A stretch of DNA of 38,300 nt, taken from positions 1 to 38,300 of the IMG/VR virus record IMGVR_UViG_3300029787_000131, one strand, 5' to 3'. The notes beneath the pieces are model-generated. The model saw only the letters and a list, made by a program, of their open reading frames with translations, had not been told where the DNA came from and made no database searches. Below are positions 1-38,300 of this stretch, piece after piece (within the stretch, counting starts at the first letter, position 1; every line of letters starts with the position of its first letter). This DNA is from a virus. The position numbers and the translations under genes are program-made.

Positions 1-101
1 AGAAGCGTTAGCCCCGTAAAGAACGCTGCATCACGTTCTTGCAATCCCGATATTAACAGTTTTGGCAACGCTGATTGCCCAAAGCTTTTAAACTGCGCAA
101 T
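1..101. repeat. Terminal direct repeat, left copy
   Basis: The first 101 bases recur at the right end of the window with one mismatch (A at position 99, G at 38298). The repeat lies inside a coding sequence and the mismatch is synonymous (ATT versus ATC, both Ile). This is what a circular or circularly permuted genome looks like when an assembler leaves an overlap. A true short terminal repeat cannot be excluded. Confidence 0.95.
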
Positions 102-3100
102 AACACTACCAAACTCTGTTGAAGTCCAAAGTGCGCGATCACCGACGTTTGGCGTTATAATAGTACGATCTGCATCTTGATTTAACGCTGCACGATAATG
201 CCGCATTGCATTTGTGTCTGCGCGAGATCCAAGTTGCCATAACTCTGTGTTTGGCACCCACGTACCGTTGATTTGCTCACCGTGTTCGCGGACTTGAAAC
301 GCAATGCGCTCTGCCATGTTTTCGTCAATGCCATGACGTAACAGCTTTTCACGGCTGGCTTGAGTAAGGGTTGACCAGTTCATGCAGTCTTCAACAATAC
401 GAAGACCCGCAACCGTACCGGCAAACTGTTTCATGCCGGTGTTCCACATATGCATTGCGTTAACAATAAAGAACGCGCCCTGCGCTCTCATCAAACCCCG
501 CTCAAACTTAAACTTTTTACCGTAGACATCGGATATGTCAGCAAACTGCAATGCGCGTGTACCCAAAACCATGTCCAACGCAGTGCCAGATAGTTGTAAC
601 TCTTCCTTCATAAGCGAAAGAACAGCCCTGCCCTGCCCGTTAAACATTTGTTTTAAGCCGTAGCCGACAGAATTTTTTAATCCTTCTGTCATTACAACGC
701 GGCCCATATCGGGTATAGCCGAAAGTGTAAAACCACCACCCAGCGTCAATACGTTCCAAATCTTACCAATGCGAAGCGCCCTCGACAAAGGACGATACGG
801 GTCATTCGGTAAACCATAGGTTCCGCGCAACTTATCTCGTAAGCCGCGAATGTCGGTAAGATCGCGCTTTAAATCATCAGCTATTTTCTTACGTTCTGCG
901 CGTGTCGTTGCCCGTGCTGTTTGTTCAGCCGCTTCTTCCTTAACCAGATCAATTGTGCGTTTCATCGAAGGGTCGCCAAACTTTCTGGCAAGCAACACAT
1001 CCATCCCTATCGAGTTGGTGTAGAACCGGGTAATTGCCTCGATGTCGCTTTCCAGAAAATCTTCAACCAAATGGTCGGGTATTTCGAGCGTACGCTGCTT
1101 TGCCATACCGACATCATCAACAAAATCGTCAAACACATCGTCTTCTGTGTAGCGACTGTATGGCTTGTTTCGTAGCAAACCCTGCTCGATGATTTCCGTC
1201 GCCATATCATCGACGGCTTCAATTCCCTCACCTTGCGTTCTAAGCCAGCCAGCAATAATGCCGTGCAACTCATCGTAGCGATCTACAATTTCATCGTGCC
1301 GCCACATACGCGTAAGGTAACTTGGCGCGGTATTTACAGTCGGACCAAACGCTTCCAAATTGGCTAATTGCCGTTCGACTGCGCCAAGCTGTCCTTCGAT
1401 AACAGATAACGCTTCAAAATCTTCAACACCTGTTGCTGACGCCCTGCCCTGTAGTTCCTGCTTGCGCCGTATAAGAGACGCACGTTGGTTTTGAATAGGT
1501 CGCTCAAACAATCCCATTTCATGTGCTTGCTGTTTAAGCTTGTCAAAATGCGCTCGATGTTGCCGCGCAGCCGCTTGTACGTGAGGCTTAACGCTGTCTG
1601 GTATTGGTAATTCTTCAGCCGAGTCATTGCGGCGCATCGCTTTGCCAACGGCATCCCGAAACTCACCGTGAGATATAAATTGAGGAGGCGTAGCGTCTAT
1701 TATAGATCGTCCATAAGCATCCGCACGTTGACGTAATATTCCTTTTTTTACTTTGTTATAAAAATCTTTGCCTTGCATCGCGCCTATTTGCATTGCGCGA
1801 GCAGCATCACTCGATTCACTGACTTCTTGTGCCGCCCGTGCTTGCCGATACGCAATGTAATGCTCGTCAAGACCGCGCATGAGGTTTGCTAACGAATGCT
1901 GATAATCAACAGCAAACTCGGTTTCGACACTCAGAGACGTTGCTTCGCCCTGCCGTATCTTGTTTTGCTTCATGCCACCAAGCGGCACCATGTCCGACAA
2001 AACAAATCGTGCGTTGTTAAAACGTGACTTTAGCAACCGAAGCATAGGGTTAAAGTTAGACCGCTCCAGCTTTGTCCCTGTTTCCAGAAGGGCTTCCTGC
2101 CACATTTCCTGTTGAATGTCGGTGTCTGCACGCAAACCCATCGCACCAACCGACTGCCGCTGCGCTCCAGCATCAGCTATGTCTTCTGGATTGTATCGAG
2201 GACCGGGCGTTTCCAGCGGCATACGTTTTGTAAATCCGCCCATTATACCGCCAATAGCAAATGCAGCACCTATGCCTACAGCCGTTTCAGCAATTGGCCG
2301 GTCGTGTTGTGTTGCTTCAAGCAAAATATCTTTTGGCGCGGAAACAAGAGCCATCCCTGCGCCACCCGCCATTATTCGTTTTAATCGATTGCTATGTCGC
2401 GCTCCCGAAAGAAAAGGTATTGGCGCAAGTAAGGATGCCAAATCAACAGGCCCAAACCCGCCAATTAAACGGCCAATAAACTGATCGCCAGAGCGATTGC
2501 GTATTACCTGTTCTTCCCGAAATTCTTTTATAATGTAAGCAGTCTCTTCGGGACTGCGGCTATGAATTGCAAACGGTATGACATCTTCGTTTTCTTTTAC
2601 TAATGGATCAGCAAAAAAGTCATAGTCCGGCTGTTCTGGAAAACTGGGTTTGTTTGCTATTTTCATAATAGCGGCAATCTCGTTGTCGAGATAAAACCCG
2701 TCTTTTATTGCTTGCGGTATTGTTACATCATCAAACTTTGTTGTGTAAGTCCGCTCGTCCCGTGGTCTAAGATAAGCTTCACCAGAGTTTGCAAAAAACT
2801 TCAAACGATCTTGTATGCTTAACATACCTGGATCATTAGATAATTCTTGAGAGCGTTGTTTTGCCGCTTCAACGGCTTCCTCTAAAGATCCATATCCAAC
2901 AATCTCGTTGTTTGTGTCTGGGTCCATAAAATTATTAGCAACAATGCGTGAAAACGCGTCTTGGTGGTCAACGCGTTCACCTTTGTAGATCGACGGAATA
3001 TTCATAAAACCGCCGGGACGGCGTGGATCATGCACCGTTATGGATTTTTCTGTCTCAGGCCGTCCGTCATAGCCAAGCATAATGGCACGACCATCAGATC

Positions 3101-3146
3101 GCGTACCAATGCGGTATCGAAACGGATTGTTTTCCTCACGCATCAT
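1..3146 (-). CDS. Large internal virion (DNA ejection) protein, N-terminal 1048 codons
   Basis: The frame opens with two adjacent ATG codons overlapping the TGA of the upstream transglycosylase gene, runs to the left edge without a stop, and continues from 38199 to a TAA at 37809. Joined across the circle it is 1178 residues, close in size and position to T7 gp16. Residues about 223-248 and 285-305 are hydrophobic and glycine-rich, as expected of a protein inserted into the host envelope. Later parts are rich in Arg, Gln and Glu helices. I do not see a lysozyme motif here; that domain sits at the C-terminus of the preceding protein. Role in genome ejection is inferred from order (gp14-like, gp15-like, this gene) and length, not from a recognised catalytic motif. 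Confidence 0.85.
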   Translation of the reverse strand, partial: MMREENNPFRYRIGTRSDGRAIMLGYDGRPETEKSITVHDPRRPGGFMNIPSIYKGERVDHQDAFSRIVANNFMDPDTNNEIVGYGSLEEAVEAAKQRSQELSNDPGMLSIQDRLKFFANSGEAYLRPRDERTYTTKFDDVTIPQAIKDGFYLDNEIAAIMKIANKPSFPEQPDYDFFADPLVKENEDVIPFAIHSRSPEETAYIIKEFREEQVIRNRSGDQFIGRLIGGFGPVDLASLLAPIPFLSGARHSNRLKRIMAGGAGMALVSAPKDILLEATQHDRPIAETAVGIGAAFAIGGIMGGFTKRMPLETPGPRYNPEDIADAGAQRQSVGAMGLRADTDIQQEMWQEALLETGTKLERSNFNPMLRLLKSRFNNARFVLSDMVPLGGMKQNKIRQGEATSLSVETEFAVDYQHSLANLMRGLDEHYIAYRQARAAQEVSESSDAARAMQIGAMQGKDFYNKVKKGILRQRADAYGRSIIDATPPQFISHGEFRDAVGKAMRRNDSAEELPIPDSVKPHVQAAARQHRAHFDKLKQQAHEMGLFERPIQNQRASLIRRKQELQGRASATGVEDFEALSVIEGQLGAVERQLANLEAFGPTVNTAPSYLTRMWRHDEIVDRYDELHGIIAGWLRTQGEGIEAVDDMATEIIEQGLLRNKPYSRYTEDDVFDDFVDDVGMAKQRTLEIPDHLVEDFLESDIEAITRFYTNSIGMDVLLARKFGDPSMKRTIDLVKEEAAEQTARATTRAERKKIADDLKRDLTDIRGLRDKLRGTYGLPNDPYRPLSRALRIGKIWNVLTLGGGFTLSAIPDMGRVVMTEGLKNSVGYGLKQMFNGQGRAVLSLMKEELQLSGTALDMVLGTRALQFADISDVYGKKFKFERGLMRAQGAFFIVNAMHMWNTGMKQFAGTVAGLRIVEDCMNWSTLTQASREKLLRHGIDENMAERIAFQVREHGEQINGTWVPNTELWQLGSRADTNAMRHYRAALNQDADRTIITPNVGDRALWTSTEFGSVIAQFKSFGQSALPKLLISGLQERDAAFFTGLTL

Positions 3147-6100
3147 CCCACGCGTTCTTTTTCATATAGTCGCTTTCTGTACCGTCGCCTGCTGCCGTAT
3201 TGTAAAGACGTTTCCAAACTTTAGCGCGGCCAGAAACCGTACTTGGTATTTTGCTTTTCATCCGAGAGATTAAATACAGACGAGAAGCAAGTGCACCAAT
3301 TAAGGGTTGATCTAAATCACTGTGTTTTACATTGCTCCAATCAATGCCAAACTCTTTTTTAATTTTTGCTTTAGCGGCTTTTAGTTTTGATGTGTTACGT
3401 TGCGTTTCTGTAAATCCTACCGGATCAACTTGCCACATACCTTTGCCTATACGCGTGAAGGTATTTTGATTTTCGCCAAAATCGCTTTCAACATTTGCGA
3501 TTTCTTTTAAAAACTCCCCGCCACCAAAAACCTTATCCACAGCGGCAACTGCCTGATCGACAATAGCCTTACCTTTTGCTTTTGGTGTTGTAAGTTCGCT
3601 AGGTAATTTTGCTTCGTCAAACGATCTTAAGACGCCCTGCATATTATAATCCAAACCCGGCCCGGTAATTCGAGTACCGGCTGGTACTGGAATGTCTAAA
3701 GGATCGGGTTCTTTAAGAGCAAAAACGTCTGCATCGCCAGTTACCCTTGTGCCATCCGGTAAAATTGTTTCGGCATCAGACGGTGCCTCAATATCGAGTA
3801 CGCCCGGATTAGCGCGTTTTATTGATTTTAAATCAAACCTAGCCGTGGTTTGTGGTGTCTTACCACCCGCATCGGATATTGAGTCAATAAGCCCAGACCC
3901 TAGATTAACAGCCGCGCCGGTCAAAATTTTTGCTGAGTCAATTACAATGCGAGCCGCGACATCGCCCGGTAAAATACCGCTGCCGACATACAAATTGTAA
4001 TCGAGTTTGGCATCAATTTCTGGTTGACCAAATCTACGCATTACAAAGTTTGTTGCATCTTGCAATGCAAAAACATCGTCCATTGATTTAAAGGCTTCAA
4101 AATACGTTGCAGCCTTATCCGCAATAACATCTCTTTCGTCACCAAGGCCAATTTTGGCTAACGTGGACGAAAAGTAGTTAATAGGTTCTTTTAAAACACT
4201 GAGCCCCTCGCGGACTTCTTGCATAGATTGCAAAACAAATCGGTTGTATATCTCTTGCGCGTCCGCAACATATTGATAATTTTGAATTGGTTTCCAACGG
4301 TCGCCGTCTTTTATTTCAACGCTAAACGGGCGAACTCGATGTGACGTATTATATGGTCGTCCTAGAGGTGAGCGTTGCGTATATAACTGAAACTTGTCCA
4401 TCCTTGTCGTTCGAATATCAGAATATCTAACAGTCGATCCGTCAGTTAGGGTATAACCAAGCTCTCGTAATTCCGAAGCAATCTTTCTTTTATGGTCGTC
4501 CGAAGTCGTTGTGAAGGGAAGATGTGCTGGCAATTCTTCACTCAACGGTTGGGCTGTAACCCAAACCAAATCACCATCAACGTTATCAATGGTGTATTCG
4601 CCGCGTTCAAGCAGTTCCGCAAATGACATACTCCAAACAGCGTCATCGTTATTAAAGCCGTTTGCGGCGTTAACCGTGTAGATTTGTTGTAGCCGGTTAA
4701 TCATATCCGGCGGCATCGGCGGGATTTCGTCGTTGTTAACACCAATGCCGCTTACATCGAGGCCCGTTTGCGTTTCAAACTCACCAACAGCAGCATAAAG
4801 TCTTTCGTCAACTTCTTCCGCAAAGAGCGGGCTTAAAAACCCAGGCAATAACTCTTTAAGTTTAGATCCTGCTTCGTCAGCAAAAGAAGGATCGTTAGCT
4901 TGTACCGGCATGGTCGCAACGTTACGAGAAGCCGATGAATTGTTTGATCTATTAAATTGGTCTCGCCATGCAGCTAACGTTTCCGGCGTGTTAAATGCAT
5001 TGTTATTTGCGTCCATAACAAGCGAATACATCTGAGCGTATTTTTCTTTGCCAAATGCATCTATGAGATATCGAACGTAATTGTTTTTAACGTCGGAATC
5101 GAGATAACGACCAAACACCGTCATAGCAAATTTAAACCCATCAGATCGAGGGTCTGGGTTTGTAAGAAGCTCTGACAGCACATTTTTTGTGACTGTATGT
5201 ATGTGTCCTGTTTTTCCTGTATAATTTACTGACGCATTTGCGTTTTGCCGCAACTCATCTTCCGGCATGCCTTTTTCTGCTGCTTTATTTTGCCGTGTCG
5301 TTAAAGGTCGGTGATTAGGTTGCCTGTTTCTAATAACGGATGCATCGTTAATATTTTGTTGGTTTTCTATGTAATCTTTGCGGTAATTACGAACGCGCGT
5401 AATCCATCCGGGTTTACCGACAAAATCAGGGTTTCCTTTATTTATCTGATCTTGAACAATAGCCGCGTATCGCTTAGGCGATATAGAAAAGTTGCTCTCC
5501 GCTGAAACTAATCCAGCAGTAACATTACGCGTTATGAGGTCATTTTGTTTTTCTAAAAACTTCTTTTCAATTTTTTGATAGTCTTTAGAGTCAATATGAC
5601 CATCAAAATACAATCGTTTTGCATTTCGATAACCAACTTTGGATTCATCAAAACTTATTTTTGGATCTTCTATGGTATTCTCTACCTGCCGCATAACCAG
5701 TGCAGCAGTGTCAGCACGCATTTGTTTTTGTAGCGTACCTTGGGGGTCTACGCGTTTGTGGTAAAAATCATGCGATATTTCACCATTATTGTATGCGCGA
5801 GTTAACTCTGGTTTGCTTAAAACTGCACCTTGCAATTCATCGTTTTTGATTTGCTGTTCGTTTGTTTTTTGAGTGACATCGAGTTGTGTTTTTCTTAACG
5901 ATGCCTGTTTCTCACTCGCCCGAACAATATCTTTTGTAACGTATTCATACATTGCATCGCGGTTTTTATCACGATCAGCATCGCTGATCTGGCGAGACTC
6001 AAAAGGTTGGTCAGCAAGTCCGACTGCGTCTTCAAGGCCCTGTGTTCGATACGTTTCTAAAACACGTTGTCTGTGTGTTGCTAAATCTATGGTGTCTGTA

Positions 6101-6888
6101 AAATCGTTTTTCTTTTTTACAGATTCAGTTGCGTTAATCAAATTTGAGTCAGCTAACGATTTAAGCGTGCTTTCAAACCGTGCTGTTAAAACGCCAAGGC
6201 GGTCTTCCGTAATATTGCCATCAAGCTCTCTCGGCGTATCAGCACTCTGGCGTATAAGATTTTCTGCTTCTGTTTGCGTGTCAATTAAATCTTGTTCTAA
6301 TCTCGCTTTTGTATTGTTCCGAGAACGCTTTAATGACGCTTCTAGTACGCCAGCATAAATCGTATTTGTTGTATGTCTTAATTCGGGCTCTAGCTCGTTT
6401 TTGACTTCGTCTAACGAGTTTTTCCAAATGTTATTTTTATGCTCGCGTAAAACTTTAAGCAACGCAGCAGGATCATGCGGGTTTTTAGCCGCTTCTTCTT
6501 TAGCAAACAGGTTGTATTGAGATCGTAGATTTTTGCTGTAAGCGTTTAACGCTGCGTTTCGATAAGCTTCTTGTTCGGGCGAGCCTAAACTGTATTCCTC
6601 GCCTTCAAACGTATAGCCCAAACTATCCAAAGGCATAACTTTATTGTCTTTATCAAACCGATTGCCATACGCTGCGCCTAGTTGCGTAGCTTGACTAATA
6701 CGTTCACGTTGTTTTGCTACTTTGCGTTCAGCTATTAATTCTTGGGCCCACGACTCAAGTTCACCGGCAATAGGGTTGTTACCCCAAGCGCGAGCCATTG
6801 AAGCTGCACCAGACCCCACACCGGGCATAGAAGAACCCGTTGGTTGTAATACAGAGCCGCGACCCTTTGGTTGTAACGGAACACTCAT
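3136..6888 (-). CDS. Internal virion protein with C-terminal lytic transglycosylase domain
   Basis: The protein has 1250 residues. Most of it is long, charged, helical sequence rich in Asn, Asp, Lys and Arg, typical of podovirus internal core proteins (T7 gp15 position). The last 130 residues look like a soluble lytic transglycosylase: a glycine-rich entry (FGGGEFLKEIANVESDFG) with the presumed catalytic Glu in ANVES, then GKGMWQVDP, matching the usual G-x-x-Q-hydrophobic segment. It would cut peptidoglycan during DNA entry. The N-terminus is rich in Gly, Ser and Pro. The ATG at 6888 lies four bases after the upstream stop; the end overlaps the start of the next large gene. In T7 the equivalent domain is at the start of gp16, so the boundary here is shifted. 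Confidence 0.85.
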   Translation of the reverse strand: MSVPLQPKGRGSVLQPTGSSMPGVGSGAASMARAWGNNPIAGELESWAQELIAERKVAKQRERISQATQLGAAYGNRFDKDNKVMPLDSLGYTFEGEEYSLGSPEQEAYRNAALNAYSKNLRSQYNLFAKEEAAKNPHDPAALLKVLREHKNNIWKNSLDEVKNELEPELRHTTNTIYAGVLEASLKRSRNNTKARLEQDLIDTQTEAENLIRQSADTPRELDGNITEDRLGVLTARFESTLKSLADSNLINATESVKKKNDFTDTIDLATHRQRVLETYRTQGLEDAVGLADQPFESRQISDADRDKNRDAMYEYVTKDIVRASEKQASLRKTQLDVTQKTNEQQIKNDELQGAVLSKPELTRAYNNGEISHDFYHKRVDPQGTLQKQMRADTAALVMRQVENTIEDPKISFDESKVGYRNAKRLYFDGHIDSKDYQKIEKKFLEKQNDLITRNVTAGLVSAESNFSISPKRYAAIVQDQINKGNPDFVGKPGWITRVRNYRKDYIENQQNINDASVIRNRQPNHRPLTTRQNKAAEKGMPEDELRQNANASVNYTGKTGHIHTVTKNVLSELLTNPDPRSDGFKFAMTVFGRYLDSDVKNNYVRYLIDAFGKEKYAQMYSLVMDANNNAFNTPETLAAWRDQFNRSNNSSASRNVATMPVQANDPSFADEAGSKLKELLPGFLSPLFAEEVDERLYAAVGEFETQTGLDVSGIGVNNDEIPPMPPDMINRLQQIYTVNAANGFNNDDAVWSMSFAELLERGEYTIDNVDGDLVWVTAQPLSEELPAHLPFTTTSDDHKRKIASELRELGYTLTDGSTVRYSDIRTTRMDKFQLYTQRSPLGRPYNTSHRVRPFSVEIKDGDRWKPIQNYQYVADAQEIYNRFVLQSMQEVREGLSVLKEPINYFSSTLAKIGLGDERDVIADKAATYFEAFKSMDDVFALQDATNFVMRRFGQPEIDAKLDYNLYVGSGILPGDVAARIVIDSAKILTGAAVNLGSGLIDSISDAGGKTPQTTARFDLKSIKRANPGVLDIEAPSDAETILPDGTRVTGDADVFALKEPDPLDIPVPAGTRITGPGLDYNMQGVLRSFDEAKLPSELTTPKAKGKAIVDQAVAAVDKVFGGGEFLKEIANVESDFGENQNTFTRIGKGMWQVDPVGFTETQRNTSKLKAAKAKIKKEFGIDWSNVKHSDLDQPLIGALASRLYLISRMKSKIPSTVSGRAKVWKRLYNTAAGDGTESDYMKKNAWDDA

Positions 6889-6892
6889 TTTA

Positions 6893-7348
6893 TCAACCTA
6901 ACAAACTGCGAGTGCCGGAAAGTGCCGCACTTGCCATTTTAAAGTTTCGCGATGTTTTCGATGCAGACGATTGTAAGCGATTGTCAGCACTAGCAAGCTG
7001 AAAACGCCGCTTTTCAAACTGCCTTTGCAGCCGAATATTTTTTACGTCTCGATCTGCTTGACCAAGCGTTCTTTGTTTAATCGCTTTGGTTCCACCTGTA
7101 CCATCAACAGTACGTCCTTTTGCTGCAAGTGCTGCAATTTGCAAGTTTCTGGTTTGGTCTAATTCATCAAGACGTTCTGCTTCTAACTGCATTGCCTGTA
7201 TGGCACGCATGTTGTCTTCGTCTTCCATTGCAGCACGCTGCATGGCAAGGGAAGCCTGATTGAAATCATCTTCCTTTTTAGCCTGATACATTTGCAGGCC
7301 AGTGCTAGCTACGGTTAGTGTTACCATCGCTATTTCGGCGCTTGGCAT
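6893..7348 (-). CDS. Internal virion protein, gp14-like
   Basis: The protein has 151 residues. A hydrophobic, alanine-rich N-terminus (about residues 1-20) is followed by a long amphipathic helical region with many Gln, Glu, Arg and Met (residues 25-130), then a Ser/Ala-rich tail. This build and the position directly after tail tubular protein B are those of T7 gp14-like ejection proteins, which form a pore in the outer membrane during infection. The segment AALAAKGRTVDGTGGT is common in such proteins, judged from memory. The gene is coupled to its neighbours with gaps of one and four bases. Confidence 0.75.
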   Translation of the reverse strand: MPSAEIAMVTLTVASTGLQMYQAKKEDDFNQASLAMQRAAMEDEDNMRAIQAMQLEAERLDELDQTRNLQIAALAAKGRTVDGTGGTKAIKQRTLGQADRDVKNIRLQRQFEKRRFQLASADNRLQSSASKTSRNFKMASAALSGTRSLLG

Positions 7349-7349
7349 T

Positions 7350-9308
7350 TTACAACTCCACTTCTACAAACACGCCGTTTAAAGTTAACGGTAGCGGTAC
7401 ATCTTGTGTGATGCTTACCGTTGCTTGGTCCGCGTTTTGCCATCCCAACAAATAAAATTCTTCATGCCCGGTTTTGGAAACAGGCGTTGAAGACAAGTCA
7501 TCTGTCGTGTTGCGAATAAGCAACCGGCTTCCATCCACCAGAATGTTATAACTTTCCAAAATATCGACTATGCACCTGACAAGGCGCACAGGATCGCCAA
7601 CTTGAGGCCCTGTCCGCAAACTGACTAAAGCGGGTAGCGTCTCAACGGTTGGCGTAAAGTTCAACCCGACCTGGATGTTTTTAACGGCGTTGCTCGATCC
7701 GAGATCCAAATTGCCACTGCCATCTACCGTAAACGTTCCCAAAAACAACGCTCGATCAGATGTTACGTGTACAGTCTGATTAGCAAAATGAGATAACCCA
7801 GACCATGTGCTTTGCGCGGATGAGTTTGTTAGCGAGACAACCGAATCCATATCAAGTGATGGATCAAAATATTCCACAAACAACTCGTTGCCGCTGCCAA
7901 GATCGCGTTCGCTTACCAGATACATCCGGTCAGCAATATTGCTTATTGATTTAAAGCTTCCGCTTGTTGACCACTGTGACCAACCGGCAATCTTGTTTTG
8001 GCGTTCAGATATAAAGACCGCCATCGTGCCGTCGCTGTTTATAAAATATGCGTACTGTTCGGCTTGGTTTTCCTCACCAAGACTGACATCAAAATAAACC
8101 GGAGATATAAGCAAATGCTCCGACAGGTAGTTTAAGGCATCTGCTCTAAACGCTTGCTGTATGTCATCAAACAAAAACTCACGCACTGTGGCTTTGTTGC
8201 GCGTTAAAAATATAACGCCGCCGTCAAACTCTTTTGGCGGTATGTTACCGCTGCCGTACCGCGTTTGTTTTTTATAAGCAATATCTGCCGGTGTAATGGT
8301 GGCTTCATCCGATTTGGGAATAAAGACCTCCATCGATTCAGTAAAAATTGCTAGATGATTAAGTGACGCGGCTCCTGTGATCCGCAACACTTGGTCTTCC
8401 GAAATCTGCTCGTTAAGCGCATCAGCCGCTTCTGCTTCACCAACGTCAAAATTAAAGAAAGCCGATACTTTGGAAGCAAAATGAAAGTTGGGTAGATCGC
8501 GCGAACCAAAAAAGTGCAGCCTTTGGTCGGAAAACAAACAGACACGCGCATGACCTCGCGCTGTCGAAAATACAGCTTCTTCCCAATCGCCTTGTGCGCT
8601 AGTACCACCTAACGTCTCGCGCACTGTGGCTGTTGCTGTCGTGGCATTGGTTACGGCTGTAATTTTAAACTCTTTGTACGCAACACTTGAGCCTGTTCCA
8701 TAGTTAACGCGGAACACAACATTTACGTGTTCTGCTACAAACAAGTCAGCACTTGCTGTTACGGTTATCGAACCAGACGTACCACTAAACGAAAGCGTTA
8801 CAGCGGCTACAGAAAACTTGTGATATGGCTGGTGCAAAGGCGCACCGCCCGATTCTTCTTCAAAAGCATAAACTTCACGGCTAAAAGTTGTTGCTCCTGT
8901 ACGCATAATTTTTTGCATCGGCATATCAGGATGCGTAACGATCATCGTATCGCCTGATTGTGTCGTATACAGGCTACCGATTTCTGAAGCTGTCCACGGG
9001 CAACCCGTTAACGCTGTGCATTGCGTACCGTCGCGGTGAAATATGTCTGCGCGACCGGCTGAAAATATAAAAAAATACGCTTGCTCAATGTTGAATATAA
9101 AGCTGGCTGTTTGCACAGCATTAGTGTGACTGAGCTTTGCGATATGCTTTGTGCCGGGTCGTCGTGTTATGCCACCCTGGACAAGTTGGCGCATGTTTCT
9201 GACCTGCTTTGCGCCATTTTCATAAGCCGCCATATCAATACGAGAAGACATGCGCGGCGACAGTTCTCCAGACGAGAAATTTGTCCGAAAGCTGAATATC
9301 CGTGCCAT
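7350..9308 (-). CDS. Tail tubular protein B (tail nozzle) homologue
   Basis: The protein has 652 residues. The N-terminal signature (FSSGELSPRMSSRIDMAAY, then QGGITRRPGTK) is characteristic of the T7 gp12-like nozzle proteins in phages of this type. The remainder is beta-rich, with repeated Ser/Thr/Gly stretches. It forms the distal tail tube through which DNA passes. It starts at the ATG two bases after the stop of tail tubular protein A, the usual gp11-gp12 pair order. Confidence 0.9.
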   Translation of the reverse strand: MARIFSFRTNFSSGELSPRMSSRIDMAAYENGAKQVRNMRQLVQGGITRRPGTKHIAKLSHTNAVQTASFIFNIEQAYFFIFSAGRADIFHRDGTQCTALTGCPWTASEIGSLYTTQSGDTMIVTHPDMPMQKIMRTGATTFSREVYAFEEESGGAPLHQPYHKFSVAAVTLSFSGTSGSITVTASADLFVAEHVNVVFRVNYGTGSSVAYKEFKITAVTNATTATATVRETLGGTSAQGDWEEAVFSTARGHARVCLFSDQRLHFFGSRDLPNFHFASKVSAFFNFDVGEAEAADALNEQISEDQVLRITGAASLNHLAIFTESMEVFIPKSDEATITPADIAYKKQTRYGSGNIPPKEFDGGVIFLTRNKATVREFLFDDIQQAFRADALNYLSEHLLISPVYFDVSLGEENQAEQYAYFINSDGTMAVFISERQNKIAGWSQWSTSGSFKSISNIADRMYLVSERDLGSGNELFVEYFDPSLDMDSVVSLTNSSAQSTWSGLSHFANQTVHVTSDRALFLGTFTVDGSGNLDLGSSNAVKNIQVGLNFTPTVETLPALVSLRTGPQVGDPVRLVRCIVDILESYNILVDGSRLLIRNTTDDLSSTPVSKTGHEEFYLLGWQNADQATVSITQDVPLPLTLNGVFVEVEL

Positions 9309-9310
9309 TG

Positions 9311-9889
9311 TTACCTCGTTTGTGAAGTCAAACGGGTAAGTCTGATGGCTTTGTTGCTGGTCTGTTTGCCAACACGCGCTTTTGCTTTTGCAAACTGCGT
9401 TTCAGCTTTTTTGCCAAACGCTTCTGCAATTTCTTCTTTTCGCGTTATTGAAAGCGCGTATGCTTCAGCAAGTGACAATACCGCCCACATTGTAAACGCA
9501 GGGTGCCAAGTGCTTTCATCTGCGCGGAACGTATAATCAAGGATTACTTCGTTTTCTTCGTTAGCGTCGATAAACAGCTTGTCTTCAAAAATGTCGTATT
9601 TTTTCTCTACGCCATTAACGCGAACGCTTTCAATCGTCATTGGAGCGGGATTTGTCGGTAACTGAAATGCGTTGTCGAAGTTTACAAGCGTTGTGCCTGT
9701 GACCATGACCAACTGCTGTGAGCCGCTGGCAAAGTCCCAATAATAAGCACCAATGCAGTCTTCTACGATTGTTTCGTAAATCTGACGGCTAACAACTTTT
9801 TCGATTTCCGATCCGTCAAAGGATGAAATCTGATTGGCCCCAACCATTACCAGAGCCTTACTTGCAACTTCCGGTTTGGTAAGTGCCAT
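9311..9889 (-). CDS. Tail tubular protein A (head-tail adaptor) homologue
   Basis: The protein has 192 residues, close to the length of T7 gp11 (196). The start MALTKPEVASKALVMVGANQ and the middle segment with YYWDFA are recognisable for this family, which makes the ring joining portal and nozzle. The C-terminal third is helical and basic. It is followed directly by tail tubular protein B, which supports the assignment. Confidence 0.88.
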   Translation of the reverse strand: MALTKPEVASKALVMVGANQISSFDGSEIEKVVSRQIYETIVEDCIGAYYWDFASGSQQLVMVTGTTLVNFDNAFQLPTNPAPMTIESVRVNGVEKKYDIFEDKLFIDANEENEVILDYTFRADESTWHPAFTMWAVLSLAEAYALSITRKEEIAEAFGKKAETQFAKAKARVGKQTSNKAIRLTRLTSQTR

Positions 9890-9898
9890 TGTTGTTCT

Positions 9899-10024
9899 CT
9901 ATTTCTTTGGAATAAGAAAAGTAACTTTGTTCGGTTTGACCAAATCCAAAACCGCACCGCCTTTTGATTTTCGGATGCGGGAAGTGGCAGAGGCTTTCGC
10001 CCCTGCCTTTTTCCGTCGCGGCAT
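9899..10024 (-). CDS. Small basic protein of the head-tail block
   Basis: A 41-residue frame starts at an ATG that shares one base with the stop of the preceding gene (TGATG). The product begins MPRRKKAGAKASATSRIRKS and carries about a quarter Lys and Arg. Such a tiny, tightly coupled basic protein between the decoration-like protein and tail tubular protein A is likely translated, perhaps as a DNA-binding or head-completion factor. No family is recognised. A longer frame on the same strand (10046-9858) overlaps both neighbours and looks like a shadow. Confidence 0.6.
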   Translation of the reverse strand: MPRRKKAGAKASATSRIRKSKGGAVLDLVKPNKVTFLIPKK

Positions 10025-10293
10025 CAGTCAGTATCCGTCCCGCCAAGGGCGTTCAGATCTGCGACATCAACCACTGTTCCGTTATTGGCATTTACGATCA
10101 TGTGACCGAAAGCCGGTGTGCCGTCTTCATCAGCAGAGACGTAGATGATGTCACCGACATTTAGAATGTCAGCAGCAGCATCAAAGTACGAAGCTGAGTC
10201 AATTACAGCAGCGGTATCGTTGCTCCGGTACGACCAGATTGATCGACCGTCGCCATAGGCCAAAAGAGCCAGTTTTGTCGTTACAAAAGCCAT
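10024..10293 (-). CDS. Small head protein, decoration-like
   Basis: The protein has 89 residues and sits directly after the major capsid gene. It starts MAFVTTKLALLAYGDGRSIW and is rich in beta-forming and acidic residues, with an Asp-rich end (ADLNALGGTDTD). Proteins with this start and length follow the capsid gene in many related podophages and are thought to decorate the shell; this is recalled, not computed. Twelve bases separate it from the capsid stop. Confidence 0.6.
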   Translation of the reverse strand: MAFVTTKLALLAYGDGRSIWSYRSNDTAAVIDSASYFDAAADILNVGDIIYVSADEDGTPAFGHMIVNANNGTVVDVADLNALGGTDTD

Positions 10294-10304
10294 TTCAATG
10301 CCCC

Positions 10305-11129
10305 CTATTTTTTAAGGTCTGCTTTGATGCAGCCGTTGGCATCGATCAAGACTGCGTTCATTTGCATCTTGGCGAGCGAGAAGTGGCTATCCTTCGTATT
10401 GTAATACTGAAGGTTTAGAGACACATCTTTGCCAACCGCATGGCCGACTGCTGTTCTGTGATAGAACAGGCCCCGGCGATCCGCTGAAGAATTGAGTTCA
10501 TCAAGTCCAGAGTGCGGAATCCAAGTGAACGAAAGCCATTTTTTGGCTTGCGTACCTTCCGTATATACATCGGTCGGTACATAGTCTTGAGAAGCGAATT
10601 GCTCGATTGCCAGCAATTGCGTCCAGTTTTCCCACGCAACAATCGCGTAACGATCACCGTCATCTGGCACATCGTTGTTGCCCATTACCTCAAGAAGATT
10701 GAGAGCATAAGCCAACGTAATACCGTTTGTGGTTTCGTTAGAGGTTGTCGTCGTGGTTTCACACGCGTCGATGATTTGATCGTCAGTCTTACGACCAAGC
10801 GCAGCCGCACCGCTTTGCTGTGCAACCATGAACTCATCGTGTTCAACGCGGAGAAGGTCCAGATCATCGATCCACTCTCCTGCAAACCAGTCCTCAAGGG
10901 TCACGTTTACATTTGTGTGCTCGATATTCATAGGTTTGATGTCTCCAGCCCTTGCTTTTTGGCTGGCGGCACCCTTACCCGCTTTCTGGAAGGTAACTTT
11001 GTTTTTTGTGGTCGAATTACGGGTACGAACCGTATTGCGAAGCTTGGAGCCCATACGCTGGTAAGCGAGCTTGATTCCGGCTTCAAATTCTTCCACAAAA
11101 GCAGTTGAGATGGTATTTTCATTTGCCAT
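10305..11129 (-). CDS. Major capsid protein
   Basis: The protein has 274 residues, beginning MANENTISTAFVEEFEAGIK. The sequence (long basic N-arm, ADAGDIKP-like turn at about residues 60-65, DQIIDA segment near 117, YHRTAVGHAVG near 225) fits the short capsid proteins annotated in tailed phages of this sort, presumably with the HK97 fold. Position between scaffold and head-tail genes supports this. A good ribosome site (CAGGAGC) lies eight bases before the ATG, and the leader is the longest in the late operon (142 bases) with a stable hairpin, consistent with high expression. Confidence 0.85.
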   Translation of the reverse strand: MANENTISTAFVEEFEAGIKLAYQRMGSKLRNTVRTRNSTTKNKVTFQKAGKGAASQKARAGDIKPMNIEHTNVNVTLEDWFAGEWIDDLDLLRVEHDEFMVAQQSGAAALGRKTDDQIIDACETTTTTSNETTNGITLAYALNLLEVMGNNDVPDDGDRYAIVAWENWTQLLAIEQFASQDYVPTDVYTEGTQAKKWLSFTWIPHSGLDELNSSADRRGLFYHRTAVGHAVGKDVSLNLQYYNTKDSHFSLAKMQMNAVLIDANGCIKADLKK

Positions 11130-11221
11130 CGATTTTGCTCCTGAGAGATGAAGTTTTTACAATTCCGGTTAATCCCGCAGCGTCTTCTTGAGTTGATCCT
11201 TTCGGGCTCATGAGGGGCGAT

Positions 11222-11247
11222 TGGGGCCGTAATGCAAACTGGCCCCA
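11222..11247 (-). other. Stable hairpin in the capsid gene leader
   Basis: A perfect 7-bp inverted repeat (TGGGGCC and GGCCCCA, 12-base loop) lies in the 142-base gap between scaffold and capsid genes. No run of U follows on the coding strand, so it is not a classic terminator. It may be an mRNA-stability or processing element raising capsid output; this role is inference. Confidence 0.5.
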
Positions 11248-11271
11248 TCACCTATCCTCAGTCCATGCACA

Positions 11272-12108
11272 TTACCCCCCAGCGGCCTCTCTGGCGGCCA
11301 GTTGAGCCCATGCAGCACGTACCCGTTGCACTGTTGCCGGGTCGCCTCTGCGGTACTCTGGAGAGTCCTGTAAGGCCTGTACGTCGTTGCGTCCAAGACG
11401 TTCTTGGAAATGCCCTGTATCTTCGCCAACCAAAAACTTTGGCTCACCCGACAATTCCATAATTTCTTCGATTGCCTCGACCATTTCCGACCGAACAGCC
11501 ATTCCCGAAATCACATCATAAGCATTTTCAGACAGGTGACGTTGGCACCAAGCGTTTACACGCTCGCACCGCATGTCGGAATACTCGCCAAGCTTTTCTT
11601 TTTCAACATCGTAATCCGGCATGTTTGCCAAATTTGAGTTTATGTAGGCTTCAGCGAGTTGATTAAACTCATGCTGCGGCACGTTGTGCTTATGCAATAC
11701 ATCTTTTGCCGTCACCAAAAACGGATCTGTATCGTCAACTTGAAATTCTAATCCGTCTGGCAACAACAACGGATCAATATCAACAGAATATTCTTCCGCT
11801 GTTGACGGGACACCCTTTGGCACTTCAGCCCGTATTTCTTCAGCTACCTCGCTGCGCAGGTCTTCGGTACGCATGTAAATGCGGCGTTCTGCCTGTTTGT
11901 AGGCTTCCGACAGACTGTTACCCATCGCTTCATGGTTTAGACTTCCGTCTTCTTCCATATATTGCGTTCCATCTCCCCACAATTTTTCTGGGAAGTAATC
12001 GGGTCGATTTGGGTCTGCCGCTTCCGTCGCGGTCGAGGCTTCTTCCGGCGTATCAGATGCGTCTTCAGCCACAGCTTCTTCGGGTACTTCTGTTTCTTCC
12101 GGGTCCAC
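11272..12108 (-). CDS. Capsid assembly scaffolding protein
   Basis: The protein has 278 residues. It is strongly acidic, with an N-terminal 35-residue run of Glu, Asp, Thr, Ala and Pro, then PDYFPEKLWGDG, a typical phage scaffold motif, and a helical C-terminal half ending in an Ala/Arg-rich segment. It should guide procapsid assembly and then leave the shell. The start codon is GTG, with AAGGAG about nine bases upstream; no better ATG is present. Order portal, small protein, scaffold, capsid is that of T7-like phages (gp8, gp9, gp10). Confidence 0.85.
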   Translation of the reverse strand: MDPEETEVPEEAVAEDASDTPEEASTATEAADPNRPDYFPEKLWGDGTQYMEEDGSLNHEAMGNSLSEAYKQAERRIYMRTEDLRSEVAEEIRAEVPKGVPSTAEEYSVDIDPLLLPDGLEFQVDDTDPFLVTAKDVLHKHNVPQHEFNQLAEAYINSNLANMPDYDVEKEKLGEYSDMRCERVNAWCQRHLSENAYDVISGMAVRSEMVEAIEEIMELSGEPKFLVGEDTGHFQERLGRNDVQALQDSPEYRRGDPATVQRVRAAWAQLAAREAAGG

Positions 12109-12111
12109 TTT

Positions 12112-12354
12112 TTAGAACTCCTTTCCAAGCTCTGTTCTCTTGCGGATTAGTCCGACAATCCAGCTTTGGCCGGATTGATGTTGTAAAACTTCGTTGGAGG
12201 TTCCCGGTCCTGCCGGGGAGTGCATGGTTATATTCGTGAGGTAGTTAAGAACTTCTTGACCTTCGTTCGATGAAAATATTTCAGTAAAAAGCGCGTTAAT
12301 GCGCGTTTCAACGTCTGCGGAATAAGTACGGCCATCGACACTTGCTTTCTTCAT
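12112..12354 (-). CDS. Small head-region protein, Bbp19-like
   Basis: The protein has 80 residues. The segment GQEVLNYLTNIT and the later VGLIRKR resemble the small Bbp19-type proteins encoded next to the portal in Bordetella phage BPP-1 relatives and other podophages. Function is not established. The ATG overlaps the portal stop (TAATG), so the two are translationally coupled. Confidence 0.55.
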   Translation of the reverse strand: MKKASVDGRTYSADVETRINALFTEIFSSNEGQEVLNYLTNITMHSPAGPGTSNEVLQHQSGQSWIVGLIRKRTELGKEF

Positions 12355-13952
12355 TATTGCGGTTTCGGTCCTAGCCCTATGAGATTTTGCAGCATGTCTG
12401 GATCAATCTGACCTTGTGCCGCTTGCTCTTGTGTCTGCTGTGTAAGTTCGTTGATTTCGCCTTTAGACATAACAAGGCGTTGCGGTATGCCGTGTAACTC
12501 GGCCAAGTATGCGGCTGTTTCGCCGTACTTCATGGCGCTTGCGCCCATTTGACCAAACATCCCCTGTAGCTGCTGGTTGTAAGCAAGTAACTCTTGAATA
12601 TCCTGCTGTTTTTGAGCCCTTAACAAAGGCGATTCCGGGTAAATCACAATCTGATTGCCATCTACGGCAGGTATATCAACAATCCCCTGATCGTTAAGAA
12701 TGTGGACAGCGCGACGAATAAGGGGGTTGAGCAATTCTGTTTTAAGCCGTCCTTGCACGGTTCCCATATCGGTTGCCGACAAAAACCGGCGTTCCATGAT
12801 TTCTGTCGCACTAAGGGGCGTTTTGCCCTTCTGATCGAAGTCATCGACAAACAAGCCACGGCGTATATTACGCTGGCGTTCTTCAAGCGTTAGCTGTCCA
12901 ACATCGAATTTTGAGGCAGTCGGTAAAACATCAATGCTTGATCCCGGCGCACGCGGAATAAACGCACCCGGCTCAATAAAGACGTTGTGCGGATTAAACA
13001 CCCCGTCATCGTCGTAGACATACGTTCCTGCCAGTGCCATTTCGGCGTTTTGCAGGATCATTTCCATAACGTGATTAACGGTTTTCACCGTTGGCATGAC
13101 TTGGATAAGAGGCCCGCGCCCGTACAACTCGGAACTCGATTTCGACCAACGTGCCGTAATCATTGGCAGCGATCCGTAGCCTTCGATCTTGTCTTCGACC
13201 ACCATCTCGCCGCATTGCAACAGGAACACGCGGAATTTGTAGCACTCGTATTTTTTGCTGTAGTCGCGAATTAACTCCGTTATGACGGTGTCTGTCATAT
13301 CGCGATTTTTCGCCATCTTTTTTTGGAGATTTTCAGAGTATTTAATCTTGCCCTTGTACTCTTGCTCCAAATTGACGAGCATTTGTTTTTCATTCCAAAA
13401 ATACCAACCCTTCGGCGCACCGTGTGGCCCCTGCAACAAAGCGTAGTTGGTTAGTGGAATAGACTTAAATTTAAACTGCCCAATGTATTCACCCGGCTGC
13501 ATGTACAGCAGCATCGTGCCAATTGCGAGGTCTTGCATCGCCTCATGGCATTCTTCGTGAAAGTTGGAGTTCCAGATGCTTTCGTGGATGTACTGCGTAA
13601 GCTCATCGAGCATCATCTGCGCTTCGGGCGAGCGGTCTTCGACAGCGATATCGGGACCAAGCTTTAGATGAAACGCACGGGCGTTTTCGGGAAACAGGCC
13701 AGACAGAATACGAGAGGCAAACTTTGGTACGGACTGTGGAGCCGTGTCGTCATAAATCAGGTCGGTGCGTTTTTGTCCCGGCACATGGCTGTGAAAGTTG
13801 GTTCGATTGGGGAAGCTGTAGTCATACGCTTCTTCCCACATTGATATCCAGTTTTCGCGCTGTTCCAAGGCACGCCGAAAGTTCTCTAAACTCTCCTTGA
13901 GAGGTAGATCGGCTCCTGGCGGTATCTCGACTTGGTTATAGCGAATTGTCAT
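12354..13952 (-). CDS. Portal (head-to-tail connecting) protein
   Basis: The protein has 532 residues and belongs to the T7 gp8-like connector family: early RRALEQRENWISMWEEAYDY, FPNRT, then SRILSGLFPENARAFHL, and a late AYLAELHGIP block followed by a Gln-rich tail. It forms the dodecameric ring for packaging and tail attachment. I chose the ATG at 13952, which overlaps the upstream stop (ATGA); an in-frame GTG three codons earlier is also possible. No clear ribosome site precedes either, so coupling is likely. Confidence 0.92.
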   Translation of the reverse strand: MTIRYNQVEIPPGADLPLKESLENFRRALEQRENWISMWEEAYDYSFPNRTNFHSHVPGQKRTDLIYDDTAPQSVPKFASRILSGLFPENARAFHLKLGPDIAVEDRSPEAQMMLDELTQYIHESIWNSNFHEECHEAMQDLAIGTMLLYMQPGEYIGQFKFKSIPLTNYALLQGPHGAPKGWYFWNEKQMLVNLEQEYKGKIKYSENLQKKMAKNRDMTDTVITELIRDYSKKYECYKFRVFLLQCGEMVVEDKIEGYGSLPMITARWSKSSSELYGRGPLIQVMPTVKTVNHVMEMILQNAEMALAGTYVYDDDGVFNPHNVFIEPGAFIPRAPGSSIDVLPTASKFDVGQLTLEERQRNIRRGLFVDDFDQKGKTPLSATEIMERRFLSATDMGTVQGRLKTELLNPLIRRAVHILNDQGIVDIPAVDGNQIVIYPESPLLRAQKQQDIQELLAYNQQLQGMFGQMGASAMKYGETAAYLAELHGIPQRLVMSKGEINELTQQTQEQAAQGQIDPDMLQNLIGLGPKPQ

Positions 13953-14266
13953 TTTGCCCACGGAGATTTAGGATTTGGTTTTGTCTTACCCGGATTTGCG
14001 CGTCTAAATGTGTCCAGTTCATTAAAAATCTTGTGAGTCTCGGATTTTGGGTCCTTCAAAGCTTTAACAAACCCTTTAATATCCTGTGGCCCGTGTTTTT
14101 TCTCATCTATCATACGTGCTACATTTACGCGTCTTTTTGATTCGTTAAGGTTCTTTTTAACGATCTGATCGGCCATACGTTTTGTTTCTTTTTTTGCTTT
14201 TCGCTTAACGAATTGTTTGGCGAGCAAAGAAACGCCAGCGCCGATTATGGGAAGAGGGCCAGCCAT
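13949..14266 (-). CDS. Small basic head-region protein
   Basis: The protein has 105 residues: a short hydrophobic N-terminus (MAGPLPIIGAGVSLLAKQF) then a Lys/Arg-rich helical body (KRKAKKETKRMADQIVKK). It may be a minor virion or membrane-touching protein. The gene is fused into the terminase-portal series by overlaps at both ends. No family is recognised. Confidence 0.65.
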   Translation of the reverse strand: MAGPLPIIGAGVSLLAKQFVKRKAKKETKRMADQIVKKNLNESKRRVNVARMIDEKKHGPQDIKGFVKALKDPKSETHKIFNELDTFRRANPGKTKPNPKSPWAK

Positions 14267-14605
14267 TTAATCAATATGGCCTTTTTCACGAGCAATTTTT
14301 CGCCAATCTGTAACCATATTCTTCCAAGCTTCATCGCGTTTAGCGATTTTAGCTGCCCTAGCCCTCATTGCGCCTCTTGTTGCAGTCATTAGGCTTTTGC
14401 CAGCAGCACCACCGGCAAATGCGGCTATGCTTGCTACTGCTTCTTTTTGTTTAGCAGTGGGAACATCAGCCTGACCTTGAGCGCCTTTTTTGGGCGAGTC
14501 CGGGCGTCGTGTATCGCGGTAGACATCGCCGCGCGGTTTGCCGAGCGGGTTTACAGAACCGCGACGTTTTTTCTTTTTGGGTGGGCTTTTGTAATGGTCA
14601 GGCAT
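14267..14605 (-). CDS. Small basic protein of unknown function
   Basis: The protein has 112 residues with two parts: a Lys/Arg/Pro-rich N-terminal half (PPKKKKRRG near residue 8) and an Ala/Gly-rich C-terminal helical half (SIAAFAGGAAGKSLMTATRGAMRARAAKIAKR). It is probably a DNA-associated or minor virion component by composition only. It is packed between two other small basic genes of the head block. Confidence 0.6.
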   Translation of the reverse strand: MPDHYKSPPKKKKRRGSVNPLGKPRGDVYRDTRRPDSPKKGAQGQADVPTAKQKEAVASIAAFAGGAAGKSLMTATRGAMRARAAKIAKRDEAWKNMVTDWRKIAREKGHID

Positions 14606-14609
14606 TTGA

Positions 14610-14858
14610 TTACCTCGTATGTGGGTCTGGTGTGCCGCCCTTGGGCTCTCTACGGCGTTGATAATCTAAAGCGTCTCTGTATTTCCAACTCGTAGGCTCT
14701 GTCGATTTTGCTTTTTTGGTTTTAGGGGGCTCTTTTTTCTTTTTCTTCTTTTTTGGTGGGTCCATTAAGGACTGACCACCAAAATCAAAGGTATCGCCGC
14801 CAATTCCACTAAAATCGACACCTTTTAAAATTCCGGTTTTTCCTTTTGATACCAACAT
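14610..14858 (-). CDS. Small lysine-rich protein of unknown function
   Basis: The protein has 82 residues with an uninterrupted run of seven Lys (PPKKKKKKKEPPKTKKAK) in the middle and a basic C-terminus. The ATG overlaps the stop of the preceding gene by one base. Poly-Lys proteins of this size in head operons may bind DNA; this is inference. Confidence 0.55.
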   Translation of the reverse strand: MLVSKGKTGILKGVDFSGIGGDTFDFGGQSLMDPPKKKKKKKEPPKTKKAKSTEPTSWKYRDALDYQRRREPKGGTPDPHTR

Positions 14859-15109
14859 TAACCAGTTCCCCTTAGACCGCCACCAAGCGTTGTGCTTGTT
14901 CCTGTTTTCTCAAACCCGGTTTGACCTTGCGCCAAGAGTGATCGCGCTCCCCGGCGACCGGCAATGCGCTGTAACCGGTCTTCTTCTATCTTTTTTTCAT
15001 CTTCAGCTTTACGTGCTGCTGCTTCAGCCGCCGCTTCTTTGCGTTGTCGTTCAAGTTCCGCACTACGATCCGGTACGCTTGGTTTGCTACCTCCCAAAAT
15101 CCCGCCCAT
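14858..15109 (-). CDS. Small head-region protein with Glu/Lys/Ala helix
   Basis: The protein has 83 residues. It starts MGGILGGSKPSVPDRSAELE, continues as a charged coiled-coil-like helix (residues 15-50) and ends in a Gly/Thr-rich tail (LLAQGQTGFEKTGTSTTLGG). Proteins with this start and tail are common between the terminase and portal of related podophages, as I recall them. Their role is unknown. It overlaps both neighbours by one base. Confidence 0.65.
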   Translation of the reverse strand: MGGILGGSKPSVPDRSAELERQRKEAAAEAAARKAEDEKKIEEDRLQRIAGRRGARSLLAQGQTGFEKTGTSTTLGGGLRGTG

Positions 15110-15561
15110 TACTTACCCGTCTCCCATCTCGTCGCGCCGTTTGCCTTCAGCTTCTTGCGTAGCTGATACGGCGTCAGAATTAATCCCTTCAGACCGATAA
15201 GATGTTGGATCGCAATCACGCAGGTGACGGGCCACAAAGCTGGGAAATACATATGAAAATTCGAGCGCCTCTGGAATTGAGAGTCGACCTTCCACACCTC
15301 CGCGTTCTGCAAAATCCACCCGATAACTGGCGTGAACTCCCAGCGGGTGTACGGTGTAATCTTTAGACGGTTTTTCGACCATTCGACGTAAAGCCAAATC
15401 TTGAGTTTCGGGTCGTACCGATACGCAATGCAATGTTGGTACTTAGGCTTTCTAAACGTAAAAAGACGCCACCATCCATGCACATTGTTGCCAGCAAAAG
15501 CGATAAACCAAAAATCGGACGGCTTTTTCTCAGGCAAATCTTCCGGTTCTTTTTCTTTCAT
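15109..15561 (-). CDS. Conserved phage protein following large terminase
   Basis: The protein has 150 residues, rich in Trp, Phe, Tyr and Arg (DFWFIAFAGNNVHGWWRLF, YRYDPKLKIWLYVEW) with a hydrophobic C-terminal segment (WPVTCVIAIQHLIGLKGLIL) that could meet the membrane. The frame extends upstream to 15660, but the ATG at 15561 has GGAG at a good distance (CGGAGAATGC then ATG) and is preferred. The start lies 32 bases inside the terminase gene. Function unknown. Confidence 0.65.
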   Translation of the reverse strand: MKEKEPEDLPEKKPSDFWFIAFAGNNVHGWWRLFTFRKPKYQHCIAYRYDPKLKIWLYVEWSKNRLKITPYTRWEFTPVIGWILQNAEVWKVDSQFQRRSNFHMYFPALWPVTCVIAIQHLIGLKGLILTPYQLRKKLKANGATRWETGK

Positions 15562-17212
15562 GCATTCTCCGAAATGGACTAAAGCCACGGAAACGGCCTC
15601 GCACGACAGAAGCGCCCTGCCCCGGCGCACGGCCCGTGGTAATACGCGTACCCTCGCCACCGGCCAGCATCAGGTATTGCAAAGCATCGTGTGGGTGCGA
15701 AAAACGGTTTTTGTTGGGCTTGTCGTCGTACTGCTCGATAGAGACTTGCTTGCGTTTGAAGTGATACCCGCCTTCAAAACCGGCAATTAAGTTGGTGCAG
15801 TTCGGTGACACCAGCATACCCGGCATCCCATCAACCAAACGGTTTAACGGCGCTTCAACAGCTTCAATACGCAAGTCAGGATCATTCGAGGGTGCAGCGC
15901 GTACCGGCAAGCCATGCGCTCGCATAATCATAAACGGCGTTCGATCATCGGTTTGCGCTTTACCGGAACCAGCGGGATCGCCAACAAAGCTCATTGGGTA
16001 CTTTGGGCTAAAGAGCATATCGTCTTGGAAATACTCACGCTCCATACCGGCGTCGTCGTCTTTTTCCAGTACCTTTAGCCGGTCTTCGATCTCGTCATCG
16101 GTTGCCAAACGACTGTCAGACCAACCCAAGCGTCCGATCTCGTTTTTAAGGGCAATGGCAAACCGATTGGCCCCCATATCGGAACCCAAGAACTCATGCA
16201 GGATTAACCATCGATCCGAATGTATTTTTTGTCCAAAGATCGCAGCCGGTGTGCGGCCAAAGTCAATTCCGCAACTTATCTCGACGCCGGGCAACGGTTG
16301 CAGCGGTTCTCTCGATACATGCACTTCGCGACGGAATGTCGGGTAAACACGCTTCCCATCAGACAGGCTTTGGTAGCGATTAAGGATATATCCGTTAATC
16401 CACGGGCGCGTCTTGCCGCGCACAATCTCCGGGTAGTATCGGGGATCTAAATTACCAATATTTTCCGCATCCAGGTTGATTTCGTAGGATAATACGTCGC
16501 CGCGCTGGTCTAAACGCTCGTTCATACCCGCCGGTTGCGTGTAAAACGCCCAATTTTCCGGTTTGACGAGGAATTTGCGCTCTTCTTCCGTCATAAACTC
16601 CGGAATTGGCACTTCACCGGCCATAATACCCCACCAATGCACCTCGTCGGGGCTATTAGTGTCCATTATAACACCAGACCACGTTGCTCCCCCGTCCCGA
16701 ACGGCAGGAAAACGCCGACAACGCATTGTTGCGCCGTCTACGATGCTTTTTTTGACCTCTCTGGCCTCATTTATCCAAACGCCGGTCAATTCCATCGACA
16801 ACAGCTTACGCACATCGTCTTCGTGATCGAGGGCGAGGAAGATAACCTCCGCTTCCACGCGGGTATCATCCGGCAAACCAACCGATATGTTGTGCGTATA
16901 GGGTGTTGACCACAGGAACTTACCCCAACGGTCGTCGTACCAGTCACGCCATGTCTTGATTGTGGTGTTTTTGAGGTCCGGATAACTGTTTCGGATTACT
17001 GCCCAACGGGTGCGGCGAACCTTTTCCTTGTTCGGCTGCTGTTTCATTGCCCGTCGCATAATCTCTATACAACAGGTAACGCTTTTCCCCGACCCGACAG
17101 GACCGCGCAGCCCGCGCACAAAAGCATCACTTTTGAGAAATTGAGAGGCGACTTCTCCCGGCGATTGCCAGTCAAGCGATAGCGGTTTATCCGCGACTTG
17201 CTGCTTTGGCAT
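15530..17212 (-). CDS. terL: Terminase large subunit
   Basis: The protein has 560 residues. The ATPase domain has Walker A GPVGSGKS at residues 37-44 and a Walker B-like ELTGVWINEARE about a hundred residues later. The RNase H-like nuclease domain begins with CGIDFGRTPAAIFG near residue 308, with further acidic positions at FVGDPAGSGKAQTDDR and near the C-terminus in NRFSHPHDALQYL. It cuts and pumps DNA into the procapsid. The C-terminal tail is Arg-rich and overlaps the next gene. Confidence 0.95.
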   Translation of the reverse strand: MPKQQVADKPLSLDWQSPGEVASQFLKSDAFVRGLRGPVGSGKSVTCCIEIMRRAMKQQPNKEKVRRTRWAVIRNSYPDLKNTTIKTWRDWYDDRWGKFLWSTPYTHNISVGLPDDTRVEAEVIFLALDHEDDVRKLLSMELTGVWINEAREVKKSIVDGATMRCRRFPAVRDGGATWSGVIMDTNSPDEVHWWGIMAGEVPIPEFMTEEERKFLVKPENWAFYTQPAGMNERLDQRGDVLSYEINLDAENIGNLDPRYYPEIVRGKTRPWINGYILNRYQSLSDGKRVYPTFRREVHVSREPLQPLPGVEISCGIDFGRTPAAIFGQKIHSDRWLILHEFLGSDMGANRFAIALKNEIGRLGWSDSRLATDDEIEDRLKVLEKDDDAGMEREYFQDDMLFSPKYPMSFVGDPAGSGKAQTDDRTPFMIMRAHGLPVRAAPSNDPDLRIEAVEAPLNRLVDGMPGMLVSPNCTNLIAGFEGGYHFKRKQVSIEQYDDKPNKNRFSHPHDALQYLMLAGGEGTRITTGRAPGQGASVVRGRFRGFSPFRRMHERKRTGRFA

Positions 17213-17408
17213 CGTTTACATCACTTATTGTATCATGGATTGCGTCAATAATTGAATTAACCAATTCCTCGATCTGCGTGTCGCGCTTCTTTTGCTGCAT
17301 CGACACCCACAGGCCGGTAATGTTTAATTGCTCATCAAATTCCAGATGCGTAAAAATAGAGCCTTGGTCCGTCTTTACTTTGACGGTTTTGGTAAGGGAC
17401 CGGGACAT
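17187..17408 (-). CDS. Small protein upstream of large terminase
   Basis: The protein has 73 residues, starting MSRSLTKTVKVKTDQGSIFT. It has a beta-rich first half and a helical second half (IEELVNSIIDAIHDTISDVND). The ATG at 17408 lies one base after the upstream stop; a longer frame starts ten codons earlier inside the upstream gene and is less likely. The end overlaps terL by 26 bases. No family is recognised. Confidence 0.55.
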   Translation of the reverse strand: MSRSLTKTVKVKTDQGSIFTHLEFDEQLNITGLWVSMQQKKRDTQIEELVNSIIDAIHDTISDVNDAKAASRG

Positions 17409-17409
17409 C

Positions 17410-17601
17410 TCAGTTTGCAAACTTTTCGTCAACCGCACGTTTTAAGAGTTTTTCAACGACCGTTGGGCCAAAACTGTCGATCAGCTTGTCGCATTCACGA
17501 TCCGTGCAGAAATCCATCGGGTAATACTTCATGTGCGTCTGACGCACGATTGCGCGTAAGCGTTGTAAATCGTTGAAGCTAATTGTCGTCAAAAATGACA
17601 T
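17410..17601 (-). CDS. Small unknown protein
   Basis: The protein has 63 residues (MSFLTTISFNDLQRLRAIVR...), mostly helical and charged, with two Cys (FCTDRECD) but no full metal site. The ATG shares its A with the upstream stop (TGATG), which decides the start over a GTG four codons earlier. It belongs to the run of small genes between the zinc-finger gene and terL. Confidence 0.55.
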   Translation of the reverse strand: MSFLTTISFNDLQRLRAIVRQTHMKYYPMDFCTDRECDKLIDSFGPTVVEKLLKRAVDEKFAN

Positions 17602-17849
17602 CAGCACTTCCACTTTCTAAGAGCTAACGCTTTGCGCGTTGGACGACCTTTCTCGTCTTTCATCGGACCCTTAACGCCTGACATACGCGCACAGAATGAT
17701 TTCTTCCGCGCTTTGTCTTTTTTGGTTTTGGGGTTTGGTGCCGGGGGTCTAAGTTTTGACCCGGTTTTGCGATTGTAATAATCGCGCCCCGCCTTGTTGA
17801 GGCCACCAGACGGCGACTTATGCTTTTTTAAAAGTGAAACACCACTCAT
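17601..17849 (-). CDS. DUF6321-like conserved small phage protein
   Basis: The protein has 82 residues. The pattern KKHKSPSGGLNKAGRDYYNR, then SFCARMSGVKGPMKDEKGRP and TRKALALRKWKC is that of a small, basic, widespread protein in phages, which I recall as DUF6321. Function is unknown; its basic charge suggests nucleic-acid contact. The start codon overlaps the preceding gene by four bases. Confidence 0.75.
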   Translation of the reverse strand: MSGVSLLKKHKSPSGGLNKAGRDYYNRKTGSKLRPPAPNPKTKKDKARKKSFCARMSGVKGPMKDEKGRPTRKALALRKWKC

Positions 17850-18112
17850 TCTTTAGGCTCCCATGACCGGGCTTCAAGCACGTAGAACATGGAATGCTGG
17901 CTTTCCGGGGTTGTACCCCTTTGGCGTGAAATTTTTTTCCGGCTAACCTTAATCCCGTAGCGTTGCTGTAATTTGTACATTGCGAAGTTTAGCCAGCATT
18001 TGATTTCGTCGTAATCCCGCCCGTCGTCCTTCTCTACAGCGTACCATTTACGCCAACGGCCTTTGGGATAATTAGACTCCGTGTGGATCGGCATTAGCAC
18101 CATGCTCATCAA
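17846..18112 (-). CDS. Small unknown protein
   Basis: At most 88 residues. The first codon of the longest frame is TTG, followed by ATGs at 18109, 18103 and 18094; the ATG at 18094 (MPIHTESNYPKGRW) is also plausible, and no ribosome site settles it. The body is Trp, Tyr and Lys rich (GRWRKWYAVEKDDGRDYDEIKCW, then MYKLQQRYGIKVSRKK) and may be an alpha/beta fold. It overlaps the upstream gene by 23-41 bases depending on start. Confidence 0.55.
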   Translation of the reverse strand: MMSMVLMPIHTESNYPKGRWRKWYAVEKDDGRDYDEIKCWLNFAMYKLQQRYGIKVSRKKISRQRGTTPESQHSMFYVLEARSWEPKE

Positions 18113-18437
18113 TAAAGCGATACGTTATCTGCTGTTCATTAAAGAACGAGAGCATGGTCTGACCATTCACACTTGGGTCCGGTAATTCACCGGCTCCCAT
18201 AACGCCCTTATCAAGCATTACGTCTTGCAATGGGGTCACACGGTATTCCGTTGTCTCCCAACCCGGTGCCAGCACAGCCGTAACATTGTACTGACCCATC
18301 AACTGACGATACGGCTTCGTGCATACATAGCACTCTGCCTCAACCGTCGTTTTTAGAAATAACGCTAAATTAGTCGCCAGCGGATCGTGACCGACAACAA
18401 ATACACGCTGTTCATCGACCCCATCTTCCTTTTCCAA
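18072..18437 (-). CDS. Unknown protein with probable TTG start
   Basis: The protein has about 121 residues, including RVFVVGHDPLATNLALFLK and FFNEQQITYRFIDEHG, an alpha/beta pattern with two Cys in AECYVCTKPY. The frame contains no suitable ATG. A TTG at 18437 has GGAG six bases upstream and is my choice; another TTG at 18449 is possible. The start overlaps the zinc-finger gene. No family is recognised. Confidence 0.5.
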   Translation of the reverse strand: MEKEDGVDEQRVFVVGHDPLATNLALFLKTTVEAECYVCTKPYRQLMGQYNVTAVLAPGWETTEYRVTPLQDVMLDKGVMGAGELPDPSVNGQTMLSFFNEQQITYRFIDEHGANADPHGV

Positions 18438-18690
18438 CGTTTGCTCCAAATTGTTTTTTTGCTATTCGCTCAATGTTTTTAAACGATCCGATTACGTCTA
18501 CTGGTGTGAACGGTTCGTGAATGGCAATGCTGTCGCGATCAACGCCGTGGTAATTAATTAAATGCCGTGTCGCTGCTTGAGGCGTCATAAACGCACGGCC
18601 ACACTTTGGGCATGTCAAAGCAGGATCTTTATTGCCCTTTAAATCAGCTTGGAATTTAAGTGTGGAAGGCTGGATTCCTCTGTCAGGCAT
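18412..18690 (-). CDS. C2H2 zinc-finger protein at the head of the late operon
   Basis: The protein has 92 residues. Residues 27-49 form a classical zinc finger: C-x2-C-x12-H-x4-H in CPKCGRAFMTPQAATRHLIN followed by YH. A basic C-terminal tail (GANVGKGRWGR) follows. It is the first gene after the operator-bearing promoter near 18.7 kb and leads the series to terL and the head genes. It could bind DNA or RNA as a late regulator or help packaging, but only the zinc finger itself is visible. Confidence 0.7.
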   Translation of the reverse strand: MPDRGIQPSTLKFQADLKGNKDPALTCPKCGRAFMTPQAATRHLINYHGVDRDSIAIHEPFTPVDVIGSFKNIERIAKKQFGANVGKGRWGR

Positions 18691-18711
18691 CTAACACCAT
18701 CGAGTTATATA

Positions 18712-18751
18712 CTGCATTAGTGCAGTATTTATATGTGGCTGAAAATGTCAA
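18712..18751 (-). promoter_or_regulatory. Late promoter region with operator palindrome
   Basis: The palindrome CTGCATTAGTGCAG (18712-18725) has 5-bp perfect arms, extended by flanking A/T symmetry. Reading leftwards, a consensus -35 box TTGACA (18751-18746) precedes it. Seventeen bases on comes ATACTG, a weak -10 overlapping the operator; TATAAA also occurs but only 12 bases away. A repressor at this site should block the zinc-finger/terL/head operon. The -10 assignment is uncertain. Confidence 0.65.
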
Positions 18752-18821
18752 CGGAAATGCTTTGAAATGACATTCCATGCGTGTTGAGGTCTATATAAAC
18801 CTGACATTCGTGCCTTTTTTT

Positions 18822-18865
18822 AGAGCCCGCCCCACATAGTGCAATGCAGTGGGGCCCCTCGCTCT
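18822..18865. other. Hairpin beside small terminase gene
   Basis: A perfect 7-bp repeat (GCCCCAC and GTGGGGC, 13-base loop) is flanked by AGAGC and GCTCT, giving a 12-bp stem with an internal loop. No U-run follows in the direction of the small terminase transcript, so it is not a standard terminator; the T-run lies on the other side. Being just downstream of the small terminase gene, it could be an mRNA end-stabiliser or a packaging site. Both are guesses. Confidence 0.5.
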
Positions 18866-18877
18866 ACATCATGACTC

Positions 18878-19270
18878 TCAGTCAATCCTGATGTTCACCT
18901 GCACCGGAGGTGCGCTAACTACTCCGTCTTCTCTGCCCAACCCGTAGCGATCGAGGAGATCTGTAGCCGCTTCTTTCCTTAAGTAAGCACTCTTGGCGTT
19001 CAGCAGATCACCCATCGTCGCAAGGGCTCTGAGGGCATGCCCACCCAACATCACATCAGCCATGTCTCTTGCGTAAGCTCGAACGTGTTGCTTTTTCAAT
19101 GTGCTAACGGCCCAAGTCCTGTTAGCACCGATGTCTTCAGCGGCCTTTGTGATAGTGCTGCCGGTTTGTAACAACGTATCAACCAGATCAGCCTGCCTGT
19201 CGGTGACTTTTTCGTGTTTTGCTCGGACTTCCTGTCCTTGCGCTGGAACTTCAATTAACTGCTGACTCAT
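18878..19270 (-). CDS. terS: Terminase small subunit (probable)
   Basis: The protein has 130 residues. An N-terminal HTH-like part (TDRQADLVDTLLQTGSTITKAAEDIGA, about residues 23-50) is followed by a segment with HVRAYARDMADVM and then a conserved-looking helix (LRALATMGDLLNAKSAYLRKEAATDLLDRYG). This layout is that of small terminases that recognise phage DNA. It is separated from terL by about 1.7 kb and several small genes. The ATG at 19270 has a GGAG about 13 bases upstream, rather far. An alternative is another HTH regulator. Confidence 0.65.
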   Translation of the reverse strand: MSQQLIEVPAQGQEVRAKHEKVTDRQADLVDTLLQTGSTITKAAEDIGANRTWAVSTLKKQHVRAYARDMADVMLGGHALRALATMGDLLNAKSAYLRKEAATDLLDRYGLGREDGVVSAPPVQVNIRID

Positions 19271-19356
19271 TGCGTGCGCCTACTCCGTTGGGTGCATTCT
19301 CATATAGGGGCATGCCGGAAATTGAGTGTCTATGCACAACTCTGTGATAGGCCGTC

Positions 19357-19398
19357 TGCTTGCCATACGCCCATCACAAGATGTGCGACAGGCAAGCA
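19357..19398. other. Extended 42-base hairpin
   Basis: Symmetric stem: TGCTTGCC pairs with GGCAAGCA, a 3x3 internal loop follows, CGC pairs with GCG, then one mismatch, then CATC pairs with GATG around an ACAA loop. In total 15 bp fit in 42 bases with equal arm lengths. This is the most elaborate element of the hairpin region and looks like a folded RNA or a cruciform. Confidence 0.6.
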
Positions 19399-19456
19399 AA
19401 CTATGGCGTGTTTTGCACACCAATGTCCCAAGTCTCGGGGTGAGCCCTCGCCTTGG

Positions 19457-19476
19457 AGCAATCCCAAGGGATTGCT
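19457..19476. other. Near-perfect 20-base palindrome
   Basis: AGCAATCCC and GGGATTGCT flank only AA. The overlapping pair CCTTGG (19451-19456) and CCAAGG (19464-19469) offers an alternative fold of the same bases. The tight centre suggests a protein-binding palindrome as readily as an RNA hairpin. Confidence 0.55.
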
Positions 19477-19908
19477 TAGACCTGATAGTACTCCTGATTT
19501 CGCATCTTTTTAGGTTGTTACCCAAAATCGCTGCGCAATTTCGGGCATTTGTTTAATGCAGAAAAAATGCGAACCAATCACAGATTGGATGCCGACAAGA
19601 CTGGGCTTGTCGTCAATGCAAGACCGTCGAGGTCTCGCATACATATCCGTTTTGCGACCAGCTATTAAAACAAATTCTTTTAACGCCTTTGGCGTATATT
19701 GACGGCCCGCTGGGCCGACCGGTCACTAGCGTTCCCTAGTTCCTGCTTGTTTAAATAACTGCTCTCAATTGGTCGAGCAGGTCGCTGGCGCGACCCACTA
19801 CGCCCAACCACTACAACTCTCTCTCTCATCGGGCTGTCCGTTTTCTTCGGCATCTCCGCAGCTACGCTGCTATGCGTTCTGTAAGCCTTTTCCGTGCGCC
19901 GTACCATG

Positions 19909-19920
19909 GAACCTAGAACC
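19909..19920. repeat. 12-base direct repeat, copy 1
   Basis: GAACCTAGAACC occurs here and at 20152-20163. A shortened CTAGAAC follows at 19924-19930. The two full copies bracket the terminator and three hairpins. Confidence 0.6.
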
Positions 19921-19982
19921 TGTCTAGAACGCCACTTTTTCCATGTAGATTGTGCCTGACAAACGCTTGCTTCTTATTATTT

Positions 19983-20008
19983 GTCACGCCTTCGTCGTGA
20001 CGTTTTTT
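19983..20008 (+). terminator. Rho-independent terminator within the hairpin region
   Basis: GTCACG and CGTGAC pair around a CCTTCGT loop, followed by G and six T. It faces right and lies upstream of the first early gene, so it may end a transcript that starts within the preceding gene-free 700 bases. That would imply a non-coding RNA on the plus strand. Confidence 0.65.
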
Positions 20009-20151
20009 AATGAATGACGCTGCACTTCTCTCATTGCTCTCGCATGTAGGACGCCCCTGTTAACGGCGCGAGCGCCGGGGGCTTTGCTGGTACAGATACC
20101 CAGCTAGGGAAAAAGAGACGCCGCCGTAGGCGGTGCTACGCATTCCAGACA

Positions 20152-20163
20152 GAACCTAGAACC
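20152..20163. repeat. 12-base direct repeat, copy 2
   Basis: This is the second exact copy of GAACCTAGAACC, 232 bases between repeat starts excluding the end base (start-to-start 243). It lies about 85 bases before the first early gene. It may be a regulator or origin-binding site. Confidence 0.6.
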
Positions 20164-20249
20164 CATGATTCGAACACTGTTCTTGCAGCCCGATGAGAAG
20201 AGGGCGAGCACGTTACTTTCTTATCAACTTATCACTTTAGGAGGCAGAC

Positions 20250-20423
20250 ATGCCACGCAACACACGCACCGAAGACACCTTCAGCTACATCGACAACCAA
20301 CGCGCACAGGAGCTTGTCGAACTGCGCGAGTATGCAAACGACATCAACGACAGCGATCTGGACGAAGCAATCGCAGCAGAGCTTTACGCAATGCGGACTG
20401 TCTTCCCCGGCGCTGGCTACTAG
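20250..20423 (+). CDS. Small acidic early protein
   Basis: The protein has 57 residues, starting MPRNTRTEDTFSYIDNQRAQ. It is largely helical and acidic (ELVELREYANDINDSDLDEAIAAEL). A perfect AGGAGG stands five bases before the ATG, the strongest ribosome site in the window. It is the first gene of the early block. Small, strongly translated leftmost early genes often act on host functions; no family is recognised. Confidence 0.65.
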   Translation: MPRNTRTEDTFSYIDNQRAQELVELREYANDINDSDLDEAIAAELYAMRTVFPGAGY

Positions 20424-20431
20424 GCCAAAAC

Positions 20432-20458
20432 GGGGCGCGGTGCCACACATCGCGCCCC
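20432..20458. terminator. GC-rich hairpin after the first early gene
   Basis: GGGGCGCG and CGCGCCCC form a perfect 8-bp stem with an 11-base loop. Rightwards it is followed by AAAACC, not U, so it is at best an attenuator or a 3' end protector. Leftwards it is followed by a short T-run. Confidence 0.5.
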
Positions 20459-20486
20459 AAAACCGTTCTGCAACAGGAGATACGAC

Positions 20487-20678
20487 ATGCACTACAACAA
20501 ACACTACTGCGGTACACGCAAACAGATGCGTTATTTTGAGCGTCTAATCGCCAAATATCACGACATTCCAACGCTTGCCAAAATCGCAGATTGCCACCCT
20601 GACGCGCTAGTCAAACTGCCGCGTCAGAAGGCAGAGCGCTTCAATCGTTACTGCCAATGCACTGACATTTTTATCTAA
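20487..20678 (+). CDS. Small basic early protein
   Basis: The protein has 63 residues, rich in His, Lys, Arg, Tyr and Cys (MHYNKHYCGTRKQMRYFERL, later CHPDALVKLPRQKAERFNRYCQC). Four Cys and several His could bind metal, but the spacing fits no finger I know. An AGGAG site precedes the ATG. The next gene has the same leader (GGAGATACGAC then ATG), suggesting a duplicated leader. Confidence 0.6.
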   Translation: MHYNKHYCGTRKQMRYFERLIAKYHDIPTLAKIADCHPDALVKLPRQKAERFNRYCQCTDIFI

Positions 20679-20689
20679 GGAGATACGAC

Positions 20690-20947
20690 ATGCACAAATT
20701 TCTTCACATTATCGAACTTACCGCACGGTACTACGACAATGGTATGTGGCATCTGATGACTGCCATTTGTCGCATCTTGAAGGTAATCGCCAGCTACACG
20801 GTTGGCATTATCCTCGCCATTCTTCTCGCCATTGTGTCAGTCGTCCTGGCACCGGCGATTTACATCTGGGCTCGGCGTTTTATCAACGAGCTACTTGCCA
20901 GTTGGAAGGATGCTGAAGCGTTTAAACAGGCAAAGCAAATCAACTAA
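20690..20947 (+). CDS. Small membrane protein
   Basis: The protein has 85 residues. A helical N-terminus is followed by one long hydrophobic stretch of about 28 residues (SYTVGIILAILLAIVSVVLA and onward to about residue 60), then a charged tail (RRFINELLASWKDAEAFKQA). It likely sits in the inner membrane with one helix. AAGGAG precedes the ATG. Function unknown; a role in excluding other phages or altering the envelope is possible but unproven. Confidence 0.65.
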   Translation: MHKFLHIIELTARYYDNGMWHLMTAICRILKVIASYTVGIILAILLAIVSVVLAPAIYIWARRFINELLASWKDAEAFKQAKQIN

Positions 20948-20978
20948 TCAGTCTTATCACCAAAGGAGTCACAGTATC

Positions 20979-21572
20979 ATGTCTACACAAGCACAACGTT
21001 CTATTGACGATTACAACAGCGATGCACTAGACGCCATTGCCGCAGCACTACGCGGTGATGTGCCGCCCATCGCACGTATCAGCGACGATTGCGCCGACGA
21101 TATCAACGGACTTGTCACAGATATCCAGCGCTGGATGGACCAGTTCATCAGCTTTGTCGATTACGCGCCCGGTCTCAACTTTGTTACATGGGAGTTTGCA
21201 CGCAGTCAGTGCCACGCCGCCTACTGGAACGGCACACGCACATCACAGCAACTCAGCAAAGAAGCTGCTGAGAACAAGCAATTGTGCGACAACCACGTTG
21301 GTACAGAGTTTGACGACAACGCTCTCGCCAAGAGCAACCAAAAACTCTCGGATTTGCGCGACCGTCTGCACTTCTGGCGCGCATACTTCCTGTGTGCAAA
21401 GCGCACGCTTAAGAAAGTCACACACGAGCTACACGATCAGGGCATATACTGGCTTGACCCAGAATGGGAGCCAACACAGACCCAGAACGCTCGTAAGATC
21501 GAGCGCCAGATGACGGCTGCACGCGGCAACAGCGAGCAGCTACGCAAGGAAGCGTTAGAGACCATTAGGTAA
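20979..21572 (+). CDS. Unknown early protein
   Basis: The protein has 197 residues, starting MSTQAQRSIDDYNSDALDAI. It is mostly helical, with Trp-rich parts (RWMDQFISFVDYAPGLNFV, FARSQCHAAYWNG) and a charged coiled-coil-like second half. The frame extends upstream to 20802 inside the previous gene, but AAAGGAG before the ATG at 20979 fixes the start. A terminator follows the stop. No family is recognised. Confidence 0.65.
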   Translation: MSTQAQRSIDDYNSDALDAIAAALRGDVPPIARISDDCADDINGLVTDIQRWMDQFISFVDYAPGLNFVTWEFARSQCHAAYWNGTRTSQQLSKEAAENKQLCDNHVGTEFDDNALAKSNQKLSDLRDRLHFWRAYFLCAKRTLKKVTHELHDQGIYWLDPEWEPTQTQNARKIERQMTAARGNSEQLRKEALETIR

Positions 21573-21581
21573 CATCGGGCT

Positions 21582-21613
21582 GGGGGCGGCACTGCTGCCC
21601 CCTCCCCCTTTTT
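21582..21613 (+). terminator. Rho-independent terminator
   Basis: A G/C-rich stem (GGGGGCGG with CTGCCCCC, 5-base loop, one G-U pair) is followed by TCCCCC and five T. It lies ten bases after the preceding stop codon and should end the first early transcript. Confidence 0.75.
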
Positions 21614-21634
21614 ATGAGAGAGAGGCAACAGAAC

Positions 21635-21697
21635 ATGCGCGTGATAGTATTTCTGGGAATTACAATAGTAGCTACGCTGCTGATAACGTCGCTGTAG
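21635..21697 (+). CDS. Possible 20-residue membrane peptide
   Basis: The frame encodes MRVIVFLGITIVATLLITSL, a single hydrophobic helix with a positive N-terminus. An in-frame ATG at 21614 would add seven charged residues. The ribosome site (AGAGAGG) is moderate. It starts just after a terminator, so its expression is doubtful. Such peptides can be toxins or lysis helpers; the evidence is only the shape. Confidence 0.3.
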   Translation: MRVIVFLGITIVATLLITSL

Positions 21698-22003
21698 AGA
21701 GCAAGCCAGCACCGGGGTCGATAAGCCTCAACCCCATCACAAAAAGCGTTTATACTTGGTTTAAAAGGTGGACTAATTGGAGCCTGTGCGCAAACGAGCC
21801 AATTTTAAGACATCCTCGCTTGTTGACCTGAAACACAAGCCCCAAACCTGTGTTTCTTATAAGAGGGAACGCCAACAAGATACGGTGATACGCCAAATTG
21901 ATCCGTAGTGTTTGCCCTCGATGACGTTGTAAGGGCTTGTCTTGCAACGTCCCTTTTATCCCAAAAAGCGTTTGTTTTTCTCCTTTGAAACAAGGAGCAA
22001 CAA
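21698..22003. other. Gene-free stretch with two hairpins and a repeated 12-mer
   Basis: No credible gene is visible. CAAAAAGCGTTT occurs at 21740-21751 and 21962-21973, near both ends. Two inverted repeats lie between: AAACACA with TGTGTTT (21831-21855) and GACGTTG with CAACGTC (21923-21951), the latter followed by CCTTTT and possibly a weak terminator. It could hold a small RNA or a promoter; nothing is certain. Confidence 0.45.
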
Positions 22004-22168
22004 ATGCGTAAAAAACCGCCAAGTCGTCTCGCCTCAGATCTACTCACCGCCTGTGGTGAGCCCCCTCAAACCCAATCAGAAGCGTTGTCTTTAGTTCACG
22101 CAATGTATCCATGCGCGGGTCCACGGTTCGCGCGTGTCATTGCGCGTAAAGTCATGGAATGGAGATAA
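22004..22168 (+). CDS. Small basic early protein
   Basis: The protein has 54 residues, beginning MRKKPPSRLASDLLTACGEP and ending basic (RFARVIARKVMEWR). AAGGAG lies seven bases before the ATG. Its end supplies the GGAG site for the next gene. No family is recognised. Confidence 0.55.
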   Translation: MRKKPPSRLASDLLTACGEPPQTQSEALSLVHAMYPCAGPRFARVIARKVMEWR

Positions 22169-22170
22169 GC

Positions 22171-22476
22171 ATGGACAGACAATTCCAATCTATCCGCTAC
22201 GTCTACAGCACCCCCAACAACGAGCTTCAAATTGCAACGGGTGTCGCCCGTGTCGGCATTAACGAATACCTCAAATTCGCTGCCGACATCGAACTGTACT
22301 GGGCCATTTACAACAAAGACAAATACCTCGGTACGCTCGAAACCGCTTTTGCGTACGACCCCGACGCCCAGCAATGGGACGCGGTTATGCAGGAAGACGA
22401 ATATTTCGATCTTTTTGACGGTCGTACCCGCAACGATTGGATACAACACCACGACGAACAGGAGTTAGCAGCGTAA
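22171..22476 (+). CDS. Unknown acidic early protein
   Basis: The protein has 101 residues, acidic and rich in aromatic residues (SIRYVYSTPNNELQIATGVA, ELYWAIYNKDKYLG, DEYFDLFDGRTRNDWIQHH). The composition suggests a small globular alpha/beta protein, perhaps a host-protein inhibitor, which is inference only. A GGAGATAAGC leader inside the preceding gene end favours the ATG at 22171 over the frame's earlier codon. Confidence 0.6.
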   Translation: MDRQFQSIRYVYSTPNNELQIATGVARVGINEYLKFAADIELYWAIYNKDKYLGTLETAFAYDPDAQQWDAVMQEDEYFDLFDGRTRNDWIQHHDEQELAA

Positions 22477-22766
22477 TGGAAATCTTGTTAGCAGGACTAA
22501 TAAGCGTTCTTGCTATCTTATTCCTGCTTTTAAAAATAGATATTCGTAAGGTTCTCGCCTTCGATATCTGGGTAGACATTGGCGTCACCGCACTGCTTGT
22601 CACCCTCTTCGCCGGCACATTTAGCGGCATGTTTGCTGCGTGTGTCTCCGGTGCTGTTTTCAGCATCATCCTTTATGTCCTTAAACAAACCATCGGTTAT
22701 AAGCGTTTAACCTTTCATGGGTGGGAAACAGTTACCCCCAAATGGCAAGATAACTTGCGCTTGTAA
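22476..22766 (+). CDS. Small multi-pass membrane protein
   Basis: The protein has 96 residues with three hydrophobic segments: MEILLAGLISVLAILFLLLK, VDIGVTALLVTLFAGTFSGM and FAACVSGAVFSIILYVL. A short polar C-terminus contains TFHGWETVTPKW. The ATG overlaps the upstream stop (TAATG). Holin-like in build, but it is in the early block away from the lysis genes, so another membrane role is as likely. Confidence 0.6.
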   Translation: MEILLAGLISVLAILFLLLKIDIRKVLAFDIWVDIGVTALLVTLFAGTFSGMFAACVSGAVFSIILYVLKQTIGYKRLTFHGWETVTPKWQDNLRL

Positions 22767-22788
22767 TCCTGCATTAATGCAGTATAAA
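22761..22788 (+). promoter_or_regulatory. SSB operon promoter with operator in the spacer
   Basis: The -35 box TTGTAA (22761-22766) and -10 box TATAAA (22783-22788) are 16 bases apart. The perfect 14-base palindrome CTGCATTAATGCAG (22769-22782) fills the spacer, so a bound repressor would exclude RNA polymerase. Expected transcript start is about 20 bases before the SSB ATG. Confidence 0.75.
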
Positions 22789-22814
22789 TATCTGACCAGT
22801 GAAGGAGCCTTAAA

Positions 22815-23225
22815 ATGTTATCCCACAATCTGCATACAGTTATTGGAAACCTCGGCAAAGACCCAGAAGTTCGTGCCACAAAAGGCGGTAACAAGGTCGC
22901 CAATTTTTCAGTCGCCACGACCTCTAAGGTCAAAGGCGAGAAAGTTACCGACTGGCACAATATTGTCGTATTTGGTGACGCACTTATCGACAACGTGATC
23001 GTGCCTTACGTCAAAAAGGGCGGTCAGGTCATGGTGTCCGGTCCAAGCAAAACACGTCCGTGGACAGACAAAAACGGCGATAAACGGTACACCACCGAAA
23101 TCATTGTCTCCGGTCCCGGTAGCACGATCACGCTTGGTTCGTCCCGCCCGTCAAAACCCAGCAATAACAACGTTGCTGATGACGATTTTGGACAGGACGT
23201 CCCTTTTGACGATCCATTCGGATAG
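22815..23225 (+). CDS. ssb: Single-stranded DNA-binding protein
   Basis: The protein has 136 residues. The OB-fold start HTVIGNLGKDPEVRATKGGN and VANFSVAT, then WHNIVVFGDAL and YVKKGGQVMVSG are standard bacterial/phage SSB motifs. A Ser/Asn linker and an acidic tip ending in PFDDPFG mimic the host SSB tail that binds repair enzymes. It protects single strands in replication and recombination. AAGGAG precedes the ATG, and a repressible promoter lies just upstream. Confidence 0.93.
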   Translation: MLSHNLHTVIGNLGKDPEVRATKGGNKVANFSVATTSKVKGEKVTDWHNIVVFGDALIDNVIVPYVKKGGQVMVSGPSKTRPWTDKNGDKRYTTEIIVSGPGSTITLGSSRPSKPSNNNVADDDFGQDVPFDDPFG

Positions 23226-23261
23226 GCGCGTCTCCGTCCCTCTCACCTAGGCGCGTTTATA

Positions 23262-23300
23262 TCTCCCCCAGCATTTTATCCCTTTCGGTGCTGGGGGAGA
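23262..23300. other. Long perfect hairpin after ssb
   Basis: TCTCCCCCAGCA and TGCTGGGGGAGA form a perfect 12-bp stem with a 15-base loop. No U-run follows, so it may reduce read-through, protect the ssb mRNA 3' end or bind a protein. The 9-mer TAGGCGCGT also occurs twice just before it (about 23223 and 23249). Confidence 0.65.
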
Positions 23301-23316
23301 CCAACCGGGAGGTATC

Positions 23317-23547
23317 ATGCAAACAATTCGTAACTGGTTTTTAACGGGATGGCCCTCAACCCCGGCGTTACGCGTGGGTTATTTCGTTCTTACCCTTTTA
23401 GCCCTCGAACTTATCATCGTCATCGGCCTCATTGCTGCCGGTGTTAACCCAACACTTGTCGTGAGCGTCATCGGCGCACCGATCTGGATCTGCACGATCC
23501 TGCTATCGCGCCGTTTTGTGCAATGGCTCATGAAAACAGGAACTTAA
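23317..23547 (+). CDS. Small two-helix membrane protein
   Basis: The protein has 76 residues with two hydrophobic segments (VGYFVLTLLALELIIVIGLI and TLVVSVIGAPIWICTILL) joined by a short loop, and a basic C-terminus. GGGAGG precedes the ATG. Function is unknown. Confidence 0.6.
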   Translation: MQTIRNWFLTGWPSTPALRVGYFVLTLLALELIIVIGLIAAGVNPTLVVSVIGAPIWICTILLSRRFVQWLMKTGT

Positions 23548-23549
23548 AA

Positions 23550-23975
23550 ATGTCTCTTGCAGCAGAAACTGAACGTGATCTTCGCCGCGATCTTGCCCAA
23601 TTCACAGGAACAACCACTTGGTATCAGCTATCGCCACTGTACCGTCACGTTGGTACAGACGGTGTTGTATTTCTTGCAGACGCAGCCGGTTGTTATTGGT
23701 TGCTGGATATGATCGCCAGCCATCTAACCTCGATGGATGCGATGATATACGAGTCGCAAGCCTTTTTTAGAAAATCACCAGAAGGCGAAGGCGGTCGCTT
23801 TACCTTAGAAGGTTATAAAAACAACAGCACTGACGAGCTTGCTGACGATCCAATCGTACTTGCCAGCCAGGACGTATCATTCACCGACTTCCCCCTCAAT
23901 GAAATCGAGATACGCGTTTCCGCTTATGACCATGAAAACAGGCGTTACGTCTTTTTCCTGCCATCGGAGCGGTAA
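23550..23975 (+). CDS. DUF6876-like protein
   Basis: The protein has 141 residues. The segment FTGTTTWYQLSPLYRHVGTD followed by GVVFLADAAGCYWLLDMIAS is the hallmark of the DUF6876 family of phage and plasmid proteins, as I recall it. Function is unknown. The ATG at 23550 with CAGGA upstream is chosen; the open frame extends back into the preceding gene. The stop overlaps the start of the nuclease gene. Confidence 0.75.
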   Translation: MSLAAETERDLRRDLAQFTGTTTWYQLSPLYRHVGTDGVVFLADAAGCYWLLDMIASHLTSMDAMIYESQAFFRKSPEGEGGRFTLEGYKNNSTDELADDPIVLASQDVSFTDFPLNEIEIRVSAYDHENRRYVFFLPSER

Positions 23976-24307
23976 TGTCCAACAAAGATCGAGGCCGCAT
24001 TCTTGAGAAAGAAACGGAGAAGTTCTGGCAAGAACACGGCTTCGATTGCAAACGCGTGTTTGCCTCCGGGCAGTACAAAGACCAGTTGGGCGATGAGTTT
24101 TCCGGGGATGTACGCCTTGAAAACTACAAGATTGAAGCAAAGCGCCGTAAAGGCGGTTTTAAGCTTCTCTACGATGCCTTTGAGCAAGACAAGGCAGACA
24201 TCCTTGTCATCAGACAAGACCGTGCCAGACGCCTCTACGTGTTAGAGGAAAGCGTTCTTTTAGAATTAATGAAAGAGAGAAAAAATGAAATATCAGGCGA
24301 TAGCTAG
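23975..24307 (+). CDS. Holliday junction resolvase-like PD-(D/E)XK nuclease
   Basis: The protein has 110 residues. Glu near residues 11-13, Asp45 in FSGDV, and Glu54-Ala-Lys56 in KIEAKRRK give the E-D-ExK catalytic set of the Hjc-type nuclease fold. Phage proteins of this size and motif resolve branched recombination or replication intermediates. Start and stop overlap the neighbours. A general restriction-endonuclease-like protein is the alternative. Confidence 0.7.
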   Translation: MSNKDRGRILEKETEKFWQEHGFDCKRVFASGQYKDQLGDEFSGDVRLENYKIEAKRRKGGFKLLYDAFEQDKADILVIRQDRARRLYVLEESVLLELMKERKNEISGDS

Positions 24308-24476
24308 ACACATGCTTTTTGAGGAAAGCTTAAGTGCGTGGAACATAACTATAGACGACGTAAAAGACCGTGGTTACGACCTGACAAACGCGCAATTTTT
24401 GCGTCTTTCTCAAACAATTACAAAAGAAATTGAACGAGAACGCCAAAGGTTAATGGACCGGGGCATTATCATTTAA
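24285..24476 (+). CDS. Small helical unknown protein
   Basis: The protein has 63 residues, helical and charged (MKYQAIARHMLFEESLSAWN, TITKEIERERQRLMDRGIII). The start lies 23 bases inside the nuclease gene, with GAGAG upstream. No family is recognised. Confidence 0.5.
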   Translation: MKYQAIARHMLFEESLSAWNITIDDVKDRGYDLTNAQFLRLSQTITKEIERERQRLMDRGIII

Positions 24477-24482
24477 TGAAAA

Positions 24483-24506
24483 CGGGGAGAGGCATCCCCC
24501 TCCCCG
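24483..24506. other. Short G/C hairpin before the DUF932-like gene
   Basis: CGGGGAG pairs perfectly with CTCCCCG around a 10-base loop, seven bases after the preceding stop. No U-run follows. It may adjust expression between genes of the operon, and it makes a start before it for the next gene less likely. Confidence 0.5.
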
Positions 24507-24568
24507 CCGCTGTCCAAAAACAGCCAACTTATCACCAAATAAGTCACCCCCAACCTAGTGAGCTTATA

Positions 24569-25471
24569 ATGAACGATCAAGTGTTGCTTACTCCAAACGT
24601 GTATCGCATTTCCGCGCTTGGAGAATTACGTGATCTAAGCGCGTTCGACATTCCCACTGAAATCGAACACCTCAACACACAATCCGGCCTTCAAATGCAC
24701 AGCAAGTTTGGCCGTGCTGTTGTTCGCAAAGACATCAATCAGGTTATCGGGCGCATTGGGCCTCGGACCCGCCACGAGCCGTTAATCAACAACCAAAAGC
24801 GTGCTGTTCAATATATCGAAGAAAGCGGCCTCGACCTGACCGGTTGCGTTGTGACCGATACGGTATTTGACAATGGCGCACGCGCTCGTCGTCAGGTTGA
24901 GTTCCCGCGTTACGTTGTCGAGCCCCAAGTCGGAGATATCACCCGCTTTATGCTTGATATATACGACTCTCAAAACAATAGCTGGGCGTTTCAGATAAAA
25001 TTTACGGCTATGCGGCTGTGGTGCCTCAACGGCTGCACCTCGCCAGACTTCCAAATCCGTGTCTACAACAAACACGGACAAAGCAGAAACGACTTTAGCG
25101 ATGGTGTTCGTGCTATTGCTGACGCTGTAGAAAACTTCGGCAAACGCGAAGACGAGTTTCGGCGTCTCATCAACCGGCAAACACGCCCGGACGATGCAGA
25201 AGAGGTCTACAAAAAGACCATTGCGTACAGCCGCAAAGAAAAGCCGTGGGCTCCGCAGTTTTCACAGCCCAAGCTTCAAGACCTGATCGATGCTTACAAC
25301 ACAGAAGCGTCGTACGCAGGTGACAATGCGTACGCCATTTACAACGGTGCAACACGTTGGGCAACGCACTTTGATACGCGCGGCAACCGCGCCAATGCCA
25401 TTGTTAACCGTCAGTCCAAAGTGGCTAACATGCTTAAATCCAAAGTATGGAAGGATCTAATTGATGCTTAA
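24569..25471 (+). CDS. DUF932-like protein
   Basis: The protein has 300 residues. The run INNQKRAVQYIEESGLDLTG, the central FTAMRLWCLNGCTSPDF (MRLxCxNG) and the late YNGATRWATH match the DUF932 family of phage and plasmid proteins, whose role is not firmly known but which often lie beside recombination genes. The frame is open back to an ATG at 24476 that would read through a hairpin; MNDQVLLTP at 24569 looks the natural start, though its ribosome site is weak (GTGAG). Confidence 0.75.
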   Translation: MNDQVLLTPNVYRISALGELRDLSAFDIPTEIEHLNTQSGLQMHSKFGRAVVRKDINQVIGRIGPRTRHEPLINNQKRAVQYIEESGLDLTGCVVTDTVFDNGARARRQVEFPRYVVEPQVGDITRFMLDIYDSQNNSWAFQIKFTAMRLWCLNGCTSPDFQIRVYNKHGQSRNDFSDGVRAIADAVENFGKREDEFRRLINRQTRPDDAEEVYKKTIAYSRKEKPWAPQFSQPKLQDLIDAYNTEASYAGDNAYAIYNGATRWATHFDTRGNRANAIVNRQSKVANMLKSKVWKDLIDA

Positions 25472-25721
25472 GATTGAAAAAGACGTAGTGATTCCAAGCC
25501 AACGCCGCAAAAATTCTTTTTCACAAAAAGCGCGACGCGCTGCGGCAGAAATGTCTGGAAGCGATAGCGTTGTAGTTAAAACCATATACGAACGTGACGC
25601 CTTAGTAAGGGCTATTAAAAATTTGTATGGTCCTAAATCGACAATAACCCGGAAAGAACTAACCGGGTATCGTGTGTGGCGATACACCGAAGAACGAGAC
25701 AGAATTGTCGCTGTTGCTTAA
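25464..25721 (+). CDS. Small basic unknown protein
   Basis: The protein has 85 residues, with a basic region (SQRRKNSFSQKARRAAAEMS) and a later segment (IYERDALVRAIKNLYGPKST, ITRKELTGYRVWRYT). It may bind nucleic acid by composition. The ATG lies inside the end of the DUF932-like gene (overlap eight bases). Confidence 0.55.
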   Translation: MLKIEKDVVIPSQRRKNSFSQKARRAAAEMSGSDSVVVKTIYERDALVRAIKNLYGPKSTITRKELTGYRVWRYTEERDRIVAVA

Positions 25722-25920
25722 CGCGACTGAAGAAGAAGAGTACCCGCGTGTTGCCAAAGAACTGGTGAACGCGGTTGCTCTTCAACTTCACGCTCGCCTC
25801 GGTCTTAGCAAAGAACTAAGCTCGATCTACGCCGATGAGATCCTTGACGAAGCACACAACATCGTTTGCGATCTCGTCAAAGAAGTAACTTCCATGAAGC
25901 TAAAGCCCGATAGCTTCTAG
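25672..25920 (+). CDS. Small acidic unknown protein
   Basis: At most 82 residues from a GTG; a TTG at 25714 is another possible start and no ribosome site decides. The body is helical and acidic (EEEEYPRVAKELVNAVALQL, then IYADEILDEAHNIVCDLVKE). It is the last gene of the SSB operon. Its end overlaps by 21 bases the end of the convergent P-like gene. Confidence 0.5.
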   Translation: MCGDTPKNETELSLLLNATEEEEYPRVAKELVNAVALQLHARLGLSKELSSIYADEILDEAHNIVCDLVKEVTSMKLKPDSF

Positions 25921-26379
25921 CCGTTCTACTGCTAACTCAAACCAGCGCAAATCGCTTTTGCGCTGTTTTATTTCCCCTTCTACAGCTTGATAGAAATCTG
26001 CCGGTTTAGGCATTGTGGGGTACACATGCTTTTTGAGGACTTCTTTTGCCGACCGCATGAGCAAATCGGCAGGTATATCTCGCAAGATGCTGTAATAGAT
26101 TTCGGTTGCAGCTTCAGACGGTAAGTCGACCTGTAGCGTTTCCGTAACCATGTCGAGCATTCTGGCAATTTCTGGTACTTCAGATTTTGCCAGACTTGCC
26201 TCAAGAACCGATATAGCATCTTCCAAGCGGTCATCGATTTCGATGTGATCCAGATCAAACGGTGCCGTGGAGAGGATCATCTCGGCTCGCCGCCTGAGCA
26301 AGGCGCTGTCGGTTTTGCTGTCGCCGCTCGTCGGCAGTGATTTTGTGCGGTCGATTGGCACTACGTTGTTGTCTGTCAT
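25900..26379 (-). CDS. Replication protein P-like (helicase loader candidate)
   Basis: The protein has 159 residues. An acidic helical centre (HIEIDDRLEDAISVLEASLA) is followed by helices and a C-terminal part with KKHVYPTMPKPADFYQAVEG, which resembles the end of lambda P-type loaders where a Trp/Tyr-Pro-x-Pro-x-x-F/L segment occurs. Position directly after an O-like gene supports a helicase loader. ATG 26379 has GAGGA nine bases upstream; ATG 26397 adds six residues. The start lies 125 bases inside the O-like gene in another frame. Confidence 0.55.
   Translation of the reverse strand: MTDNNVVPIDRTKSLPTSGDSKTDSALLRRRAEMILSTAPFDLDHIEIDDRLEDAISVLEASLAKSEVPEIARMLDMVTETLQVDLPSEAATEIYYSILRDIPADLLMRSAKEVLKKHVYPTMPKPADFYQAVEGEIKQRKSDLRWFELAVERLEAIGL
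25943..25973 (+). terminator. Terminator of the SSB operon inside an opposing gene
   Basis: CAGCGCAAA pairs with TTTGCGCTG around TCGCT, then TTTTATTT follows. This strong rightward terminator lies 22 bases after the last plus-strand stop codon and within the C-terminal codons of the minus-strand P-like gene (GEIKQRKSDLRW). Confidence 0.85.
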
Positions 26380-26926
26380 CTTTAAATTTCCTCGCATTTC
26401 TCATCCAAGAACGAAAAGCGGCGTTCCAGTTCACCTTCTTTGAAGTTTTTGAACCAGAAGCCCACCAATAATCACAAAACGCTTTAAACTGATCGTTGAG
26501 ATCGAACTCGATACCGTATTCGCTGGTAAGAGCATTCCACGTTTTTTCATCGCATTGAAAATCGTCTGGTAAACGATGCGGTGCCTTCTTCTTATTGTTT
26601 AATTGTTCTTGGTATTGTTCCGGATCAGCGGGCTGATGGGTCGTATCAGTATGCTGATAGGTGTTATCAGTATGCTGATGGGTCAGGTGGTATCGTGACG
26701 ACGTACCACGCACTCTCTCAACACGGATGTAAGCGTTTTTTTCGAGTTGAGAGATCGCTGAACTAACCCATGCCTGAGAACGATTAAGGCACTGGCTGAG
26801 TTCAGCTTGGCTCGGCCAGCAGATCCCGTTTTTTGATGCGTAGGTCGTAAGACACGCATAGAGCGCAATCGCGTCAGGGGTTAAGTCACCCTCAAACAGC
26901 GAGGCAGGTACGATACCGAACCTCAT
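26255..26926 (-). CDS. Replication initiator O-like protein with N-terminal winged helix
   Basis: The protein has 223 residues. Residues about 10-75 form a winged HTH (LTPDAIALYACLTTYASKNG, CWPSQAELSQCLNRSQAWVS, LEKNAYIRVERV), as in phage replication organisers. A His/Thr/Gln repeat-like linker follows (HQHTDNTYQHTDTTHQPADP), then the C-terminal block FKAFCDYWWASGSKTSKKVN, WNAAFRSWMRNARKF, a signature of many phage O-like proteins. It should bind the origin and recruit the loader. The repeated CAGTATGCTGATGGG-type DNA in the linker could itself be origin iterons, as in lambda O. The start overlaps the upstream stop (ATGA). Confidence 0.8.
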   Translation of the reverse strand: MRFGIVPASLFEGDLTPDAIALYACLTTYASKNGICWPSQAELSQCLNRSQAWVSSAISQLEKNAYIRVERVRGTSSRYHLTHQHTDNTYQHTDTTHQPADPEQYQEQLNNKKKAPHRLPDDFQCDEKTWNALTSEYGIEFDLNDQFKAFCDYWWASGSKTSKKVNWNAAFRSWMRNARKFKDDRQQRSANRPHKITADERRQQNRQRLAQAASRDDPLHGTV

Positions 26927-27105
26927 GGCTGCATTCCATGCTGCACTCGTAAATTCACATAATAATCGTATTCAAGCTCTGCGATGTACGAACATCGAGG
27001 ACAGGCATCGATAATGTCGTAGCGGCGATCCATACCGGCGCGATAATTGTTAAAACGATCTCTAGAAATCATGCCAGTGTCCTGGCACACTTCACATTTT
27101 GTCAT
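26923..27105 (-). CDS. Small four-cysteine zinc-binding protein
   Basis: The protein has 60 residues. Two CxxC pairs, MTKCEVCQDTG at the start and DACPRCSY near residue 38, probably hold one zinc ion. A Tyr-rich C-terminus follows. It lies between the XRE regulator and the O-like gene and overlaps both. Role unknown, perhaps a replication accessory. The ATG at 27105 is preferred over a GTG four codons earlier. Confidence 0.6.
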   Translation of the reverse strand: MTKCEVCQDTGMISRDRFNNYRAGMDRRYDIIDACPRCSYIAELEYDYYVNLRVQHGMQP

Positions 27106-27340
27106 CGAGTTTCTCACTTGGTGATAAGATCAATCGTTGATTAAGAGCCTGTGCCCAACAAAACGCGTGGAAAAGCGTTGGCTTGCGAAATGAATTTTCC
27201 CATTTCGCCGTGAGGCCATCGGCAATTCCAAGGCGATCATCGACCTGTTCCTGAGTTAAACCGGAATTTTTCCGCGCAGTCCGAAACTGCTGTATCAGGT
27301 CTTCGGCAAACGCCATGTCTCTACGACGTGTCTGTGCCAT
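27092..27340 (-). CDS. XRE-family regulator (cII position)
   Basis: The protein has 82 residues. An HTH lies at about residues 15-55 (EDLIQQFRTARKNSGLTQEQ, VDDRLGIADGLTAKWENSFR). The tandem LTQEQ ... LGIADGLTAKWENS is standard for Cro/CI-type domains. The ATG at 27340 overlaps the end of the Cro-like gene by 20 bases; the frame runs further upstream but that part is a shadow. Second gene of the rightmost-to-left replication operon, where lambda has cII. Confidence 0.7.
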   Translation of the reverse strand: MAQTRRRDMAFAEDLIQQFRTARKNSGLTQEQVDDRLGIADGLTAKWENSFRKPTLFHAFCWAQALNQRLILSPSEKLDDKM

Positions 27341-27509
27341 CGATGATCTCCTCAACTTTTCGCGCAACCGCCAAACGGATGTCTCCGTCTCGTTGACGAG
27401 CGCGGTAAAAAGTCGAGTCAGAAACACCCGCTGTCTTAAATGCCTCAAGCAGTTTAACGCCTTGAGACTCAGCGCGTTTTTCAAGTTGGTCGAGGTAGCT
27501 CTCAATCAT
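27321..27509 (-). CDS. Cro-like regulator
   Basis: The protein has 62 residues with a compact HTH (KLLEAFKTAGVSDSTFYRAR, QRDGDIRLAVARKVEEII). It is the first gene of the minus-strand O/P operon and faces the repressor gene, the Cro position. The predicted -10 box lies only five bases before the ATG, so the mRNA may be leaderless. Confidence 0.65.
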   Translation of the reverse strand: MIESYLDQLEKRAESQGVKLLEAFKTAGVSDSTFYRARQRDGDIRLAVARKVEEIIDGTDTS

Positions 27510-27514
27510 ACCAA

Positions 27515-27543
27515 AAAATACTGCATAAACGCAGGGTTGTCTA
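27515..27543 (-). promoter_or_regulatory. PR-like promoter with operator in the spacer
   Basis: Reading leftwards, -35 TAGACA (27543-27538) and -10 TATTTT (27520-27515) are 17 bases apart. The operator CTGCATAAACGCAG (27521-27534 on the plus strand) occupies the spacer. The start site would fall at or next to the ATG of the Cro-like gene. Confidence 0.7.
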
Positions 27544-27561
27544 GTTCGTTTTTCGAATTAC

Positions 27562-27575
27562 CTGCATTAATGCAA
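27562..27575 (+). promoter_or_regulatory. Operator upstream of the repressor gene
   Basis: CTGCATTAATGCAA is the consensus palindrome with one changed end base. It lies 15 bases before the repressor ATG and 41 bases (start to start) from the operator of the opposing promoter, so bound dimers could interact. It probably mediates self-regulation. No good -35/-10 pair for the repressor is seen. Confidence 0.7.
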
Positions 27576-27589
27576 GTCAGGAGAATTTA

Positions 27590-28138
27590 ATGAAAGAAGA
27601 TGCCGAATGGTTGCGCAACAACCTCAATCAGGCAATGCGAGAACAAGGCTGGACGTGCGAACATTGGGCGCGTCAAGCTGGCGTAGCGCCAACAACCCTA
27701 ACGCGTTTTATGAACAAGCAAACGCACCACGTGCTATCTACATCGACGCTTTTAAAACTGGAAAAAGCGATAGGCAGACCGCTGCTTGGCAGCGTTGTTG
27801 AAGAACACCAATGGGAACACCAAGAAGCTGTTCAAAATAATAGAAAGGTTGGCATTTATATTAAATCTTGCCGTGAAAAAACGGGATATACGCAACGGCG
27901 GCTCGCAGTAGAATTAAATTTACAACATTATGGTATGATTTCTCAAATTGAGACCGGCAAAATACGCATGCCGTTTAAGTGGATACCAATATTAACACGT
28001 CTTATAAGTGCTGATGAAATTTACTTAACGCATTTGATAATGTCCTCTTATTATCCCGACATATATGCCATTGTTTCCAAAGGCAATCCTGACAGAATCG
28101 AGCCTAAAGAGGAGGTCGTAAATGAGATTCACAGATAA
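27590..28138 (+). CDS. CI-like repressor with two HTH domains
   Basis: The protein has 182 residues. The first HTH (about residues 8-62) includes WARQAGVAPTTLTRFMNKQT; the second (about 82-145) includes IKSCREKTGYTQRRLAVELN and MISQIETGKIRMPF. No Ser-Lys autocleavage peptidase domain is present, so RecA-driven self-cleavage is unlikely. It lies divergent from the Cro-like gene, with operators on both sides of the interval. AGGAG precedes the ATG. I infer it binds the CTGCATTAAYGCAG family; the Cro-like protein may bind the same sites. Confidence 0.72.
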   Translation: MKEDAEWLRNNLNQAMREQGWTCEHWARQAGVAPTTLTRFMNKQTHHVLSTSTLLKLEKAIGRPLLGSVVEEHQWEHQEAVQNNRKVGIYIKSCREKTGYTQRRLAVELNLQHYGMISQIETGKIRMPFKWIPILTRLISADEIYLTHLIMSSYYPDIYAIVSKGNPDRIEPKEEVVNEIHR

Positions 28139-28646
28139 AGAAATTGCGGCCTATGTTATCGCAAATGCCGTTCGTGCCATTAGAGATAACGATAGAAGAA
28201 CATATTATTTTGAGTTCGGCACAACCGATGAAGAAGAGCACTGGATGTTGCTTGTCATGTCCAAATATTCAAGCCCAACCGCCAGTAAACCTGTTGGTGG
28301 GTCGTTATATAAAGATCGCAACAAAATGTTTCATCGAATAAATTATTACAGCGATATCGACACCTTCGGGCAATCAATTGCGGACACATTTCGCAATCAA
28401 AAACATGCGTCAACAGCGTTTTGGACTCTTGTTGAAGAGGTTTTGGCAAATAACTCAGTTAGAGTTGGAGAAATTGCCCGGCAAGCAAGACTCCATTATT
28501 ACCTCGATATAACGGATGAACTTGAACCTAGCATAACCTTAAAACCGGGTTCTCTGTTCTCTGTGATAGACCACTATCACAACAGCATCGTTCATCGGTC
28601 CCAAGACAACGTTACACTTTTTCGCGTCATAAACGACAAAGCGTAA
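28122..28646 (+). CDS. Unknown protein co-transcribed with the repressor
   Basis: The protein has 174 residues with no recognised family. An N-terminal helix (KEIAAYVIANAVRAIRDNDR) is followed by a beta-rich segment (YYFEFGTTDEEEHWMLLVM) and mixed C-terminal region. GAGGAGG precedes the ATG, which lies 17 bases inside the repressor gene, so the two are coupled. That pairing suggests a role in immunity, repressor control or superinfection exclusion; this is inference. Confidence 0.6.
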   Translation: MRFTDKEIAAYVIANAVRAIRDNDRRTYYFEFGTTDEEEHWMLLVMSKYSSPTASKPVGGSLYKDRNKMFHRINYYSDIDTFGQSIADTFRNQKHASTAFWTLVEEVLANNSVRVGEIARQARLHYYLDITDELEPSITLKPGSLFSVIDHYHNSIVHRSQDNVTLFRVINDKA

Positions 28647-28655
28647 AAATTTTCT

Positions 28656-28701
28656 TTGCAATACTGCATTAACGCAGGTAATATATACTGCACAAACGCA
28701 G
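28656..28701 (+). promoter_or_regulatory. Recombination operon promoter with two operators
   Basis: The -35 TTGCAA (28656-28661) and -10 TAATAT (28679-28684) are 17 bases apart. Operator CTGCATTAACGCAG (28664-28677) fills the spacer. A second, CTGCACAAACGCAG (28688-28701), covers the expected transcript start and abuts the GGAG ribosome site of the exonuclease gene. The centres are 24 bases apart. Two sites here suggest tight repression, like lambda PL. Confidence 0.78.
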
Positions 28702-28706
28702 GAGCT

Positions 28707-29495
28707 ATGATGTACACACTGCACGATTTTACTGACGAGGAATACTTCAACCATCCTGCCGTTAACCGCAGCACGCTATGGAATATGCGGAAATCTGCGT
28801 TTCATACGCAAACCAAACAGCCGCGCACAGACGCCCTTGATGTTGGAACTGCAACACACTTGGTTGTGCTAGAAGGCGCAGATGACCGAGTAACCTTCTG
28901 GGACGGTCCAGATCGTCGCTCAAAAGCAGGTAAAGCGGCTTACGCAAAGTTTGAAGCCGATAACATCGAACACAATCGAATAGTCCTCAAAAAACAGGAC
29001 TATTACGATGTCATGTATATGGCCGAGGCTGTTCGCACTCATTCGGTTGCAAACAAACTATTCGGCGTACCCGGCAAAAAAGAAATTACAGCACGATGGG
29101 AACGCGAAAGCGTTGAACTCAAAGCCAAGTTCGACTTCTTGGCAGTAGACAGCAAGTACGCTGTAGATCTTAAGACCACTGTCGATGCCAGCCCAGACGG
29201 GTTTGCCAGAGCCGTTAGTAACTATGGATACTATTTCCAAGCCGCATTTTACCTCGACGCAATAAAAGAACTGGAAAGGTTCTATTTCGTTTGCGTTGAG
29301 AAAAAGACCAACGCTGTTGCCGTTTATTTTTTGGAACGCGACAGCGCCTACGTCCAATACGGGCGTAGCCAAATGCACAATTGGCTCAAAGACTACGCTG
29401 TTAGCGATCTTAGTGGTTATTGGCCCGGTTATACCGAAGACGAGCCGATGGAGCTTGTCGCCCCCTACTGGATGTCACAGGAGGCCGCAGAATGA
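28707..29495 (+). CDS. RecE-like exonuclease (PD-(D/E)XK, exonuclease VIII type)
   Basis: The protein has 262 residues. The motifs are VGTATHLVVLEG (residues 46-57), Asp143 in KAKFDFL, Asp154-Leu-Lys156 in AVDLKTT and the QxxxY helix QAAFY (178-182), as in RecE/YqaJ-type nucleases. The enzyme would resect double-strand ends to give 3' tails for strand annealing. GGAG stands just before two adjacent ATGs. It is first in the operon under two operators and is followed by the annealing-protein candidate. Confidence 0.85.
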   Translation: MMYTLHDFTDEEYFNHPAVNRSTLWNMRKSAFHTQTKQPRTDALDVGTATHLVVLEGADDRVTFWDGPDRRSKAGKAAYAKFEADNIEHNRIVLKKQDYYDVMYMAEAVRTHSVANKLFGVPGKKEITARWERESVELKAKFDFLAVDSKYAVDLKTTVDASPDGFARAVSNYGYYFQAAFYLDAIKELERFYFVCVEKKTNAVAVYFLERDSAYVQYGRSQMHNWLKDYAVSDLSGYWPGYTEDEPMELVAPYWMSQEAAE

Positions 29496-29677
29496 TCTGC
29501 CAGACTTGTCACGGCAACGGATACGTCCGTCGCCCAAGAGCAGCGATAATCAACCGCTTTTTAAAATACACAACTTTTCGTGTGCAAGAACACATGAATT
29601 GCCCAGCTTGCAATGCACAGGGAGTTAACCATGACCCAGAACGAAGCGATACTGAACTACTTGCAGTCGGGCGGTAG
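29492..29677 (+). CDS. Small zinc-ribbon protein, DnaJ-like CxxCxGxG
   Basis: The protein has 61 residues. MICQTCHGNGYV at the start and MNCPACNAQG near residue 35 are paired CxxCxGxG-type knuckles that bind one zinc, as in DnaJ. The ATG overlaps the exonuclease stop (ATGA). Role unknown; it resembles other four-Cys phage proteins and could hold a nucleic acid or partner protein. Confidence 0.65.
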   Translation: MICQTCHGNGYVRRPRAAIINRFLKYTTFRVQEHMNCPACNAQGVNHDPERSDTELLAVGR

Positions 29678-29849
29678 TCTCACAGGACTTGAGTCCGTTA
29701 ACGAGTTCGGTTGTATGCGGCTTGCCGCTCGAATAGCCGACCTCAGAGCAGACGGCCACAATATCAGTGATTGTTGGGTCGAAAAACCAAACGGAAAACG
29801 CTTTAAGCGTTACTTCCTCAAAGAAACACAACAAGAATTGGAGTTATGA
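29631..29849 (+). CDS. Small winged-helix (HTH_39-like) protein
   Basis: The protein has 72 residues: TQNEAILNYLQSGGSLTGLE, then FGCMRLAARIADLRADGHNI and a C-terminal wing with GKRFKRYFL. This is the common small HTH protein found in phage recombination operons (I recall PF14090). GGGAG precedes the ATG at 29631. The start overlaps the zinc protein gene by 47 bases. Confidence 0.75.
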   Translation: MTQNEAILNYLQSGGSLTGLESVNEFGCMRLAARIADLRADGHNISDCWVEKPNGKRFKRYFLKETQQELEL

Positions 29850-30436
29850 TGGCAAAGTTACCCGAAAAAATTAAAGGCATTCTCAATCAATACGGTCTAG
29901 GCAAAGAAGCTGTATGGGATTGCCACGGCACGTGGGTTATGTACCACGCACCACTCGAGCAAATTGCCGCAAAGGCGGGTGTCACTTACGACGACCCAAC
30001 AGTTATCGAAGCCGACACCAAAAACAAAACTGCGACTATTATGATGCGCGGTCATTTGCCATCCGGTGCATCAGAAGTCACGTTTGGCGAGGCGTCACCG
30101 CAGAACTGCAAAAACAGCTATCCGTGGGCAATGGCAGAAAAACGTGCCAAGGACCGGATTGTATTAAAACTCGTTGGCTTGCACGGCTCCGTCTACAGTA
30201 TGGACGAAGCTGATTGGCAAGATAAGCCCCCTGCCCCACAGGCTGAACCAGCCAACGAAAGTACACCACCGGCTTCAATTGATGACATTAAAGACGCCAT
30301 CAATAAATGTGCGACCAAAAAGGCGTTGATAGAGTTCAAGCGCACGCTTGGTCCGAAAGTCGAACATTTCGACGCTAAACAGATCGCTGAGTTGAAACAA
30401 CACAGTGACTCACACGAAGCATCACTGGCTGCATAG
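29849..30436 (+). CDS. Single-strand annealing protein candidate
   Basis: The protein has 195 residues. The central segment YPWAMAEKRAKDRIVLKLVG followed by LHGSVYSMDEAD is widespread in phage proteins next to RecE-like nucleases and resembles the A-E-K/T-x-A-x-x-R helix of Rad52/ERF-type annealing proteins. A Pro/Ala-rich linker (about residues 130-145) and a helical C-terminal domain follow. Position after exonuclease, as bet after exo, supports the role. The second of two adjacent ATGs has the better spacing from GGAG. Confidence 0.6.
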   Translation: MAKLPEKIKGILNQYGLGKEAVWDCHGTWVMYHAPLEQIAAKAGVTYDDPTVIEADTKNKTATIMMRGHLPSGASEVTFGEASPQNCKNSYPWAMAEKRAKDRIVLKLVGLHGSVYSMDEADWQDKPPAPQAEPANESTPPASIDDIKDAINKCATKKALIEFKRTLGPKVEHFDAKQIAELKQHSDSHEASLAA

Positions 30437-30716
30437 TCCGTCTAACCCCCCTAGTGCGTCCGTATTCGCACACCTTCATGGGCGGCCCTTACACAGTCGT
30501 CAGTAGTCGAGAGCAGATGTCGTCTGATTAATGCCCGCAATTGATGTTTAGATTAATCAGTCGGGTAAGTTAGTTGGGGGGAGACGTTAAAAGTCGGGAT
30601 GTTGGCTAATAAATCTGCTCACGTGTAACAGGTAGACCGGGATGCCAGGATAAGTTTAGCGCAGTCGATGGCAGTCAATTGCGTTAGACACCCGGACCAC
30701 ATACAGAGAGGGATAT
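30437..30716 (+). ncRNA. Structured RNA candidate between recombination and regulator genes
   Basis: A 280-base gap holds a nested set of helices. CGTCT-AA-CCCCCC (30439-30451) pairs with GGGGGG-AGACG (30576-30586), leaving a two-base bulge. GTGCG pairs with CGCAC (30454-30471). CTGATTAAT pairs with ATTAATCAG (30524-30560), and its loop CCCG (30534-30537) can pair with CGGG (30562-30565) as a pseudoknot. CCGGG pairs with CCCGG (30637-30695), enclosing GTTTAGCGCAG with TTGCGTTAGAC (30654-30689; 11 pairs, three G-U). I match it to no known RNA family. It could be a cis-acting leader for the following gene or a free RNA. Confidence 0.55.
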
Positions 30717-31082
30717 ATGGTTAAAATTAACAATGCAAAACATTTAGCTGCGTTATCGCAGAGATCTATTTTTGCAGAACTATGCGACGGTGACGATCCG
30801 CAACAAGTTCAACGCACGTTAGATCGATTAGGTGTCGGTCAGAAAGCAAGGATCGAGTTGCCACTCCGCGACCTCGATAACTGGAAAGAAACAATCGAAA
30901 TGCTGAAAGGTTTAGCGAACGACCTAACAGCAATTTATATCAACGAAGACTATAATGATTTCGAAAAAATTAGGGCTGGCTTTAACAGAAGCAGAGGCGT
31001 ACAGTTTTCTTTATCAGAGCTACACCGCACTCGTCCGACTTACTCGGACTACACCACATCTAGTGGTAAGAGGAGGTGGTAG
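30717..31082 (+). CDS. Unknown protein downstream of the structured RNA
   Basis: The protein has 121 residues. The N-terminal 85 residues look like a normal folded protein (KHLAALSQRSIFAELCDGDD, RTLDRLGVGQKARIELPLRD, IEMLKGLANDLTAIYINEDY). The last 35 (FNRSRGVQFSLSELHRTRPT...) are low in order and overlap a second frame, so the gene may in truth have been extended through it. GAGAGGG precedes the ATG. No family recognised. Confidence 0.55.
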   Translation: MVKINNAKHLAALSQRSIFAELCDGDDPQQVQRTLDRLGVGQKARIELPLRDLDNWKETIEMLKGLANDLTAIYINEDYNDFEKIRAGFNRSRGVQFSLSELHRTRPTYSDYTTSSGKRRW

Positions 31083-31251
31083 CATCAATTTCCCACAATA
31101 TACATTATGCGACAGTGCATTAACGCAGGATTCTTCTAAGTTCCTGCCCGGTTTTGTAATAAACGAACTTTCGACAAATCGTCACAAAATCTATCCACAG
31201 AAACACGCAATAAAATTGCGCCGTTCCCTGTTTGTCCAAATCAACATCTAG
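30955..31251 (+). CDS. Possible excisionase-like HTH protein in an overlapping frame
   Basis: The frame has 98 codons. The pattern LTEAEAYSFLYQSYTALVRL followed by TPHLVVRGGGSINFPQYTL resembles the MerR/excisionase HTH (HTH_17) layout: helix, turn, recognition helix, then a VRxGGxxxFP wing. Its first 128 bases overlap the preceding gene. The C-terminal part is AT-rich and runs through an operator, so its real end or reality is uncertain. The ribosome site is weak. Confidence 0.35.
   Translation: MISKKLGLALTEAEAYSFLYQSYTALVRLTRTTPHLVVRGGGSINFPQYTLCDSALTQDSSKFLPGFVINELSTNRHKIYPQKHAIKLRRSLFVQINI
31115..31128 (+). promoter_or_regulatory. Operator near 31.1 kb
   Basis: GTGCATTAACGCAG is the operator consensus with one end base changed. 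It is the rightmost copy, about 130 bases before the small gene at 31260. TATACATTAT just upstream is a possible -10 box; a -35 is not clear. Confidence 0.6.
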
Positions 31252-31259
31252 GAACCGCC

Positions 31260-31427
31260 ATGAAACTAAAAACCACGGACAGCACCCTCGATGAGCTTAA
31301 CGATCTGATTGATAAAACACGGCCAAAAACAAAGACTTTAACTGTGAATAAAACAACATTGTTTAATCTGTTATCAGATCACAGACATATGTGGGGCAAG
31401 CTTAAAGAATATGGGGAAGTATCATGA
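31260..31427 (+). CDS. Small basic unknown protein
   Basis: The protein has 55 residues, MKLKTTDSTLDELNDLIDKT then basic and helical (FNLLSDHRHMWGKLKEYGE). Its stop overlaps the next ATG (ATGA), which supports translation. AGGAAC is a moderate ribosome site. No family is recognised. Confidence 0.5.
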   Translation: MKLKTTDSTLDELNDLIDKTRPKTKTLTVNKTTLFNLLSDHRHMWGKLKEYGEVS

Positions 31428-31672
31428 AAACCTTGCGCGTTGGTAAAAACTGTTTTGGTGACAAACGACACCAAGTTGCCAAGGAAATGTATGAACTTCT
31501 CTACAAAGAAAAGCGCGTTACTACCTGCAAAAAATGCGGATCGGAAATCGAGGTTCCGCACACAACACCAAAGATTGCAAAGCTGTTTGGGGTGTCTGTA
31601 AAAACAGTCAATGACATGGTGGAAGACTATTCAAGTAACTTACACCAATCTCAAGATCCGAAAACACAGTGA
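31424..31672 (+). CDS. Small zinc/HTH regulator candidate
   Basis: The protein has 82 residues. CKKCGSEIEVPH near residue 35 is one CxxC knuckle, followed by an HTH-like TPKIAKLFGVSVKTVNDMVE (about 48-67). It is the last gene of the plus-strand block before the end of the late operon, a place where antiterminators or late activators are often found; that role is a guess. Its last 65 bases overlap the end of the convergent metallophosphoesterase gene. Confidence 0.55.
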   Translation: MKTLRVGKNCFGDKRHQVAKEMYELLYKEKRVTTCKKCGSEIEVPHTTPKIAKLFGVSVKTVNDMVEDYSSNLHQSQDPKTQ

Positions 31673-32648
31673 TAAAACCGGGGTCCGTTTCCTCAACGAG
31701 AGGATTGATGATAACAGCCATCGTACTGCCCTGCGTTTGATGCGAATACATATGTCGCTCGGCAAAATGATCGATGTGCTTATATCCCCTCGCCTTAATC
31801 GCGTGGGTCGTCATATGCGTGTCGCCGTCTTCAGTTACAAAATAACCCCATTCGTGGTGATGACCTTGTGCAGCAACGCGCACGTTGATCGTACCGAACT
31901 TGATCGCTCGCATAGGCCCATGCAAAATATTATACATGGAGTTGCCTTTAAAACTGTGCGCAACCCATATCGGGCAGCGCCGTTTATTCGGAAACACTAA
32001 ATTAAATTTTGACTGCCAGTCGAAAATTTTAACCGTATCCGCACTCATTTCTCGAATAATAAGCGCCCCATCTCCCCACTCGTCATGGTTGCCCAGCAAC
32101 CACAACAACCATTTGACGTTACTGTCGTGCATAAACCAGCGCACGTACTTGTAACCCGTGCCTTTGCTGGCCTCCTGCGCTGCGTAAAGGCGCATTAAAC
32201 GGCCAGTCCAGTTGTTCGTGCTGTCGCCCAGGTTAATCGCATGAACGTTTGGCGTATTTGCCATAAGCTCAACGTCGCGTGTTAGCAAAGGCCAGTTGCA
32301 ACCATCGTCATCGAGGTGCGGATCGCCAACCAGTGCAATCAAACACGGCTCATCCGATAACATTTTTACATCGAACCATTCTTTTTGTTGCGTATGCGCT
32401 TGGCGTTTTACAAAGCGCCGTGACGCTATTTGTATTAGCTCTTCAACCGACAGGTCTTCATCGCCAAAATCCGGTAAGACAGGCGATTTATCCTTATCTA
32501 GCCCTCTTGCCATGCCTTCTTTAAGGCGATGCGTAAACGTCGCTTCATGTAAATGAAGAAACCGCGCCGCTTCTGTTTTGGTATCATGTCTTTGGAACGC
32601 TTCAATAGCTTCCAAACACTGTTCGTCAGTCAGGGATTTTGCTGGCAT
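31608..32648 (-). CDS. Calcineurin-like metallophosphoesterase with N-terminal HTH
   Basis: The protein has 346 residues. The N-terminal 50 residues form an HTH of the transposase/terminase type (LTDEQCLEAIEAFQRHDTKT, EAARFLHLHEATFTHRLKEG). The phosphoesterase motifs follow: ALVGDPHLDDDG, NLGDSTNNW, LLGNHDEWG and AAQGHHHEWG, so all metal ligands (D-x-H, GD, GNHD, GHHH) are present. The substrate may be nucleic acid or nucleotide. It is the last gene of the late transcript, after the lysis cassette, and overlaps the spanin gene by 23 bases. Confidence 0.88.
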   Translation of the reverse strand: MPAKSLTDEQCLEAIEAFQRHDTKTEAARFLHLHEATFTHRLKEGMARGLDKDKSPVLPDFGDEDLSVEELIQIASRRFVKRQAHTQQKEWFDVKMLSDEPCLIALVGDPHLDDDGCNWPLLTRDVELMANTPNVHAINLGDSTNNWTGRLMRLYAAQEASKGTGYKYVRWFMHDSNVKWLLWLLGNHDEWGDGALIIREMSADTVKIFDWQSKFNLVFPNKRRCPIWVAHSFKGNSMYNILHGPMRAIKFGTINVRVAAQGHHHEWGYFVTEDGDTHMTTHAIKARGYKHIDHFAERHMYSHQTQGSTMAVIINPLVEETDPGFITVFSDLEIGVSYLNSLPPCH

Positions 32649-32970
32649 TAATCTTAGCCCTGAGATCGCCGTAATCTAAAATCATTCGCCCAAGCACAGA
32701 ACACGTCGAATTAGGCTCATCCGCAGCGCAAGGCGGCTTCATATACTCAAGTTCTGCTGCTGCTTGAGCCATAAACGTTCTGTCATAGTCAACAATTGGC
32801 GGCACAATAAGATTAGGCTCAGACTTTTCAGCCGTCTTATAGTCAAAATACGCTGACCCAAGAGAACTTACCCCGCTTACGGCGCTAAAAGTCTCCACGA
32901 CGCAAGCGTTCAGCGGTAGTAGGGCGATCAAAAGTACCAGTTTCTTCCATGCGCCGACGTGCTTCTGCAA
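32626..32970 (-). CDS. Lipoprotein, o-spanin (Rz1-like) candidate
   Basis: Chosen start TTG (32970) gives 114 residues: basic Lys-containing N-terminus, hydrophobic segment LVLLIALLP and lipobox LNAC, then a periplasmic part with two further Cys (PPCAADEPNSTCSVLG). There is no ATG before the lipobox in this frame; the frame is open to 33069. The start lies within the membrane protein gene in another frame, the usual Rz/Rz1 layout, and the gene follows endolysin and holin. It would help fuse inner and outer membranes at lysis. Confidence 0.6.
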   Translation of the reverse strand: MQKHVGAWKKLVLLIALLPLNACVVETFSAVSGVSSLGSAYFDYKTAEKSEPNLIVPPIVDYDRTFMAQAAAELEYMKPPCAADEPNSTCSVLGRMILDYGDLRAKINASKIPD

Positions 32971-33082
32971 CTTCCTTCGCTTGCGCACCCTTCTGCAAAC
33001 GCCCCCCCAACCAGAGGGATACGCCGCCAACTCCGATGACAACGACGAGTACAAGTAATACAAAGACAAGATTACCCGTCAC
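32885..33082 (-). CDS. Small membrane protein, i-spanin (Rz-like) candidate
   Basis: The protein has 65 residues from GTG: a strong N-terminal membrane helix (LVFVLLVLVVVIGVGGVSLW) and a charged helix (KEVAEARRRMEETG) with a conserved-looking end RLRRGDF. It is shorter than most i-spanins but has the right topology, and overlaps the lipoprotein gene and the holin stop. An alternative is a second holin-like protein. Confidence 0.6.
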   Translation of the reverse strand: MTGNLVFVLLVLVVVIGVGGVSLWLGGRLQKGAQAKEVAEARRRMEETGTFDRPTTAERLRRGDF

Positions 33083-33248
33083 TCTTTTGTTCTTTCAAGA
33101 AGAAGCCAGCTATACCGGCTAAAGCCGCCGCTGCGGTGCTTATCTGCTGCATGAGGCCCGGATCTACGTTAATCCCGACCAAAGCCAAAACACCCGTCAA
33201 AGCAGCATAACTGGACGGTTCTTTGAAACGTGAGAGGATTGCTTGCAT
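33072..33248 (-). CDS. Holin-like small membrane protein
   Basis: The protein has 58 residues, MQAILSRFKEPSSYAALTGV, with two short hydrophobic stretches (YAALTGVLALVGINV and AAAALAGIAGFFL) and a charged tail (KEQKSDG). It sits between the M15 endolysin and the spanin pair. Size, topology and place fit a small holin; oligomerising in the inner membrane it would time lysis. Confidence 0.65.
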   Translation of the reverse strand: MQAILSRFKEPSSYAALTGVLALVGINVDPGLMQQISTAAAALAGIAGFFLKEQKSDG

Positions 33249-33251
33249 CAA

Positions 33252-33629
33252 TCAATAACTCCATACCCAAGGTCGATTAGGTCCGGGTAGTATGTCCAAA
33301 TGGATAAAACGATGTTTAGGTTCACCCTTTTGTGACACACCAATACCGCGGATTTCGGGCAGATTTGCAGCTATTCGCAAAAGCCGCCATGCACTTTCCC
33401 CATACACTTTGACATCGCACGCCATGCCTGACGCATGAGCTCCCGGCGCTTTCTTTCGTTTTTCTATGGAATGGTCCGGAGAACGGTATCCCGACGATAT
33501 CGACATTGGGCCAAAAACGTTTCGTATTTCTTGAATGGTGTACAAAAAGTCCGGGTCCATTTCGCATTCACCCGTCTCTTTGCAGCGAAATTCTTTCTCG
33601 CTAAAGTTTGGGTAATCATTCCAATTCAT
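33252..33629 (-). CDS. Endolysin, peptidase M15 family
   Basis: The protein has 125 residues. SGYRSPDHS, then HASGMACDV (H-x6-D zinc ligands) and FIHLDI with the third ligand His are the M15A D-Ala/peptidoglycan peptidase motifs. It would cut cell-wall peptides at the end of infection. No signal peptide is visible, so it needs the holin. The ATG at 33629 shares a base with the upstream stop. Confidence 0.88.
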   Translation of the reverse strand: MNWNDYPNFSEKEFRCKETGECEMDPDFLYTIQEIRNVFGPMSISSGYRSPDHSIEKRKKAPGAHASGMACDVKVYGESAWRLLRIAANLPEIRGIGVSQKGEPKHRFIHLDILPGPNRPWVWSY

Positions 33630-33838
33630 TATATTGATTGCCCTTCAAATATAATTGCACGGCATTCCGTGCTAACGACCATGTACCCTTTCTCTGTTTG
33701 TTTAACAGCTTCGCGCTTTGCTGCCTTTTCACATTCCGTTTTAGTGTAATGCGCGTATGACGAAGTGCCTGTAATGCATTGCCCAATATGGATGCCAGGA
33801 GGACTACACAGCAAAATCAGGACAAAATACCCAATCAT
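33629..33838 (-). CDS. Small secreted cysteine-containing protein
   Basis: The protein has 69 residues: a short hydrophobic leader (MIGYFVLILLCSPPG) and a polar body with Cys in GQCITG, TECEKAA and STECRAI. The Cys pattern suggests an exported disulphide protein. Proteins like this occur in alphaproteobacterial phages and genomes, as I recall them. Located in the lysis block between the endolysin and the coiled-coil membrane protein. Confidence 0.55.
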   Translation of the reverse strand: MIGYFVLILLCSPPGIHIGQCITGTSSYAHYTKTECEKAAKREAVKQTEKGYMVVSTECRAIIFEGQSI

Positions 33839-34183
33839 TTATTTGCTCTTAATAGGCGGATGACGCCCGTTATGCATGTGCTGTAAAACGTCTACATCAC
33901 GGCGCAAACCTTCCAATAAAACAGTCTGTCTCTCAGAACGTCTGTGTTCTGTTTCGCGTTCTTTTGGGTCCATCATGTTTGAAATGACTTTCAATCTCTG
34001 ATCGACTGAATGTGTAGCTGTATCGTTTTTGTCTAATCGACTGTCTAACTGCGCTAACCGTTTATTTGCTTCTCGGACATGATCGTCTAAATCCTGCACC
34101 TTGGTTTTTGTAACAACAAAACTTGTAATAACACTGGCGAATAGAGCGCCAATGCTCACGATCATTTCGAGTGAAAGCTCCAT
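33839..34183 (-). CDS. Membrane-anchored coiled-coil protein
   Basis: The protein has 114 residues: an N-terminal membrane helix (MIVSIGALFASVITSFVVT), then a long heptad-like helix (VQDLDDHVREANKRLAQLDS and onward) and a basic tail. The build recalls i-spanins and some holin-associated proteins. It may serve as the real i-spanin, as its coiled coil is longer than that of the 65-residue candidate. It overlaps neither neighbour. Confidence 0.6.
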   Translation of the reverse strand: MELSLEMIVSIGALFASVITSFVVTKTKVQDLDDHVREANKRLAQLDSRLDKNDTATHSVDQRLKVISNMMDPKERETEHRRSERQTVLLEGLRRDVDVLQHMHNGRHPPIKSK

Positions 34184-34186
34184 GCG

Positions 34187-34531
34187 TCACGGTTTTGTGG
34201 GCCACGTAGGCCAGTTTTCCATGGCATTAATGTCGTTCACTGGAGGCGTAGGCGCTGTGGCTGGCAGATCGCGCAGGGCTTGGCGATAACTTGTTTGTGC
34301 ATCGGTCATCGTTGGACTGTCAGAGAACGACCACCAATCTGTTTCGGCCAGCAGGCGATTGCGTTCCTCGCGCAAGTCTTCCCACGGCTTTGCCGCTTCA
34401 TATTCGGCAGTCCATGATGCAAGCGTTTCAGAGGACGGTACGCCGCCGTCAAATTCAACGACAACATTGTCGCGTATTGACCATGATGTTGTCGGGTGTT
34501 TCCAAGTGAGTACCGCGCTTAAATTGGTCAT
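34187..34531 (-). CDS. Tail fibre assembly chaperone-like protein
   Basis: The protein has 114 residues. The block LREERNRLLAETDWWSFSDS and the following YRQALRDLPA match the phage tail assembly chaperone family (PF16778 type). It follows a fibre gene directly, with a four-base overlap, the usual pairing in which the chaperone folds the fibre tip. Confidence 0.8.
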   Translation of the reverse strand: MTNLSAVLTWKHPTTSWSIRDNVVVEFDGGVPSSETLASWTAEYEAAKPWEDLREERNRLLAETDWWSFSDSPTMTDAQTSYRQALRDLPATAPTPPVNDINAMENWPTWPTKP

Positions 34532-35145
34532 GCGTCGTACTCCGTGATGTTAATTTGTACTCCCGACCTGTCGCCGTAGCGTGCGCCGGAATGGTGCTGA
34601 GACCCAATGTAGACGGTTCCGGATTGCCCTCCAAATCGCAGCTTGTACGTGATTTCGCTGGTGTCGGCTGCGGTGTCTTCATGAATTAGTGTCATCACAA
34701 TTGGTCCGTTGCCGTGGGTTTCTTCCCACGCAACCTTTGCTGCGTCCGTCTCGCTGTTTTTGAATAACGCGACGACAACCACAATTTCTGCATTTGATGT
34801 CGCCATCTGAGCATTTATTTGGATTACAATTTTATTGCCAGCCTCTACCGGCGTATAGGCAACCGTCGTGTACTCAGCCCCCTCGCTGCTTTGCGGAATT
34901 GTATCGTCGTCGGGAAATGTACTTGTGGTGCTGGCATCCGTTGCCACGAATGTATTCTGAAACTTAACGACTTTACCTACGGCAGGCAGACGGGCGGACG
35001 GCACCGTGCCGCTGCCAAGGTTGCTGGCATTTAGTGCGGTCAGATTTGCTCCTGAGCCGTTTGGCGCAAGGACATCTGTGCCAACGGTTAGGCCTAAATC
35101 GGACCTTGTTTGCGATAGATCGGCGGGGTTTAGTCGAATAGTCAT
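34528..35145 (-). CDS. Tail fibre or receptor-binding protein 2
   Basis: The protein has 205 residues. The N-terminus NPADLSQTRSDLGLTVGTDV, then SNLGSGTVPSARLPAVG is the short attachment repeat typical of modular fibre proteins; it resembles the start of the larger fibre at 36331. The C-terminal 150 residues are beta-rich with a jelly-roll-like composition (YTTVAYTPVEAGNKIVIQIN). The chaperone-like gene follows. Likely part of the host-binding tip. Confidence 0.65.
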   Translation of the reverse strand: MTIRLNPADLSQTRSDLGLTVGTDVLAPNGSGANLTALNASNLGSGTVPSARLPAVGKVVKFQNTFVATDASTTSTFPDDDTIPQSSEGAEYTTVAYTPVEAGNKIVIQINAQMATSNAEIVVVVALFKNSETDAAKVAWEETHGNGPIVMTLIHEDTAADTSEITYKLRFGGQSGTVYIGSQHHSGARYGDRSGVQINITEYDA

Positions 35146-35417
35146 TATTCACCTGCCTTCGGATGCGCGTCTTTAATGGCCTTGATGTTCGCCTTCCACG
35201 CATCGATGTCATGGTAGATTGCGTCTAATTGGTCGCGAACTGGCGGGTACGCATCGACCCTCGCTAACCACCAATCTGGTCTTGTCGGATCGAGTTTTTC
35301 TTCAAACGCAACAATGTCGGCATGTCCTGCTTCAAGTTCTTCTTCGACAAAACCAACTACAGGATGACTATAAATAGCTTCAACGTCTCCGTTGCTATCA
35401 CGTTTTACGAATGGCAT
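35145..35417 (-). CDS. Small tail fibre-associated protein
   Basis: The protein has 90 residues. It begins MPFVKRDSNGDVEAIYSHPV and contains YPPVRDQLDAIYHDIDAWKA, both common in small proteins encoded between fibre genes. It is probably a fibre assembly accessory. It overlaps both neighbours by one base. Confidence 0.6.
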   Translation of the reverse strand: MPFVKRDSNGDVEAIYSHPVVGFVEEELEAGHADIVAFEEKLDPTRPDWWLARVDAYPPVRDQLDAIYHDIDAWKANIKAIKDAHPKAGE

Positions 35418-36331
35418 CAGTCGTCTCTCCCGCGTGTGTCAAACCACCCGCGTGTGATAATTTTGAAATTCTGGTCGCCCGTTGAGCTGGTCAGTCTGTA
35501 CTTGACCTGACTGCTGGTGTTGGTGAGGACAGTGGTTTGATAGTTGGAAATCTCCCCATCAGTTTCCGTCGAGACCTGTGCGCTTTCAGCGGGGTGTGTC
35601 GAAAGATGGGGGCTGAAAACCACAGCATGTGTACCAAGGGATGGCGATGTGTCTCGCATTGAGCCGTACAAATCGGCACGTACTTTGAGTCCTAGTGGCG
35701 TGGTGATTGTTGCGGTAACGGCAGAGGTGCCGGGGTTAGATGCATTTACATCTTGTAAATAGACGTCCCATTCAAATTGATCGCCATTCTGATAGAACGC
35801 CAAAATGTTTGCTGATCCGTCCGTTTTAATGCAGCCGATACGGCGCACTGCTGTTGCGCTATGTGCGCTGACAAGAGTTGCGCCTGTGGTGGATGTATCA
35901 AACCCGACATCCGCAGCGCCACCGACTCTGATGGCGAACACATGATACCAAGTGTTGTTGGCAAGAGAGACGCCCGACGCCAATCCGCCTGCGTTTGTAC
36001 CAGCGGCCCAGCTCGCGTCGATCTGTTTTACAAATGCAGATAATACGATGTCTTCGTCGTCGTCTATACCACGGCACTCGCCAGCCGAGATGTTGATGTC
36101 GTGATCCGCATCTGTGCCATTGGATAACTCAAGGCCACTTAAATATCCTCGCGGCAATCCGCTTGCAATTCCAGTTAATGCTGATCCGTCAACAGCGGGC
36201 AGCTTTGAGCTTCCGTCCAGTTGCACCAGATTGTTTGCGCTTGTCCCAGTGTTGAGTGTTGCGGCTGTGCCTAAACCAAGTCCTGTTCTCGTAGCGGCTA
36301 AATCATCAGGATCTAATGTAATGGTGCCCAT
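35417..36331 (-). CDS. Tail fibre or receptor-binding protein 1
   Basis: The protein has 304 residues. The N-terminal DPDDLAATRTGLGLGTAATL and NNLVQLDGSSKLPAVDGSAL are modular fibre repeats. A central beta-rich domain has WAAGTNAGGLASGVSLANNT and WYHVFAI, seen in many phage fibre tips, and a C-terminal domain ends in WFDTRGRDD. The gene immediately follows the T7-type fibre; the start ATG has GGAGG seven bases upstream (GGAGGGACTTAAC). The N-terminus is related to the fibre at 35145, pointing to duplication. Confidence 0.7.
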   Translation of the reverse strand: MGTITLDPDDLAATRTGLGLGTAATLNTGTSANNLVQLDGSSKLPAVDGSALTGIASGLPRGYLSGLELSNGTDADHDINISAGECRGIDDDEDIVLSAFVKQIDASWAAGTNAGGLASGVSLANNTWYHVFAIRVGGAADVGFDTSTTGATLVSAHSATAVRRIGCIKTDGSANILAFYQNGDQFEWDVYLQDVNASNPGTSAVTATITTPLGLKVRADLYGSMRDTSPSLGTHAVVFSPHLSTHPAESAQVSTETDGEISNYQTTVLTNTSSQVKYRLTSSTGDQNFKIITRGWFDTRGRDD

Positions 36332-36332
36332 G

Positions 36333-37745
36333 TTAAGTCCCTCCTACGATGTGCCAAGTCGCACCGCTACTGACGGTGACGCTTGATCCGCTCGTGATTG
36401 TGATTGGTCCCGCAGACATGCCGTTGTCGCCGGATGCGATGGTAAGACTGACGCTTCCGCTGATCTGGTTTTTATTGACGCGAATAACGCTCTCCTCGCC
36501 CGTTCCACCTCCGTCTAAAGCAGGGCCACCTCCACCAATGGCACCCCAAGCAGAGCCGTCATATCCTTCAAAAGCTGTGTCAGTGCTATTAAATCGAAGG
36601 TATCCAGCAGCAGGCGAGCCGTCTCGCTCACCAGTAGTACCCGATGGCAATTGGGCTGCACCTGTGCCAGACGTTTTGCTAACAAAACTGTTAGAGTCCA
36701 ACGCAGCAGCTTGCCACGACGAACCATTGTAAATTTTCAGCGTGTTTGTTGAGCTATTAAAGTATTGGTCGCCTGCATTTAGCGCATCCCCATCATTATC
36801 CGTTGCGGGATCGCTTGATTTAGCACCCAAATAGATGTCATCGAAGTTATCTAGCGCGGTTTCTGCCGCAGCTTGTGCAGTTTCCGCTGCTGCTTTTGCT
36901 GTTTCCGCTGCTGTTTTGGCAGTCGTCGCAAGACCAGCCTGAGTTGTTGCGGTACTAGCTTGGGTCGTTGCGGTTGTTGCGCTGCTTGCAGCAGAAGTTG
37001 CCGATGATGCGGCGGCGGTAGCACTTGAGGCCGCAGCAGTCTGACTTGTTGTCGCAGATGCAGCGTCAACAATTAATGTCCATTTAGCGGAATCTGTGTT
37101 TGTCGTTAACGGTTGTGCGCCGCTAGATGTATGCGCTGTTACGCATATAAAGACATTATTAGTCGATGTGTCTTTTACCAAATCCCTGACGGCGTATGCC
37201 GTAGACGCTGCCCAATCACCCTTAAACGTGCCTATTTCCTGCGTTGCGGTTAAATCGCTATTGGAGTCAAACGACAGTATTTTATTTGCGCGATCTGCCG
37301 GGACGGTAAACGCGGACGTAGCATCGGAACGCGAAAATGCAATTGTTCGCGCAAGCGTTAACGATTGTTGTTTAAGTGCCGCAAAAACCCGTGATATCTG
37401 TGTGTTTAACGACGCAATATCAAACGCGCCTGACAACGGAAAGTTCGTTGTTTTTGTAAGCGCATAATCTGCGTAAATCGTTACCCGGCTATTCGTTACA
37501 GATGCCGCCAGTGTCAGACTGCCGTCTTTAAGAAAGCCATCGTCTGCGGCTGTTGCCGTAATCGTAAAACCGGACGGATGTTGCGCAAGCGTTGTATCAG
37601 CGAGTGTCGTTGTATCGGTAATAATTACCTTAATGTCGCTGTTATCAAAGAACTCAAACGGGATAGCAAACGGTCCTGTCGACGCAGAACTGCCTACCGT
37701 GTACTGAACGCGTGGTTCATCATCTGCAATTGTAAGCTGGGCCAT
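36333..37745 (-). CDS. Tail fibre with T7-type N-terminal domain
   Basis: The protein has 470 residues. The first 150 residues (VQYTVGSSASTGPFAIPFEF, LTKTTNFPLSGAFDIASLNT, QISRVFAALKQQSLTLARTI) are the T7 gp17 N-terminal, tail-binding domain. A carbohydrate-binding-like stretch follows (FKGDWAASTAYAVRDLVKDT), then a long Ala/Ser/Thr coiled coil (residues about 228-300), and a short C-terminal beta region ending TWHIVGGT. It is much shorter than one complete host-range fibre, so the next two genes likely form the distal tip. Confidence 0.88.
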   Translation of the reverse strand: MAQLTIADDEPRVQYTVGSSASTGPFAIPFEFFDNSDIKVIITDTTTLADTTLAQHPSGFTITATAADDGFLKDGSLTLAASVTNSRVTIYADYALTKTTNFPLSGAFDIASLNTQISRVFAALKQQSLTLARTIAFSRSDATSAFTVPADRANKILSFDSNSDLTATQEIGTFKGDWAASTAYAVRDLVKDTSTNNVFICVTAHTSSGAQPLTTNTDSAKWTLIVDAASATTSQTAAASSATAAASSATSAASSATTATTQASTATTQAGLATTAKTAAETAKAAAETAQAAAETALDNFDDIYLGAKSSDPATDNDGDALNAGDQYFNSSTNTLKIYNGSSWQAAALDSNSFVSKTSGTGAAQLPSGTTGERDGSPAAGYLRFNSTDTAFEGYDGSAWGAIGGGGPALDGGGTGEESVIRVNKNQISGSVSLTIASGDNGMSAGPITITSGSSVTVSSGATWHIVGGT

Positions 37746-37747
37746 GC

Positions 37748-37777
37748 AACTTTCCTATTGAGGCGTAATAGGAAGTT
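37748..37777 (-). promoter_or_regulatory. Hairpin masking the tail fibre ribosome site
   Basis: On the coding strand AACTTCCTATT pairs with AATAGGAAAGTT (11 pairs and one bulged base, loop ACGCCTC). The 3' arm contains AGGAAAG, the ribosome site four bases before the fibre ATG. In the folded mRNA the site would be hidden, limiting fibre translation. It is not followed by a U-run. Confidence 0.6.
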
Positions 37778-37808
37778 ACTGGCAGGGCTAAACCCCTCAC
37801 CATTCACA

Positions 37809-38300
37809 TTAGAAGACTTGGTCTGCAAGCGGATCAATAAATGGCAAGTTTTGTCCTGGCATAAGCAAACGAGCGCGTTTTTTAGTCCAATGATCTACAT
37901 CGCCGCTTAAGACATCACTTATAATTTCAGAAGCATTGGCAACCTGTGTGCCGGTCGGACCAAACAATGCACCAAACTTAGATTTAAAGGACGCATCATA
38001 AGGTGGTGCCATGCCCAACATCGGTTTAAGACCAAGCTGATAATTGCTAAGTTTTTCAGTTGTGTTGTTGATGTCCATCAAAACACCAAGAGCGCCAGAA
38101 CGATCTATCGCCTCAACAAGATTTTCATCGAAAGACCGTTTACGCGTGTCGCCATATTGCTGACGTTTTACCTCGTTTGTTAAATGACCCATAGCAACAA
38201 GAAGCGTTAGCCCCGTAAAGAACGCTGCATCACGTTCTTGCAATCCCGATATTAACAGTTTTGGCAACGCTGATTGCCCAAAGCTTTTAAACTGCGCGAT
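37809..38300 (-). CDS. Large internal virion (DNA ejection) protein, C-terminal part
   Basis: This is the tail end of the gene interrupted by the window boundary; the first 101 bases seen here (38300-38200) duplicate the left end. The C-terminal residues include a hydrophobic stretch (FFTGLTLLVAMG) followed by a charged tail ending in DPLADQVF and TAA. The apparent internal ATG near 38267 is not a start, because the same frame is open across the circular join. The next gene downstream is the tail fibre, separated by a short leader with a hairpin. Confidence 0.85.
   Translation of the reverse strand: MAQFKSFGQSALPKLLISGLQERDAAFFTGLTLLVAMGHLTNEVKRQQYGDTRKRSFDENLVEAIDRSGALGVLMDINNTTEKLSNYQLGLKPMLGMAPPYDASFKSKFGALFGPTGTQVANASEIISDVLSGDVDHWTKKRARLLMPGQNLPFIDPLADQVF
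38200..38300. repeat. Terminal direct repeat, right copy
   Basis: This is the second copy of the 101-base terminal repeat. Removing one copy gives a circle of 38199 bases, in which the interrupted internal virion protein gene reads through without a frameshift. Confidence 0.95.

Follow-up and report, generated by a model that had tools for sequence, protein, structure and literature searches.

The non-coding gap in front of a small gene of a tailed phage (ORF1) holds, in its 3' third, a genuine, small and conserved hairpin of about 75 bases, which is undescribed and absent from Rfam. With moderate confidence, we propose that the region carrying it, positions 30626 to 30716, serves the early-operon mRNA as a structured leader acting in cis, directly before the ribosome-binding site of ORF1. 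The window, namely, the whole stretch of DNA that was analysed, is a 38.3-kb IMG/VR virus record, in which PHROG matches to terminase, head-tail adaptor, major head, and tail proteins indicate a tailed phage. Its gap divides in two, with a conserved 3' part (30626 to 30716) and a non-conserved 5' part (30439 to 30586). A first-pass annotation of the same DNA had described a single structured RNA of 257 bases, perhaps controlling the gene at 30717; the structured RNA in front of this gene is supported for the 3' third, and the 257 bases are narrowed to about 75. The features are as follows.

30437..30716, + strand: non-coding gap (leader) between a 196-aa gene and ORF1
30439..30586, + strand: 5' domain with predicted helices, sequence not conserved
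30626..30716, + strand: 3' module (leader hairpin and conserved flanks), covered by model R1
30637..30641, + strand: 5' strand of helix P1, CCGGG, pairing with 30691-30695, identical in both phages
30642..30653, + strand: one-sided internal loop of 12 nt, AUGCCAGGAUAA, identical in both phages and equal to the putative mini-ORF AUG-CCA-GGA-UAA
30654..30665, + strand: 5' strand of helix P2 (12 bp), pairing with 30678-30689
30678..30689, + strand: 3' strand of P2, pairing with 30654-30665
30691..30695, + strand: 3' strand of P1, CCCGG, pairing with 30637-30641
30706..30713, + strand: ribosome-binding site of ORF1, GAGAGGGA, recognized by sequence, with GGGAGGA at the same place in the related phage
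30717..31082, + strand: ORF1, 121 aa, putative Xer/dif-associated factor
31088..31115, - strand: dif-like site, CTGTCGCATAA-TGTATA-TTGTGGGAAAT, candidate attP, 5 bases past ORF1

The gap between the two genes is real and measures 280 nt (from the open reading frame at 29846-30436 to that at 30717-31082), versus 200 nt in the related phage contig (L002/L057). The gap contains no long open reading frame, that is, none of at least 60 aa. The 196-aa gene upstream has relatives in four phages, one of them annotated as a recombination protein, and the known phages that carry this gene (Rhizobium RHph_Y1_10, Pelagibacter Hodr, and Pseudanabaena Pam5) show no comparable gap there. In agreement with the initial failure to match the region to any known riboswitch, tRNA, tmRNA, or intron, the Rfam 15 covariance models gave no match at the curated (gathering) threshold in either the window or L002, a search of the region relaxed to E values up to 5 returned chance matches only, and ARAGORN found no tRNA or tmRNA.

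The related contig, of 10.4 kb, is syntenic with approximately 23 to 34 kb of the window, and in it the module is likewise flanked by homologues of the two genes. The two modules align at 80% over 109 bases, including an exact run of 30 bases (AGACCGGGATGCCAGGATAAGTTTAGCGCA); the conserved stretch starts with AACAGG at 30627 and reaches the ribosome-binding site, and the remaining gap is unalignable. Both copies present P1 (CCGGG/CCCGG), the 12-nt one-sided loop, and a 12-bp P2. In particular, all 17 base pairs are kept between these two sequences, 12 of them in P2, where four pairs differ, one by replacement of both bases (UA to GC) and three by that of a single base, and the apical loop of P2 differs in length between the two phages. 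The covariation in P2 is suggestive, two sequences being too few for statistical support. The annotation had placed an 11-bp helix inside the 5-bp stem 30637-30641/30691-30695; the helix exists, but it comprises 12 bp (30654-30665/30678-30689). Furthermore, the 75-nt module is more stable than its shuffles (z of -4.0, with 0 of 200 shuffles equally stable), its copy in L002 has a z of -2.7, and in a scan of the genome only 2 of 1,276 windows of 75 nt scored as low as the module. Searches for additional copies led back to the related contig: it alone was found by DNA search in phages and plasmids and by exact 14-, 15-, and 16-mers of the module in IMG/VR, where the other k-mer matches lie in unrelated contexts, and model R1, built from both copies, gave no further convincing match in 486 kb of fetched DNA.

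The 5' domain behaves differently. The helix of 5+6 bp with a 2-nt bulge (CGTCT/AGACG plus CCCCCC/GGGGGG) is present in the letters, as had been reported, and the folding z of the domain is about -2.9. However, the genome as a whole folds better than its own shuffles, and its 160-nt windows (n = 478) average -0.88 (sd, 1.21), with 35 below -2.7, so that the domain is unexceptional. Its 11-bp closing helix is matched in 500 of 3,000 shuffles; L002 has, in the corresponding position, a closing helix of 14 bp that only 22 of 3,000 shuffles match, and a loose architectural similarity of the two 5' domains is therefore possible. The 5' approximately 190 bases are thus a variable transcript stretch without demonstrated conserved structure.

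The pseudoknot ascribed to this domain is disfavoured. The 9-bp hairpin on which it was based (30524-30532/30552-30560) can be read in the letters, but its pair probability is about 0.0, since the GCCCG in its loop is taken up by pairing with CGGGU (probability, 0.97 to 1.0) in a nested alternative helix, and a fold with the hairpin imposed is less favourable by about 5 kcal/mol. By steric reasoning, moreover, an H-type pseudoknot would be poor, as a 1-nt loop would have to span 9 bp; taken with the pairing probabilities, this led us to reject it. The lowest folding z values among the 160-nt windows of the genome, all more extreme than that of the reported gap region, occur at 18081-18240 (+ strand), 21921-22080 (+ strand), and 26081-26240 (both strands), with -5.8, -5.1, and -4.9, respectively.

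The gene behind the module is real, because ORF1 shares 76% identity with its L002 counterpart and the differences fall 28/13/49 at codon positions 1/2/3. Its distance from the module is short, with 10 nt between the end of P1 and the Shine-Dalgarno sequence GAGAGGGA and 21 nt to the start codon, and the module adjoins the start of this same gene in both copies known. This placement, together with the reality of the gene, argues for control of ORF1 in cis: the leader hairpin probably tunes ORF1 translation, where both its action as RNA and its job are what we infer. The exact run of 30 bases amid an otherwise unalignable gap supports the leader, as does the better folding of the + strand than of the - strand (z of -2.76 and -0.83, respectively, against dinucleotide shuffles of 30439-30695), whereas the occurrence of distant ORF1 relatives beside other dif-like sites without such a leader speaks against it.

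It is possible to hypothesize that the hairpin, with its 5-bp P1, 12-nt loop, and 12-bp P2, would act as RNA and would set the frequency of ribosome starts on ORF1. Most likely, the loop would be occupied by a trans-acting factor, or by the ribosome itself via the mini-ORF that fills it, and, once occupied, would hold or open the hairpin. Should the leader work in this way, it would be an undescribed cis-regulatory RNA before a gene seemingly tied to a dif-like attachment site, and translation control would be linked to the use of the host Xer recombinases by a tailed phage. Simple sequestration of the Shine-Dalgarno sequence is not supported: pairing with the linker appears in both folds but no better than in shuffles, and the accessibility of the ORF1 site is mid-range among 44 phage genes.

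The frame AUG-CCA-GGA-UAA fills the 12-nt loop from the first to the last unpaired base in both phages, and a weak conserved AGG lies 9 nt upstream of its AUG. It is conceivable, even if on the unlikely side, that this mini-ORF is the functional core, that is, a three-codon, UAA-terminated minigene that loads a ribosome beside P2 and would tune ORF1 translation by occupancy, re-initiation, or peptidyl-tRNA drop-off, with the hairpin only positioning the minigene. The axe-txe operon provides a precedent, with a cis-acting leader minigene of two codons in an AU-rich leader (PMC8708949), which makes ribosome loading in the loop a reasonable, if putative, mechanism here. As in that operon, a very short frame from AUG to UAA precedes, in cis, the gene that it would regulate; start and stop indeed stand close together at 30642-30653, and identically in L002. 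Different from axe-txe, the putatively translated frame has three codons and lies inside a conserved hairpin loop. Against a central role of the mini-ORF, it was noticed post hoc, its ribosome-binding site is weak, and its AUG abuts the P1 stem; by our own rough estimate, such a frame would arise by chance at a given place about 7 times in 10,000, and more often if short frames anywhere in the 36 conserved bases were counted.

The long helix of P2, with its variable tip and conserved flank inside a long operon, would also suit an RNA-processing or antitermination site on the operon transcript (e.g., RNase III cleavage in P2, or an antiterminator site) that does not concern ORF1 translation. 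We regard this as unlikely, given that typical RNase III sites are longer than P2 and that the conservation of the loop would be left unexplained. Phage leaders and sites of this kind include the lambda N leader and sib. The lambda N leader is, in addition, a structured phage mRNA leader controlling translation of the next gene, and it resembles the module in that a transcript hairpin stands directly before a regulatory phage gene; the module, however, has no sequence or Rfam relation to it, and no boxB, nut, or RNase III site is demonstrated in the module.

The conservation between the window and L002 forms a block from 30627 to about 31255, which passes through ORF1 into non-coding DNA and includes the dif-like site, and beyond which the genes differ. 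This extent would fit a double-stranded DNA element, either an operator or an accessory site of the nearby dif-like site, with the hairpin incidental. We consider such an element quite unlikely, because the pairing in P2 survives base changes even as the P2 loop diverges, as expected of RNA, because the 12-nt loop is conserved on one side only, and because a gene of 366 nt separates the module from the dif-like site. The least probable reading, and a very improbable one, is the annotated single RNA of 257 bases with a pseudoknot, possibly a free regulator. In its favour are the z of the whole gap and the long closing helix that L002 likewise has at the same place; yet the 5' domain cannot be aligned between the two phages and is ordinary for this genome in stability, the pseudoknot is disfavoured, and the + strand of the region showed no promoter-like site, which, with the element abutting the same gene in both copies, argues against a free regulator RNA.

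Returning to the proposed leader, it may serve an Xer-type integration gene. ORF1 has no Pfam or PHROG match, searches with the protein or a degenerate pattern in phages, plasmids, IMG/VR, and GTDB contigs found relatives only in L002/L057, profile searches against the PDB returned chance matches only, and structure prediction (pLDDT, 39) gave no usable model. A weak match joins ORF1 to a profile of small genes that flank dif-like sites (36 columns; hhalign P of 0.00067; probability, 27%); the genes in this profile had been chosen by a short motif, and the match is therefore a lead, not proof. ORF1 may belong to an Xer-related integration module. A Xer activation factor of TLC phage, reportedly described by Midonet in 2019, would be comparable in role to the one suggested here for ORF1.

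The dif-like site, which is a recombination site of the bacterial chromosome type, shares 21 of 28 positions with E. coli dif (K-12 record), where shuffles reach 17 to 19, and that of L002 (6154-6181) shares 20 of 28. Its XerC arm and centre are intact and its XerD arm is divergent; in the attP of TLC phage, similarly, the XerC arm and centre are good and the XerD arm is divergent (PMC5357621). The window resembles an IMEX of the TLC phage type (PMC5357621) in its dif-like site and in having no match to a tyrosine integrase or resolvase (PF00589 and PF00239), although the record may be incomplete. Different from that type, the window belongs to a tailed phage that encodes head, tail, and terminase proteins, for which no prophage copy was found and integration is putative, and the comparison concerns ORF1 and the site, not the leader RNA. 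As a long shot, the leader would be a novel RNA switch: a mini-ORF of three codons would make up the conserved loop of its hairpin, and through it the ribosome or a trans factor would gate expression of a phage-encoded helper of host Xer recombination. A tailed phage that lacks an integrase would then control at the RNA level whether it integrates.

An 18-base core of the dif-like site occurs in 28 IMG/VR contigs (27 besides the window), versus about one expected by our own rough estimate, in differing reading frames and with mostly divergent XerD arms. The leader was not found in the other contigs with dif-like sites. A resolvase-type recombinase is present in 6 of the 9 other dif-bearing contigs tested, and dif-like sites may hence differ in meaning from contig to contig; these serine recombinases occur in the source contigs of L091, L095, L097, L100, L105, and L110, several of them 1 to 2 kb upstream of the site. 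In many contigs, a similar small gene lies beside the site, with a motif like R[IL]x[IL]P...D..I..A...L..L...L. These genes (L086, L087, L091, L092, L094 to L096, L101 to L103, L105, L106, L109, and L112) encode about 100 to 160 aa with the shared motif RIxIP...DxI..A...L..L, belong to no Pfam or PHROG family, and are possibly a family of phage Xer-associated factors.

In the window, the non-coding block conserved with L002 at 31083-31259 contains hairpins (GCAGGA/TCCTGC and CGCAATAAAATTGCG) and a DnaA-box-like ATCCACA. Elsewhere, positions 24480 to 24507, where a 331-aa open reading frame (24476-25471) begins, match L057 exactly over 28 bases and form a GC-rich hairpin (CGGGGAG/CTCCCCG), which makes them either another candidate conserved structure or a sign of a misplaced start of this frame. 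Further exact matches to L057, of 56, 41, and 32 bases, lie in or near coding regions at 24134-24189 and 26535-26622 and are longer than elsewhere at such divergence.
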